Below, one piece after another: positions 1 through 55,659 of a DNA stretch of 55,659 bases (the stretch's first letter is position 1; each line of letters begins with the position of its first letter). Origin of the DNA: Sedimentisphaerales bacterium. GTDB taxonomy: Bacteria > Planctomycetota > Phycisphaerae > Sedimentisphaerales > SM23-30. The DNA is taken from assembly GCA_028281535.1 (NCBI GenBank), contig JANQJS010000067.1, positions 1 through 55,659 of the forward strand. The letters run 5' to 3'. Under the pieces are notes generated by a model. It saw nothing but the letters and a program-made list of their open reading frames with translations, did not search any database and was not told the DNA's origin. A program made the translations under genes and the position numbers.

Positions 1-1
1 A

Positions 2-967
2 CCGTTGCTGGTACTGCTATTTAGCTTTAGTTTTTATCGAAAACATATCCTTTTGAGACGATTTGCTCAAATGGATTTATTGTCGCATATTAATATGAAT
101 GTGGGATTCAGTCGTCAAATATTTAAAGCCGTCCTGATAGTTATGGCATCTGTTTTTATCATTGTGGGCCTAACGCAACCTGGCTGGAATCCAAAGCCGA
201 AATCTATTGAGCGAAAAGGGCGTGATTTACTCGTATTACTGGATGTCTCACAAAGTATGTTGGCAGAAGATTTAAAGCCGAATCGTTTGGAGCGGGCAAA
301 GTTGGATATTACCGAACTGATTGATCACTTAAGCAATGATCGTATTGGGATCATTGCATTTGCCGGAAATAGTGTGGTAAAATGTCCTTTAACCCATGAC
401 TATGGTTTTGCTAAAATGGCGCTGAATGAAATTAGTACGATCAGTGTCTCTCGAGGCGGTACTCTGATTGGAGATGCTATTCGTCGAGCGGTAGATGAAG
501 TATTTGATAATGAAGACAAAGATTTCAAGGATATTATATTAATTACCGATGGTGAAGACCATGAGAGTTTACCTATAAATGCGGCTCAGGCTGCTGCTAA
601 AAAAGGGATTCGCCTTTTTGTTATTGGTGTGGGGGATGAAACAGAGGGAACTCGCATTCCCATCGTGCAGGAAGATGGCTCAAAAACATTTTTAAAATAT
701 GAAGGCAAAGAAGTCTGGTCTAAACTCAACGCGGAGGCCTTAAAAGATATAGCTCTGGCCACACCAGGAGGAAAATATCTGGGGGTGAAAACCGGAAGTT
801 ATGATTTGCTTGAAGTCTATCGTCGTCTTATTGAGGCTGGTGGAAAACGTGATTTAGAGGCAACGACGATTATGGAATATGAAGAGAAATTCCAGATTTT
901 TCTCGGCTTAGCTTTAACGCTCTTACTCATCGAGGTCATGATAAGTGAACGCAAAAAAGTTTTATAA
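2..967 (+). CDS. batB: BatB-like von Willebrand factor A protein, 5' end cut by the window
   Basis: The reading frame is open to the left edge, so the true start lies outside. About 320 residues are visible. A membrane segment near residues 40-60 precedes a VWA domain with a metal-ion-dependent adhesion site: DVSQSM (the DxSxS motif), a Thr in CPLTHD and an Asp in ITDGEDH. A second hydrophobic helix lies at the C terminus (FLGLALTLLLIEVM). The run LAEDLKPNRLERAK after the MIDAS is typical of BatA/BatB proteins, and the following order C-D-E makes BatB the better choice. Bat proteins are membrane-anchored factors linked by family knowledge to oxidative stress tolerance or envelope complexes; the exact role is unsettled. 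The end overlaps the next gene by 23 bases, implying translational coupling. Confidence 0.8.
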   Translation, partial: PLLVLLFSFSFYRKHILLRRFAQMDLLSHINMNVGFSRQIFKAVLIVMASVFIIVGLTQPGWNPKPKSIERKGRDLLVLLDVSQSMLAEDLKPNRLERAKLDITELIDHLSNDRIGIIAFAGNSVVKCPLTHDYGFAKMALNEISTISVSRGGTLIGDAIRRAVDEVFDNEDKDFKDIILITDGEDHESLPINAAQAAAKKGIRLFVIGVGDETEGTRIPIVQEDGSKTFLKYEGKEVWSKLNAEALKDIALATPGGKYLGVKTGSYDLLEVYRRLIEAGGKRDLEATTIMEYEEKFQIFLGLALTLLLIEVMISERKKVL

Positions 968-2204
968 TATATTGGTGATATATTTCTGTTGCTGTGGGGT
1001 ATTGTGGGCGTCACCAGAGAACATTGCGCAAAAATTATTTGATGATGGAAAATATGATGAAGCACTTAAAGTGTACAATTTTCTTGGACAACAGGATCCG
1101 AATGAACCTACTCTGATATATAATATCGCAAATTGCTATTATCAATTGAATCAATTAGATGAAGCAAAGAGTCTATATCAACGTGTTCTTTCTTTAAGTA
1201 AAGATCCAGAATTGATAGCGAATACGAAATTTAACTTAGGTCATTTTAATTTTCAACAAGCAGCCAACCAAGAACAGCCAGATCTTGATAAAACCTTGGA
1301 GATACTAAAAGAAAGTGCCTCACATTATCGACAAGCATTGCGAGCGAACCCCGAAGACCAGGCCGCTAAGAAGAATTTAATGCTGACACGCGATTTTATG
1401 AAGAGCAGTTTGGAAGTCATCAAAAAACAAAAAGAAGTCAATGAGCTATCTCAGCAACGTAAAAAAGAAGTTCAAACGGGTATTGAAACGCTCTTTAATA
1501 ATCAGGTAGGTCTGGCTCAGGCATGTCAATCCTATATTCAGTATAAGAATTCTTTGACTGATCCCAATGCACTCGATAAAAAGCCCTTACAATCTTTTGT
1601 CGGTCACCAGGATACAATGACATCTAATGTTGAAATGGCTCAAAATGCATTGGGGGGCATTTTATCCCAGCAGCCAGAAGTGATGAATATACCTTATTTA
1701 AAAAATGGTTCTGAGCAAACAATTGATGATCCACTTAAACCTGTGTACGCGCAAGTACATGAATTGCTTAAGCAAGCGTCCGAAAAGCAAAAATCTTCAT
1801 CTGAGAAGTTGAAACAAGAGTCGCCAGAAGAGTCAATGAAATCTCAAATGGAGGCACTACAACATTTACAGCAAGCACTTGAAATTCTCAAACAAAATCA
1901 GGAAAATGAAGATCAAGAAAATCAGGATGAGAATAATCAGAATGATTCTCAGCAGGATCAGCAGCAAGGTTCATCTTCAGATTCAAACCAGAATCAAAAT
2001 GAGGACCAGCAAGTAGGTCAAGACCCTCAGCAAGGTCAAGAAGAACAACAAGAGCCTCAACCGGCGAGTGCCGGACAACCAAAAGAGGGCGATAAAGAGA
2101 AAAAACCTGATATGACGGCTCAGGAAATATTACAAAAGGAAAAAGAACGCAAAGAAAAAATAATATTTGGCGTGCGTAAAAGTCCTGTCGATAAAGATTG
2201 GTAA
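945..2204 (+). CDS. batC: BatC-like TPR protein with acidic Gln-rich tail
   Basis: The GTG start at 945 lies inside the end of batB and leads straight into a signal-type hydrophobic stretch (ILVIYFCCCGVLWAS). Residues about 25-160 form tetratricopeptide repeats, for example AQKLFDDGKYDEALKVYN and YNIANCYYQLNQLDEAKSLY. From about residue 300 the protein becomes a low-complexity Gln/Glu/Asn/Asp tail, ending with a charged KEKERKEKI segment. TPR plus a disordered acidic tail directly after BatB is the usual BatC layout. It probably acts as a periplasmic or membrane-associated scaffold of the Bat complex. Twelve bases separate it from batD. Confidence 0.7.
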   Translation: MNAKKFYNILVIYFCCCGVLWASPENIAQKLFDDGKYDEALKVYNFLGQQDPNEPTLIYNIANCYYQLNQLDEAKSLYQRVLSLSKDPELIANTKFNLGHFNFQQAANQEQPDLDKTLEILKESASHYRQALRANPEDQAAKKNLMLTRDFMKSSLEVIKKQKEVNELSQQRKKEVQTGIETLFNNQVGLAQACQSYIQYKNSLTDPNALDKKPLQSFVGHQDTMTSNVEMAQNALGGILSQQPEVMNIPYLKNGSEQTIDDPLKPVYAQVHELLKQASEKQKSSSEKLKQESPEESMKSQMEALQHLQQALEILKQNQENEDQENQDENNQNDSQQDQQQGSSSDSNQNQNEDQQVGQDPQQGQEEQQEPQPASAGQPKEGDKEKKPDMTAQEILQKEKERKEKIIFGVRKSPVDKDW

Positions 2205-2216
2205 TTTATTGAAACC

Positions 2217-4010
2217 ATGAAACAATTTGTAAAACATATTTTATTTATATGCATACTTATAACAGCTGTAAGTCAGTTAGAGGCAGCTGATGTTGTTGTA
2301 GGAGCGAGGCTGCAAGAGGGGGAAATTTATGCCGGTAAGACATTTGAATTATCAATTGTGATTCAAAATGCCAATCAGCCAGCAAATGTAGATATCACGC
2401 CATTAAAAAAATTCTCGCCACGAAATGCTGGTAATAATAATTACACCTCTGTGACAAATGGTGTTGTTTATCAAGCCTATATTATGAAATACTACCTGAC
2501 GGTTTCCCAGCCCGGTCAAGTGGTGATTCCTTCAGTGACCGTTAATGTGGATGGGAAAACATATAAAACAAGACCCATAACAGTCAATGTTTTAAAAGCA
2601 CAACAGACAGATCAAATGCATTTAGATATGTCAATCAGCGAATCGGTATGTTATGTAGGCCAGCCCATTCGTATGACTTTGCGATGGTATATTCGCCAGA
2701 GAGCAAATGGATACCATTGCAATGTGCCTGTTTTTAATGATACTGAAAATTATGAGTTTTATGATTTGGATTATTCCAGTCGAAATCGAAACAGCTTATT
2801 AGAATTCCCTGTAAATTCAGAAAGTAAAGTTGCTCTGCAATCTGAAGCGACCTACCAAAATAAAAGTTATAACCTTGTGACTTTTGAACAAATAATGATT
2901 CCTAAAAAGACAGGGACATTTACGGTTCCGGCTGCAATTATGTCAGCGAATTTAGGTTTTGAAAATACACGACGTCGCAGTGTTTTTGATGATCGATATA
3001 TTTATAAGCCATTTCAAGCCACCTCTCAGGAGGTTCAATTAACCGTAAATCCACTCCCTACAGAAGGTCAGCCTGATAACTTTTCGGGTCTGATAGGTAG
3101 ATTTGGCATAAAGACAATGGCTTCACCGACTGAAATAAATGTGGGAGATCCCATAACGTTAACTATTATGATAACAGGCGAGTTTTTAGATGCTGTAGAG
3201 ATACCTGAATTGCAAGTGTTATCAGGTTTTGCGGAAAATTTTAAAATTCCTAATGAGCAATCAACGCCGAAAACCTCGAATAAGCAAAAAGTATTTACCC
3301 AAACAATTCGTCCTATCAAAAATAATGTATCGCAAATTCCATCAATACCGATTAGTTATTTTGATGTGGATAAAAGGCAGTATGTCACCGTGCAGTCTAA
3401 TCCTATCCGACTTAATGTCGCAACCACTGAGTTAGTATCAATTGACCAGGCTGTCGGTACGCAGCGTATAGCAGAAGAGAAATATGAATTAGAATCCATC
3501 GAGCAGGGAATTGCGGCTAATTATAATGGGCCTGATATATATAACAATGATCATTTTTCTGTGGTAGCAACGATAAAGCAACCAGTCTATTTGGTTCTTT
3601 GGATAAGTCCTGTTTTCTTCTTGATCGTAGTGATATTTAATCGATTGAAAACAACGAATGATCCTCGTAAAGAAGCCGTTAAGCGTCAAAATAAAGCGTG
3701 GGGTGTTGCCTTGGGGCAATTAAAAAAGTTAAAATTAAGCAGTGTTGATAGTAAGTCACTTACCAGCCTGGTCGATATTATGCGAGGCTATATTGCCAAT
3801 AGATACAATCGCACTGCTGAATCCTTGACATCGAGTGATTGTAATAAAATCTTAACAGATCATCATGTTGAAAAAACTATAGTGCAGCGGTTTTGTCAAT
3901 TACTGGAAATATATGATAATGCTCGTTATGGCGGTATGCCTAATGATCTGTCAGATGTACCTTTTGATGAAATAGAGAACCTTATAAAAACGATTGAGCG
4001 ATCAAAATAA
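2217..4010 (+). CDS. batD: BatD family protein
   Basis: 597 residues. A cleavable signal peptide (KHILFICILITAVSQLEAAD) is followed by repeated beta-sandwich domains typical of BatD (oxygen tolerance family), starting with VGARLQEGEIYAGKTFELSI and a second copy near residue 300 (ASPTEINVGDPITLTIMI). One membrane helix sits near residue 460 (YLVLWISPVFFLIVVIF), leaving a cytoplasmic C-terminal domain of about 120 residues. Family knowledge places BatD in the envelope next to the BatA/B VWA proteins. It lies inside the operon and its stop codon is one base before the preferred batE start. No defects are visible. Confidence 0.8.
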   Translation: MKQFVKHILFICILITAVSQLEAADVVVGARLQEGEIYAGKTFELSIVIQNANQPANVDITPLKKFSPRNAGNNNYTSVTNGVVYQAYIMKYYLTVSQPGQVVIPSVTVNVDGKTYKTRPITVNVLKAQQTDQMHLDMSISESVCYVGQPIRMTLRWYIRQRANGYHCNVPVFNDTENYEFYDLDYSSRNRNSLLEFPVNSESKVALQSEATYQNKSYNLVTFEQIMIPKKTGTFTVPAAIMSANLGFENTRRRSVFDDRYIYKPFQATSQEVQLTVNPLPTEGQPDNFSGLIGRFGIKTMASPTEINVGDPITLTIMITGEFLDAVEIPELQVLSGFAENFKIPNEQSTPKTSNKQKVFTQTIRPIKNNVSQIPSIPISYFDVDKRQYVTVQSNPIRLNVATTELVSIDQAVGTQRIAEEKYELESIEQGIAANYNGPDIYNNDHFSVVATIKQPVYLVLWISPVFFLIVVIFNRLKTTNDPRKEAVKRQNKAWGVALGQLKKLKLSSVDSKSLTSLVDIMRGYIANRYNRTAESLTSSDCNKILTDHHVEKTIVQRFCQLLEIYDNARYGGMPNDLSDVPFDEIENLIKTIERSK

Positions 4011-4011
4011 A

Positions 4012-4824
4012 ATGAGTCGATTTGTATTAATAGCAATATGTGTGTTTCTGTTTTTGGGCCACCCAATTAAGGCTCAATTATCAACAGAGCAGCTTCACGC
4101 CATTCATCAGGAGGCAGGAAATTATTTTTCCCAAGCCAATGGGCTGTTTAAATCCGATCGTGAGAAAGCATATGATTTATATGATAAAGCGATTCTCCGT
4201 TACCAAAAAATGATTACTGAAGGCCGTGTCCAGAATGAGCATATTTTTTACAACTTGGGAAATGCTCATTTGATGAAAAAAGAGATTGGGCATGCGATTT
4301 TAAATTATCGAAAATCGTTAAAATATAATACCTCAAACACGAATGTGCTTAAGAATTTAAATTATGCCTTATCGCAACGATTGGATAGCATTGAAGAAAA
4401 TGTTGAAACACAAGTTCTCAAAACCTTTTTCTTTTGGCACTATGATTTTTCGCAAAAAACTAAATTTGTTATTATTTCACTTAGTTGGTTTGTTTTGCTT
4501 TTATTGATAACCGTTTGGGTCTGGAAAGGAAGATATTCTGGTGCTCTGGCAGGGACGTTGTTTTGCCTACTTGTTGCAATGGTCTTTTGCACATCTTTGC
4601 TGCTTGATAATTATCAGCAAAAAAACAATCAACGCGGTGTTATTGTCGCTGATGAGATTATTGCCAGGCAAGGGGATGGCGAGAATTATCCTAAAAGCTT
4701 TGAACGCCCATTACACGCTGGCACAGAATTTCAATTACTCGAGAGTCGAAATGGCTGGTTCCATATTGAACTGGCTAATGGGCAGGATGCCTGGATTAAA
4801 ATTCAAGCTGCTGGGATTATTTGA
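4012..4824 (+). CDS. batE: BatE-like TPR-SH3 membrane protein
   Basis: A TTG at 3994 is in frame, but ATG at 4012, one base after the batD stop, gives a clean signal peptide (MSRFVLIAICVFLFLGHPIKA) and is chosen. TPR units cover about residues 20-125 (FYNLGNAHLMKKEIGHAILNY). Two adjacent membrane helices follow near residues 145-195 (IISLSWFVLLLLITVWVW and the following hydrophobic stretch). The last 70 residues form an SH3-like beta domain ending in WFHIELANGQDAWIK. This TPR-TM-TM-SH3 order is that of BatE. It is the last gene of the operon and meets the PilZ gene on the other strand after about 30 bases, without a clear hairpin. Confidence 0.75.
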   Translation: MSRFVLIAICVFLFLGHPIKAQLSTEQLHAIHQEAGNYFSQANGLFKSDREKAYDLYDKAILRYQKMITEGRVQNEHIFYNLGNAHLMKKEIGHAILNYRKSLKYNTSNTNVLKNLNYALSQRLDSIEENVETQVLKTFFFWHYDFSQKTKFVIISLSWFVLLLLITVWVWKGRYSGALAGTLFCLLVAMVFCTSLLLDNYQQKNNQRGVIVADEIIARQGDGENYPKSFERPLHAGTEFQLLESRNGWFHIELANGQDAWIKIQAAGII

Positions 4825-4856
4825 TTTAAGAGGTGCTTAGGCTCACTTCAGGGGGG

Positions 4857-5222
4857 CTAAAATTCCAATTTGAAGTTTTTCTGGAATTGTGCCGCTATAC
4901 CAAATCGTGTGAATTTCACACCTTCATCATTGGGCTCACTTGCCTGGATTTCAATTTTACGAACAATCTCGCCTGTGGTTGACATCGTTCCATTTTGAGG
5001 GAAGCGGTTATCCTTCTGTGGTATACCCAATTCAAACGTGAGAACGTCACCCTGGTTAATATTGTCATCCGTGGTTTCGAAATATAATCCACCTGTACTG
5101 ACATTTTTAGTGGTTGATGTCGCAGATTTGTGCTCGCTAGTATCGGGGTTTCTATATTCCAAAGCCAGCTTGACATCAAGTCGTCGGTGGGTTCTCTTCT
5201 CTGTATGCTCGTTTCTAATCAT
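4857..5222 (-). CDS. PilZ domain protein
   Basis: 121 residues, nearly all one PilZ domain. The N-terminal RRLDVKLALEY carries the RR...R-like c-di-GMP contact, and TKNVSTGGLYFET supplies the (D/N)xSxxG motif. The rest reads as a beta barrel ending in FTRFGIAAQF. PilZ proteins are c-di-GMP receptors that change partner activity. There is no partner domain here, so it is a single-domain adaptor. The HD-GYP protein at 49662 shows that c-di-GMP turnover is also encoded in this window. The second Arg of the motif is replaced by Lys or lies out of register, so ligand binding is likely but not certain. Confidence 0.75.
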   Translation of the reverse strand: MIRNEHTEKRTHRRLDVKLALEYRNPDTSEHKSATSTTKNVSTGGLYFETTDDNINQGDVLTFELGIPQKDNRFPQNGTMSTTGEIVRKIEIQASEPNDEGVKFTRFGIAAQFQKNFKLEF

Positions 5223-5567
5223 GATCTTACATTTGTTGCTTTATCTAATTGTTGTTTTTTTATCTGACCTTAGATTTAATAAATCTTGGTAAGACAATTA
5301 TTTAATAGCAAAGTCAGTGCCAAAAAGGTTTTATAAAATAAAAAATTATTGTTCGATATAAATGGTTGAAAAATAGATATATAATTTTTCTCAGTGCAAA
5401 ATGAGATTTACTGGCTCTAAGGGTTTTTCTAGCGTTTCGTTGTTATTTGGCAACATCATTTTGGTATAAAAATTCATAAGTATTTGTAAATAAATAAGAT
5501 ATCAGTGTTGTTTTTTTGTTTCCAAAACCTTACGATTTGTAGTCTTTTTACGACACTAATCCCCCCA

Positions 5568-5579
5568 GGTTATATAACC
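5568..5579. promoter_or_regulatory. Perfect 12-bp palindrome, possible operator
   Basis: GGTTATATAACC is its own reverse complement. It lies about 125 bases upstream of the kdsB promoter candidate, in a gene-free stretch. Whether a protein binds it is unknown. Confidence 0.3.
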
Positions 5580-5704
5580 ATTACAAAGCACCTATGTTTA
5601 CATTTTCTTTGCTGCTAGTGTGGATATAAACAGATTAGCCTGATTCTTAATTCATTTTGACTAAATAAACCCTTTTCATTATTAGGATTATCTCAGTAAT
5701 TTTT

Positions 5705-5733
5705 TTGACATCAGTCAGTGCCTCTGATAGCAT
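5705..5733 (+). promoter_or_regulatory. Sigma70-type promoter candidate for kdsB
   Basis: TTGACA at 5705-5710 and TAGCAT at 5728-5733 are separated by 17 bases, leaving a leader of about 50 bases before the kdsB ATG. The -35 box is perfect and the -10 box is 4 of 6. Confidence 0.45.
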
Positions 5734-5791
5734 AGTACTGCAGTTGTCAATGGCAATTAAATAACTATTAACTATTGGAACTGCAAAACTT

Positions 5792-6550
5792 ATGTCTGTT
5801 TATGCTATCATTCCTGCTCGGTTGGAGTCTTCGAGATTTCCTAACAAAGTCCTCGCTAGAGATACGGGAAAATTCCTTATTCAGCATGTTCACGAACAAG
5901 TGAGCTTAGCGCGCAAGATAGATCATGTCATTATCGCAACAGATGATCAAAAAGTAGCAGAGGCATGTGATTCATTTGGAGCCACTTGGCAGCTAACAGA
6001 CGTTAGTCATACCAGTGGAACAGATCGTATTGCCCAGGTTGCCCGGGATATCGATCTTGACATTGTTATTAACGTCCAGGGGGATGAACCAGAGATTAAC
6101 CCCAAAAGCATAGATACTTTGGTTGAGTTGATATTGCGTGATCCAGAAACGCAGATGGCAACCTTGGTTTCTCCCATGAATGACCCTCAGCTGATTGCTA
6201 ATCCAAATATTGTCAAAGTCATTGTTGATCAGCAGGGCGATGCGATTTATTTTTCCAGAAGCCAGATCCCTTATCAGCGAACGGATGGGAATGTAAATGA
6301 TCAGGTAGAATACCTTAGGCATATCGGTATGTATGCGTATCGAAAAGAAACATTATTAACGTTCAGCGAGTTACCTGCTACGCCATTGGAAAAAGCAGAG
6401 CGACTTGAGCAACTTCGTGCTCTTGAGCATGGTATCAAGATCGCAGTGGGCAAAGTCTCTGAGCATGCACCAGGTATCGATACGCCAGAGCAATACCAAG
6501 AATTTGTAAATCGTTACGAAAAAAAGAAAGAAACCTCTGTTGTTGATTGA
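5792..6550 (+). CDS. kdsB: 3-deoxy-manno-octulosonate cytidylyltransferase
   Basis: 252 residues, the normal KdsB length. It joins KDO to CTP to give CMP-KDO, the activated sugar for lipid A core assembly, in the cytoplasm. The N-terminal nucleotide-binding signature IPARLESSRFPNKVLA is complete, followed by IIATDD, TSGTDRIAQ and INVQGDEPEI (metal-binding Asp). The C-terminal part GMYAYRKETLL and PLEKAERLEQLRALEHG is also typical. The ATG at 5792 has only a weak ribosome binding site. It is followed 73 bases later by CTP synthase, its substrate supplier, a linkage that makes metabolic sense. Its presence indicates a KDO-containing LPS. Confidence 0.95.
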   Translation: MSVYAIIPARLESSRFPNKVLARDTGKFLIQHVHEQVSLARKIDHVIIATDDQKVAEACDSFGATWQLTDVSHTSGTDRIAQVARDIDLDIVINVQGDEPEINPKSIDTLVELILRDPETQMATLVSPMNDPQLIANPNIVKVIVDQQGDAIYFSRSQIPYQRTDGNVNDQVEYLRHIGMYAYRKETLLTFSELPATPLEKAERLEQLRALEHGIKIAVGKVSEHAPGIDTPEQYQEFVNRYEKKKETSVVD

Positions 6551-6623
6551 AATCAACGCTGAAGGCATATATATTAAATAGCTTTGAAATTATTATAAAT
6601 TTGGATTGAAATTGGAGTGATAC

Positions 6624-8414
6624 GTGAAGAGTCAGGATTTACTCAATAGTGTCAGTGGCACATCAGATGAAACGGAATTCTATACACCCTTGCCTGAAGG
6701 CTATTCGCTAGGGCAGACAAAATATGTCGTCATTACCGGGACCGTGATGAGCGGCTTAGGCAAAGGGATTTTCTCCTCTAGTTTGGCCAAATTGCTTAGC
6801 GATAAAGGACTCAAGGTTGCTCCGCTGAAATTGGAAGGGTATTTAAATATTGACTCTGGTACACTCAATCCATTTCGTCATGGCGAAGTCTTTGTTTTAG
6901 ATGATGGCATGGAGTGTGATATGGATTTGGGGACCTACGAACGTATGTTGGATATGGACTTAACACGTTCGAATTTTGCGACCAGTGGCCAGATCTTTAC
7001 ACGCGTATTGGAAAAGGAACGTCATGGCGAATACCTTGGTCGCGATGTACAGATGATTCCACATGTCACAGGCGAAGTGAAAATGCGTCTTCGCGAACTA
7101 GCCGTGCAAAGTAAATCAGATATCGTTTTTGTTGAAATTGGTGGTACTGTGGGCGATGTGGAAAATGCCTATTATATGGAAGCCATGCGTGAGCTGGCTT
7201 ACGAAGAAGGGCCAGGTTCTGTTTGCTTTGTCGCATTAACCTATGTACTGGAACCCAAAACCTTAGGTGAGCAAAAATCTAAGGCCGCTCAACTTGGTAT
7301 TAAACGTTTGATGGAAATGGGGATCCAGCCTCACATTATTGCATGTCGTGCATCGAACCCTGTAACCGATAAAGTACGCCAGAAAATTGCACAATATACC
7401 AATGTTCCACTCGAGCATGTGTTTAGCATGCATGATTGTGAAAGTATATATATCGTACCAAGTATGCTTCGAGAGGCGGGGCTTGATTTTGAAGTGATTC
7501 GCATGCTTCAGTTGGATCAACGGATTAATTTGCAGCGTGAACGGCAGGCCTGGTTAGAGTGGTGTGATTTTAATGACAAGGTAAATTCCATTAAAAATGA
7601 AGTCAATATAGGCATTATTGGGAAATATACATCATTGCGAGATAGCTATGCTAGTATCATTCATTCGTTGGAACATAGTCAAGCTCATTTGTCGACAAAA
7701 GTGAATATCCAATGGATTGATACGACAAGTATTAATGATAAAAATGTACAAAATGAATTAAAAGACCTCAATGGGATTATTGTTCCTGGAGGTTTTGGTG
7801 CACGCGGAACGGAAGGGAAAATAGCTTGTATCAAATATGCACGTGAAAATAATCTGCCTTACCTAGGCATTTGTTTAGGGTTCCAGATGGCGGTGATTGA
7901 ATATGCTCGACATGTATGCGGAATTAAAGGGGCCGATAGTACTGAAGTAAATCCGCATTGTGAAAATGCAGTCATTACTATTTTACCAGAACAAAAAAAT
8001 ATCGAAGGACTTGGCGGAAATATGCGTTTAGGTGGCAAGGATATCGAGCTTAAGCCAGATTCCATTGCCTGGCGTTTATTTGGGCAGAAAGATTCAGTTC
8101 GAATGCGATTTCGTCATCGACTTGAAGTGGAGCCTAAATTTATTGATACATTGACTGAAAAGGGATTGGTCTTTTCAGGTGTTGCACCAGGTCAACCTAT
8201 TATGCAAATTCTTGAATTGGCAGGTCATCCTTATTTTATTGGAACGCAGGCTCATCCATGTTTGACCTCACGGCCACTTCGACCTCAGCCGATGTTTGTC
8301 GGATTGGTTGCTGCGGCCAGAAATCATGCTTATCCGGATAGGAACTTTCCAAATGCGATAGAGACGGTGGATGAGATTATGCAACAAACAGAAAAAAGTA
8401 TTGTGGAGGCGTAA
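6624..8414 (+). CDS. pyrG: CTP synthase, divergent, with altered amidotransferase triad
   Basis: 596 residues, somewhat longer than the usual 535-550. The GTG start at 6624 has GGAG six bases upstream. It makes CTP from UTP, ATP and glutamine. The synthase domain keeps the P-loop-like SGLGKGI, HGEVFVLDDG, the DMDLG metal site and VEIGGTVGDVE. However, the usual KxDPYxNxDPGTMSP reads KLEGYLNIDSGTLNP, and the TKPTQHS segment is replaced by LGEQKSKAAQ. The glutaminase domain keeps the nucleophile (LGICLG, Cys417) and His544, but the residue that should be the triad Glu is Cys546 (HPC for HPE). An N-terminal extension of about 30 residues precedes the domain. Ammonia-dependent synthesis is possible if the glutaminase is weak. 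Confidence 0.9.
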   Translation: MKSQDLLNSVSGTSDETEFYTPLPEGYSLGQTKYVVITGTVMSGLGKGIFSSSLAKLLSDKGLKVAPLKLEGYLNIDSGTLNPFRHGEVFVLDDGMECDMDLGTYERMLDMDLTRSNFATSGQIFTRVLEKERHGEYLGRDVQMIPHVTGEVKMRLRELAVQSKSDIVFVEIGGTVGDVENAYYMEAMRELAYEEGPGSVCFVALTYVLEPKTLGEQKSKAAQLGIKRLMEMGIQPHIIACRASNPVTDKVRQKIAQYTNVPLEHVFSMHDCESIYIVPSMLREAGLDFEVIRMLQLDQRINLQRERQAWLEWCDFNDKVNSIKNEVNIGIIGKYTSLRDSYASIIHSLEHSQAHLSTKVNIQWIDTTSINDKNVQNELKDLNGIIVPGGFGARGTEGKIACIKYARENNLPYLGICLGFQMAVIEYARHVCGIKGADSTEVNPHCENAVITILPEQKNIEGLGGNMRLGGKDIELKPDSIAWRLFGQKDSVRMRFRHRLEVEPKFIDTLTEKGLVFSGVAPGQPIMQILELAGHPYFIGTQAHPCLTSRPLRPQPMFVGLVAAARNHAYPDRNFPNAIETVDEIMQQTEKSIVEA

Positions 8415-8416
8415 GA

Positions 8417-8773
8417 ATGTCAGAAGAATCCAAAATTATTGCTGATGATGATTGGAAACAACAAGCAAAAAAAGAGAAAGAAAAGTTAGATGAAAAAGAA
8501 ACGCCACAGCAACCTCAAGGTTTGCCACCGGCGGATTTTAATTCATTGATCAATTCACTATTTATTCAGGCGATGTTTTCTATGGGGAAACTGCAAGACC
8601 CCGCCGCAGGCGAAGTTCAATTAAACCTCGATATGGCTAAATTCAATATTGATCTCTTGCAAATGCTTCAAGAAAAAACCGAAGGCAATTTATCTGACGA
8701 AGAAACCAAAATGCTCGCGAGCCAATTACATGAAGCCCGCATGACCTTCGTCGCAGCCTCACAAACCGCCTAA
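8417..8773 (+). CDS. DUF1844 family protein
   Basis: 118 residues starting two bases after the pyrG stop, with GGAGG at 8405-8409. A charged Lys/Glu-rich N terminus of about 40 residues leads into the DUF1844 core: PADFNSLINSLFIQAMFSMGK, then a conserved amphipathic helix LDMAKFNIDLLQMLQEKTEGNLS and a C-terminal helix with EETKMLASQLHEARMTF. The family is small, mostly helical and of unknown function. Tight coupling to pyrG suggests co-expression only. No signal peptide is seen. Confidence 0.8.
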   Translation: MSEESKIIADDDWKQQAKKEKEKLDEKETPQQPQGLPPADFNSLINSLFIQAMFSMGKLQDPAAGEVQLNLDMAKFNIDLLQMLQEKTEGNLSDEETKMLASQLHEARMTFVAASQTA

Positions 8774-8784
8774 GTGAAAAAGGT

Positions 8785-8822
8785 GTGGCAGCCTCAGTTC
8801 ACCCAAGGTGAAATTGGGCTGG
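8785..8822 (+). repeat. Copy A of a three-copy structured repeat (conserved ends, variable hairpin)
   Basis: The head GTGGCAGCCTCAG is followed by the hairpin TTCACC-CAA-GGTGAA and the tail ATTGGGCTGG. The same 13-base head occurs twice in the primase gene (53542-53578 and 53612-53649 reversed) with different hairpin sequences but intact pairing. This copy is intergenic, between the DUF1844 stop and the preferred sppA start. Confidence 0.7.
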
Positions 8823-8872
8823 TGTATTTTAGACCAATATACAAAAACAAAGTTTCATTAGGGGAAACACAT

Positions 8873-9862
8873 ATGCCAAAATCAGCATTAAGTCTTATCT
8901 TGAGTTTATTAATTGTCGTGGGCTGTGGTAAAAACGGTGTTCTACTTCAGCCTGTTTCTGTCTCAAAAGAACTCGAGGAAAAACAACTTGTCGGTTTTGG
9001 CAAAAAACTCTCCAGTAAACATAAGATTGCGATCATTGATGTTGATGGTATGATCATCAATAAAAATCGAAGCGGGTTTTTGCAGGCGGGTGAAAACCCG
9101 GTCAGTTTGTTGCATGAAAAGCTCTATAAAGCTCAGGAAGATGATAAAGTCAAAGCCGTAGTACTCCGCATTAATTCTCCCGGCGGAACCGTTTCTGCCA
9201 GTGAGGCGATGTACTACATGCTCAAGCAATTCAAAGAAAAAAGCAAAAAACCCGTGGTTGCTTGCATGTTAGATGTGGCGGCGAGTGGTGGCTATTTATT
9301 AGCGGTTGGTTGCGATGAAATCGTTGCGCAACCTTCAACGATTACGGGCAGTATTGGAACGATCTATCAGATGATGAGCTTTAAAGGCACCATGGATAAG
9401 ATTGGTGTCCAAGCCCTTGCCATCAAAAGTGGTGATCTTAAAGATATGTCGTCGCCACTTAAAGATTTCGATAGAGCAGATCAAAAAGTTCTTACTGAAA
9501 TGATCAATACGTATTACGATGCCTTTCTAGATGCAATTTTAGAAAACCGTGATAACTTAGATCGGGATACATTAAAGACTTTAGCCGATGGTCGCGTTTA
9601 CACCGCAACGCAAGCACTCGATCATGGCCTGATTGATCATTTGGGCTATCCTGAAGATGCCGTCAAGCGAGCCGAAGAACTTGCCGGAATCAAAAAAGCC
9701 AAAGTTGTCATTTACCAACGGCCTTACGATCATAAAACGAACGCCTATTCTTCCGGCGTTGAAAGTCAAACACCACAATCTCTCATCAATCTAAGTCTAC
9801 CACAATGGCTACAATCCCAAGGCCCACAATTTCTATACCTCTGGCAAGGCTTTGATATGTAA
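8873..9862 (+). CDS. sppA: Signal peptide peptidase SppA, S49 family, lipoprotein form
   Basis: The reading frame can be extended to GTG at 8774, but that would translate a repeat element. ATG at 8873, after AGGGG, gives a lipoprotein signal (MPKSALSLILSLLIVVGC) with Cys18 in a VVGC lipobox. 329 residues, the usual short (single-domain) S49 size. Catalytic features: NSPGGTVSASE, nucleophile Ser138 in VAASGGYLLA, and the conserved Lys region IKSGDLKDMSSP (Lys185-Lys190). It would cut membrane-embedded signal peptides left after secretion. Here it is likely lipid-anchored rather than held by a transmembrane helix. It forms the end of a rightward group starting with kdsB or pyrG. Confidence 0.88.
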   Translation: MPKSALSLILSLLIVVGCGKNGVLLQPVSVSKELEEKQLVGFGKKLSSKHKIAIIDVDGMIINKNRSGFLQAGENPVSLLHEKLYKAQEDDKVKAVVLRINSPGGTVSASEAMYYMLKQFKEKSKKPVVACMLDVAASGGYLLAVGCDEIVAQPSTITGSIGTIYQMMSFKGTMDKIGVQALAIKSGDLKDMSSPLKDFDRADQKVLTEMINTYYDAFLDAILENRDNLDRDTLKTLADGRVYTATQALDHGLIDHLGYPEDAVKRAEELAGIKKAKVVIYQRPYDHKTNAYSSGVESQTPQSLINLSLPQWLQSQGPQFLYLWQGFDM

Positions 9863-9886
9863 AACTATTTTTAAAGGGGAATACAA

Positions 9887-10645
9887 ATGCAAACTTATCG
9901 AGATATAAAAGAAGTTGTTGAGTTTATTAGGCCTTTTCCAGAACCAGAAGATGTCTTTGCTGGGCAAATTGATAAACATGCAGAACATCTTCTACCTCTG
10001 GTGTCAGTGAATTTGGGTATGATCAATAATGATTGGGAGGGATGGATACATTTTGTCTCTCCCATTGAACCCTACGATGGGTGTGTAGGTGAAGATACGC
10101 AGCCATTTCATAATTATTACACTCGAGAAAATTACATTTCATTTAAATTGAAAGACAATAGGTATGAATTTAATGGTGATTTTCAATATTTCTTTTTGGA
10201 GAATGATGAGGGAAGTAATTTTGTAAGAGAGGCATATGCTAGTCATAGAGAAGATTTAAAAAAACATTACACTAAAACACGACAAAATTTTCAAAAGAGT
10301 AAAAATCAGTATAAAGAATACGGGGCATTATTTCATCAGTTTTCCGAGGTGGGGCAAGATGGGAAATTAAAAGATGAAGATCGTATGAATTTTATCGATG
10401 AAATCAATGGAGAGCCTTATTTTGGGAATTGGTCATGTGATGGTGTCCCGATTGAATCACATGAGTCGAATGATGAAGATGGTCGTGAGTGTTTATTGGC
10501 ATATCCATTAACCGAAGATGATAGAAAATTTCACTATATTGGTTCCTTGGCAGCCTTTGATTATTTTGAGGGGGGTGCTGATGGCTTATTACTATTCTAT
10601 GACCCACAAGAGAAAATTGCATTGATTACATTTGATTGGACTTGA
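9887..10645 (+). CDS. Hypothetical protein, acidic, soluble
   Basis: 252 residues with a good ribosome binding site (AAAGGGGA at 9873-9880). No signal peptide or membrane segment. Composition is acidic and aromatic-rich. The C-terminal part reads EINGEPYFGNWSCDG, then YIGSLAAFDYFEGGADGLLLFYDPQEK, recalling small immunity or YwqG-like (DUF1963) folds in which a short beta strand precedes a GDxGxxxFF-type segment, but the match is too weak to name. It is followed by a strong terminator. I do not recognise its function. Confidence 0.6.
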   Translation: MQTYRDIKEVVEFIRPFPEPEDVFAGQIDKHAEHLLPLVSVNLGMINNDWEGWIHFVSPIEPYDGCVGEDTQPFHNYYTRENYISFKLKDNRYEFNGDFQYFFLENDEGSNFVREAYASHREDLKKHYTKTRQNFQKSKNQYKEYGALFHQFSEVGQDGKLKDEDRMNFIDEINGEPYFGNWSCDGVPIESHESNDEDGRECLLAYPLTEDDRKFHYIGSLAAFDYFEGGADGLLLFYDPQEKIALITFDWT

Positions 10646-10779
10646 GGAATTATAGGTGCTGATATTCTAAAAATAAAATAAGTTTATTTTTGGATTATTA
10701 TATCACTAAGAGCCTGCTGGGAAGTTGTCTCAGAAGAGCCAAATAGTTTATGCAAAGTAAGCTAGTTTTGTGAAAATAA

Positions 10780-10816
10780 AAAAGAGCAGTGAGATAACTT
10801 ATTTCACTGCCCTTTT
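10780..10816. terminator. Bidirectional terminator between convergent genes
   Basis: Arms AAAAGAGCAGTGA and TCACTGCCCTTTT enclose an 11-base loop, giving A/T tracts on both sides. It serves the unknown gene ending at 10645 and the ThuA/DUF1080 gene ending at 10839. Confidence 0.8.
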
Positions 10817-10838
10817 GGTTTACAAATGAAATTAGTTT

Positions 10839-12521
10839 TTACATCTCAATTTTAACTTTTAGTGGTTTGATCGCAATATTGGCAAATCGAACTGAAGAGG
10901 TTGATGACTCAAGGCGAACTGGCCCAGACGTTGCTTTGGGAAAACCATAAGGTGTTGGTTTATCCAGCTGAAGGTTTTCATGAATGACCTTGCCATTGAG
11001 CTTGGCGGTTAATTTGCGTCCTTGCACTTTTATTTCTAATGTTTGCCATTGCCCGGCAGGTTTGCTGGCATTCACTATTGGTGCATGCTGTTTATAGATC
11101 GCACCGCATGAAATATTGCTGGCGTCCTGGCCATGTGAATCCACGATAGCTAATTCATATTGTCCATTAATAAACACTCCGCTGTTACCACGCCATTGGC
11201 CTGTGACCCAGTCGGGTTGCTCTGGTATGTAGAAATCCAATCGTAATTCGTAATTCGTATATTTCTTTTTCGTGATTATATCGCCATAACCTACTTTTGC
11301 TACCGCGGTAGCTCGATCGATATCCCAGCGAGCTGGTGATTTGCGATAATCTATCGGGCCTTCTGAATAGGCGCGTCCATCGAGTTCGATACCGCGAGGT
11401 GGAATGGAGACATCATAATGTTTCCATTTATCCAGGTTCTTGCCATCAAACAAAACTTCCCAGTCGCCACTAGCTTTAAAAGAAGGGGGGGCTTCAAAGG
11501 TTTTTTGTTTTGGCTTGTAAGCAGATTTTTCTTTGACCATCTTAAAGTCTTTGCCTGCAGCCAGAACACCATTTTCAGGAACTTCATATCCCAGTGACCA
11601 GAAAACCGAATTGTAAAATAAATTTTGCATGAAATCGAGAGCATGATCATCCACGCGATCACTACCTAATGTAATCATCGCACGGCGAGCACCTTCATGA
11701 TGATAAGCCCAGGCAACGGGATAAATAGGAGAGTCGATCGTGTCTGGTCCAATGCCAGATAAATCATCAAGGTCTGCAATGTCTGAAAGTTTTTGCCCGG
11801 CATTTTCTTGGTCATGATCTTCTTCTTCGTGGTCTTCTCCCTCATCTTCACCTTCTTCTTCGTCACCATCATGTTCTTCGTCTTCCTCATGTTCCTCCTC
11901 CTCTTCTTCGCCACGATTGTGACCATAGGAGAGCATGATAGGAATGCTGCCATCACTTAAAGGTGTTGAGACATAGGGGCCTTCACCTACCCAGAATTTC
12001 TTTCGCACACCACGTGCCATGGGATGATCCGTATTATCCGGATCGATTTGTCCCACGATGCCATGATGATAATGTGTTTTGTAATGTCCGCCAAAATATT
12101 TGGGGGAGAAGGTGCGATCACGCCAGAAGGCATGTGTTGTGGTTCGAATAGCCACGGCTGGTTTACCAGATCGATAATGATCCAGGAATAAATTTAGGGA
12201 TTCTTCTTCCCAGCTTCTAAAGCGAATATAAACGACCATCAGGTCGGCCTCTTTGATTCTTTCCGCATCTTCCAATTTGGTTGGTTGAGGCCCACGACGT
12301 CCTGAACCGCGTGTTCCTGGCGATGTATCAGCGATATAAATCACTTTAAATCCATAATCCTTTTCCAGCTTATCCGCATAAGGTCGCATGACTTCACGGG
12401 AGTGATATTCATCGTCACCCGTTACAAATACCACGGTTGGGGGATCACTAGCGATTAAGGGGGAAATCATTGTGGTAACAAGAAAGAGTACCATCATTAG
12501 CGTAAGGCGTTTTTGGTTCAT
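10839..12521 (-). CDS. Secreted ThuA-like / DUF1080 (3-keto-disaccharide hydrolase) fusion
   Basis: 560 residues with an N-terminal signal peptide (LMMVLFLVTTMISPLIAS). Residues 28 to about 330 are ThuA-like: PTVVFVTGDDEYHS, ADLMVVYIRFRSW and a conserved THAFW. Inside this domain, near residues 200-240, is an insertion of almost only Glu, Asp and His. From about residue 355 comes DUF1080, beginning DWEVLFDGKNLDKWKHY and including NSGVFINGQYELAIVDSHG. DUF1080 is a concanavalin-like beta sandwich that includes 3-keto-disaccharide hydrolases; ThuA-like domains often accompany it in planctomycetes. Together they suggest extracellular or periplasmic sugar processing. The acidic His-rich insert could bind metal, which is inference. 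Confidence 0.82.
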   Translation of the reverse strand: MNQKRLTLMMVLFLVTTMISPLIASDPPTVVFVTGDDEYHSREVMRPYADKLEKDYGFKVIYIADTSPGTRGSGRRGPQPTKLEDAERIKEADLMVVYIRFRSWEEESLNLFLDHYRSGKPAVAIRTTTHAFWRDRTFSPKYFGGHYKTHYHHGIVGQIDPDNTDHPMARGVRKKFWVGEGPYVSTPLSDGSIPIMLSYGHNRGEEEEEEHEEDEEHDGDEEEGEDEGEDHEEEDHDQENAGQKLSDIADLDDLSGIGPDTIDSPIYPVAWAYHHEGARRAMITLGSDRVDDHALDFMQNLFYNSVFWSLGYEVPENGVLAAGKDFKMVKEKSAYKPKQKTFEAPPSFKASGDWEVLFDGKNLDKWKHYDVSIPPRGIELDGRAYSEGPIDYRKSPARWDIDRATAVAKVGYGDIITKKKYTNYELRLDFYIPEQPDWVTGQWRGNSGVFINGQYELAIVDSHGQDASNISCGAIYKQHAPIVNASKPAGQWQTLEIKVQGRKLTAKLNGKVIHENLQLDKPTPYGFPKATSGPVRLESSTSSVRFANIAIKPLKVKIEM

Positions 12522-12863
12522 TTTGACGAATCTCCAATGGTTGGTGAATGTAAGGGTAGTTTATGGTCTACTTATAATGGATTTTGCTAAAGAAATAAAG
12601 AGAAGAATTTATATCATTTCTCAATAAAAAACAGCAAGAAATTTCAGTGTTCTTGTGATGGTCGATTGGGTATTATAATAAAATGAGGATAATTTCTTTA
12701 TATAAAAATGTCGATTGTTTGGTCTAAGAATTATATAATATCGACTATATGATTAGCACTTCGATTGTGAGAAAAACGATTATTCAAAGTTCTTGAGAAT
12801 ATAATCAGTAAGTATATTTGCTCTGCTTCTGTTAGGTGTAGTTGAGTAAAGGAGGAAAGTCTT
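12522..12863. other. Intergenic region between divergent secreted-protein genes
   Basis: About 340 AT-rich bases that must carry the promoters of both flanking genes. I see no hairpin, repeat or plausible small gene. A strong Shine-Dalgarno (AAAGGAGG at 12848-12855) belongs to the right-hand gene. Confidence 0.4.
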
Positions 12864-14495
12864 ATGGAGGTATGCAAGAAATGGAAAACGTTTATTCTTG
12901 TCGTGACATTAGTCAATTCTTTTTTAATGAATGCCTCTTTAGCAAGTACGCCATATGAACCTATGATGACAGGCCTCAATGGTTTTTCCGTAGATGCTGT
13001 TTTTACTGTTGGTGAATCCATTAATGGTTATATTCCACCAGGTATTCTAGATGGCATTGCTGCTTTTAAAAGTGAAGATGATACGGTTCGTGTGTTGGTA
13101 AACCATGAATTACGTGATAACCTTGGTTATGAATATACTTTGGCAAATGGGGTGATTCTTAAGGGGGCTCGTATTAGCTATTTTGATTTTGATGCACAAA
13201 GTCGTGAAATCCTGGATGCAGGGGTGGCGTTTGATACCATTGTTGATCGTCAGGGTAATGTGGTGATCGATGCTGATCAAGTTAATGAAGGGGATGGCAA
13301 TACTAATGGGTTAGATCGCCTTTGCTCGTCTACGGGGTACTCTGCTGGCGAACATGGTTTTGTAGAGAATATTTATTTTGCGGGTGAAGAAACATCAAAA
13401 TTCTATGGGCACCCTCATGGTGGAAGTGAATGGGTTCTGGATGTCGATAATGGTGTTCTTTATGCGGCACCAGATTTGGGTCGAGGTACTTGGGAAAATG
13501 TTACAGCCATGAGAGCGCCTCGGGGATATGTTGCGTTATTACTAGGTGATGACTTTGCAGCCGCTCCTCTTTATTTGTATGTTGGTAAAAAGGATAAAAT
13601 TGATGATGGTAGCTTCTTGGATCGTAATGGGCTGGTAGGGGGACAAATGTTTGTTTGGGTTGCCGAGAATGGTGAAGCTAGTCCAGAAGATTTCAACGGA
13701 ACGGGTAATAAAATCAAAGGGACTTTTATTGAAATCCAAGTGCAAGATATTACGATGGCGGGTGTTGAAGGGTATGATAGTGAAGGTTACAAAGATGACT
13801 TGACTTTGCGGGATGAAGCAACTAGTACGCTAGGAGCATTTACTTTTTCGCGTCCTGAAGACCTTCACACCAACCCAAAAAATCCAAGAGAAGTTGTTAT
13901 GGCGTCAACAGGTCGTGGCATTTTATTTCCATCGGATAACTGGGGGACTATTTATACGATTAAAACAAAATTTATGAGGAGAAAGGGGCGTCTCATCCCT
14001 TTTGCTGAAATTAATATTCTTCATGATTGTGATGATTTTGGAGATTTCGGTGTGCGCAATTCAGATAACCTGACTTGGGCTAACAATGGTTTGATCTATG
14101 TCCAAGAGAATCGTGCAGTCATACCGCGTAGATTGTTTGGTGCAGAGAGTGGTAGAGAAGCTTCTATATGGCAGATCCATCCTAGAAGAGGAGATTTTAC
14201 ACGGATTGCTGAAATGGATCGTAGTGCGGTAGCACCGGCTGGCTCAACCGATAATGATCCCGCAGATCTTGGTGATTGGGAATCATCGGGAGTTCTGGAT
14301 GTTACCAAGTTCTTTGAAACCGATGATAAAGAGTTATTATTGATTGCCGATGTGCAAGCGCATAGTGTACGTGATGGTCTTATCGGTGGTGATTCTGCTT
14401 TGGTTCGAGGGGGGCAAATTATTTTCTTGAGTACTCAAGATGTTCACAGTCAGCACGATAGACGTCGGTCTGGACCGTCGCGACGATACCGGTAA
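12864..14495 (+). CDS. PhoX-like (DUF839) secreted protein
   Basis: 543 residues with the best ribosome binding site in the region and a signal peptide (FILVVTLVNSFLMNASLAS). The body is a PhoX/DUF839 beta propeller: RVLVNHELRDN with the conserved NHE, GHPHGGSEWVLD, NVTAMRAPRGYVALLLGDD and a C-terminal SRPEDLHTNPKNPREVVMAS. PhoX enzymes are calcium/iron phosphatases, but many DUF839 relatives have no proven activity. The Asn-His-Glu and Arg-Pro-Glu-Asp segments needed for metal binding are visible, the Tat-type RR of classical PhoX is not, so Sec export is likely. It ends in RRRSGPSRRYR and is followed by a clear terminator. Confidence 0.75.
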   Translation: MEVCKKWKTFILVVTLVNSFLMNASLASTPYEPMMTGLNGFSVDAVFTVGESINGYIPPGILDGIAAFKSEDDTVRVLVNHELRDNLGYEYTLANGVILKGARISYFDFDAQSREILDAGVAFDTIVDRQGNVVIDADQVNEGDGNTNGLDRLCSSTGYSAGEHGFVENIYFAGEETSKFYGHPHGGSEWVLDVDNGVLYAAPDLGRGTWENVTAMRAPRGYVALLLGDDFAAAPLYLYVGKKDKIDDGSFLDRNGLVGGQMFVWVAENGEASPEDFNGTGNKIKGTFIEIQVQDITMAGVEGYDSEGYKDDLTLRDEATSTLGAFTFSRPEDLHTNPKNPREVVMASTGRGILFPSDNWGTIYTIKTKFMRRKGRLIPFAEINILHDCDDFGDFGVRNSDNLTWANNGLIYVQENRAVIPRRLFGAESGREASIWQIHPRRGDFTRIAEMDRSAVAPAGSTDNDPADLGDWESSGVLDVTKFFETDDKELLLIADVQAHSVRDGLIGGDSALVRGGQIIFLSTQDVHSQHDRRRSGPSRRYR

Positions 14496-14523
14496 ATGTT
14501 CATTTTAGATCAATGATAATGAA

Positions 14524-14562
14524 AGAAAGCACGAGCCAAAACCGTCTCGTGCCTTCTTTTTT
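14524..14562. terminator. Bidirectional terminator
   Basis: AGAAAGCACGAG and CTCGTGCCTTCT pair around a 10-base loop with a T-run on the right and A-rich sequence on the left. It ends the PhoX-like gene and also immediately follows the stop of the small minus-strand gene. Confidence 0.75.
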
Positions 14563-14749
14563 AAGCTCTAATATCTACGGTTGTGTCTTTGCCTGAAATC
14601 GTATCGGTAGGTAAGGCGTCTTTTTTGGGCAAATCACTATTTAAGTTTGAATTGGGAGATTCTTTTTTTTCTGTTGACGACAAAACTGATTTGTTGTTGC
14701 CGGGCGATTGCATAATACTAGTCGCTGAGGTTGATGCAATTGATGACAT
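14561..14749 (-). CDS. Small Ser/Thr-rich protein of unknown function
   Basis: 62 residues. It is kept because the ATG at 14749 has a near-perfect Shine-Dalgarno (AAGGAGG, six bases spacing) and because the stop codon abuts a terminator. The sequence is hydrophilic, rich in Ser, Thr, Lys and Asp, with no membrane segment, and starts MSSIASTSATSIMQ. The low complexity suggests a disordered peptide. No family is recognised. It is monocistronic, divergent from the RHS gene. Confidence 0.5.
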   Translation of the reverse strand: MSSIASTSATSIMQSPGNNKSVLSSTEKKESPNSNLNSDLPKKDALPTDTISGKDTTVDIRA

Positions 14750-15280
14750 GATATGCCTCCTTTTTGAATTATAATTTCGTTATAACTGATCCCTGAACCA
14801 TCTATTTAAAACATAAGATATAATCAGGATGAATGTGAAATAAAATTAAGAATATCTGAGCATGTCTAAAATAATTTTTATGAGACCTTGAAAGTGTGGC
14901 AGGCTGGAAAAGAAGTGGACTTCTCTGTCGTCAAAGGGTATTCAAGTTCATGGTTATAATTCATCATCCCCTAAGAAGATAGGAGTGAGGGTGTTTTATA
15001 TTGGCTGTGGTGATCAAATACGATACCTGCCAATACGTTAGCGTAATATTATTCTTGGTATAAAAACGACCTAATTTCTTGTTTTTATGGTACTTTCGGA
15101 GTATACTTATAACTTAATATATTTTGCAAAAGTCTTTTTCTGCAAAATATTCACAGGGATTCTTAAGTACTAATTGTGGATATTTACATTGGCAAAGCAG
15201 TTGGAATTTGCGAAATAGCATTGTCTCAAAAATTGTAGGGTCTAGTAAAAGTAATTCAAAATTTTCATGTGAGGAAGAAA
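14750..15280. other. Intergenic region upstream of the RHS gene
   Basis: About 530 bases between the divergent small gene and the RHS gene. It contains an 8-bp inverted repeat (ATAAAAAC at 15060-15067 with GTTTTTAT at 15081-15088), which could be a weak terminator or a binding site. No credible reading frame or RNA gene is seen; the 66-codon minus-strand frame at 15114-15314 overlaps the RHS start and is rejected. Confidence 0.4.
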
Positions 15281-18200
15281 ATGGCCAATCGTCATCACTC
15301 CTTTGTGTCGGCAATTATTTTATCATGTTTGATTTTTCCTGTTATGGGGTTCGCCATGGATATTGTTGGCGGAATTCCTATAGCATCAACCAGCTTTGAA
15401 GATCCGCCCAAAGCGCAAGGGCCATACACCTTAAATGTTCCAGGTGGAAATTTTCTGAACAATCAAGGCAGTCCTGAAGTCATTGTTGATTTTCCGGGTT
15501 CGGTTAATGAAATGGGATTTCAATCATTTTACGTTCAGCCGGGAGGAGGTCCCAGTTCGCCAGTCGATCAGGATAATATTGGTGTGGTTAATTTTAACAA
15601 TCATACAGGAAGCGGATCGTTTCGTTTGGAAGATTGTGATGAAGCCATCGAGTTTCAATCTGAAAATTTAGAAGTAGCCGGCATCAATGATATCCAGGTA
15701 AGTTTATTTCTTAAAGTGCTCAATGCCAATTATGGTTTTGGCGATTTAATTCAACTATTTGTACTAACAGATCAAGGTGCGTTTAATTTTCTAGATCTTC
15801 AAGGAAATGATATTAATAATTACATTGCACCTTCTAATCCGGGTGAAAATGAAGCTTGGGTAGAACACACATTTAATGTACCCAATGGTGTAAATTTTGT
15901 TCAGCTGATTGTGGTATGCGCTTCAGATCAAGATGGCGAAGGTATTCAAATTGATGATATCTCTTTTGTGGCTGCGCCGTCCGGCCCTACAACAAGTTTA
16001 TTTGAACCACCCACAGCTTCTGAGCCTTTAGTCTCGACTAGTAAAAGTGCAACATGTCCTCCACCCGGTACTGGCGGAGGATGCGGTGGCGGTGATTCCA
16101 TTTACCTTTTTTCTGGTGAATTTCATCAGAGTGCTGTTGATTTGCAAATCAAAGGTCGGGGCATGGATTTTGTCTGGGCGCGTAAGTATCGATCCCGAGT
16201 TGGTTCAAATTCAGCGATGGGCAATGGATGGGATTTTTCATACAATATCAGCATTCAGCCTAACGGGCCAGACATACAACTTTTTGATGGGAACACACGT
16301 CAGGATCTTTATTCTCAGCAACCTGATGGTAGCTGGAGTGCTGATGGATTGTTCCGGACAATCACCATCGATGATCCCAATGACCCAATTAATAGTCCGT
16401 TTCGTTTGACCTTTGCAGATACGGGACAATGGACCTTTTTGCCTTTGGTTGACCCTAATACGGCGGGTAAGTTAAGTTCGATTATTGACCGCAATGGAAA
16501 CACTATGAACTTTCTGTATGATGCAGGAGGCCGCTTGACAACGATTCAAGACACATTGCACACGGCAAATAATAATCGAGAAATTACCATTGCTTATGAT
16601 CCTAACACGGATCTGATTACGTCAGTAACGGATTTCATCGGTCGAACCGTGACCTATGAGTACTATGAAGATGGTGATGCGGGAGGTTCAGCCGGAGACC
16701 TTAAATCTGTAACAACACCTGTGGTTACCGGAACACCCCATGGCAACGACTTTCCATCTGGTAAAACCACAACGTATACCTACGCCACCGGATTTGGTGA
16801 TGAAACGCTTAATCACAATCTATTAACCATCACGGATCCTAAAGGGCAAACCTATCTGACAAATATTTATTCTACAGAAACAGACCCGTTGGCTTTGAAT
16901 TTTGATCGCGTCGTTCGACAGATTTTAGGCGATCCCAATGATTTTATTGATTTTGTCTATATCCCTGTTGTGCCTGACCCGAACAATCTGTTTTCAATTA
17001 ACCAGACCATTGTGAATGATCGCGTTGGTAACGTGACAGAATTCTTTTATGATGATAAAAACCAAAATGTGATTACCCGTGAATATACCGGGCGTGCAGA
17101 TGAAGATTTGCCGACGACCGATTCTACAAATCGTCCCACAGGAAAGCTGCGTTTGTCTGACCCTGATTTCTTTGAAACACGCACAGAATACAATAATGAT
17201 TTTCTGCCTGTATTAGTGACCAAGCCCAAGGGTAATGCAATTTTTAATGTCTATGAAGTGGATCTTGATCCAAATGCTCCAGCTCGTAGTAGTGGTAATT
17301 TAAGGGAGCGACATCGTTTACCCGGACCTTTAGCAGGGATCAGTGATCCGAATGTGATTATTGAAACTTTTGAATATGATAGTGATTTTGGTGGCTGTTG
17401 TGGCAGTAATTTTGTGACCCGTCATGTAGACGGCCGAGGTAATGAAACCACGCATGAATATGATAGTAGTGGTAATCGACTAAAGACCACTCATCGTATA
17501 CCATCTATTGTTGATGATTATGAATACAATGAGTTTGGTCAATTGACAAAGCATATCCATCCTGATAATGGATCAAATCATCGCCGTATTGATATTTTTA
17601 ATTATTATTCTGAATCTTCGAGTGCTGATTTTAATTTTGATGATTGTGTTAATTATTTGGATTTCTCATTGTTTGTACCTTTCTGGGAAGTTCCTACAAA
17701 CTCAATTTATGATATTGCACCCGCAGGTGGTGACGGTATTGTTGATATCCTGGACTTAAAACTATTTACTGATAATTGGTTAGATTGTCCAGTAGGTACT
17801 GCGGGGAATTCGCAAAATGGGTATTTACGATCCATCATAGTGGATGCAGATAATTTGCAGTTAACGACGAGTTACACTTACGATCCTGTTGGTAATGTAG
17901 TGCGGTCGGTTGATCCGCGAGGAAATGATACCCTTGCAGAATACAATGCCTTAGATCAAGTTGTCCGATCGTTGACACGCGAAGAAACCAAAGGCAATGG
18001 TGTTCGCTATGAGCGTTTGACTTATTATGATGGAAACGACAATGTGGTTCGTGTGGATGTTGAAAATCGCGACGAAACAGGCGCGTTGCAATCGAATACA
18101 CATTTTACCACGATCTATGAATATGAAATTCTAAATCACACCGTTCGTAAATGCCGCGAAAGTGGAAGTTATACAGGAGCTATTCCAGGCAGTATTAATT

Positions 18201-21200
18201 TGCCTGTTTGTACGGGACTTCCAGACGCTGAATTTATTACGACTGAATTTGAATATGATGGGAATCGTAATCGCACATTAATTGTCTCTGGTGAAGCTGC
18301 AGAAGGACGCCAGCCTCTCAATGTGGTACAAACACTTTATGATGAACGTGATTTGGTTTACCAGGATATTCGGGCACCTGGTGATCCTAATGATCAGTCG
18401 ACGATTCAATTTGATTATGATAGCAATCGAAATAAATTAGTTATGATAGATGGCCTGGAAGAGTCGCCTCGTGTAACGAGTCGATTATATGATGGTTATG
18501 ATCGTTTGCTGACTGAAACGGATCCTATGGGCAATGTTGCAACATTTACTTATGATAATAATTATAATGTAACCAATCGACGTGTTGATGGAGATCCCAA
18601 TGACGCGCCTGGTGACAATGGTCATATTCGATTGGCAGAAGTGACGAATACCTATGATGCAATGGATCGTTTGATTCAATCAGATATTGAGCACTTTACA
18701 ACAGCAACTGGTACGCCGATTGGTGATGGCAAATCAACCACAACCACCACATGGAGTGATTATTCTCAAGTGATTTTAGTGACGAATGATAATTCAAATT
18801 CGATTGTCACTGAATACGATACAGCCAACCGTGTACGTATAGAAACAGATTCAAAAGGCAATACCATCGAGTATACCTATGATACAAATTCAAATGTCAT
18901 TGAAGAACGCTCAACCGATAAATCAGATACCGGTGCCAGTGATCAGGTCTTCTTTGTGACAAATACCTACGATGGCCTTAATCGGTTGATTGCAGAAGTG
19001 GATAATGTTGGTAATACCCATACACACGAATATGATTCGCGAAGCAATCGTGTTGTGTATACTGATGCATCTGGTTCTGAGACACGATACGCCTATGATG
19101 GAATGAGTCGCCAGGTGTCAATGACGCGTGATCTTGATGGTGATGGCGCGGATGGTGATGCTGTAGATATTGTGGTTATCACAACCTGGGATGATACCTC
19201 TCGTCTTGCAACCGAAACAGACGATAATGGCAATACCACAACTTACACATATGATAATTTAAACCGACTGGTTGTTGAAACCTATGCCGATAGTACTTCG
19301 AAAACATGCGGTTATGATGTACATGATAATAAAATTTTAGAAGTCGATGCCAATGGTTCAGTTGTGACATCGACTTATGATTTTCTGGATCGAGAAATTG
19401 CACGCAGTATTGTTGTGGGAGCAGGGGTGTCCAGCGATACCACATTTGAAGCTTATACTTATGATGGCCTCTCTCGTTGTATTGATGCACGTGATGACGA
19501 TTCCGTTGTTTTACGATCATTTGATTCGATGTCGAATATTATATCTGAAATCTTAAATGGTCAAACAACGACAGCTACATATGATGGCTTGAACCATTGT
19601 TTGGTACATACCTATCCAGGTGGTCGTCAAATTACACGTACTTATGATAGTTTAGAGCGTGTCAAAACGGTTACCGATACGACAGGTGCTCCTGTTCTTG
19701 TTGCGACCTATGATTATTATGGACAAGATCGTAGTGAACGTAATATCTTAGGAAACAGTACTCTCTCAACTTTTGAGTATGATGGTGTTAGCGGTATTCC
19801 TAATGCTGCTGGAGATTTTGGTAATCGACAAATTGTCCGAACGACTCATACACAGAATGTGCTTGGCGATATTGATGAGCGGACCTATCGATGGGATGCA
19901 ATGCATAATCTAACACGTCGTAGCGATGTGCGACTTGCAGGCCCTCAGGTTATTCATGATTATACCTATGATGATGTCTACCGATTAATCGCGACAAATG
20001 CATCTGGTACATTACCGATTTCTAATCGAACCAGTGGATATACCTATGATGGTGTAGGTAATCGTACTTCAGTGACAGGCACATTGCGAGCAGGGTCGTA
20101 TACGTTAGATGTGACATCCCCAGATCCGGCCGATAGTCAAATGAATCAATACACGACGACTCCATTTGATCTACGTGTATATGACCTCAAAGGCAATTTG
20201 GTGGTGATTGATCCTAATCTGCCGAGCCAGATTGATATTGAATATGACTATCTCAATCGTATGGTACGTTTTGATGATTCGACATCTGGCGAAGTGACGA
20301 CCTATGAATATGATGCTATAGGACGTCGCACAGAACGAGTCACCGATGCGACAGGCACACCAGACACAACGCGTTATTACTATGATGGCTGGCAAGTGAT
20401 TGAAGAGCGGGATGGTGTAGGTGCCGTCGATGCGACCTATGTGTATGGTCGTTACATCGACGAAGTGATCACCATGAATCGCGGTATCGATTATTATTAT
20501 CATTATGATAATCAGTTTAATGTGGTTGCTTTGACAAATCCTGGAGGTAATGTTGTAGAACGATACGAATATGATGATTATGGTCAGCCTTTAAATACCA
20601 CAACACTACAACCAGTTGTTGGCCCTGTTTCATCTGTGGGTAATCCATATTTGTTTAGTGGTCGTCGTTACGATCCTGAAAGCGGCTGGTATTATTATCG
20701 AACCCGTTATCTTGATCCGTTAGCAGGACGATTTACCACACGCGATAGCATCGGTATCTGGGAAGATACCTACAATCATGGTAACGGATATGCCTATGTT
20801 GGCAATAATCCACTAAGCTTGTTGGATCCAATGGGTGAATTAACACACCATTCCAGTGGTCGAATTTATGGTGATAGTAAAGCCCAAAGTCAATGGGAAG
20901 GTGATCATAATGATACCCGTGGAATGGGAGCTGGAGCTCGTTCTAAATTCTTAGAAAAACGAATGAAAAGCTGGGCTTATTGGGAATTAAAAATTGATTA
21001 TGAATGTACAGCAGATGGGAAACCAAAACCTGGAGCGTCGCATTTGTCATATAGTTTGCCCAAGCCTTCCTGGAATCTCTTGAGTCGAACACCGCCTAAG
21101 CCCGATTTATTTAAACTAAAGAAAGGACCAACGGTTCGTTCAGATAGTCCAAGCATTGGAATTAATAAAGGTCGGCTTAAAGGTTTGAAATTAAGCGTTG

Positions 21201-21493
21201 ATTTTAAATTTGGTATTACTGACCATATTTTTGCTACCTTCGAAGAAGCCAAAGCTTTGCCATGTCCTAAAGGATTGATTGGTGAAAAACTGGAAATGCT
21301 TTGGAAAATTCGTTGGGTACGTAAAGATTCAGCAGGAATTGGTGTTTCTGCGGGTAAAATTTCAACGCCAAAACTTAATGCCGTTTATAAGCGAACAAAA
21401 GCTCAATATTATCATATTGTAGTATTAGATTGTTGCAAATGTCCACCGCCTCAACCTCAAGGTACTGCTGCGGCATATCCTGGGCGTCAATAG
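15281..21493 (+). CDS. Giant secreted RHS/YD-repeat protein with embedded dockerin module
   Basis: 2070 residues from ATG 15281, which has GAGG upstream (a GTG at 15269 is less likely). Order: signal peptide (SAIILSCLIFPVMGFA); a beta-sandwich-like N domain to about residue 260; a Gly/Cys linker (CPPPGTGGGCGGGDS); a DUF6531-type start of the RHS region (YLFSGEFHQSAVDLQIKGRG); then dozens of YD repeats of the YDxxGNRxxxxD type. Near residues 781-836 a dockerin pair interrupts them (DFNFDDCVNYLDFSLF and GGDGIVDILDLKLF). The RHS core motif YDPESGWYYYRTRYLDPLAGRF is at about 1795-1820, followed by a unique C-terminal domain of some 220 residues with several Cys at its end. RHS proteins encapsulate and deliver C-terminal effectors; dockerins bind cohesins. 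No immunity gene follows. Confidence 0.85.
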   Translation: MANRHHSFVSAIILSCLIFPVMGFAMDIVGGIPIASTSFEDPPKAQGPYTLNVPGGNFLNNQGSPEVIVDFPGSVNEMGFQSFYVQPGGGPSSPVDQDNIGVVNFNNHTGSGSFRLEDCDEAIEFQSENLEVAGINDIQVSLFLKVLNANYGFGDLIQLFVLTDQGAFNFLDLQGNDINNYIAPSNPGENEAWVEHTFNVPNGVNFVQLIVVCASDQDGEGIQIDDISFVAAPSGPTTSLFEPPTASEPLVSTSKSATCPPPGTGGGCGGGDSIYLFSGEFHQSAVDLQIKGRGMDFVWARKYRSRVGSNSAMGNGWDFSYNISIQPNGPDIQLFDGNTRQDLYSQQPDGSWSADGLFRTITIDDPNDPINSPFRLTFADTGQWTFLPLVDPNTAGKLSSIIDRNGNTMNFLYDAGGRLTTIQDTLHTANNNREITIAYDPNTDLITSVTDFIGRTVTYEYYEDGDAGGSAGDLKSVTTPVVTGTPHGNDFPSGKTTTYTYATGFGDETLNHNLLTITDPKGQTYLTNIYSTETDPLALNFDRVVRQILGDPNDFIDFVYIPVVPDPNNLFSINQTIVNDRVGNVTEFFYDDKNQNVITREYTGRADEDLPTTDSTNRPTGKLRLSDPDFFETRTEYNNDFLPVLVTKPKGNAIFNVYEVDLDPNAPARSSGNLRERHRLPGPLAGISDPNVIIETFEYDSDFGGCCGSNFVTRHVDGRGNETTHEYDSSGNRLKTTHRIPSIVDDYEYNEFGQLTKHIHPDNGSNHRRIDIFNYYSESSSADFNFDDCVNYLDFSLFVPFWEVPTNSIYDIAPAGGDGIVDILDLKLFTDNWLDCPVGTAGNSQNGYLRSIIVDADNLQLTTSYTYDPVGNVVRSVDPRGNDTLAEYNALDQVVRSLTREETKGNGVRYERLTYYDGNDNVVRVDVENRDETGALQSNTHFTTIYEYEILNHTVRKCRESGSYTGAIPGSINLPVCTGLPDAEFITTEFEYDGNRNRTLIVSGEAAEGRQPLNVVQTLYDERDLVYQDIRAPGDPNDQSTIQFDYDSNRNKLVMIDGLEESPRVTSRLYDGYDRLLTETDPMGNVATFTYDNNYNVTNRRVDGDPNDAPGDNGHIRLAEVTNTYDAMDRLIQSDIEHFTTATGTPIGDGKSTTTTTWSDYSQVILVTNDNSNSIVTEYDTANRVRIETDSKGNTIEYTYDTNSNVIEERSTDKSDTGASDQVFFVTNTYDGLNRLIAEVDNVGNTHTHEYDSRSNRVVYTDASGSETRYAYDGMSRQVSMTRDLDGDGADGDAVDIVVITTWDDTSRLATETDDNGNTTTYTYDNLNRLVVETYADSTSKTCGYDVHDNKILEVDANGSVVTSTYDFLDREIARSIVVGAGVSSDTTFEAYTYDGLSRCIDARDDDSVVLRSFDSMSNIISEILNGQTTTATYDGLNHCLVHTYPGGRQITRTYDSLERVKTVTDTTGAPVLVATYDYYGQDRSERNILGNSTLSTFEYDGVSGIPNAAGDFGNRQIVRTTHTQNVLGDIDERTYRWDAMHNLTRRSDVRLAGPQVIHDYTYDDVYRLIATNASGTLPISNRTSGYTYDGVGNRTSVTGTLRAGSYTLDVTSPDPADSQMNQYTTTPFDLRVYDLKGNLVVIDPNLPSQIDIEYDYLNRMVRFDDSTSGEVTTYEYDAIGRRTERVTDATGTPDTTRYYYDGWQVIEERDGVGAVDATYVYGRYIDEVITMNRGIDYYYHYDNQFNVVALTNPGGNVVERYEYDDYGQPLNTTTLQPVVGPVSSVGNPYLFSGRRYDPESGWYYYRTRYLDPLAGRFTTRDSIGIWEDTYNHGNGYAYVGNNPLSLLDPMGELTHHSSGRIYGDSKAQSQWEGDHNDTRGMGAGARSKFLEKRMKSWAYWELKIDYECTADGKPKPGASHLSYSLPKPSWNLLSRTPPKPDLFKLKKGPTVRSDSPSIGINKGRLKGLKLSVDFKFGITDHIFATFEEAKALPCPKGLIGEKLEMLWKIRWVRKDSAGIGVSAGKISTPKLNAVYKRTKAQYYHIVVLDCCKCPPPQPQGTAAAYPGRQ

Positions 21494-22527
21494 AGCGATT
21501 CGTAAACCTGGATGGTTTGTTGGGCAATAGCTTGCCAGTTATAGTTTTTGGCTGATTGCGTCGCGTTGTGACTTAGTTTTTCGCAAAGCGGCTGGTCTAG
21601 AATCAATCTACGAAGTTGTGTTGTCAGATCAGTGCGATCTGGTTTGAGAAGTAAGCCGTTTTGCTGATTCTGGATCATGTCAGGTATACCACCAACGGGT
21701 GATGCGACAATCGGAAGACCTGCTCCCATAGCTTCCACAACGGTTAGTGGAAAACTTTCGCTCATGGATGCATTCACAAAGATATCGGCTGCTTTATAGC
21801 AATCTGCGATTTTTTGATGATCAATGGGACCGGTTTTACAAGACCAGGGAGCACCATTAAATCCAGTTCCTGGAATGGCCATCAAGCGAACATCAGGAAA
21901 TTCTTGGTAAAGTTGTTCCATGCTTTCGGTGATTTCTTGAGTTCCTTTGACGCGATCTTCGCCTCGACCCACAAATAGAATGACTTTATTATCTTCGGAA
22001 AGTCCCAGCATTTTTCGCATATCTGATTCTGCTGGCCCGTCAAATTGCGATGGGACAATGCCATTGTTAATGACACTTAATTTTGATGGAGTTACCTTGA
22101 AGCTGGAAAGTGCCCATCGTTTATCACTATTACTGACCGCGATGACGTGATCTGCATAGCGACTCCACATGCCTTCAATAAAGGTTGACCAGTAGCATCG
22201 CCAATTCAGCCAGGCCTTACAGCCAAATAAGTAATTAAGTGAAACGCCGTGGAGGGTATGGACAAAACGCTGATGCCTTTGTCGCTTCAGTTGCATCTCA
22301 AGAAATCGGGGGCCGTAATACCCACTATGTGTATGGATGATATCATATTGACTGATTTCCATTTCACTAAGTGGGTAGAAGTGATCTGAACTGGTCGTTG
22401 GGCCTGTTTTTGCAAAAACGTCCACAGAAATGCCTTGGAGCCGACAGGCATCCGCCAGGCGTAAAACGTGTTTCTCCACGCCGCCATTATTATTCAGATC
22501 AATGGACACACAGGCCGCAATTTTCAT
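21487..22527 (-). CDS. Glycosyltransferase family 4 protein
   Basis: 346 residues from ATG 22527 (MKIAACVSIDLNNNGGVEKH), which has AAAGGAA just upstream; the longer start at 22554 adds nine unlikely residues. It is a two-domain GT-B enzyme. The N domain carries the GGVEKHVLRLA acceptor-side motif and HTHSGYYGPRF. The C domain has ILFVGRGEDRVKG and the donor-binding ESFPLTVVEAMGAGLPIVAS, with the E-x7-E pair of GT4. It transfers a sugar from a nucleotide sugar, probably for a surface glycan; the substrate cannot be read from sequence. It converges on the RHS gene, and the two 3' ends overlap by seven bases. Confidence 0.88.
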   Translation of the reverse strand: MKIAACVSIDLNNNGGVEKHVLRLADACRLQGISVDVFAKTGPTTSSDHFYPLSEMEISQYDIIHTHSGYYGPRFLEMQLKRQRHQRFVHTLHGVSLNYLFGCKAWLNWRCYWSTFIEGMWSRYADHVIAVSNSDKRWALSSFKVTPSKLSVINNGIVPSQFDGPAESDMRKMLGLSEDNKVILFVGRGEDRVKGTQEITESMEQLYQEFPDVRLMAIPGTGFNGAPWSCKTGPIDHQKIADCYKAADIFVNASMSESFPLTVVEAMGAGLPIVASPVGGIPDMIQNQQNGLLLKPDRTDLTTQLRRLILDQPLCEKLSHNATQSAKNYNWQAIAQQTIQVYESLY

Positions 22528-22637
22528 AAGTTCCTTTCGGTGGGTATTAACCATCTAACTTGCAATACTTTAGGATTATCGGCCAAAAATTAGGTTTGCC
22601 ATGAGGTTGATGTGGGAAAATTAAACAAATTCATAAC

Positions 22638-22666
22638 TTGACAATTTTGTCCTGAACCAGTATATA
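22638..22666 (+). promoter_or_regulatory. Strong sigma70-type promoter
   Basis: TTGACA at 22638-22643, a 17-base spacer, and TATATA at 22661-22666. The leader to the ATG at 22692 would be about 20 bases. It probably drives the cyclophilin-like gene and the aldolase gene behind it. Confidence 0.6.
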
Positions 22667-22691
22667 AGTCGTTTTGCGCTAGTAATTTGTT

Positions 22692-23075
22692 ATGGCAACA
22701 CCCATTACAATCACCCTAGGCTCACTGCAATTGGACGCAGAGCTGACAGATTCTCCAACGACTAAGGCAATACTTTCTGCTTTGCCTCTGAGTGGATTAG
22801 GCCAGCGGTGGGGCGACGAAATTTATTTTTCAACCTCTGTTCAAGCTGAGCTAGAGCCCACAGCACGTGATATCCTTGAGCAAGGAGAGCTCGGATTCTG
22901 GCCTCCTGGTAATGCTTTTTGTATTTTTTGGGGTCCGACTCCTGCATCCATCGGGCAGGAAATTCGAGCCGCCAGCCAGGTTAACATAATAGGACGTATA
23001 TTAGGTGATTTAAGCGAGTTGTCCCAGCTCCAAAGTGGCGTTCAGGCGACAATAAGTTTAAATGAAAAGATATAA
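22692..23075 (+). CDS. Cyclophilin-like fold protein (DUF369/TM1367 type)
   Basis: 127 residues. The whole protein matches the cyclophilin-like family once called DUF369: ITLGSLQLDAELTDSPTTKA, then GQRWGDEIYF, GELGFWPPGNAFCIFWGPTP and IRAASQVNIIGRILGDL. The fold is a cyclophilin-like beta barrel, but family members lack the isomerase active site and have no established function. There is no Shine-Dalgarno at the ATG, and the leader from the nearby promoter is short. The aldolase gene begins 51 bases downstream on the same strand, so the two may be co-transcribed. Confidence 0.8.
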   Translation: MATPITITLGSLQLDAELTDSPTTKAILSALPLSGLGQRWGDEIYFSTSVQAELEPTARDILEQGELGFWPPGNAFCIFWGPTPASIGQEIRAASQVNIIGRILGDLSELSQLQSGVQATISLNEKI

Positions 23076-23126
23076 GATAAAGTTTTGTGATTAAAGAATT
23101 CGTTCTTAGAAAGGAACAACCAAGCA

Positions 23127-24185
23127 ATGGCAAATAGTGAAATTCTTGAACTGCTCGGTAAAGATGCAGATAGTTTACTTGGATATGAAGCAAAAGGCTT
23201 CAAAAAAGAAGACCTTCATATTCCTGGCCCAGATTTTATTGATCGTATTGTTGCTCAAACGGATCGTCCGATTCCTGTATTACGTAATTATCAAACCATC
23301 ATGAATCATGGTCGTTTGGCCGGTACTGGTTATGTCTCAATTCTACCTGTTGACCAGGGTATTGAGCACTCAGCCGGTGCAAGTTTTGCTCCAAATCCAA
23401 TCTATTTCGATCCTGAAAATATCATTAAATTAGGAATTGAAGGTGGTTGCAACTGTGTTGCTTCAACTTTGGGTGTGTTGGCGTCAGTCGGTCGTAAATA
23501 TGCACATAAAATTCCATTTATGGTTAAATTAAATCATAATGAATTAATGACAACCCCAAATACCTTTGATCAGGTGATGTTTGCATCAGTGCAACAAGCT
23601 TATGAATTAGGTGCTTTGGCTGTTGGAGCGACCATTTACTTTGGTTCAGAGCAATCAAACCGTCAGATTCAGGAAGTTTCTGAAGCCTTTGCTTTAGCTC
23701 ACGAGTTGGGTATGGTTACTGTATTATGGTGCTATACACGTAGTTCCGCATTTAAAGTGGATGGCAAAGATTATCACACCTCAGCTGACTTAACAGGTCA
23801 AGCAAATCACTTGGGCGTGACCATTAAAGCTGATATTATTAAACAAAAATTCCCAGAATCTAATGGTGGTTATAACGCGATTAAAGCGGGTAAAACCCAT
23901 CCAAAAGTTTACTCAGACCTCACTCCTGGTGATCATCCAATTGAATTAGGTCGTTACCAAGTGGCAAACTGCTACATGGGACGTATGCCTTTGATCAACT
24001 CTGGTGGAGCTTCGGGTGACAATGATTTTGCTGAAGCAGTTACCACTGCTGTCTTGAACAAACGTGCAGGTGGTATGGGCTTGATCAGTGGTCGCAAAGC
24101 CTTCCAGCGTCCAATGAAAGAAGGGGCAAAATTGTTCCACTTAATTCAAGATGTTTACCTGGATGAAAGCATTACTATTGCTTAA
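23127..24185 (+). CDS. fbaB: Class I fructose-bisphosphate aldolase, FbaB type
   Basis: 352 residues, very close to the E. coli FbaB length. It cleaves fructose 1,6-bisphosphate to dihydroxyacetone phosphate and glyceraldehyde 3-phosphate (or the reverse) through a lysine Schiff base, without metal. Visible family motifs: [69 protein letters not shown] and [16 protein letters not shown], ending [16 protein letters not shown] lies upstream of the ATG. Codon choice looks even and frequent, as expected for a highly expressed gene, and a perfect terminator follows. It works with glucose-6-phosphate isomerase (37153-38706) in central sugar metabolism. Confidence 0.95.
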
Positions 24186-24212
24186 TTCCTGAATATTTTT
24201 GAAATGCAATCT

Positions 24213-24247
24213 AAAAGCGTTATACCTTTGGGTATAACGCTTTTTTT
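24213..24247 (+). terminator. Rho-independent terminator of fbaB
   Basis: AAAAGCGTTATACC and GGTATAACGCTTTT pair perfectly over 14 bp around a TTTG loop, followed by a T-run. It is the strongest terminator in the window. Confidence 0.92.
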
Positions 24248-24509
24248 GTACCCTTTCAAAGGGCATACCAAATTTAGGTCCTATAAAACAGTATGGTCGA
24301 AATTAATTAAAAAAAAGTTTTGTCGGGGTTGTGGCATCGGGGGCGTTTGATTTTATAATTTGATGATTTTACGTAAATTATAGGGGGCAAAAGGGTTTTA
24401 GTAGGCCCGATATATGTAATTCTTCTCATCTCATCCCTGACTTCTCTGACTTTTTGTAATTTGGCTTATAAGTTAGTTAATTTGCCCTTAGGAAGTGCCG
24501 ATTCAATTT

Positions 24510-24539
24510 TTGACGGAGATACTAATTATGCCGGATAAA
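24510..24539 (+). promoter_or_regulatory. Promoter candidate for HTH-receiver gene
   Basis: TTGACG at 24510-24515 and GATAAA at 24534-24539 with an 18-base spacer. Transcription from here would give a leader of about 75 bases including the GAGAC hairpin. Confidence 0.35.
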
Positions 24540-24588
24540 TGAAGGTCATTTTTCAGAGTATTAATTAGTAAAGAATGTGGGAGAAACC

Positions 24589-24602
24589 GAGACGAAAGTC
24601 TC
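24589..24602 (+). other. Leader hairpin with GAAA tetraloop
   Basis: GAGAC-GAAA-GTCTC forms a perfect 5-bp stem with a GNRA loop 20 bases before the start codon. It could affect translation or mRNA stability. No known riboswitch consensus was recognised. Confidence 0.4.
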
Positions 24603-24621
24603 AAAAGTGTAGATAGGTATT

Positions 24622-25200
24622 ATGAATAATAAAAAAGACGTACTAACAACTGGTGAAGTGGCAAAAATCTGCAACGTTGCACCACGTACCGTTTCAAAAT
24701 GGTTTGACAGTGGGCAACTACGGGGTTACCGAATCCCGGGCAGTAAAGATCGCCGAATTCCATTGGATCAGCTTGTTCGTTTCATGCAGGCGCACAACAT
24801 GCCTCTCAATGGTTTGGATGGTGCCAATACAAGAATTCTCATTGCAGATACGAACGTCGAATTAAGCCAGTCTCTGGCTGAAGCCTTGTGTCATGATGAA
24901 CGTTTCGACGTTAAGGTGGCAGAGTGTGGTTTTGATGCCGGTATCATGGCTGAGCAATTCAGGCCTCATATGGTGATGCTTGATGTGATGCTGGAAGATG
25001 TGAATCCGAAAAAGATTTGCAAAATCATTCATGAAAATCCAGAGCTGCAAGGAACGCGAATTGTAGCTATTACCAGTGAATTGACAGATGGCGAAAAACA
25101 GGCATTGTTACAACAAGGCTTCGATGGACTTTTAACACGTCCGTTTGATGTCAGCAAAGTTGTACAGTGCATCGAAGAAGCGATGTCAATTATTCACTAA
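24622..25200 (+). CDS. Helix-turn-helix plus receiver-domain regulator
   Basis: 192 residues. Residues 7-57 form an excisionase/MerR-like helix-turn-helix (LTTGEVAKICNVAPRTVSKW, then GYRIPGSKDRRIPLDQLVRF). Residues 70-190 form a receiver domain. Asp121 in VMLDVML is the expected phosphoacceptor and Thr151 is present, but the acidic pair at the start is Asp76-Thr77 (IADTN for the usual DD), and the invariant Lys is Arg173 (TRPF for KPF). The order is reversed compared with most response regulators, where the receiver is N-terminal. Phosphorylation may therefore be weak or absent. No kinase is adjacent. A structured 3' region and terminator follow. Confidence 0.85.
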   Translation: MNNKKDVLTTGEVAKICNVAPRTVSKWFDSGQLRGYRIPGSKDRRIPLDQLVRFMQAHNMPLNGLDGANTRILIADTNVELSQSLAEALCHDERFDVKVAECGFDAGIMAEQFRPHMVMLDVMLEDVNPKKICKIIHENPELQGTRIVAITSELTDGEKQALLQQGFDGLLTRPFDVSKVVQCIEEAMSIIH

Positions 25201-25217
25201 AAATTAAATAAGAAAAT

Positions 25218-25319
25218 CCAGGCCCGACACTTGCTTGGAGGCGACACCTCGGTGTCAAATGAGCTTTGTCTGGGATCCATTAGATTCAAGGCCGTCGTTT
25301 TTTACGACGGTCTTTTTTT
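25218..25319 (+). terminator. Structured 3' region ending in a terminator
   Basis: The terminator is GGCCGTCGT (25290-25298) with ACGACGGTC (25304-25312) and a T-run. Upstream, CCAGGC (25218-25223) can pair with GTCTGG (25268-25273) around an inner hairpin GACAC-CTCG-GTGTC (25243-25256). The 100-base stretch could be a 3' untranslated structure or a small RNA. Confidence 0.6.
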
Positions 25320-25380
25320 ATGCGCATTATGACGTGGTTGTTCCAGTATGGTGAACAGATTTAGAGTTTAGACAGCAGGG

Positions 25381-25617
25381 TTATGCTACGTCTTCCATTT
25401 CAGGGGCACGTACTTCCCAGTCAGCTAAGGCTGAGAGGAGATTGTCATATCTCATGGTAAAGTCGTCGTTGTTATCGCTTCGTTGTTGTGGGGCGGCTGG
25501 TGCGGTTTTTGGGGCTTTTAATACCGCAGCGCATTTGGGGCACTTAAATTTACGTCCCGCATATTTTGGTTTAAGTCGGAGCACTTTGCTGCAATTCGAG
25601 CAAGTCAGCACAATCAT
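25381..25617 (-). CDS. Small zinc-ribbon protein
   Basis: 78 residues. The first 35 form a zinc ribbon: Cys6 and Cys9 in LTCSNCSKVLRLKP, then Cys25 and Cys28 in AGRKFKCPKCAAVL. This ribbon (CxxC, RLKPKYAGRKFKCPKC) is common in planctomycete proteins, where it usually heads longer regulators or stands alone. The rest is an Ala/Pro linker and an acidic helix. GGGAG precedes the ATG. It probably binds nucleic acid or a protein; nothing more can be said. It converges on the terminator of the HTH-receiver gene. Confidence 0.7.
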   Translation of the reverse strand: MIVLTCSNCSKVLRLKPKYAGRKFKCPKCAAVLKAPKTAPAAPQQRSDNNDDFTMRYDNLLSALADWEVRAPEMEDVA

Positions 25618-25824
25618 GTCGTTCTCCCAGAATGTTTGAATCCCAAAAACTAGGTAAGTTTTTAATTAACTTTCTGAATCCCAATTATTAAAACCATTGT
25701 ATCAGGTTATACCTTAAATGTATAGTGTAAATGTTTGTAAATAATGGGACTAAATTTAGATTTACGTTAAAAATCACAAGTGGAATAGGCCATGTGTAAA
25801 AATAGGGGGTTTAAGTATAAAGCC

Positions 25825-25854
25825 TTGACATGTCTTACACGCATTTAAGATAAT
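25825..25854 (+). promoter_or_regulatory. Promoter candidate for the FGE gene
   Basis: TTGACA at 25825-25830, 18-base spacer, GATAAT at 25849-25854 (5 of 6). The leader before the ATG at 25906 is about 45 bases. Confidence 0.5.
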
Positions 25855-25905
25855 ATTATTAAATATAAAAATCAGCCATGAAATATTTAAGATAGAAAGC
25901 GACAG

Positions 25906-26925
25906 ATGAAACTAAGATCCATGAAAATCAAGAAGTCAGATTTATGTATATTTTTTTTACTATCGTTGGTGGCTTTGGTGCCATCGGCATGTCAGGCAAG
26001 TCCTAAAGATAAAGTGCCTGATAACATGGTCTGGATTTCTGGGGGAACATTTACGATGGGCTCAGCCAAAGGGTATGCTGATGAGCAACCTATGCATCAA
26101 GTAACCTTGGATGGTTTTTATATGGATGTCACAGAGGTGACAAATGAACAATTTACCGCATTTGTAAAAGCGACTAAATACATTACGGTGGCGGAGCGTC
26201 CACTAGACCCAAAGGACTTTCCTGGTGCGCCAAAAGAACTTCTCGTGCCTGGTGCATTGGTTTTTTCTCCACCGAAGGAAGGTCTGCCTATTCGCGGTGA
26301 GCAGGATTGGTGGAGTTATGTGCCTGGTGCTTGCTGGAAACATCCTGCTGGTAAAAATAGTGATCTCAAAGGTAAAGAGAATCATCCAGTAGTTCATATT
26401 GCCTGGGAAGATGCGAAGGCCTATGCCACGTGGGCTGGTAAAGATTTACCGACAGAAGCTCAATGGGAATTTGCTGCACGTGGGGGAGTTGAGAAAAATG
26501 TGTATGTCTGGGGCAATAAAAAGAACCCAGATGGAAAGCACATGGCAAATATATGGCAAGGAAAATTCCCTTATTCAAACTCAAAAAAAGATGGGTTTAT
26601 CACAACGGCGCCTGTGAAATCATTTCAGCCAAATACTTTTGGGTTGTATGATATGTCTGGTAATGTTTGGGAGTGGTGCAATGATTGGTATCGACCTGAT
26701 TATTATAAACGGAGTTCAAAGAAAAATCCCCTAGGGCCTAAAAACAGTTTCGACCCTCAAGAACCAGGTGTGCCTAAAAAAGTTATTCGGGGTGGATCAT
26801 TTCTTTGCAGTGATGTCTATTGTACTGGATATCGTCCATCAGCTCGGATGAAAACCAGTGTTGATACCGGACTGTCGCACCTGGGTTTTCGCTGTGTTAT
26901 TAATCCCAAAAAGCCTAAAGATTAG
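25906..26925 (+). CDS. Formylglycine-generating enzyme family protein with copper-type Cys pair
   Basis: 339 residues with an N-terminal hydrophobic export signal (LCIFFLLSLVALVPSACQAS). The FGE-sulfatase domain fills the rest: MVWISGGTFTMGS, DEQPMHQVTLDGFYMDVTEV, LPTEAQWEFAARGG, MSGNVWEWCNDWY and the C-terminal GGSFLCSDVYC with SHLGFRC. Cys301 and Cys306 match the copper-binding catalytic pair of true FGEs, which turn a sulfatase Cys into formylglycine using oxygen. Many bacterial family members lack this pair, so this one is a real activity candidate, acting on exported sulfatases. No sulfatase gene is in the window. It is monocistronic. Confidence 0.85.
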   Translation: MKLRSMKIKKSDLCIFFLLSLVALVPSACQASPKDKVPDNMVWISGGTFTMGSAKGYADEQPMHQVTLDGFYMDVTEVTNEQFTAFVKATKYITVAERPLDPKDFPGAPKELLVPGALVFSPPKEGLPIRGEQDWWSYVPGACWKHPAGKNSDLKGKENHPVVHIAWEDAKAYATWAGKDLPTEAQWEFAARGGVEKNVYVWGNKKNPDGKHMANIWQGKFPYSNSKKDGFITTAPVKSFQPNTFGLYDMSGNVWEWCNDWYRPDYYKRSSKKNPLGPKNSFDPQEPGVPKKVIRGGSFLCSDVYCTGYRPSARMKTSVDTGLSHLGFRCVINPKKPKD

Positions 26926-27024
26926 TTATAGATTGGTAAAATCATTAGTCATTATGAATCTTGTATGAAATCCGACATATAGATATATACTTTACCTATG
27001 AGAGCTTATTTGTATTGGGTTAAA

Positions 27025-27768
27025 TTATTTAATTTTGATGTAATAATAAACAGATACATTTACAGGTCGAGTTTCTCTTTTACCATCTCTAACCTCTCCA
27101 TTTTTTCTCAGGCCTAAGACTTTTGTTTTGTTTTCTAGCACGGTGTTATGTGCATGGACATTTTCTACTTTTCCGGATGCTGTTATTGTGTCTGGGTCAA
27201 TATCATGCATATGATCTCTCAGTTGATCGGCTTGGGTATCACCAGCAAGGCGGTTTGGGGAGGGGTCTTTGCCTTGGTTGTTATTATTCATTCCCCGTAA
27301 AAATACACCTCTTAGATCAGGGACCACAAATTTCATATTATCACCAATAAATAAACGCGGTAGCCCATTAATGGTTTTAATTGAATAATTACTTCCAAGA
27401 GTTGTAAGATCCGAATCAAGACCCTCTGCTAAAATCCAATTGCCTTTGGTCATGCGATTCATTTTTTCGGGTTCAAGGACTGAAGGCATAATGGACCCTT
27501 CTGGTAAATTTGGTTTTATTGGTAGGCTTGGATGATTAATCACAGTCGTTTTTATCGTATTTTTTATTAACTCTTTACCTGAATCTGTTTCTAAATATGA
27601 TGTAATGGCTCCTTTAAATGTGCTAATGCCAAAGATCGCAAAAAAGAAACTTAAAATGACAATTATTCCAGCGACTATTTTATAGGCAGATTTAACTGTT
27701 TTATCAATTTGCTGGTTTGTAATGTCTTTTGCTTCATTTAAGATTTGATTTTTATCGTTTTCATTCAT
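27025..27768 (-). CDS. Membrane-anchored protein with phage tail-collar-like domain
   Basis: 247 residues. An amphipathic N terminus is followed by one membrane helix at about residues 28-50 (SAYKIVAGIIVILSFFFAIF). The C-terminal half has the tail-fibre/collar signature VPDLRGVFLRGMNNN, then PNRLAGDTQADQLRDHMHDI and RPVNVSVYYYIKI. In phage and R-type particles this region ends in receptor-binding tips. Here it is tethered to a membrane with a short coiled segment between and no phage genes nearby. It could be a surface-displayed adhesive tip or a domesticated remnant. Start ATG 27768 has AGGAG at a rather long distance. Confidence 0.6.
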   Translation of the reverse strand: MNENDKNQILNEAKDITNQQIDKTVKSAYKIVAGIIVILSFFFAIFGISTFKGAITSYLETDSGKELIKNTIKTTVINHPSLPIKPNLPEGSIMPSVLEPEKMNRMTKGNWILAEGLDSDLTTLGSNYSIKTINGLPRLFIGDNMKFVVPDLRGVFLRGMNNNNQGKDPSPNRLAGDTQADQLRDHMHDIDPDTITASGKVENVHAHNTVLENKTKVLGLRKNGEVRDGKRETRPVNVSVYYYIKIK

Positions 27769-27822
27769 CGGTAATTATATCTCCTATCTAATTTTGAATT
27801 AGATTAAACTGTTGTGTGTTGA

Positions 27823-29253
27823 TTATGTATGAATATCGTTATATATATATTTGAAATAGATATAGAGTCCTGCCAGGATGTAATAACAACTCATCGTAAA
27901 AATGATAGCTACCAGGCTGGATCGGCTACTTCTTAGGTTTGGGGATAATTGTTTATTAATATGAAAATGATTGAGGTAGATCATCGTGGTTGCATAGACC
28001 AGTAAGCCAACTAGGCCTAGTACGGCGTTGAGTTCGAGTAATTGGTCGGGTTGGTCAAAATACATCGTAAAAGAGGTGATAATTGCTAGCAGAATGACCA
28101 AGCCATAATAGAGAGGGCGGATATCTTTTTTTGCGGTTTTCGGCCAGATGGACGTAATGGCATCAATGTGAATTCGACTGACACAATCGACCGTCACTAG
28201 CCATGTATCGACCAGAAATGTTCCGGCAATAAATAGAAAAAGTAGCTTGCCAAAGGTGCCCATCGATTCCTGGAAAAAGGCGGCTTGTTCTACGGCGACA
28301 TTGTAGCCTGCAGGGACTTTACCTTTGGGAAATAGAAAGACAAAGGCAAGTAGGCATGTCATGAGTGTTGTTAGGATGTTGCCAACGATGCCAACAATGC
28401 TTTCGATTTTTAAATAGCGATACCAATGTTTTAGTTTTGCGAGTGCCTCTGGTTCATCTAATGGCAAGCTTCCTTCGCCGCTACGGATTTCATTAACGCC
28501 AGAGCGAAAGCCAACCATTTGATCCATATGGCTTGCTTGACCAGCACCTTTTTCTTTGATCCAATAGGAATAGAACATCGACCAGAAACCACCTAAGCCA
28601 GCGAAAGTGATTGCCGTTAATAGACCCGTTGTATCATTTTGAAGATCAAACGATTTGATCATGGCTACATCTGGAAAGAAAATTCCTTTAAGAAAGATGC
28701 CTAGTTGACTCAAGACATCGGGTCGGCAGCAGGCAAAGAGCATCCCAAGTAGGGAAATAATTGCCACGACTTTCATGATCCATTCGATCATGCGATAGAT
28801 ACCTTTCGCATATAGGATGGCGAGGGTAAATACGATGATCATGGTTTGTGCCCAAAAGAGGGTGCGAGATTCATGTGTCCAGCTGCCTGGAAATTCTGTG
28901 AGTTTGGCGATGGCAGTGCCGCCAGCTGTGGCAAAAGCCCCAAACCATAAAAAGCAGATGATAAAAAGGATCCAGATAAAGATTCCCAGATATTTATTGA
29001 TACGAAAGAAACCACGAAACAAACCTTCTCCTGTCAGGATCGTATATCGCCCGACTTCAAATGTTAAAGGAAATTGCAACAGACAAGCCGGAATTAATAG
29101 GAATAGAAATCCCAGGCCATACTCGGCAATGATACGCGGCCAAAAAATTAATTCACCGCTGCCCTGAGCTAATGCCATCCAGACCAGGCCAGGTCCGAGT
29201 AACGCTGCCCATTTTCCGGGTTTTGGTAATGGTTTATGCTGAAATGAATTCAT
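27823..29253 (-). CDS. Nramp-related transporter without the DPGN metal motif
   Basis: 476 residues with about eleven hydrophobic segments. The N terminus LLGPGLVWMALAQGSGELI aligns with Nramp helix 1, and VTIDCVSR-like WLVTVDCVSRIH with the helix near the C-terminal half. In canonical Nramp proteins helix 1 carries DPGN and helix 6 carries MPH for Mn/Fe binding; here helix 1 has AQGSGE and the helix 6 region reads GLGGFWSMFYSYW. It may move another ion such as magnesium, as known for the NRMT branch, or something unrelated. It is monocistronic, with the start set by the ATG at 29253. The family call is firm and the substrate unknown. Confidence 0.75.
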   Translation of the reverse strand: MNSFQHKPLPKPGKWAALLGPGLVWMALAQGSGELIFWPRIIAEYGLGFLFLLIPACLLQFPLTFEVGRYTILTGEGLFRGFFRINKYLGIFIWILFIICFLWFGAFATAGGTAIAKLTEFPGSWTHESRTLFWAQTMIIVFTLAILYAKGIYRMIEWIMKVVAIISLLGMLFACCRPDVLSQLGIFLKGIFFPDVAMIKSFDLQNDTTGLLTAITFAGLGGFWSMFYSYWIKEKGAGQASHMDQMVGFRSGVNEIRSGEGSLPLDEPEALAKLKHWYRYLKIESIVGIVGNILTTLMTCLLAFVFLFPKGKVPAGYNVAVEQAAFFQESMGTFGKLLFLFIAGTFLVDTWLVTVDCVSRIHIDAITSIWPKTAKKDIRPLYYGLVILLAIITSFTMYFDQPDQLLELNAVLGLVGLLVYATTMIYLNHFHINKQLSPNLRSSRSSLVAIIFTMSCYYILAGLYIYFKYIYNDIHT

Positions 29254-29364
29254 CGTGTGGAGAGTTTAGCATAAAAAAACCCCCAAATAAACTAAATGTT
29301 TAAATGAGGGATAAAATCGTATGGAAAAAATTATTTATAAAGATTGTTACTTAATCTTGATTTT

Positions 29365-30531
29365 TTAATTTGAATTATCCATGGAATGAAAAATTGCCAT
29401 CATTTCATTCCATGCTTCTTCCTGGTTGATCTCCTTATCATTAACTTTATCTTGTATGGTATAGAAAAGTTGTGCGAAGTTTTCAAATTCTTCGTCTTGG
29501 ATGGCTTCTTCATATGTGGAAAGATAATCGATGAGTTCTTTCAATTCATTCCAACCATTTTCTTTGCTTAATTTTCCCGTTGTGACATCGACAAAGACTT
29601 TTTCAAACGGGTCTTCATCGCCTTCGTCGCCATTGATAAGTGCGACAAATTCGTCCCAAGCTTCTTCTTTGGTTTTCTTACCAGCGGTGACAGAATCATC
29701 GATCGTGAAAAAGGTTAGCGAAATGTCCTGGAACTCTTCTTCGTATTCCATTTCTTCCATGTGTGAAGCGATGGTAAACATTTGCTTAAAACTGTCCCAG
29801 CCTTGAGATTTTTTGAGTTTACCTTGCAGGACATCTTGCATGATTTTGTCAAAGGGTTCTTCGTCACTATCTTCGGCACTTAATATGCCGATCAACTCGT
29901 CCCAGGCTTGTGGTTTTGTTTTACTTTTTTCAGTAATTTGACTTTCGAAAGAATCAAAGAGTGCGACCAGATGTTTGAGGTCATCATGTGATTTTAATTC
30001 TTCAAGGGTTTTTAAGTAGTCAATGAGTTCTTTCATCTGATCCCAACCTTCAGATTTGGATATCTTACCTTCAAGCACGCTTAGGATGATCGGTTGAAAG
30101 GGGTCATCATCGTCGTCATCATTATTCTTATCTTTATTTTTGTCTTTGTTTTTCTCTTTCTTATCATAGCTATCTAAGACTTTAATCAGTTTGAAGAACG
30201 CCTGTGTTTTAGAGATGGATTTTTCTTTTATCGATTTATTTAACTTATGATTCATGTTAAAGAGTTGTTTGAGCTCTTTGTTCTGATGGAATAATTTGAC
30301 TTTTTCCATATCTTTAATGATGGATGAAAGTGTGTCCCAAGCCTCTTCAATTGTTAGGTCGCCTTCTTCAAGCCCCACAAAGACCTGCATGATTTTCTTT
30401 TCGTAATTCGATGGCGATTCTTGATTGTCTTTTGCCATGGCGATTCCGGAAAAAGCGATGAGTAACGCCATGGCGATCGCGAATGATAGGGATCTTTTGG
30501 GATGGTTTTCTGTGATGTTGTTGGTTTTCAT
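29365..30531 (-). CDS. Secreted protein made of four 82-residue helical repeats
   Basis: 388 residues with a signal peptide (LSFAIAMALLIAFSGIAMA). After it come four repeats at about residues 42-124, 144-222, 226-304 and 308-386. Each unit holds two half-units: one like VLEGKISKSEGWDQMKELIDYL and one like KTKPQAWDELIGIL, so the motif G-K-x-S-x-x-x-GW-(D/N) recurs. Repeats are separated by acidic linkers (DDDDDDPF, DEGDEDPF). The protein is strongly acidic and predicted helical. I recognise no family. AAGGAG precedes the ATG. It may be a calcium-responsive or scaffolding periplasmic protein, which is inference only. Confidence 0.65.
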   Translation of the reverse strand: MKTNNITENHPKRSLSFAIAMALLIAFSGIAMAKDNQESPSNYEKKIMQVFVGLEEGDLTIEEAWDTLSSIIKDMEKVKLFHQNKELKQLFNMNHKLNKSIKEKSISKTQAFFKLIKVLDSYDKKEKNKDKNKDKNNDDDDDDPFQPIILSVLEGKISKSEGWDQMKELIDYLKTLEELKSHDDLKHLVALFDSFESQITEKSKTKPQAWDELIGILSAEDSDEEPFDKIMQDVLQGKLKKSQGWDSFKQMFTIASHMEEMEYEEEFQDISLTFFTIDDSVTAGKKTKEEAWDEFVALINGDEGDEDPFEKVFVDVTTGKLSKENGWNELKELIDYLSTYEEAIQDEEFENFAQLFYTIQDKVNDKEINQEEAWNEMMAIFHSMDNSN

Positions 30532-30763
30532 AGGACAAATCTCCTTATATGCGTTTGTCTAAAACCTGATTTGCTATTCTCTGTTTATTGAGATAGATCT
30601 GATTGCCGTTTGACTCCAGATGCTACCATCATGACTCATTGTTAGTCGTAGGTCAATTGGATCTGTTACAAATATTTTTGGAAAAATACATAAATGGACT
30701 CTTGCTTTGTTGTGTGTTTCATAAGGCCTTTTTAAAAATGCACTTATCATAGTGCGCATAGAA

Positions 30764-30795
30764 AACCCCCGAAAGCTAAAGTGCTTTCAGGGGTT
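30764..30795 (-). terminator. Terminator of the dockerin-bearing gene
   Basis: AACCCCCGAAAGC and GCTTTCAGGGGTT pair with one mismatch around a 6-base loop. On the minus strand it is followed by TTTTC, fitting termination of the gene ending at 30818. The 286-base gap up to 30531 otherwise shows nothing convincing. Confidence 0.75.
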
Positions 30796-30817
30796 ATATG
30801 CTGATGTTGTTTAAACG

Positions 30818-33196
30818 CTATGGGAACGGTTGCAGCCAGAATTCAACAAATATCGCAAAATCAACAATATTCACAAACCCACTGCTATCCAAATCAGGAT
30901 TTGGCTCGCCTAAGGTGCCATCGCAATCCTGATTGGTGGTCAAATCGAAGGACAGATCCCAGGAAACCCATTGAGGAAATTCAATTGGCACGCCAGCCTG
31001 GAATTGATCGCCAATTTGTGGTGGCCATTGGCCTGATTGTACATTCATAATACGAACCGCATCATCATTGTAGTTATGTGGTCGTGTTTTCCAGCCCCAA
31101 GGATGAATGGGGTCTTCACCCGGTGGGTAGATTGCTGAGATACTGAGCCAATGAACGCGACCGCCCCAAGGTGTATTGGGTTCTTGGTAGAACCATTCTT
31201 CTTCAGGGATGTCGCATTCAAATTTAAAGCACGCATCATGAATCATCGGCCACCAGGTGACATGATCCAGCTGGAAAGCATCGTCTATGGTTGGATCAAA
31301 TGTTGGATCTGTGGATGGTGTTTGGGGCCGTGGGTCTCTATCGAAGCCCACAAATTCGACATTGTAGTTGTAGCATGTGTGTTGCCAAAGTAAGACATTT
31401 GGATGGCTGAATGATCTAAAATTATTTGGGTTTTTCGGTGTGTCACTCCAAATGGAAAATTGGAATCCAATTGGCAGTTGCGGCGGTACCGGTTCAAACC
31501 AATCGAGGAACGATCCCCACCAGTGAATATCTGTGATGGGCCGTTCATCCAAACAGAGCCAGTCGTCTGCCAATAATGGTTGATAATCGAGGATAGATAC
31601 TTCATCCCAACCGAGGTATTGTTGTTCTTCGCATTGAACAGGAGGTTGAGTCCATTTTAAGAAACCATTGGTTGGAATGCCTCCAACGTTAGGTGTGACG
31701 ATCAGGTCGTACCAGTAATTCCACATGTTACTAAGTGTTGTTCCTGGTGCTGGCACAGGTTGTTGGCCAACCCATTGGAAATTTTCATCCACGATGATAT
31801 CAATCACTTGGGTAATGTTGAATGCAGGATTGCTGGTGTAGCTTGCTGCTACAGGGATTGATGCTCCCGTTCCTGTTAAACTTGTGTTGACGTTAATCGT
31901 TGTGCTAATTCCGCAGGCTAATTGACCAGGTCCAGGTGTTCCTGATACGACGGTCCAATACCATGCGCGGATATTGCCATTCATATCTCGCATACCTAAT
32001 GATACGGCATTAACGCCACATGGCGGAAACACTTTAATTGAAATGGTAGCGTTAGATAAATCGGGATCTTCTGGGTAGGTAAAAACCCAGGCACTGGCAT
32101 AATCGCCAGGAGGTTCAGATCCACTGCCGAGGCTCATCACAAGCCCAGGCGCCAAATTCCAGCCGCCGTCACCGGTTATTAAATCGCAATAACATTGTAA
32201 GTTTGGATCTTGAAAAACGGCTGCTGCACAATTGTCTTCTGGCCATAATTGACTGCATGCACCAATTGGAAATTCACTGCTGCAAGCTGCTGATCTTTGG
32301 CAATCGCCATCTTCACATTCCCAACCATAAATACTCGCGGGCAAAAATTGGTTTGCAGGATAGGGCAAACCTTCTTGAAGGTGAGTGTCCCACTGAAGCA
32401 TGTAATCATCCCATTGAAATTGATCGATGGGTTGTACTCTACCATCGGCAAGAGCGGCATCCCATTGGTTGAGAGAATCGATGGCAAAGTAGGGACTGCT
32501 GGATCCGGCGGCTCGTTGCCCCAATCTTGAATTATCACCTGATTGTTGGATGTTAAGAACTTCTATGCCTGGAAAGAAATCTGGTCCGCCGCAACCTCCA
32601 GGGTTGGTGATTGGAGGTGATGTTGTCCAGGGCATATCTTGTGTTGTAATGAATTGTTTGGGTGCTAGAGGTTCATCGTCGCCATAGATTCGTATTTCGC
32701 CTGGGTTACCTACTTGGGTAAAAATAAATACAGGTTTGACAAAGAAGTCTGCGTTAAATGTGCCTCCGTTGAGGTGTTCTTTTGTTGCGGTAAGTTGACC
32801 AGGAGGAACAGGATCCCCAGAAAGTGATACCTGTACATCCCATAATACATCTTCACCATTTGTTACAACAGTAATTGGAGAGCAACTTACCAAATCCAAT
32901 TGAATGATTTGGATGGGGATTTGCTGTGTGTCGGGTAGATTGCCATCGTCAAATATCAAGGGGCCTAATCGTTGGACTTGTGTATCAATGAATCCCGGTT
33001 GTCCGCCTAAAATGATTTCTCCTTGAAATGGTTCAGATCCAGGATCGAAAAAGTCCGGTGGAATCGGTTCGCTTTGAAATTTCCATCGTGTGTCACCACT
33101 GCACGAGGTTTTCCAGCAGTCTGTACCTTGAGCCAAAAGAAGCGTTGGCAAAAATACGAGTAAAAGATATGCGCAAAGAAAGTGTTTTTTTCTCAT
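30818..33196 (-). CDS. Large secreted protein with C-terminal dockerin-type repeat
   Basis: 792 residues with a signal peptide (FLCAYLLLVFLPTLLLAQG) and a fine ribosome binding site (AAGGAG). The body is rich in Trp, Pro and Cys, with repeated beta-sandwich-like blocks and the stretch RPITDIHWWGSFLDWFEP followed by PIGFQFSIWSDTPKN, which I associate with a planctomycete extracellular domain family (recently labelled DUF7901, from memory). The C terminus DLDSSGFVNIVDFAIFVEFW is one dockerin-type calcium-binding repeat. Dockerins dock to cohesins or act as sorting tags in these bacteria. It is probably exported and attached outside the cell. No enzyme active site is apparent. Confidence 0.75.
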   Translation of the reverse strand: MRKKHFLCAYLLLVFLPTLLLAQGTDCWKTSCSGDTRWKFQSEPIPPDFFDPGSEPFQGEIILGGQPGFIDTQVQRLGPLIFDDGNLPDTQQIPIQIIQLDLVSCSPITVVTNGEDVLWDVQVSLSGDPVPPGQLTATKEHLNGGTFNADFFVKPVFIFTQVGNPGEIRIYGDDEPLAPKQFITTQDMPWTTSPPITNPGGCGGPDFFPGIEVLNIQQSGDNSRLGQRAAGSSSPYFAIDSLNQWDAALADGRVQPIDQFQWDDYMLQWDTHLQEGLPYPANQFLPASIYGWECEDGDCQRSAACSSEFPIGACSQLWPEDNCAAAVFQDPNLQCYCDLITGDGGWNLAPGLVMSLGSGSEPPGDYASAWVFTYPEDPDLSNATISIKVFPPCGVNAVSLGMRDMNGNIRAWYWTVVSGTPGPGQLACGISTTINVNTSLTGTGASIPVAASYTSNPAFNITQVIDIIVDENFQWVGQQPVPAPGTTLSNMWNYWYDLIVTPNVGGIPTNGFLKWTQPPVQCEEQQYLGWDEVSILDYQPLLADDWLCLDERPITDIHWWGSFLDWFEPVPPQLPIGFQFSIWSDTPKNPNNFRSFSHPNVLLWQHTCYNYNVEFVGFDRDPRPQTPSTDPTFDPTIDDAFQLDHVTWWPMIHDACFKFECDIPEEEWFYQEPNTPWGGRVHWLSISAIYPPGEDPIHPWGWKTRPHNYNDDAVRIMNVQSGQWPPQIGDQFQAGVPIEFPQWVSWDLSFDLTTNQDCDGTLGEPNPDLDSSGFVNIVDFAIFVEFWLQPFP

Positions 33197-33498
33197 TGCG
33201 GTCTCCTTTCTTCCTTCCCATGAAAGGAATCTAAAAGTGTTTTGAAACTTTAGACCAGAAAACTATCTATCCCATTGCTGAATACTTAAGAGTGATTTTT
33301 GGGGTGTTGTGCTAGATGCGAAACTTGTGAATCCAATTTTCTTCTAACATGAAAAAGCGGACAGGTCAATCGAATAAAGGTTATTGGTAAAAGTTTTCCT
33401 ATTTTAACACATTACTGCTTGAAAGTTATGTATTTAAGTAAATTGAAATCTCTAGCCGATGTAAGAATATCCAAGATAAAAAGTTACTGGAGGTATGG
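33197..33498. other. Intergenic region between divergent genes
   Basis: About 300 AT-rich bases. I see no repeat, hairpin or small gene; it should contain two promoters, but no pair of boxes is good enough to mark. Confidence 0.4.
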
Positions 33499-34218
33499 AT
33501 GGCAGATTTAACCGTCATTAAAGAAATCGCAGAGAAGGTATTAGAGATTCCGACATTAAAAGGCACGCCAGATCGTTATCTGGTTGATCGGACGTTTCGT
33601 GTGATGCGTCATTGTGGGAGCATTACGCAATTGAATGAAATTAAACGCTTTCAAGTTGATCAAATGTGCTTGAACGTCGCGGCGCTGTTTCGTGATAGCG
33701 GGTTTGCTAAATATGCTAGTCAGGAAGATAAGGCCGCTCGTATGGTGCTCGCCGATTTGACGGATGATGATTTGCGCGATTTTTCATCTCAAATTGTCCA
33801 GGAAAACCTGGAAGGGCTATTAAATCCACGACAAATGGAACGCGTATGTGCGATTATAAACGAATCTGGTAAGCGTCAAACGTCTCTGATTGAAGCGATG
33901 GTTCTTTCTGACGCACGTAATTTGGACGATATGGGAGCGATTGGGATATTTAATGAATTGCGTCGTTATGTGGTGCATGGTCGTGGTGTCTCAGGGGCGA
34001 TTGTCAGTTGGAAACGCAAATTGGAATATGATTACTGGAAAGCTCGATTGCGAGAGAGTTTTCGGTTTGATTCCGTAAGAAATTTAGCTAAAAAACGTCT
34101 GGACTTTGCTGAGCAATTCATGCAAAATCTAGATATTGAAAATAAAGCAGGGGATCTGGAAGATATGCTTCTGGAGCAGAATTTGTCACCTAAAAAGGAT
34201 GATAAAGTTCTTGCCTGA
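33499..34218 (+). CDS. HD-superfamily-like protein lacking the HD metal residues
   Basis: 239 residues; ATG 33499 follows GGAGG by five bases. The layout resembles YedJ/YpgQ-type HD hydrolases: an N-terminal helical pair, ALFRDSGFA where AALLHD would be expected, and the distal motif AMVLSDARNLDDMGAIGIF with the conserved DA-x-LD-x-GAIGI, then a helical tail with FAEQFMQNLDIE. The first His (VMRHCG) is displaced and the HD dyad reads Arg-Asp, so metal-dependent phosphohydrolysis is probably lost. It might act as a binding or regulatory protein. It is followed 50 bases later by the amidohydrolase gene. Confidence 0.6.
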   Translation: MADLTVIKEIAEKVLEIPTLKGTPDRYLVDRTFRVMRHCGSITQLNEIKRFQVDQMCLNVAALFRDSGFAKYASQEDKAARMVLADLTDDDLRDFSSQIVQENLEGLLNPRQMERVCAIINESGKRQTSLIEAMVLSDARNLDDMGAIGIFNELRRYVVHGRGVSGAIVSWKRKLEYDYWKARLRESFRFDSVRNLAKKRLDFAEQFMQNLDIENKAGDLEDMLLEQNLSPKKDDKVLA

Positions 34219-34268
34219 TTTTTTAAACGCTTTTTATAATTATATCTTAACGTTACATTAATTGACAT

Positions 34269-35495
34269 ATGGTCATTGTCAGAGCTGGATACATATTAAC
34301 ACCTTCCTTTGAAGCAATTGAAGATGTTTCTCTACTAGTTGATCAAGGGAAGATCCTTGCTGTTGGTTCTTTTGAAGAATTATGCAGTCAGTATTTACTA
34401 GCAAATGTATTTGATTTACCCGATGCGATTCTTATTCCTGGCTTGATTAATGCGCATACACATTTTGACTTGTCGTCATTGAGAGGTCAGGTTGCCTATA
34501 ATGGCGATTTTATTGATTGGGTGCGGCGGCTTTCTGCGTTACGTCAAGAACAAGATTCAGATTTACAATCTGTGATTGAAGATGCTTGTCAAGAAAGTGT
34601 GCGTTCTGGGACGACGACTGTGGGGGATATTAGTTTTCAAAATTTGAGTAGTGCTGTTTTGGCTGGGCAAACAATCCGTAAAACCTGTTATGCCGAAGTT
34701 TTTGGAATGCCAGCAGATTTAACGTTACCTAAGGACTATTTAGCCGAGTGTATATCAACATTGAACAATAGTGAATTGATGAGGTGGGGGATTTCGCCTC
34801 ATGCTCCTTATTCGGTAAATCAGTCGCTTTATGAGTATTGTTCTGAGTTGGCGGTAGAGTATGATTTACCGTTAATGACCCATTTGTCGGAAACGCAAGA
34901 TGAAATTGAGTTTATTCAAAATGGGGGTGGTCCCTGGAAATCCTACTTGGAAGAGATCGATAAATGGGATGGGTCTTATGTTGCTTCAGGCAAGTCGCCT
35001 GTGAATTATTTTCTTTCGATGAAGCTTCATAATCGGCCTGTTGCTTTAGCCCATGTAAATTATCTGAGTGATGTAGATTTGTCTGCTTTGGCAAAAACAG
35101 AGCATAGTGTGGTCTATTGCCCGCGGGCTCATGCGTTTTTGGGTCATGAGAATTATCCTTTGGCCAGGTTGTTGGAAAAAGATATACATGTTTGTTTGGG
35201 AACGGATAGTTTAGCCAGCAATGACTCATTAAGTATTCTGGATGAGATGCGGTTTGTTCATCAGGTTTATCCGGAGATAGCTGCAGGGCAAATCTTTAAA
35301 ATGGCAACGCTTCATGGGGCAAAGGCTTTGCATTGGGAGAAAGAGGTTGGTGTCATTGAAATCGGAATGGAAGCAGATCTAGTCGCATTGCCATTGGCTG
35401 AAGGGTGCCAGGATCCATTAGTGGATGTGCTTGAATCAGACGTTCAGCCTTCTGTTGTCATGGTTCGGGGCGAGATAGTTCATCAAGCAGAATAG
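34269..35495 (+). CDS. Amidohydrolase, SAH/MTA deaminase-like
   Basis: 408 residues of the metal-dependent amidohydrolase superfamily (chlorohydrolase/deaminase branch). Metal ligands visible: His63 and His65 in NAHTHFDLSSL, His in MTHLSETQDE, His in ALAHVNY and Asp in LGTDSLASNDSLS. Further signatures are SPHAPYSVN and CPRAHAFLGHENYPL. The core is flanked by N- and C-terminal strands forming the small beta domain. Members deaminate S-adenosylhomocysteine, methylthioadenosine or aminodeoxyfutalosine; the CPRAH-(A)-FxGH pattern fits the last group, but this is not decisive. No other menaquinone genes are near. The ATG lacks a clear Shine-Dalgarno. Confidence 0.8.
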   Translation: MVIVRAGYILTPSFEAIEDVSLLVDQGKILAVGSFEELCSQYLLANVFDLPDAILIPGLINAHTHFDLSSLRGQVAYNGDFIDWVRRLSALRQEQDSDLQSVIEDACQESVRSGTTTVGDISFQNLSSAVLAGQTIRKTCYAEVFGMPADLTLPKDYLAECISTLNNSELMRWGISPHAPYSVNQSLYEYCSELAVEYDLPLMTHLSETQDEIEFIQNGGGPWKSYLEEIDKWDGSYVASGKSPVNYFLSMKLHNRPVALAHVNYLSDVDLSALAKTEHSVVYCPRAHAFLGHENYPLARLLEKDIHVCLGTDSLASNDSLSILDEMRFVHQVYPEIAAGQIFKMATLHGAKALHWEKEVGVIEIGMEADLVALPLAEGCQDPLVDVLESDVQPSVVMVRGEIVHQAE

Positions 35496-35618
35496 TTAGG
35501 TTATCTGGACGTTATCTTTTGATATCTACTCAAAATCACACGGTTCATGTTTACTATTAATTCCAAGGGGTGTTTTTTGCCGATATAATTAGCAGGACGT
35601 TATACAAAAGGTGAATTT

Positions 35619-35804
35619 ATGTCTTCAGAAAAAACCAATACAAACGGAATCTTACTTGAATTGGAATTTTTCCGCGCATTAGTGGTTGATATAGACGATG
35701 CGTTAGATGATAACGACCCTCAAAAAGCCGCTAAATTGGTCGATGAAGCAAAAAACAAGATTGATTCAGTGATCAAAGATCTGCAATACCATGGTGGGAT
35801 TTAA
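35619..35804 (+). CDS. Small helical protein, unknown
   Basis: 61 residues, with AAAAGGTGAA well placed before the ATG. The sequence is acidic and predicted as two helices (LELEFFRALVVDIDDALD and DPQKAAKLVDEAKNKIDSVI) with no Cys. It does not show the exonuclease VII small-subunit motif that its size might suggest. Standing alone between the amidohydrolase and ferredoxin genes, it gives no functional hint. Confidence 0.5.
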   Translation: MSSEKTNTNGILLELEFFRALVVDIDDALDDNDPQKAAKLVDEAKNKIDSVIKDLQYHGGI

Positions 35805-35863
35805 GCCTACACCCAACGTCTACTATCTTTAATGACCCCTAAGCTCGCAATCCTGGCTGAATT

Positions 35864-36184
35864 TTAAAGCCCGAGATTCTTCTTCTTCTCTTCAGCTGTT
35901 GGCAATTCATCTTGTTTTTCTGTCAGTTGCTCTAGGTCGCCTGATTCACATTTTTCTGCATTGACTGCAATCCATTGTTGCTGATCTTCTGGAACTTCAT
36001 CTTCCGGGAAAATCGCTTCAACAGGGCATTCAGGGATGCAGGCACCGCAATCGATGCATTCATCAGGGTGAATGAAAATCATTTTTTCAGTTTCACTGTC
36101 GCCATAAAAGCAGTCGACAGGGCAAACGGTGACACAATCGGTGAACATGCAATCTTTGCAATTGTCCGTTACTACGTGGGCCAT
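35864..36184 (-). CDS. fdxA: 7Fe ferredoxin, FdxA type
   Basis: 106 residues, the same length as Azotobacter ferredoxin I. The N terminus AHVVTDNCKDCMFTDC gives Cys9 and Cys17 for the 3Fe-4S cluster; Cys21 (VTVCPVD) and the second motif CIDCGACIPECP provide the 4Fe-4S ligands and the remaining 3Fe ligand. The C-terminal extension EDEVPEDQQQWIAVNAEKC matches this class too. It carries single electrons in the cytoplasm. GAGGAA precedes the ATG. It is monocistronic and no partner oxidoreductase is adjacent. Confidence 0.92.
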   Translation of the reverse strand: MAHVVTDNCKDCMFTDCVTVCPVDCFYGDSETEKMIFIHPDECIDCGACIPECPVEAIFPEDEVPEDQQQWIAVNAEKCESGDLEQLTEKQDELPTAEEKKKNLGL

Positions 36185-36329
36185 GAAATTTCCTCAATCT
36201 TTACTAAACAATCCAATGTAATTACCATGTAAATATGTGAAAGTCACATATTTATAAATCAAATTATAGATTTGGATGGCTAGGAGTTCAACCAAAAATA
36301 CCTGTTTTTAGTCCTTTGATGACAAAAAA

Positions 36330-37004
36330 TTATGTGGTTTCTAGGGCTAATAAATGGTCAAAATCGATGCTGGAGACTTTTGTCAGGCTATCTACGATTT
36401 TGTCAGCTTGTTGGAGTTCTTCGGCAGATCGAGTGTTTGTGACTGCCAGGACCATCATGCCGCCCGATTTTCCGGCTTGGACACCTACTATGGCATCTTC
36501 GATAACAACGCATTGTGGAGGTTTTAGGTTAAGTTTTTCAGCCGCTTTGAGAAATGTATCTGGTGCTGGCTTGCCATGGGTAATATCCGCACTGGTGACG
36601 TAATCATCGAAAAATTGATCAACATCAGTATTTCCAAGCATGAAATCGAGATTTTCTCGGGTTGTACTGGTACCGATTGCCGTGGCGTATCCATTTTCTT
36701 TTAAATTACTTAATAAGTCCCAGACACCATCAAGTAGTTGTAATTTTCCTGCGATGAGTTCGCGGTAGATCTCTTCTTTACGATAGGATAGTGTCTCAAT
36801 TTCCTGGTTGGTCAGGGAGCGTCCCATGAATTCTGGTAGTACTTCTGCGTTTTGTTTGCCAAAGCTTTCTAGAAAATCTGTCTCTGTCAGCTCAAAACCT
36901 TGTTCAACGCCAAGTTGAACCCAGGATTGGTGATGATAATCTCTCGTGTCTACTAGTACGCCATCGAGATCAAAAATTGCACCTTTAAGGGGATTGTTGT
37001 CCAT
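36330..37004 (-). CDS. HAD phosphatase / beta-phosphoglucomutase-like
   Basis: 224 residues from the ATG at 37004 (MDNNPLKGAIFDLDGVLVD), preferred because HAD proteins begin a few residues before motif I; ATG 37052 would add 16 residues. Motif I is FDLDGVLVDT with nucleophile and acid Asp, motif II is IGTST, motif III Lys lies in HGKPAPDTF and motif IV is VVIEDAIVGVQAG. The cap is helical (DYHHQSWVQLGVEQGF), and the short DTRDYHH after motif I fits beta-phosphoglucomutases. It would interconvert or hydrolyse sugar phosphates, sensible beside glucose-6-phosphate isomerase. Specificity is not certain. Confidence 0.8.
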   Translation of the reverse strand: MDNNPLKGAIFDLDGVLVDTRDYHHQSWVQLGVEQGFELTETDFLESFGKQNAEVLPEFMGRSLTNQEIETLSYRKEEIYRELIAGKLQLLDGVWDLLSNLKENGYATAIGTSTTRENLDFMLGNTDVDQFFDDYVTSADITHGKPAPDTFLKAAEKLNLKPPQCVVIEDAIVGVQAGKSGGMMVLAVTNTRSAEELQQADKIVDSLTKVSSIDFDHLLALETT

Positions 37005-37090
37005 TTTTCTACTTTCATAATCAGAGTTCGGTAATATCAATAAAACATTCAATTATACTAACTTCTTATTAGTAAATCATTAGTGATAAT

Positions 37091-37123
37091 AAAAAAAGGC
37101 CATGCTTGTTTGGAAGCATGACC
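37091..37123 (-). terminator. Terminator of the glucose-6-phosphate isomerase gene
   Basis: On the minus strand GGTCATGCTT and AAGCATGGCC pair around CCAAAC, followed by TTTTTTT. The stem is ten pairs with one G-T. Confidence 0.9.
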
Positions 37124-37152
37124 TGGGAAATGTCTATCAATCTTAAGCGACT

Positions 37153-38706
37153 TTATAGAAGATAATCATCATCTGTTTTAACGGTTGGTTCAATTTCGCT
37201 GAGTAAGTCAGTCCATTCGCCATGGCCCATCAGAGCAAACGTGGCTTCTTTACCTAATTCTACCGCCGGTTGATCATAAGTGTTGATGCCGAAAAGTTCG
37301 CCGGTATAGCTAGTTGCGACTTCAAAGAAGTAGATAAATTGTCCAACGGTTCTGGCGTTGATCTCAGGGAATTTGACGGTCAAGCAGGGGCGTTGAGATT
37401 TCAATAGTGCAAACTCAGTCCCTTTTTTCTCAGCGTTAATTAAATCGCTCATGTTGCGTTTTGACAGGTAGGATAATTCTTCGACACTGCCAGATTCTCC
37501 AATCACAACTTCGCGGCCATATTTTTCAACTTCCAGGAAGGTGAAGACTTTGTCATTACGGCCTTCGCGGTATAGCTGGACTTGACTGTGCTGGTCAGTT
37601 GTTCCCAGTGCTTTGATGGGAGTGGGACCGATGAAGACATCGTTACCTTTGAGATCTTTTGATTTACCAAGACTTTCTGCCCAAAGTTGGCGGAACCAGT
37701 CTGAGAGATCTTTGAGTTGGTAGCTGTAGGGCATCATGACAGAAAGTGTTTTGCCCTTTTGATAGTAAGCATATTGTATCGCAGCGTAAATAGCTGCTGG
37801 GTTTTCAAAAAGGTTGGGGGAATTAACGCGTTGATCCATGTCGGCTGCACCAGCGAGTAATTCCTCGATGTCGATACCGCACATGGCAGCGCTGAATAAT
37901 CCCACATCACTCAATACGGTGAAACGGCCGCCAACACCATCTGGTACAACTAACGAAGTAAATCCTTCTTTGTCGACGATACTACGCATGGTGCCTTTGT
38001 CAGTATCGGTTGTTGCGATGATGTGGTCTGCCAGGTTGGCGTTTGGCAATTTCTTTTGGAGTAACTCTTTAATGGTTAGGAATTGTGAGGCCGTTTCAGC
38101 GGTTCTTCCAGATTTACTAATGACATTGAAGAGTGTACGATCCAATTGACCATCGAGGTATTCTAAAACTGCACCAAATTGGTCTGGATCAACATTGTCG
38201 ACAACGAAAAGTCTAGGACCTTTACGTTGTTTGTTATCTTGTAAATTGTATGTTGCACTATTTAGTGCTGTTTGAAGGGCGATATTGCCCAATGCGCTGC
38301 CGCCAATTCCCAAAACGACTAAGTTGTCATATTTGCCCTGGAGTTTTTTAACCAAAGCCTTGATTTTTTTGGCTTCTTCAGTTTTGTATGGCAGGTCACG
38401 ATAGGCCATGCTGTCATCGGTTTTACGCTCGGAAGATTGGCTGCTTTCTTTTCGAGTTTTTGCCATAGCTTCAGTGATTTCGGCAATTCGGCCACTGAGT
38501 TTTTCCAGGTCGTTTTTTGTTAAGCCATGTTCGTTTCCGATAACATCGGCTGTGACATTTTTATAGTAGAGTTTGATTTGGTCTGTCATGGGTTGCCTGT
38601 TGGTTTCTTTTCGGTAGCTGGGTTCAGCCAGGCTGTCGAGACTACCATCGTCTACAGATACCTGACCATCAGATTTACTATAGTCATTTTTATTTTTGTT
38701 GGCCAT
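37153..38706 (-). CDS. pgi: Glucose-6-phosphate isomerase
   Basis: 517 residues. It interconverts glucose 6-phosphate and fructose 6-phosphate in the cytoplasm. Sugar-phosphate binding motifs are complete: LVVLGIGGSALGN, SKSGRTAET and GVGGRFTVLSDVG. Catalytic residues appear in RQLWAESLGK (Glu), GTTDQHSQVQLYREG (His) and QPAVELGKEA (Lys). About 40 residues of low-complexity, Ser/Asp-rich sequence precede the domain, an unusual extension. AGGAG lies upstream of the ATG. Together with fbaB and the HAD mutase it represents central sugar metabolism. Terminated by the 37091 hairpin. Confidence 0.95.
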   Translation of the reverse strand: MANKNKNDYSKSDGQVSVDDGSLDSLAEPSYRKETNRQPMTDQIKLYYKNVTADVIGNEHGLTKNDLEKLSGRIAEITEAMAKTRKESSQSSERKTDDSMAYRDLPYKTEEAKKIKALVKKLQGKYDNLVVLGIGGSALGNIALQTALNSATYNLQDNKQRKGPRLFVVDNVDPDQFGAVLEYLDGQLDRTLFNVISKSGRTAETASQFLTIKELLQKKLPNANLADHIIATTDTDKGTMRSIVDKEGFTSLVVPDGVGGRFTVLSDVGLFSAAMCGIDIEELLAGAADMDQRVNSPNLFENPAAIYAAIQYAYYQKGKTLSVMMPYSYQLKDLSDWFRQLWAESLGKSKDLKGNDVFIGPTPIKALGTTDQHSQVQLYREGRNDKVFTFLEVEKYGREVVIGESGSVEELSYLSKRNMSDLINAEKKGTEFALLKSQRPCLTVKFPEINARTVGQFIYFFEVATSYTGELFGINTYDQPAVELGKEATFALMGHGEWTDLLSEIEPTVKTDDDYLL

Positions 38707-38866
38707 AGTTATTATCTCCTAAATTGATATTTTATAGGACTTCTTTTGTGACGCGTTTCCTCCCTGATAGTTATATTATTATCGACAGGATTTTAGGGCG
38801 GCTTCATTAATTAATGGGCAGTAAATGAGTTGCCAATGTTGTGGAGGGATAACTTTGATATAAAGA

Positions 38867-40198
38867 TTATTCTTTTGGAATCGATGACCATTTTAGGATT
38901 TGTTTGACCAGATCAATTTTGCATGCTGGTTTACTTATCGCGTCGTTAACGTCAAGTTCATCAATGATGCTATTATCTATTTTTTGGCCTTTTGGTACAA
39001 ATGCGATGATGGTAGGGTCCGTTTTGCAAGACTGACGAATACTATTGGTTGGAAAGATGCCATCGACCATTGGAATGCCAATGTCCATAAAAATCAGATC
39101 GAAATTTATATCATAGTTGATACCGCTTACTATCAAATCGCAGGCTTCTTTTGCATTGGCAACCATTTCAACGTTATGATCCAGATCTTGTAGGATTTCA
39201 CGACAATGATTTAATGTGTCGATATCTTGGTCAATCAATAATATATTTAACGGTTTTTGTTCGGTAATCGCTATTTGCCCGTTATCAATTGAATCATTTT
39301 TAGTTTCATTTAGTTTGCTGATGAGTAACCTGATAGAGAAAAAGAATTTGCTCCCAATATCTGGTTGACTTTCGAGCATTAATTGGCCATTCATATAATG
39401 AACAATTTTTTTGCAAATAGCCAGACCTAGCCCTGTTCCTCCGAATCGTCGGGTTGCGGAACCGTCAATCTGGACGAAATCTTCGAAAACTTTATCTTGT
39501 AAATTTTCAGGGATTCCGATGCCAGTATCTGAAACACTGAATTGAATTACCGCCTCTTTATGATCATTACGGATGCAGGATAGATCTAATTCTACCGTTC
39601 CATGCTCTGTAAATTTTACAGCGTTATTTAGTAGATTTTCAAGTACTTTTGTTAAATTGCTTTCATCGCCGATGACCCACTGAGGAACTTTTTCATCAAT
39701 GGAGAGCATGCATTTTACTTTTTTGGGATCGACCTTGCTCTTATATTGCTTAACAATATCTCGGGCTAATTTTAAGATGTCAAAGTGGGATTTATGAAAT
39801 TGCATTTTTCCTGATTCCACTTTGGCAAGATCCAATAGATTGTTTAACAAGACAAGCAAATCTTTACCGCTGGTGTTGATGGTTTTAATCATATCTTTCG
39901 TATCTTCATCTACGGATGCTTCCATTAGAAGTTCCGAGAAGCCCATGATGGCATTCATTGGGGTACGAATTTCATGATTGATGTTTGCGAGAAATTGACT
40001 TTTTGTTCGGATGGCTGACTCAGCTTCCAAGTGATTAATTTCAGCAAGCCGGATAGCTTCTTTTAGTTCAGCCTCAATCATTTCAGCATCAAGCCTGCTC
40101 TCTTGGAGCTCGTTTTCCAGGTCAATTCGACGCTGTATTTCTTGATCTAATTGCTGTTGTAATTGCAATAGATTTGAATGTTCAATGGTTCTATCCAT
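38867..40198 (-). CDS. Hybrid sensor histidine kinase (cytoplasmic, kinase plus receiver)
   Basis: About 443 residues from ATG 40198 (a GTG six bases upstream is possible; residue numbers here count from it). No membrane helices. Residues 10-65 form a coiled coil, then a dimerisation/phosphoacceptor helix with His77 (NINHEIRTPMNAIMG). The ATPase domain has NLLNNAVKFTEHG (N box), SDTGIGIPENL (G1) and FGGTGLGLAICKKIV (G2). A receiver follows with Asp374 (LIFMDIGIPMVDG) and Lys425 (ISKPA). The first acidic pocket reads LIDQD. It probably senses through the coiled coil or a partner. No response regulator gene is adjacent. Confidence 0.88.
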   Translation of the reverse strand: MDRTIEHSNLLQLQQQLDQEIQRRIDLENELQESRLDAEMIEAELKEAIRLAEINHLEAESAIRTKSQFLANINHEIRTPMNAIMGFSELLMEASVDEDTKDMIKTINTSGKDLLVLLNNLLDLAKVESGKMQFHKSHFDILKLARDIVKQYKSKVDPKKVKCMLSIDEKVPQWVIGDESNLTKVLENLLNNAVKFTEHGTVELDLSCIRNDHKEAVIQFSVSDTGIGIPENLQDKVFEDFVQIDGSATRRFGGTGLGLAICKKIVHYMNGQLMLESQPDIGSKFFFSIRLLISKLNETKNDSIDNGQIAITEQKPLNILLIDQDIDTLNHCREILQDLDHNVEMVANAKEACDLIVSGINYDINFDLIFMDIGIPMVDGIFPTNSIRQSCKTDPTIIAFVPKGQKIDNSIIDELDVNDAISKPACKIDLVKQILKWSSIPKE

Positions 40199-40381
40199 AG
40201 TCACTCGGATAATTTGTAATTGTGCTGATTTCTTTGATTAATGAAACGTCATAAGGCTTTATTCTTATAACGCTTATCATTTATATCGTCAGGTTTATTC
40301 CGCCACTGGATGAGTTTGTTGTGAATTATATTAAAAAATGATTATCGGGCGAGGAAAAATTGGCTTGATGTACACAAGGCA

Positions 40382-40996
40382 TTAGCTACTTTGCTGGACT
40401 TTTTTGAATTTCGTCAGAAAAATGATGCTGCACAATGTCAGTAAGATAATTGTGGTGGGTTCTGGTGTGACTTGTGCAAAAGTGAATATGTCCAGACTAA
40501 ATGCATGGGAGTCCTTGAGTGAAAAACCTTGTGGGGCAGGAGTACGGTATGTGAATAAATCTAGCTTACGAATCTCTGAAAAGTTAAAAGTAGACTGATT
40601 TGCAATAAGATCAGCCGCCATCAAATTTGAACTGAATGTCAAAGTGTCTATATTGATATGTTTAGCCATAAAAGACAATAAATATTGAGTTTTTGGCGTT
40701 AAATTCCAATTGATAGACTCAGTAATATGTCCATGTATTATTGTCTCATGTAGCATGTTTTGGAGTTTTACGGGATTGTGGCGAAAGTGATTTGAAACAA
40801 CTATACCGGATTCCGGTTTGATTTTCTGATGCCAGCATATTTGCTCTTGGGAGGATTGGGCTTTTGTAAGATCAACCTGAATCAATCTTCGTGTTAGATT
40901 ACCTGAATCGACTACGATGGGGGATGCTTGTAATGACTGGTGGAGAATGATTGGTAAGAATAACGCTATGAACAATTTTATCATACGGGTTTTCAT
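40382..40996 (-). CDS. PEP-CTERM sorting-domain protein
   Basis: 204 residues with an N-terminal signal peptide (IKLFIALFLPIILHQSLQA). The middle part is a beta-rich, unrecognised domain. The C terminus TPEPTTIILLTLCSIIFL followed by KFKK is a PEP-CTERM tag: Pro-Glu-Pro, a membrane helix and a basic tail. Such tags are processed by an exosortase and are linked to exopolysaccharide-producing bacteria; no exosortase is in the window. It is monocistronic and separated from the pilin block by a long gap. Confidence 0.8.
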   Translation of the reverse strand: MKTRMIKLFIALFLPIILHQSLQASPIVVDSGNLTRRLIQVDLTKAQSSQEQICWHQKIKPESGIVVSNHFRHNPVKLQNMLHETIIHGHITESINWNLTPKTQYLLSFMAKHINIDTLTFSSNLMAADLIANQSTFNFSEIRKLDLFTYRTPAPQGFSLKDSHAFSLDIFTFAQVTPEPTTIILLTLCSIIFLTKFKKVQQSS

Positions 40997-41735
40997 GGGG
41001 TCTCTCGACGTTTACTGCTAAAAAAACATATTGTAACGATTATAGGGCTTGTAGAACTTATATCGATTAGATATATGATTTACTTGAATATTCAAACGCT
41101 TCTTGTCTCAGTGTTTTCATTTCTTGTTTCTTCTGGATGTGGCTGTGCGATGTGGTTGTTCGTCAGCAGTATGGAATTGCTGGTCCTATAATAAATAGTG
41201 TTTTGACATGTGATTGGAATGACTGTGTAAATTGGGATAACCGTAATAAATCTCCATTTATCAATTAGACCAATAGCGACAAACGTCTTGTTTGATATAA
41301 CCGTTACAGGTATTTGGTTCAGGGGTGGGCTTGTTCTGTTTGTAGTGATTAGTGAAAAATCTCAATAGCCTAATGTGAAAAAAAATGATTAAAAACAGCC
41401 TGTTTTTTTGACGCAGATCAGTTTTATCTTAAAGTTATATTAATTGGTTGCTGCATAACATGGCACCAAACAATAGCACGCCGATCATGGAATCATTTCG
41501 AATAAATTCACCCAAAGTGGACTTATGGCAAGGCCGATAGGATTTTTGACAAAGTATTGTCAGAAAAAGGCATTAACGTTTGGTCTATTAAAAATCAGCA
41601 ACGTAGATAGAACCTGATGAAAGGAAGGTGATGTTGGTTGAGATAGGTTTCATAGACCCCAGAAAGAATCGTTAATGTGTTTTATTAAAATAGGAAAATT
41701 AGCAATTAACCCAGAAGTCCCGGAGGACAAGAGAC
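40997..41735. other. Long intergenic region upstream of the pseudopilin block
   Basis: About 740 bases, AT-rich, with no reading frame worth keeping. It contains AAAAACA-GCC-TGTTTTT at 41391-41407 followed by more T, a terminator-like hairpin with no gene ending before it on that strand, and an inverted repeat TTTTTGACAA/TTGTCAGAAAAA around 41543-41570. The promoter of the pseudopilin operon should lie here. An unannotated small RNA ending near 41407 is possible. Confidence 0.4.
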
Positions 41736-42224
41736 ATGACAAAGCAACATAGAAAAAGCGGATTTACACTCGTCGAAATTTTAATCGTGGTCATTATTTT
41801 AGGTATCTTGGCAGCCATTGTGATACCGCAATTTACTGAAGCATCCAGCGAAGCTCGCGAATCAACTCTCACCAGTAATTTACAAGTCTTACGGTCTCAG
41901 ATTGGATTATATAAAATCCAGCATAATGATACCTATCCAGATTCAACAACCAGTACGACATTTGAAAACGCCTTAACCACAAAAACACTTGTGACTGGTG
42001 TAACAGATGCTAATGGTGAATTTGGTCCTTATATGCAAAAAGTACCTGAGAATCCGTTTGTAACTGGCGCTGGAGCTAATACTTTATTTACTTTTGGTAC
42101 TGCAGCTAACCCCAGCGATAATACCTCACACTGGTATTTTAATACTGCTACTGGAGCCATTTCTGCGAATGATAGTTATGATGGTTCTGATGCAGATACC
42201 AATCCTGATCATACAGACTTATAG
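41736..42224 (+). CDS. Type II secretion/type IV pilus major pseudopilin (1)
   Basis: 162 residues; GGAGG precedes the ATG. The prepilin signal is short: a basic leader MTKQHRKSG cleaved before FTLVEILIVVIILGILAAIV, with Glu at position 5 of the mature protein. The rest is a small globular domain with a GspG-like pattern (GPYMQKVPENPF, then HWYFNTATGAISAND), typical of planctomycete major pseudopilins. A prepilin peptidase must cut it, which is not in the window. It is the first gene of the block. Confidence 0.85.
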   Translation: MTKQHRKSGFTLVEILIVVIILGILAAIVIPQFTEASSEARESTLTSNLQVLRSQIGLYKIQHNDTYPDSTTSTTFENALTTKTLVTGVTDANGEFGPYMQKVPENPFVTGAGANTLFTFGTAANPSDNTSHWYFNTATGAISANDSYDGSDADTNPDHTDL

Positions 42225-42267
42225 ACATCACTTTTTAATAATTTATGTTTGAACTATGAAACCACGC

Positions 42268-42309
42268 ATTGGCCTGACAATCTTCGGGAAAACAGGTTGT
42301 CAGGCCAAT
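42268..42309 (+). other. Perfect 13-bp inverted repeat between pseudopilin genes 1 and 2
   Basis: ATTGGCCTGACAA (42268-42280) and TTGTCAGGCCAAT (42297-42309) pair perfectly around a 16-base loop. No T-run follows, so it is not a classic terminator. It may act as an mRNA stabiliser or attenuator that sets the level of the first pilin above the others, as seen for REP-like hairpins in other operons. Confidence 0.7.
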
Positions 42310-42339
42310 CTTAAACAGAAAGATCCAGGGACTTCAGCT

Positions 42340-42849
42340 ATGAGAAACGTTTCGGATATGATTAACAGAACAAAGACAATTTTTAGAAGACGAAAAGGTT
42401 TTACACTACTTGAGATTATTATCATCATCGTCTTCCTCGGGATCCTCTCAAAGATCATCATCCCACAAGTTACTAAAGCCTCCACTGTCGAGGATTTTCA
42501 AGAACAAGCTTTATCCGGTATTTTATTAACGTTGCGTTCACAACTTGAACTCTATCGTGTTGAACATTTGGATGAGTATCCTTGTGGTGATCCCCAAAAC
42601 CCGGTTTCACCCGAATTGTTTGTTTTACGGATGACGAGTAAGACCAATTCAGATCATTCACAAAATGGGATTTTTGGCGATTATTTATCCCAGTTTCCAT
42701 TTAATCCCTTTAATGGTCTTAATAATGTTCGCTATGGCAATGACCCTGGTAAAAATCTGGCTGGTTGGTGTTTTGACTTGGAGACAGGTCATATCTATTC
42801 AGATGATTCTGGCCAGAGCCCTGAGGGAACCAGCCATAGTGTATTGTAA
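42340..42849 (+). CDS. Pseudopilin (2)
   Basis: 169 residues from ATG 42340; the frame is open to 42256, but that would translate the preceding hairpin. An alternative ATG lies at 42358. The signal RRRKG-FTLLEIIIIIVFLGILSKIIIP shows the processing site and Glu5. The body keeps the spacing LRSQLELYRVEHLDEYP and GIFGDYLSQFPFNPFNG found in the other two pilins but is otherwise divergent. The Lys inside the N-terminal helix (SKII) is unusual for a packing helix. Likely a minor pseudopilin. Confidence 0.8.
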   Translation: MRNVSDMINRTKTIFRRRKGFTLLEIIIIIVFLGILSKIIIPQVTKASTVEDFQEQALSGILLTLRSQLELYRVEHLDEYPCGDPQNPVSPELFVLRMTSKTNSDHSQNGIFGDYLSQFPFNPFNGLNNVRYGNDPGKNLAGWCFDLETGHIYSDDSGQSPEGTSHSVL

Positions 42850-42887
42850 GAATGGTATATTATGTGGATAGTATGGGAGAGAATATT

Positions 42888-43415
42888 ATGAGATGGTTAA
42901 AAAATGACAATAGATGTCAAAGACAAGCTAGCGGCTTTACTTTGATTGAAATATTAATAGTCGTCATCATCCTGGGTATTCTGGCAGCCATCATCGTTCC
43001 TCAATTCTCCAATGCAGGTCAAGAAGCACGTGACAACATGCTTAAGGAAAACCTGCGAAATTTTCGTACTCAAATTAATGTATATCGTGCTCAGCATTTA
43101 GATATTCCCCCGGGATATCCAAATGGCGATAGGACTGCTACGCCCACTGAATCAGCATTTATTGATCAGTTAACACAGGCCACAGATATTGATGGATTAA
43201 CTGTAAGCAATGGAGCTGATCCTGCAGAAGCAATTTATGGGCCATATTTTCGAAGCATCCCTGAGAATCCATTTAATAATTTATCTGATATTCAAATATT
43301 ACCGGCAGGTTCAGGTGACTCAGCACTGGAAGGTGATAATAGCCATGGTTGGGTTTTTCGTCCCGATGATGTGGTATTTGTTGCGGATAGTGATGATCCC
43401 TATGATACCTATTAA
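42888..43415 (+). CDS. Major-type pseudopilin (3)
   Basis: 175 residues from ATG 42888, chosen because GGAG is eight bases upstream; ATG 42852 is also in frame. Signal SG-FTLIEILIVVIILGILAAII with Glu5. The body NFRTQINVYRAQHLDIPPG and GPYFRSIPENPFNNL parallels pilin 1, indicating gene duplication. C-terminal DSDDPYDTY is acidic, recalling the calcium site of GspG, which is inference. It sits between pilin 2 and the small membrane protein. Confidence 0.83.
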   Translation: MRWLKNDNRCQRQASGFTLIEILIVVIILGILAAIIVPQFSNAGQEARDNMLKENLRNFRTQINVYRAQHLDIPPGYPNGDRTATPTESAFIDQLTQATDIDGLTVSNGADPAEAIYGPYFRSIPENPFNNLSDIQILPAGSGDSALEGDNSHGWVFRPDDVVFVADSDDPYDTY

Positions 43416-43436
43416 TTGTAATCGCAGGAGATAAAA

Positions 43437-43706
43437 ATGACATTATATGTAGATCGTTATACTAAAACTGTTTTAACGTTGATCGCAGTCATGCTTATGT
43501 TTGTCGCGGTCGGATTATGGGCAGGTAATACCCCCATGAGCACACCCGCTTATGCCGTTGGTGGTATTCCAGATTCTGGACAGCAATTACAAAAAGTGGT
43601 TGACGGTATCGATAAAATTCAAGCGTCGATGGATGAATTGTCAGAATTGCTGGTGTCAGGAAAAGTAAAAGTGACGGTGGTAGATCCATCGCAGAAAACG
43701 AAATAA
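43437..43706 (+). CDS. Small single-helix membrane protein in the pseudopilin block
   Basis: 89 residues with AGGAG before the ATG. One hydrophobic segment near residues 11-30 (VLTLIAVMLMFVAVGLWAG) acts as a signal anchor. The rest is a short linker and an amphipathic helix (GQQLQKVVDGIDKIQASMDEL). No prepilin Glu5. Position between pseudopilins suggests an accessory assembly factor. Function unknown. Confidence 0.65.
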   Translation: MTLYVDRYTKTVLTLIAVMLMFVAVGLWAGNTPMSTPAYAVGGIPDSGQQLQKVVDGIDKIQASMDELSELLVSGKVKVTVVDPSQKTK

Positions 43707-43735
43707 AAGATATAGAGAAATCAATCTTAGTCATA

Positions 43736-44272
43736 ATGAATCAATACTCAACAGACATAACCAGTTTAAAATCATCTCAAGGCTTCACACTAGCTGAAGT
43801 TCTTGTCGTCGTGGTGATTGTAGGTATTTCAGCAGCCATTGTTATCCCTATGATTTCAGATACCACAGATTTGCAGGCTGGCTCTGCGGCTCGTCAGGTT
43901 GTTTCGACATTATTATATGCTCAGACCGAGTCGATATCGAAGCAGAATTCATTACAAGTTGTGTTTGATTCTGGTGGCAATCAATATGAAGTACAAGATC
44001 TCGCCGGAAATATTGTAGATGATCCGGTCATTGGTAATTCAGATTATCGTGTAGATTTTGCAGATACACCACACCTCGCGGAGGTGAGTTTAACGAATGT
44101 AAATTTTGATGGTGTGTCTAATGTCTGGTTTGACAAATTAGGAGCGCCTTATACCGGCAATCCTGTTGATAAAACTCCACTATCTGTAGGAGAAGTGGCT
44201 CTACGTGCCGGGGATCGAACTGTTACGGTGACAGTTGAACCGGTAAGCGGACGAATCAACGTTGTTGAGTAG
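43736..44272 (+). CDS. GspH/FimT-like pseudopilin
   Basis: 178 residues. The processing site SQG-FTLAEVLVVVVIVGISAAIV has Glu5. The body is GspH-like: a long N helix then beta strands (AARQVVSTLLYAQTESISKQ, SLQVVFDSGGNQYEV, ending GDRTVTVTVEPVSGRINVV). GspH-type proteins are minor pseudopilins near the tip of the pseudopilus. The ATG has little Shine-Dalgarno, so translation may depend on upstream coupling. Confidence 0.8.
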   Translation: MNQYSTDITSLKSSQGFTLAEVLVVVVIVGISAAIVIPMISDTTDLQAGSAARQVVSTLLYAQTESISKQNSLQVVFDSGGNQYEVQDLAGNIVDDPVIGNSDYRVDFADTPHLAEVSLTNVNFDGVSNVWFDKLGAPYTGNPVDKTPLSVGEVALRAGDRTVTVTVEPVSGRINVVE

Positions 44273-44334
44273 TCCGAATTGGTAACCCTTTAGGCCAATT
44301 GAGGGTCTTCGTTGTAGAACACGAGGTAGTAAAA

Positions 44335-46470
44335 ATGAGAAAGTATTTAATATTTGTCGTCAGTATAGCACTCATGTGGGCAACTGTAGGTGCCAACAAT
44401 TTGGTTTATTCTGAAGATGATTTAACGGGTAGCAATGAGAGTGCGCCTTTATCAGATGCCGCGGGGGTTTTTCCATCGCTTGTGCATCAGGGTGACATTG
44501 TCGATTTCTTAAAATTATTAAGTGCCGCCACGAAGAAGAATATTATACCATCTCGTCAAGTACGAGGTCCTGTTGAGGTTAATCTTTTTGATGTGACCTA
44601 CAAGGAAGCTTTGGAAGCGGTCTTAAAAGCGAATGGATATGCTTACGAAGAAAAAGGGATTTTTATCTATGTCTATACGGAAAAAGAATATTTTGAATTG
44701 ACCGAAAGTTCCAAGCGATTGGAATCACGGATTTTTCATTTGAATTATATTCCTGCTGCAGATGTTGCAACTATTATTGCACCTGTTTTGAGTCAAAATG
44801 CAAAAGTGACTACCTCGCCTGATGCGGGACAAGCAACGGATTCCAGTGGCGATACATGGGCATCAAATAGTTATGTGGTTGTGATGGATTATCCAGAACA
44901 ATTAGAGCAAGTAGCTGTCTTAATTGAAGAAGTCGATAGACGACCTGCTCAGGTGATGGTTGAAGCGACGATTCTTGTGGCTAATTTGAGTGATAATAAT
45001 AAATTTGGTGTTGATTTTAATGTCTTAGGTGGTCTTGATTTTACTTCATTATCAGGCCAATCTCAATATGTTACTAAACCAGGCACAAGTGGTGAATTTT
45101 CAGGTACTGAACTTGCTGTTGGGGCAGGTAAAAATGGTTTAAGTGTTGGTATTCTTAAAAGTGAATTGAGTATTATGATTGAAGCTTTGGAAACCATCAC
45201 GGATGTTGTTACGATTGGTAACCCCAAAATATTGACATTAAATAGACAGCAGGGGAAAGTCATTGTCGGTAACCGAGATGGCTATGTGACAACTGAAGTC
45301 TCTCAGACGACAGCCACTCAAACGGTTCAATTCCTTGAAACAGGTACACAATTAAAATTCAGACCCTTTGTTATGGAAGATGGGTATATTAGAATGGAGC
45401 TCGATACTGAAGACAGTGATGGGGGTGTTACGGTATCAGGAAGCTTTACCTTACCATCTGAAACCACCGCGAATGTGCAAAGTAATGTTCTGGTTAAAAA
45501 TGGACATACGATTGTGATTGGTGGTTTATTTAGAGACAAATCAACGTTTACCAGAACACAAGTACCTATTTTGGGAAATGTACCTGGTCTTGGTCAAATC
45601 TTTCGTGAAACAACAGATGATATTGAAAAAGAAGAAGTTATCTTCTTAATTACACCTCATATTGTAGAAGAAGCTGTAGATTATGCCGCTGCTGATCAAG
45701 TCATGGAAAACATCGGCCAGTTACTTTTAGGTGTCAGAGATGGCATGATGTTCCAATCAAGAAGCAGCATGGCCTCATCACATTTTCAATTAGCACGTCA
45801 AAATCAAGCCATGGGTGATCTTGATCAAGCTTTATGGCACGCGACAGTTGCCACTCAGTGTAACCCTGGATTTCTGGATGCAATTCGTTTAAGAGAAGAT
45901 CTTCTTGGCAGAGAATTGTATCGTGAGCAAATTGGTAGTATGCAATGGTATATGAGTGACTTATTGCATGAAGAGTATGGAGTAGAGACAAATTCTAGTC
46001 AAGAAACGACAGTCATTGATGAAGTAGCCATTCAAGAAGATGTTAATGATTTTCAGAATCTGATTGCTGAAGATCCGAATAATATGGCGCAACCAATTGA
46101 TTTAGCATCCGAAGATCAAATTGCCATCGAAGCATTAAACTTATCCATACAAGAAGATCAAGAACCAGTCGTCATAGCTGATGAACAAGTGCTTGAACAA
46201 GATGAATCGGATAACGTGGTTGAGGTTGTTGTCGAAGTTGTGGGTGATACCATCGATGATGTTGTCGATGTTGTGACTGGTCAAGATGATTCTGAACCAG
46301 TGGATGATGAAACGCCATTGGAAGAAACACCTGTAACAGAAGAGGTAGAACCTTCTGAAGAGGATGCGCCTGCTGAAATCGAATCACAGGAATCTGAAGA
46401 ACTCGAAATTGAAGAGTCAGAAGTTGACTCAGAAGAGTCATTTGAAGAAATTCCCGTGGAAATGGACTAG
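44335..46470 (+). CDS. Secretin (GspD/PilQ type) with long acidic C-terminal tail
   Basis: 711 residues from ATG 44335 (GAGG upstream; a TTG at 44299 is less likely). Signal peptide YLIFVVSIALMWATVGA. A short STN/N0-like domain (LLSAATKKNIIPSRQVRGPV), an N1-like domain (FHLNYIPAADVATIIAPVL) and the secretin pore (GNPKILTLNRQQGKVIVGN to TQVPILGNVPGLGQIFR, then EEVIFLITPHIVEE) fill residues 45-445. After this come TPR-like sequence (SSHFQLARQNQAMGDLDQALWH) and about 150 residues rich in Glu, Asp and Val. Secretins form the outer-membrane gate. Such a tail is unusual and could bind the TPR lipoprotein downstream. Confidence 0.87.
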   Translation: MRKYLIFVVSIALMWATVGANNLVYSEDDLTGSNESAPLSDAAGVFPSLVHQGDIVDFLKLLSAATKKNIIPSRQVRGPVEVNLFDVTYKEALEAVLKANGYAYEEKGIFIYVYTEKEYFELTESSKRLESRIFHLNYIPAADVATIIAPVLSQNAKVTTSPDAGQATDSSGDTWASNSYVVVMDYPEQLEQVAVLIEEVDRRPAQVMVEATILVANLSDNNKFGVDFNVLGGLDFTSLSGQSQYVTKPGTSGEFSGTELAVGAGKNGLSVGILKSELSIMIEALETITDVVTIGNPKILTLNRQQGKVIVGNRDGYVTTEVSQTTATQTVQFLETGTQLKFRPFVMEDGYIRMELDTEDSDGGVTVSGSFTLPSETTANVQSNVLVKNGHTIVIGGLFRDKSTFTRTQVPILGNVPGLGQIFRETTDDIEKEEVIFLITPHIVEEAVDYAAADQVMENIGQLLLGVRDGMMFQSRSSMASSHFQLARQNQAMGDLDQALWHATVATQCNPGFLDAIRLREDLLGRELYREQIGSMQWYMSDLLHEEYGVETNSSQETTVIDEVAIQEDVNDFQNLIAEDPNNMAQPIDLASEDQIAIEALNLSIQEDQEPVVIADEQVLEQDESDNVVEVVVEVVGDTIDDVVDVVTGQDDSEPVDDETPLEETPVTEEVEPSEEDAPAEIESQESEELEIEESEVDSEESFEEIPVEMD

Positions 46471-46514
46471 ACGCAGTGGTGAATATAAAAACTCTGGATA
46501 CCTTAGGAGGTAGC

Positions 46515-47738
46515 ATGAGATTAAATAAGATAATTATAATGATTTGTTTTTGTGTTTCTTTGGCAGGATGCCAGGATGCACACAAAAAGAATAAAGCTGC
46601 TGCCATGAAACGCTGGGAAGATGCCCGCGTAAAAATATCAATCAATATGGCACAGGAGCAGTTTGATTCAGGCGATTTGAATAAAGCCCTGATGACCACG
46701 CAAAGTGCATTAGCGAATGCCCCCAAACATCCAGCAGTTCATTTGATGCTCGGCAAGATCTACTTGGAGCTGGATAAGGCAACGGATTCACGCGATGCAT
46801 ATCAGCAATGTCTAGAAATTGATCCTGAAAATGCTTACGCTTATTATCAGTTAGCTGGAATTTTCGAGAGATGGAAACAACTTGAAAAGGCCAATGAACA
46901 TTATCAGAAAGCCCTTGAGTTAGATCCTACCCATATGCCTTATATCAAGGCTGCCGTAGAAATACAATTATCTATTGGTGATTATCAATCTGCATTGGAT
47001 ATGCTAATGAATCATGTTGATGCATCACAAAAAGATGCATCCTATTATATGATTGCAGGGAAAATCTTTCAGAAAATGGGTGATGATCAACAAGCCACTC
47101 AAATGTATGCCCAGGCACTCAGTATGCAGCCGGAAGATAATACCATTAAACAAGCTTATGCTTTTTCCTTGAATCGAGTTGGCAAGCCTCGTCAAGCCTT
47201 GTCATTATTAATCGACTTGGATGTGATTTATAAGCAAAAAGGTCAAAAGGAAAATTGGGCTTATTTGATGGTAATGGGTGATTGCTATATGCAGTTAAAA
47301 TTGTATCATCAGGCAAAACGATCTTATGAAAAAGTGGCTGATAATGACCCATTGAATCCTAAGATTTGGACACGGTTAGCTCAGGTGTCCATGGCGCGAC
47401 GCAATTATGTAGCAGCAAGACAATATGCCAATCGTTCGCTAAGTATGAATCAAAATGATATTGATGCTTTGATGGCGCTTGGGTATGTAAGTTTAAAACA
47501 AAAATCTATTAAAAAAGCAGAAAAATATTTTCATAAAGTGGTTTCATTAGATCCTAAAAATAGTTCTGCATTATGCTATTTAGGCCAAACCTATATTCAA
47601 TCTGGCCAAAAGCAACAAGCGTTGCAATATCTTGAAGAAGCGCTCATTATCAATCCGGAAGATCGATTGGCAAAGGAAATGATTCGTAAAGCCAAACGAA
47701 CTTCGATAAGCAAAACAAAACAACTAAAACAATTTTAA
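46515..47738 (+). CDS. TPR lipoprotein, pilotin-like
   Basis: 407 residues from ATG 46515, which has AGGAGG; the longer GTG start at 46476 is discarded. The lipobox LAGC gives a lipid anchor (MRLNKIIIMICFCVSLAGC). The rest is a chain of about ten tetratricopeptide repeats (ALANAPKHPAVHLMLGKIYL, YYQLAGIFERWKQLEKANEH and so on). An outer-membrane TPR lipoprotein next to a secretin matches PilF/PilW-type pilotins that help secretin oligomerise. It begins 44 bases after the secretin stop and is probably co-transcribed. Confidence 0.8.
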   Translation: MRLNKIIIMICFCVSLAGCQDAHKKNKAAAMKRWEDARVKISINMAQEQFDSGDLNKALMTTQSALANAPKHPAVHLMLGKIYLELDKATDSRDAYQQCLEIDPENAYAYYQLAGIFERWKQLEKANEHYQKALELDPTHMPYIKAAVEIQLSIGDYQSALDMLMNHVDASQKDASYYMIAGKIFQKMGDDQQATQMYAQALSMQPEDNTIKQAYAFSLNRVGKPRQALSLLIDLDVIYKQKGQKENWAYLMVMGDCYMQLKLYHQAKRSYEKVADNDPLNPKIWTRLAQVSMARRNYVAARQYANRSLSMNQNDIDALMALGYVSLKQKSIKKAEKYFHKVVSLDPKNSSALCYLGQTYIQSGQKQQALQYLEEALIINPEDRLAKEMIRKAKRTSISKTKQLKQF

Positions 47739-47777
47739 CGTAAATAATTTGACGAAAATTGCCTTGGAGGCGAGAAA

Positions 47778-49250
47778 ATGATTCAGGTCAAACGTTCATG
47801 GTTAGTGGTTAGTGGGTTACTGTCTATCAGTGCCTCATTGGGCTACTACGCGTTTAAAGTTGGCCTTTCTCGTTCTCCACAAGTGCTCGAAGATTACTGG
47901 GAGATTACCATCATATCCATGTTGGTCGTTATGCTAGGGCTGGTGATCTACTTTTGGGTACGCTTAAAACGATCCTTGCAATATATATTAGACCAACTTC
48001 AAGTCTCTCATGAACAACAGCAGATCGGTATGATAAAAACGCAAGGCGGTAGTGAGCTTGTCGAATTGGTTCAAGGGATCAATCGTCACTTAACGAAATC
48101 GAATTTACAATATGAACAGATTCGTTTACAAAAACGCGAATTTGCAATGCAAGCTGAAACCGCAGAGTCTGAACGCCAGCGAGTAGAAGCGATTATTTAC
48201 AGTATTTCAGAAGCTGTAATCGTTACTGACCAGAAAGATAATTTATTGTTGGCAAACAGAACAGCAGAAGGGTTGTTTGGATTTCGCTATCAGAGCAAGC
48301 AGAATTTGCCCATATCAGATCTTCTTGATGACAGAGAATTATTACAATGGATTCAACAGACCCGCCGAAATAAAAGTCGTCGTGTTATGAGGATGATGCA
48401 GCATCGAGGGAAAGATCAAACAAAGACATGTAGTTACAAGGTGTTTTTGTCCTGTGTGATTGGTCATGATAAGGAAGTATTAGGTGTTGTTGTGGTCATT
48501 CATGATATTACGCGTGATCAGGAAATGTCGCGTATGAAAGATGACTTTGTCAATACGGTGTCACACGAGTTAAAGACTCCTTTGGCGAGTATTTGTGCTT
48601 ATGCAGAGATGTTGACAGATAATGAAGCGAATTGTGAGCAAACCCGTAAGGAGTTTAGCCAGATTATTCATCAGCAGGGCAAACAACTAAATACATTGGT
48701 CGAAGAGATATTGCAGGCATCCTGGGTAGAATCCGGAGCTGCAAACATGAAAAAAGAACCTCATGATTTATATGGCATTTTGGATGATGTTTTAGTGACG
48801 TTGCACCCAAATGCACAAGAGAAGAAGATTGAGATTCGTTCTGATGTTCTTCCTGATGGGCTTCCTGTGTATGGTGATCGCCGCTTATTGTACCGTGCAT
48901 TTTTGAATTTATTAAGTAATGCGCTGAAGTATTCGCCTGATCAAGCAACTGTTCAAATCAAAAGTTGTCGGCAAGATGCATTAGGTCAGGTTGTCATTGA
49001 AATTATTGATCAGGGAGTTGGTATTCCTGGTGAAAGCATGAAGCATATATTTGAGAAGTTTTACCGTGTAAAGCAAAATCAAAGTATTGCTAAAGGAACA
49101 GGACTTGGATTGAATTTGGTTAAGAAGATTATTTGCGAATTACATGATGGTCAAATTACGGTTGCCAGTCAAGTGAATAAAGGCAGCATATTTAAAGTGA
49201 TTTTGCCACAACCCGTAACAGCTTGTTTAGCATCAAGAGCAAGGAATTAG
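47778..49250 (+). CDS. Membrane sensor histidine kinase with PAS domain
   Basis: 490 residues; GGAGG is upstream. Two membrane helices near residues 10-28 and 45-62 enclose a short outside loop. A coiled linker and a PAS domain (SISEAVIVTDQKDNLLLANRTAEGLFG) follow. The kinase has His263 in NTVSHELKTPLASI, N box NLLSNALKYSPDQ, G1 DQGVGIPGE and G2 KGTGLGLNLVKKI. It resembles VicK/WalK-like kinases. It signals probably to the receiver gene that starts five bases after its stop. Confidence 0.9.
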   Translation: MIQVKRSWLVVSGLLSISASLGYYAFKVGLSRSPQVLEDYWEITIISMLVVMLGLVIYFWVRLKRSLQYILDQLQVSHEQQQIGMIKTQGGSELVELVQGINRHLTKSNLQYEQIRLQKREFAMQAETAESERQRVEAIIYSISEAVIVTDQKDNLLLANRTAEGLFGFRYQSKQNLPISDLLDDRELLQWIQQTRRNKSRRVMRMMQHRGKDQTKTCSYKVFLSCVIGHDKEVLGVVVVIHDITRDQEMSRMKDDFVNTVSHELKTPLASICAYAEMLTDNEANCEQTRKEFSQIIHQQGKQLNTLVEEILQASWVESGAANMKKEPHDLYGILDDVLVTLHPNAQEKKIEIRSDVLPDGLPVYGDRRLLYRAFLNLLSNALKYSPDQATVQIKSCRQDALGQVVIEIIDQGVGIPGESMKHIFEKFYRVKQNQSIAKGTGLGLNLVKKIICELHDGQITVASQVNKGSIFKVILPQPVTACLASRARN

Positions 49251-49255
49251 GATTT

Positions 49256-49657
49256 ATGCTTGAATCACAAACATTAAAAGAGACTCGTAAAATACTGGTA
49301 GTCGATGATGAAGTTCATATTCTACACGTAGTTGCGTTGAAATTAAAAAACGCGGGTTATAATGTCATTACTGCACAGGATGGCATTGAAGCCCTGGAGA
49401 AAGCTCAGAGTGAGTGCCCAGACCTGATGATTACGGATTATCAAATGCCACACTTATCTGGAATAGAATTGTGTCAGAAACTTAAACACTTTCCGGGTAC
49501 ACGAGAATTACCCTGTATCTTGTTAACAGCACGTGGGTTTAATTTAGATGAATCATTATTAGAAAATGCGGGGATTAAACTTTGCATGAGTAAACCATTT
49601 AGCCCCAGGGAAGTTTTAGAAGTGGTTGATGAATTGTTGGTTGAATCTTTAATTTAA
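49256..49657 (+). CDS. CheY-like single-domain response regulator
   Basis: 133 residues from ATG 49256 (an upstream TTG at 49223 is discarded). It is a complete receiver: KILVVDDEVHILH with the acidic pair, phosphoacceptor Asp in LMITDYQMPHLSG, Thr in LLTARG and Lys in MSKPFSPRE. With no output domain it is likely to act by protein-protein contact. It lies between the kinase and HD-GYP genes, the three forming a signalling cassette. Confidence 0.9.
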   Translation: MLESQTLKETRKILVVDDEVHILHVVALKLKNAGYNVITAQDGIEALEKAQSECPDLMITDYQMPHLSGIELCQKLKHFPGTRELPCILLTARGFNLDESLLENAGIKLCMSKPFSPREVLEVVDELLVESLI

Positions 49658-49661
49658 TGGA

Positions 49662-50867
49662 ATGTCTATAGTGAATCAGGAAAATAATACAACAAACATG
49701 ATAAGCAATGAAGTGCAAGCACTGACGCAATCATTAACTCGCTGTTATGAAGAAATTACATTGCTTCATCGTATGAGTGAAGGGATGTGTGTCACGCAGC
49801 GTCCTGAAGACTTTTTTGCTGATTTATGTGAAGACATTCATGACGTATTGGAAGCTCAGCAGTTTATGGTTCTATTGGGACCAGGGCAAGAGGATCAAGG
49901 CGAAGTTCGTTTAGTTGCTTCGTATGGGGATTTGTATTTGTCTGGTGATCAAATTAGTTTAATTTGGAACCGAACAACCAGTCATAGTAACCCGCTATCA
50001 AATGTCTTGATTGACAGTAATGTCGATGGTCCTTATTTATATGAATGGCCAAAACAAATTAATAATATTTTAGCCGTATCCATTCAAAGAGATGATAAGA
50101 TTCTAGGGGTGTTGGTTGCAATCAATAAAACGTCGGCAACAGATTTTGATTCGAATGATCTAAAAATGATGATCTCTCTGGCCAATCAAGGTGGTATATA
50201 CTTAGAGAACTTTAAATTATATCATGATCTTCAAGATTTAATGTTTGGTGTATTGCGAGCTTTGACGAGTAGCATTGATGCGAAAGATCCTTATACTTGT
50301 GGTCATTCAGAACGTGTCGCACTTATTTCCAAATGGCTTGCTGAAAAAATGGGACTCGATGCCAAAGCGGTTCAGGAAACCTACCTGGGTGGCCTACTTC
50401 ATGATGTTGGTAAAATTGGGATTAGTGAAGCAGTTCTGACCAAAGATGGCAAACTCACGGATGAGGAATTTCGTGAAATACAAAAACATCCACAAATTGG
50501 TGCAGATATTTTAAAAGAAATTAAGCCGCTAGCCGAAGTCAATCGAGCGGTTCTTACCCATCATGAAAGATTAGATGGTAGGGGGTATCCAAATAATTTG
50601 ACGGAAGAGAGTATTCCTCAAATTGGCAAAATCGTTGGTCTGGCTGATAGTTTTGATGCCATGATTAGCGAAAGAGTCTATCGCCAAGCGATGACGGTCC
50701 AGCAAGCACTTGAAGAAATCAAACGATGCCGGGGAACCCATTTTGATACCGAAATGGCGGATCTTCTCATTGATTCTGATGTTCAAGAGCTGTTGGATTC
50801 CCTTGATCAGGTAAAGTCCTACCAGCAGGAAAAACATAATCTTTACTATCAAGTCCAGTTAAATTAG
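49662..50867 (+). CDS. GAF plus HD-GYP c-di-GMP phosphodiesterase
   Basis: 401 residues, starting four bases after the receiver stop. Residues about 40-185 form a GAF domain (QFMVLLGPGQE to FDSNDLKMMISLANQGGIYLEN). The HD-GYP domain begins DAKDPYTCGHSERVALISKW; metal residues are His247-Asp248 in GLLHDVGKIG, HHERLDGRGYPNNL carries the GYP motif, and LADSFDAMISERVYR follows. It should hydrolyse c-di-GMP. With the kinase and receiver it may control the secretion or pilus block in front, and a PilZ receptor is at 4857-5222. Confidence 0.92.
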   Translation: MSIVNQENNTTNMISNEVQALTQSLTRCYEEITLLHRMSEGMCVTQRPEDFFADLCEDIHDVLEAQQFMVLLGPGQEDQGEVRLVASYGDLYLSGDQISLIWNRTTSHSNPLSNVLIDSNVDGPYLYEWPKQINNILAVSIQRDDKILGVLVAINKTSATDFDSNDLKMMISLANQGGIYLENFKLYHDLQDLMFGVLRALTSSIDAKDPYTCGHSERVALISKWLAEKMGLDAKAVQETYLGGLLHDVGKIGISEAVLTKDGKLTDEEFREIQKHPQIGADILKEIKPLAEVNRAVLTHHERLDGRGYPNNLTEESIPQIGKIVGLADSFDAMISERVYRQAMTVQQALEEIKRCRGTHFDTEMADLLIDSDVQELLDSLDQVKSYQQEKHNLYYQVQLN

Positions 50868-50907
50868 GTTCTAATAGACCCTGCCAGCCTATTCTAATGG
50901 TATTCAT

Positions 50908-50936
50908 TTGACAGATTCTACCTTTTGCGGCATATT
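50908..50936 (+). promoter_or_regulatory. Promoter candidate for the dUTPase-like gene
   Basis: TTGACA at 50908-50913 and CATATT at 50931-50936 with a 17-base spacer; an alternative -10 overlaps at TATATT-like sequence just behind. Leader about 45 bases. Confidence 0.4.
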
Positions 50937-50980
50937 ATATCCTACAATTAACATAAAAAAGTAATATAAAGGATACGATT

Positions 50981-51403
50981 ATGTCACAGGAGGACAAGCT
51001 CTCCCAGTTGTTTGAATTACAGGCCCAGCTGAATAAACGCACTGGATTTGATGCTCAGGCGTTACGAGACAATTTTGACCCTCAAATTGCGGGGGAATGG
51101 CTGAACAATTATTTGGCAGCAATGAGTAATGAGCTGGAAGAATTACGCGATTGCACTTTTTGGAAACATTGGTGCAAAGAAGCCAAAGAGGGTAAACGCT
51201 TCAGTTTACATAATCACCAGAATGCCAAGGTTGAAGTCATCGATATGCTCTTTTTCTGGATAAGCTTGGCTCAATGTTTGGGCTTGGATGCTGATGATGT
51301 TTACCGGCTTTATGAGCAAAAACTTCAAGTGAATCATAAACGCCAGGATACAAACTACTCCATGGCCAATAAAACCGAAGATGATAATCTCCACATCCAA
51401 TAG
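50981..51403 (+). CDS. Dimeric dUTPase-like all-alpha NTP pyrophosphatase
   Basis: 140 residues, alpha-helical. The pattern WLNNYLAAMSNELEELRDCTFWKHW gives the E-x3-E metal site of all-alpha dUTPases, and NAKVEVIDMLFFWISL gives the second acidic pair (E-x2-D). LFELQAQLNKRTGFD at the N terminus and DDVYRLYEQKLQVNHKRQ at the C end also fit the dimeric dUTPase/MazG relatives. It would hydrolyse dUTP to dUMP, keeping uracil out of DNA. GGAGG lies immediately inside the ATG, and AAAGGA upstream gives the ribosome site. It stands alone before the tRNA. Confidence 0.72.
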   Translation: MSQEDKLSQLFELQAQLNKRTGFDAQALRDNFDPQIAGEWLNNYLAAMSNELEELRDCTFWKHWCKEAKEGKRFSLHNHQNAKVEVIDMLFFWISLAQCLGLDADDVYRLYEQKLQVNHKRQDTNYSMANKTEDDNLHIQ

Positions 51404-51461
51404 GCCCCATTATAAAAGATTGCACTAGTGTATTTTATGACAATTTTTTATGAACTAATGC

Positions 51462-51490
51462 TTGCAATTCCTGGGGTTTCTATGTAAATT
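51462..51490 (+). promoter_or_regulatory. Promoter candidate for tRNA-Arg
   Basis: TTGCAA at 51462-51467, 17-base spacer, TAAATT at 51485-51490 preceded by an extended TG. The tRNA starts about 40 bases after the expected transcription start. Confidence 0.4.
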
Positions 51491-51534
51491 AGTCGTTTCG
51501 ATTTTGGGACCTATTACGCCCCAGATCGCCATAA

Positions 51535-51608
<74 letters not shown>

Positions 51609-51803
51609 TTTCTTTAAATATTTTCCCTTCAATATTCTACCATTGATTTGAATTCTGAATCTTTTGAGCGGCAAATGAATTGTGCCGTCATGTCCAAATA
51701 GAAAGAAACGCGGAACATTACTACAAAACGATCGAGACTGTTTTCATGGCCATCATTATTTAAAAGGGAGGGTGGACAGAATTTCTGCCCACCAGATTCC
51801 GTT

Positions 51804-54452
51804 TTAACTGTAATCTTCGAACTCTCGCTTTAGATCGTTGAATAATAATTTGGAAGGGGGTTGCCCTTGAACCTCAGGATGTGATAATTTGCTTTCATTG
51901 TTATCTGTTCGATTCGTTGTTGGTGAGTTGGGTTCCTGTTCACTTTTTTCTGGCTGACAGTATGACACTGACACTTTCCTCGATTCTGGGTTAGAATTGC
52001 TATTAGTGTCATAAAGAGTTGGAAATTTAATGATATTTGAGGAATTAGACTTTAACGTTAGTTTGAATGTTTTAATTTCTCGTCGTCCATTTTCTCGATC
52101 ATATTCCCATTCTCCAAGCCCTTGCCGGACAAGTATATTCAGGTCTTCTAAAGCTTGTTTTTTTGTGATATTTTGTCCTCGATAGTAATCACGTAATGAT
52201 ACTGAAGAACCATAACGCTTGACATTTTCAATAGTGCAACGTGTGCTTGAAAAATCATCTGTTTTGTCGATGACATTGTAAATTCGGAACGCTTCATAGC
52301 CAAACCAGCGAACCAATTTGATGGCAGAGTTTACACTTATATCATCGACCACTTCTTCACAAAGCAAACTTTTGTCTTTTGCTGCTAATCGTACACAATG
52401 CAGGATTAACGCCAGTCGACCAGCACATCCTTCAAGTTTTGACCAGAGAGCCGCCTCGTTACCTTCTAGAGTCATTTGAGCTTCATTATGTTGGTTATAA
52501 AATTCAATAAATTGGTTTGTCGCTTTTGTGCTTAAGGTTAAGTCGATAGGGCAATGTTGGCCTGTTTTTCTTGGATCAAAATCGAGTTGGTATAATTGTT
52601 GAAATAATCTGATAAGATCCTGTTGAACTTTTATATCGACCTCTTCTTTTTGCCATTGTTTAGGCGTTCGCGGAGGCATTGCCATAAGCAAACGAGCAGC
52701 CAAGCCATTTTCAAAGTATTCTTGCGTTAATGTTCGCTTTAAAATGGCTGGCTGTATCCCGCCAGTCAAATTAACCGCTGCTCGGGGCACGCTTGTCATA
52801 GGCTGATCGCCAGTTTTACGATCAACAATCAATAAAGATGCGTTATATAAACTCAACCAGTGCGAGACATCGCCACCTTTACCTGATTTGTATTGATTAA
52901 AGCTGCTGAGCCAGCCTGACAATTCATCGCGGCACAGCAGTAAACCTCTGGGGGAATTTTCCAGTAATACGGCCAGTGCTTCGATGGTCGTATCATTGCA
53001 TAAATATCGCTGACAAATCGGTTGTGTAGGTTTGGTCTGGTTTTTATTTTTGGAATTCTTCTGTAATTGTAGTTCTGTTTGATAAGCCTCTAATAATAAG
53101 CGAAAAGAATTAATCGCATCATTTTGCTTATCAAATATCGGTTTGAGAACAGCGTCCAATGCAGGTGATTTTGAGCTACCGCTTTCTCCAATGATAGCTG
53201 TCCAAAGAACAGCGGGCTCGTGCCAACCATCGCGAATCTGTAAACGTCTCGTATTGCCAATAGCGCTGGCTAATGAAGACAACATCGGTAATGCAACATA
53301 GGAGGGGTCGCATCCTATCGAGGTTGCTGTCTGGTTAACGAAATCATTTAATGGGTAAGGGAGCAGGTCTGTAGGGAATGCCTTGTAGGGCATAACCTCG
53401 TCAATGTCTAGGTTTTCATTATCTTGCGTTTGTAGGTCAGGCCCTGCCTGACAATGCCTTCCTCTATTTTCTATTTTACAATCTCCGTCACCATCAAAAC
53501 CGTCAGGCATGGCCTGACCTACCTGCTTATTTCCATGTTGGGTGGCAGCCTCAGCTTGACTTGTCGAGATGGGGATGGTGTCTTTTGCAGTCGTTTGATT
53601 TTCCATGTTCGCCATCCCCATTTCGCTTTCAGCGAACTGAGGCTGCCACGCTGGATGATTCGTGAGATCTTTGCCGACGAGGTTCTCTGCTTGATCGGCA
53701 AGTTGTAATAGATCAAAAACAGTATTGCCACTATCAAGCCAATCGGAGACATCACCTTTCTCCTTTAGGTCAGGTAAATGTAGAATTTTGAGTTCACTAG
53801 CAATTTCATGTAGGCTTTCTGCGACTTGTTTGGCATGTTCTCGACCAGGTTGGTCATTATCAGGTAAAATGACAATTCGATAACCTAATAATGGATAAAG
53901 ATCTGCAATCTTATCCCATTTACCGGCTCCACCGGAATTGCAGGTGGCATTAAATCCTTCTTTTAGCAGGCGATTGACATCTTTTTCACCTTCTGGAATG
54001 AAAATGTAATCTTTTACATTCGCTTCTTTGAGTTTTGGTAATTGGTATAAGATAGAGGTAACGCCTCTTAGGTGGTTTAGCCAACCGCTTTGTCCATCGG
54101 GTTGTCGTTGAAAGAATCGCTTATCTCCCATGCGGCAAACCTGATACATCAACTTGCCATCTTCATTAAGATAATTGTAGTAAGTGTCATGTGTCATACT
54201 GTCGGGAGTTTTTTTCTTTACTTGATTGGGATCAAACAAGTCAGACATGGATATACTTAGTGATCGGCAAATATCCTCCGTTTTACATCCTGCATGACAT
54301 TTCATTAAAATGCGATTATCGTTGCCAAGAGAGATGCTTAGACTTGGTTTTTTGTCATCATGACAAGGGCAGATAGCATACCATTGATTCTGACCGATTT
54401 GTTTAAAGTTGTGTAGTTTCTGACCGAGTTGTTGTAAGTGTTCGTTGTTCAT
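51804..54452 (-). CDS. Phage/plasmid-type primase-helicase protein (CHC2, Toprim, DUF3987)
   Basis: 882 residues. Residues 20-60 form a CHC2-like zinc finger (Cys28, Cys30, His31; Cys52, Cys56 in KCHAGC). A Toprim domain follows, with IFIPEGEKDVNRLL and the DND acidic site in IVILPDNDQPGREHA. After a low-complexity linker at about 268-340 comes DUF3987 with Walker A GESGSSKSPALDAVL, which is primase/helicase-like and typical of integrated elements and phages. The linker holds two in-frame repeat insertions (REP pair and structured repeats). No integrase is in the window; the tRNA-Arg next to the 3' end is a likely integration site. This is probably one end or a remnant of an element. Confidence 0.82.
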   Translation of the reverse strand: MNNEHLQQLGQKLHNFKQIGQNQWYAICPCHDDKKPSLSISLGNDNRILMKCHAGCKTEDICRSLSISMSDLFDPNQVKKKTPDSMTHDTYYNYLNEDGKLMYQVCRMGDKRFFQRQPDGQSGWLNHLRGVTSILYQLPKLKEANVKDYIFIPEGEKDVNRLLKEGFNATCNSGGAGKWDKIADLYPLLGYRIVILPDNDQPGREHAKQVAESLHEIASELKILHLPDLKEKGDVSDWLDSGNTVFDLLQLADQAENLVGKDLTNHPAWQPQFAESEMGMANMENQTTAKDTIPISTSQAEAATQHGNKQVGQAMPDGFDGDGDCKIENRGRHCQAGPDLQTQDNENLDIDEVMPYKAFPTDLLPYPLNDFVNQTATSIGCDPSYVALPMLSSLASAIGNTRRLQIRDGWHEPAVLWTAIIGESGSSKSPALDAVLKPIFDKQNDAINSFRLLLEAYQTELQLQKNSKNKNQTKPTQPICQRYLCNDTTIEALAVLLENSPRGLLLCRDELSGWLSSFNQYKSGKGGDVSHWLSLYNASLLIVDRKTGDQPMTSVPRAAVNLTGGIQPAILKRTLTQEYFENGLAARLLMAMPPRTPKQWQKEEVDIKVQQDLIRLFQQLYQLDFDPRKTGQHCPIDLTLSTKATNQFIEFYNQHNEAQMTLEGNEAALWSKLEGCAGRLALILHCVRLAAKDKSLLCEEVVDDISVNSAIKLVRWFGYEAFRIYNVIDKTDDFSSTRCTIENVKRYGSSVSLRDYYRGQNITKKQALEDLNILVRQGLGEWEYDRENGRREIKTFKLTLKSNSSNIIKFPTLYDTNSNSNPESRKVSVSYCQPEKSEQEPNSPTTNRTDNNESKLSHPEVQGQPPSKLLFNDLKREFEDYS
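51961..52013. repeat. ATGACA/TGACACTT motif copy 1 with inverted partner
   Basis: TATGACACTGACACTT at 51961-51976 and TTAGTGTCATA ending at 52013 face each other. The same bipartite motif occurs at 54181-54203 (reverse orientation) and at 54863-54915. The copy is inside the 3' end of the primase gene. Confidence 0.45.
53432..53522. repeat. BIME-like pair of GTAG-headed REP units inside the primase linker
   Basis: The left unit at 53432-53452 reads GTAG then a 7-bp hairpin GTCAGGC-CCT-GCCTGAC. The right unit at 53502-53522 is its reverse complement with one base changed (loop CAT, again headed by GTAG on the minus strand). The two face each other around 49 bases. GTAG next to a REP hairpin is the recognition mark of REP-associated tyrosine transposases (RAYT) in known systems. 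Together the units encode part of the primase linker without breaking the frame. No RAYT gene is in the window. Confidence 0.75.
53542..53578 (+). repeat. Copy B of the structured repeat
   Basis: Head GTGGCAGCCTCAG, then hairpin CTTGAC-TT-GTCGAG (one G-T pair), then tail ATGGGGATGG. It is inside the primase gene and faces copy C, 33 bases away. The hairpin differs from those of copies A and C but pairs equally well. Confidence 0.75.
53612..53649 (-). repeat. Copy C of the structured repeat, inverted to copy B
   Basis: On the minus strand: head GTGGCAGCCTCAG, hairpin TTCGCT-GAA-AGCGAA, tail ATGGGGATGG. Copies B and C face each other, forming an inverted pair of 108 bp like the REP pair beside them. 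Confidence 0.75.
54181..54203 (-). repeat. ATGACA/TGACACTT motif copy 2
   Basis: On the minus strand the sequence is GACAGTATGACACATGACACTTA, close to copy 1 with one extra base in the middle. It lies within the primase coding region, about 250 bases from the start codon. Confidence 0.4.
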
Positions 54453-54480
54453 TGTTATTTCCTATTCCATTTAAATCATT

Positions 54481-54496
54481 AAGACAACGTTGTCTT
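54481..54496. promoter_or_regulatory. Perfect 16-bp palindrome, likely operator of the primase gene
   Basis: AAGACAACGTTGTCTT is its own reverse complement and begins 29 bases upstream of the primase ATG. This position suits a repressor operator over the promoter of the minus-strand gene. The binding protein is not in the window. Confidence 0.55.
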
Positions 54497-54862
54497 TGGG
54501 GTATTAATTTAATATGAATGCGATGAGTCTCGATCTCAGCGCAGACCTTGGGCTTTTCGTAAATTCTTTATTAAGAGAATACAAATATTTATGACATTTA
54601 GTTGTTCTGGGGGAGGGTAAGAACCGTTAAGGTTCGCTGGCAAGTGCTATCATAGTCAGACTCCTTTCGACATTACACAGTGGGCGTAGCTGTACATATT
54701 AGGTGTTGCTTAGTAATACATTTGGGGGGTTGCGGAGGGACATGAGTCGTTTCCACCCTGACTTCAGAATACTATATACCAACCATCGACAAACGTCAAA
54801 CAAAGAATTCAAATTTTAAGAAAATTATCCTCTAAAAACAGGTGCGTTTTTCCTCCGACATT

Positions 54863-54915
54863 TATGACATTGACACTTCCCCCTCTCAGAGCTCAAAATT
54901 CCAGTAAGTGTCATA
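54863..54915. repeat. ATGACA/TGACACTT motif copy 3 with inverted partner
   Basis: TTATGACATTGACACTT ends at 54878, and AAGTGTCATATG begins at 54906, an 8-bp perfect inverted repeat (TGACACTT/AAGTGTCA). A further half site CTGTCATAC lies at 54922-54930. The motif array brackets the primase gene. Confidence 0.5.
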
Positions 54916-55130
54916 TGCCGGTCTGTCATACATTTTTCTAGTTGAGATTTGCAGGTGAATTATGATTGAGATATAATAGAGATTCGAGGAAATATATCAA
55001 TTATGAAGTATAATTTGACAAAATATGAGAGTCCAAGTTATTACAAAAGGTACCTGACCCCCTTTAATTATTCCTTATCATTTGTCGATTGGAACAAAAA
55101 TATAAAAAAGTATTTTTCATGAGGATTATT

Positions 55131-55659
55131 ATGCATAAGAAATTGATAACAATGTTATTCAGTGTTGTTCAACTTGTGTCATGCTTTGGACTTGGGATAT
55201 CTTGTGCCGCCTTGCCAGAACATGAATGGGAAGTAAAAACCATCACAAAGAAAGGGTATCATACCGATCCTGATGTTTTTGATTCTTATATTGTTTGGGT
55301 AGGTAATTTAAATACAAAAGATTATGAAAATAATAGGGAAATATTTTTTTATGACGGATCCACAGTAAAACAGATAACAAATAACCAATTATATAATCTG
55401 AACCCTGACATCTATGACAGAAAAATCGTCTGGCAATGCCTGACGAAAAAAGGGTGGGAAATCTTTTACTATGATGGTCATAAAATCAAACAACTAACGG
55501 ATAACAAGCGTCATGATCGTGCTCCTCAAATTTCTCGTCATGGCATTACCTGGGAAGGACATGATGGCAATGATTGGGAGATATTTTATTATGATAGCCA
55601 AAAAATTAAACAACTTACCAATAATGATATCGATGATCGACTCCCGATGATTTCTGGAA
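55131..55659 (+). CDS. Secreted beta-propeller (TolB/WD40-like) protein, 3' end cut by the window
   Basis: The frame is open to the right edge, giving 176 codons. GAGG precedes ATG 55131. A signal peptide (KLITMLFSVVQLVSCFGLG) is followed by propeller-type repeats with a period of about 40 residues: EIFFYDGSTVKQITNN, EIFYYDGHKIKQLTDN and EIFYYDSQKIKQLTNN, each followed by a D-x3-P-x-I-S segment (DIYDRKIVWQC, RAPQISRHGITW). The pattern fits a TolB-like propeller. It is probably exported, with unknown ligand. It may belong to the element region on the left, which is not proven. Confidence 0.7.
   Translation, partial: MHKKLITMLFSVVQLVSCFGLGISCAALPEHEWEVKTITKKGYHTDPDVFDSYIVWVGNLNTKDYENNREIFFYDGSTVKQITNNQLYNLNPDIYDRKIVWQCLTKKGWEIFYYDGHKIKQLTDNKRHDRAPQISRHGITWEGHDGNDWEIFYYDSQKIKQLTNNDIDDRLPMISG

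Follow-up and report, generated by a model that had tools for sequence, protein, structure and literature searches.

A primase/helicase-like gene with two repeat pairs

The DNA analysed here, referred to as the window, is a stretch of 55,659 nucleotides from the 4.44-Mb genome of a Sedimentisphaerales bacterium (G000). On its minus strand lies an ORF for an 882-aa protein, which holds two adjoining pairs of palindromic repeats, one of family A1 and one of family B, in frame. The features are as follows.

51804-54452, minus strand: 882-aa ORF, Toprim-DUF3987 primase/helicase-like, holding both repeat pairs in frame
53432-53452, plus strand: REP unit of family A1, with GTAG head, 7-bp stem and CCT loop
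53453-53501, no strand: spacer of 49 nt between the two A1 units
53502-53522, minus strand: inverted REP unit of family A1, with CAT loop
53542-53578, plus strand: family-B palindromic unit, GTGGCAGCCTCAG-hairpin-ATGGGGATGG
53612-53649, minus strand: inverted family-B unit, partner of the unit at 53542-53578
8785-8822, plus strand: single family-B unit elsewhere in the window

In the 882-aa protein, a Toprim-like part (residues 154-231) scored just below the Pfam cut-off, homology to the primase part runs to about residues 255-263, and a DUF3987 helicase-like part occupies residues 381-726 (E=4.5e-64). Its full-length homologues are about 22-42% identical, and each of its two halves separately matches phage proteins that carry a DNA primase/helicase annotation. 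Integrase-like ORFs, read by eye, adjoin several homologues of the gene in related genomes, suggesting that it may be a replication gene of a mobile element. A search of viral contigs with this ORF retrieved no relatives; of the six peptide patterns used, two lay in the repeat-coded linker and no well-conserved motif was represented, so this negative result carries little weight. Elsewhere in the window, positions 40382-40996 of the minus strand encode a 204-aa protein that ends in a PEP-CTERM-like sorting signal (TPEPTTIILLTLCSIIFLTKFKK) and has no Pfam match.

The family-B pair (53542-53649, 108 nt) adjoins the A1 pair, and the two pairs with the 19 nt between them make up 218 nt (53432-53649), encoding the 74 residues 268-341. 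Between the positions that sequence alignment equates with residues 255 and 352, the linker measures 96 residues here and 16-25 in four fused Toprim-DUF3987 homologues (from G115, G054, G018 and G050), an excess of 71-80 residues. When the 218 nt were shuffled by mononucleotide, the given frame was open with a probability of only 0.022, a figure that leaves aside that the A1 units are themselves free of stops in one frame; this low probability weakly suggests that selection on the gene preserved the open frame. Frame 0 of the A1 pair is open on both strands.

Among the A units and the portion of B units examined, only those in the 882-aa ORF and in one transposase gene (L002, see below) lie well within a convincing gene as called by ORF length. 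Extragenic location is a typical trait of REPs, and the window pair, inside a gene, departs from it. The trait is not a defining one, however, as GTAG families described in the main text of Di Nocera et al. 2013 (PMC3733652) have intragenic members.

GTAG repeat families A1 and A2

The two A1 units of the window read GTAGGTCAGGC-CCT-GCCTGAC on the plus strand and GTAGGTCAGGC-CAT-GCCTGAC on the minus strand. Re-checking reproduced exactly the coordinates, the inverted orientation, the GTAG head, the GTCAGGC/GCCTGAC stem and the match at 20 of 21 bases that a preliminary description of this DNA had given. As in GTAG REPs, GTAG stands directly before the palindrome and the units fall within 20-50 nt. 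The same description had called the pair BIME-like, which holds insofar as it is a REP dimer of a dispersed family with GTAG outside; it is no ordinary extragenic BIME, being intragenic and in frame.

Within the window, four matches to GTAGGTCAGGC with at most one mismatch were found against 0.29 expected, and the two exact ones are the A1 pair itself. Genome-wide, the 11-mer with one mismatch was uninformative, giving 57 matches against 52 in the reversed control, and we therefore counted the full hairpin. The hairpin GTAGGTCAGGCNNNGCCTGAC with at most one mismatch occurs as 22 units in the genome and not once in the reversed-pattern control, so that the further copies anticipated earlier do exist, six more intact inverted pairs among them. 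These 22 units are few compared with the about six hundred REPs of E. coli K12 (PMC8266576). One exact match to GTAGGTCAGGC at G000:C20:206812 (L009) lacks the hairpin and was set aside as chance.

The A1 units sit at unrelated positions, singly or as inverted pairs, with spacers that differ by locus. All seven intact inverted pairs carry GTAG outside; six of them total 55-63 nt with spacers of 13-21 nt, whereas the window pair totals 91 nt with its spacer of 49 nt. Stems are near-constant while loops vary (CAT, CTT, CAA, CAC, CCT and TGT). A sibling GTAG type, A2, has a 9-bp stem, GTAGGCCGGGCAG-CCT-CTGCCCGGC and variants (the GTAGGCCGGGCAGCCTCTGCCCGGC type), and is present in at least six copies.

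Judged by ORF length, no convincing gene spans any of the other A1 loci; ORFs of 90-160 aa around other REP units were taken as spurious by the same measure, and at one locus (L190) a REP unit lies near the start of a 246-aa ORF. The A1 hairpin GTAGGTCAGGCNNNGCCTGAC was absent from 58 related genomes, which represent the same family and order but not the same genus. A literature search with the A1 unit sequence returned, judged by titles, only papers unrelated to REPs. Two further repeats were noticed near some units: a dispersed palindrome that reads GTCATTCCCGCGAAGGCGGGAATCCATG or nearly so is found no more than about 100 nt from the A1 unit at L005, L006, L014 and L026, and a CTCGCCAACCAAGCAGGCGACAACGGAG-like repeat occurs near L067, L196, L205 and L206.

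RAYT genes and their flanking repeats

A search of the genome with the Pfam Y1_Tnp profile found two genes, L001 and L002. The Y1-HuH TnpA_REP gene that had been predicted from the window pair is L002 on contig C34 (G000:C34), which encodes a 190-aa REP-associated tyrosine transposase (RAYT) scoring 178 bits against NF047646, where the cut-off is 80; it is the only RAYT gene of its type in the genome. The nearest solved structure is E. coli TnpA_REP (4ER8; E=1e-36 over residues 1-169), with which most of its length aligns. The two share the HuH motif, the tyrosine, a C-terminal Gly-Glu and GTAG heads on the associated repeats; H60, H62 and Y131 of L002 are invariant in an alignment of 17 RAYTs, and in E. 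coli TnpA_REP the C-terminal G160-E161 contacts the GTAG motif (PMC8266576). The units, as perfect palindromes with a 3-nt loop, resemble those of group 3 (e.g. S. maltophilia), whereas the L002 protein resembles the group 2 TnpA_REP of E. coli (PMC8266576).

L002 has A2 units on either side and a further one in frame within its ORF. No A1 unit flanks any RAYT in this genome. The expectation that the RAYT would be flanked by the window's own unit holds with a qualification: in this genome L002 has the sibling A2, and in other genomes A1-type units flank homologous RAYTs. Units of the window type (GTAGGTCAGGC-n3/4-GCCTGAC) were found at the Planctomycetota RAYT loci L107, L118, L121, L140 and L149, and on one side only at L126 (Planctomycetota) and L180 (Poribacteria); the RAYT of L107 is the best match to L002, at 46-48% identity. 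More broadly, a GTAG hairpin lies within 350 bp of the gene in 60 of 80 L002 relatives in other genomes, the hairpin density around these 80 being 2.09 per kb near the gene and 0.25 per kb further off, and at least five such loci carry an exact GTAGGTCAGGCnnnGCCTGAC. Judged from these flanks, the window unit therefore belongs to a REP type that accompanies the RAYT family of L002.

The A2 unit within L002 (L002:1595-1619, G000:C34:86774-86798) encodes about NCRAEAARPT and sits in a stretch of variable length ahead of a conserved WQPRFWEH. Among the matches listed, only 2 of the 80 relatives have an intragenic GTAG hairpin, and both look unrelated to it.

Family B is likewise dispersed. The window pair is equal in length to, and 78% identical with, a pair at G000:C25:97115-97222, and this genome has 52 matches to the 13-mer GTGGCAGCCTCAG with one mismatch, against one in the control; related genomes of the order hold 216 (G042) and 56 (G053) family-B heads. 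Many of the heads in G042 form inverted pairs, with about 100 nt from one head to the other. In 36 units gathered via their flanking sequences rather than their stems, the inner stem covaries strongly, with T-A/C-G at position 1, A-T/G-C at position 4 and C-G/A-T/T-A at position 5.

Three family-B units flank the second Y1 gene, L001 (L001:1178-1910, G000:C66). L001 is probably a frameshifted pseudogene, since its C-terminal part seems, by eye, to continue in another frame. A longer relative with a 200-aa frame, 51% identical, is present in G042 (L273), and its flanks show, by eye, hairpins with similar ends (GTGGCA-stem-GATGG) and a different stem. With L001 apparently frameshifted and B units still numerous, family B may here be a relic.

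The main text of Di Nocera et al. (PMC3733652) also describes RAYT-like genes with inverted repeats of non-GTAG type on their flanks. Like the TIRYT-associated inverted repeats presented there, family B consists of non-GTAG palindromes that flank a RAYT-like gene and occur as singles and dimers; unlike them, its consensus ATGGGGATGG does not evidently contain, by eye, the TIRYT motif GGGGWSAS given in that text.

Probable origin of the two pairs

Taken together, the window pair is very probably a REP dimer of the BIME/REPIN type, a miniature and non-autonomous element relying on a Y1-HuH RAYT for its copying, that entered the linker between primase and helicase. A RAYT akin to E. coli TnpA_REP would have copied the A1 dimer into this flexible linker, where it would have persisted since it lengthened the frame by whole codons and brought in no stop; the second, unrelated RAYT-associated palindrome pair, family B, would have entered the same linker likewise. 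E. coli TnpA_REP binds REP DNA in single-stranded form, depends on GTAG and cuts at CT next to the hairpin (PMC8266576). By analogy, the RAYT here would recognise single-stranded DNA by its GTAG and hairpin and cut close to them, and single-stranded cleavage of REPs by L002 is predicted on the same ground. We infer that transposition, via L002 or a lost sister, moved the A1 pair into the gene. Its protein presumably still works, and the extra residues would be tolerated in the linker at the insertion point, as proposed for other intragenic REP dimers in the main text of PMC3733652. Because the 49-nt spacer is unlike those of the sister pairs, the A1 pair possibly arose by two separate single insertions, or its spacer may have changed later.

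Within this reading, the possibility that L002 serves A2 only and that the A1 units were spread by an A1-specific RAYT, since lost or missing from the 67-contig assembly, has a probability that we put slightly below even. It would account for the exclusively A2 flanks of L002, and A1-type units accompany the distinct RAYT of L107; loss of the REPtron from strains is, moreover, on record in the main text of PMC3733652. Against it, neither a third RAYT nor a remnant was found in this assembly (completeness 99.4%) with Pfam Y1_Tnp and L107 RAYT queries. Furthermore, E. coli MG1655 has one REPtron alongside three REP types (y, z1 and z2) with different stems (PMC8266576), which makes one enzyme for both A1 and A2 plausible.

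Alternatively, the repeats might have lain in an intergenic spacer between separate Toprim and DUF3987 genes, and a later fusion of the two genes would have taken this spacer into the coding sequence. The best relatives of the 882-aa protein do differ between its N- and C-terminal parts, and in the relative G044 the Toprim and DUF3987 parts are adjacent separate ORFs. Fused full-length homologues, however, occur in the same order (G115, G139, G054, G018 and G050), and since the four that were measured have short linkers, it is simpler to start from a fused ancestor; we regard the later fusion as improbable. Stable hairpins are able to influence transcripts, and the palindromes could in principle form an immobile local regulatory or terminator element. 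Near-identical units, many as inverted pairs, are found at many unrelated loci, are confined to one species among those searched and have counterparts of the same type flanking RAYTs elsewhere, and the window hairpins stand mid-gene, all of which makes such a role scarcely credible.

The case agrees with what is known of GTAG REPs. As set out in the main text of Di Nocera et al. (PMC3733652), GTAG families form head-to-head dimers, mostly with spacers of 20-100 bp, and intragenic dimers encode 20-30 residues and are often found in genes for DNA synthesis and repair. The GTAG end, the short perfect palindrome, the inverted dimers with GTAG outside, the presence of a RAYT and a dimer within a gene of DNA-replication type are all shared with the case described here. 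Rickettsia palindromic elements (RPE) also lie in frame within protein genes, but RPE-4 and RPE-6 have CGTC ends rather than the GTAG of the window units, and CGTC repeats, according to the same text, have no known dedicated transposase, whereas a RAYT family goes with the window units. The features of this locus thus fit the frame of that main text except for the linker shared by two families, a neat but minor variation.

The less ordinary part of the case is that two RAYT-associated families share one linker of roughly 95 codons in a DNA-replication gene whose reading frame stays open. No instance of a GTAG dimer next to a dimer from another family that lacks GTAG was found in the main text of PMC3733652. 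That two unrelated RAYT systems target the same linker, with the REP-coded linker kept as useful or with replication genes of mobile elements being preferred REP targets, seems to us very unlikely.

These findings leave the understanding of REPs unchanged. They provide a clear case, at sequence level, in which mobile REP dimers have become coding sequence and the same genome reveals the transposase family associated with each dimer. They also add a RAYT/REP set that pairs group-2-like enzymes with perfect short palindromes, and this system could be used to ask whether a single RAYT can act on REPs whose stems differ.
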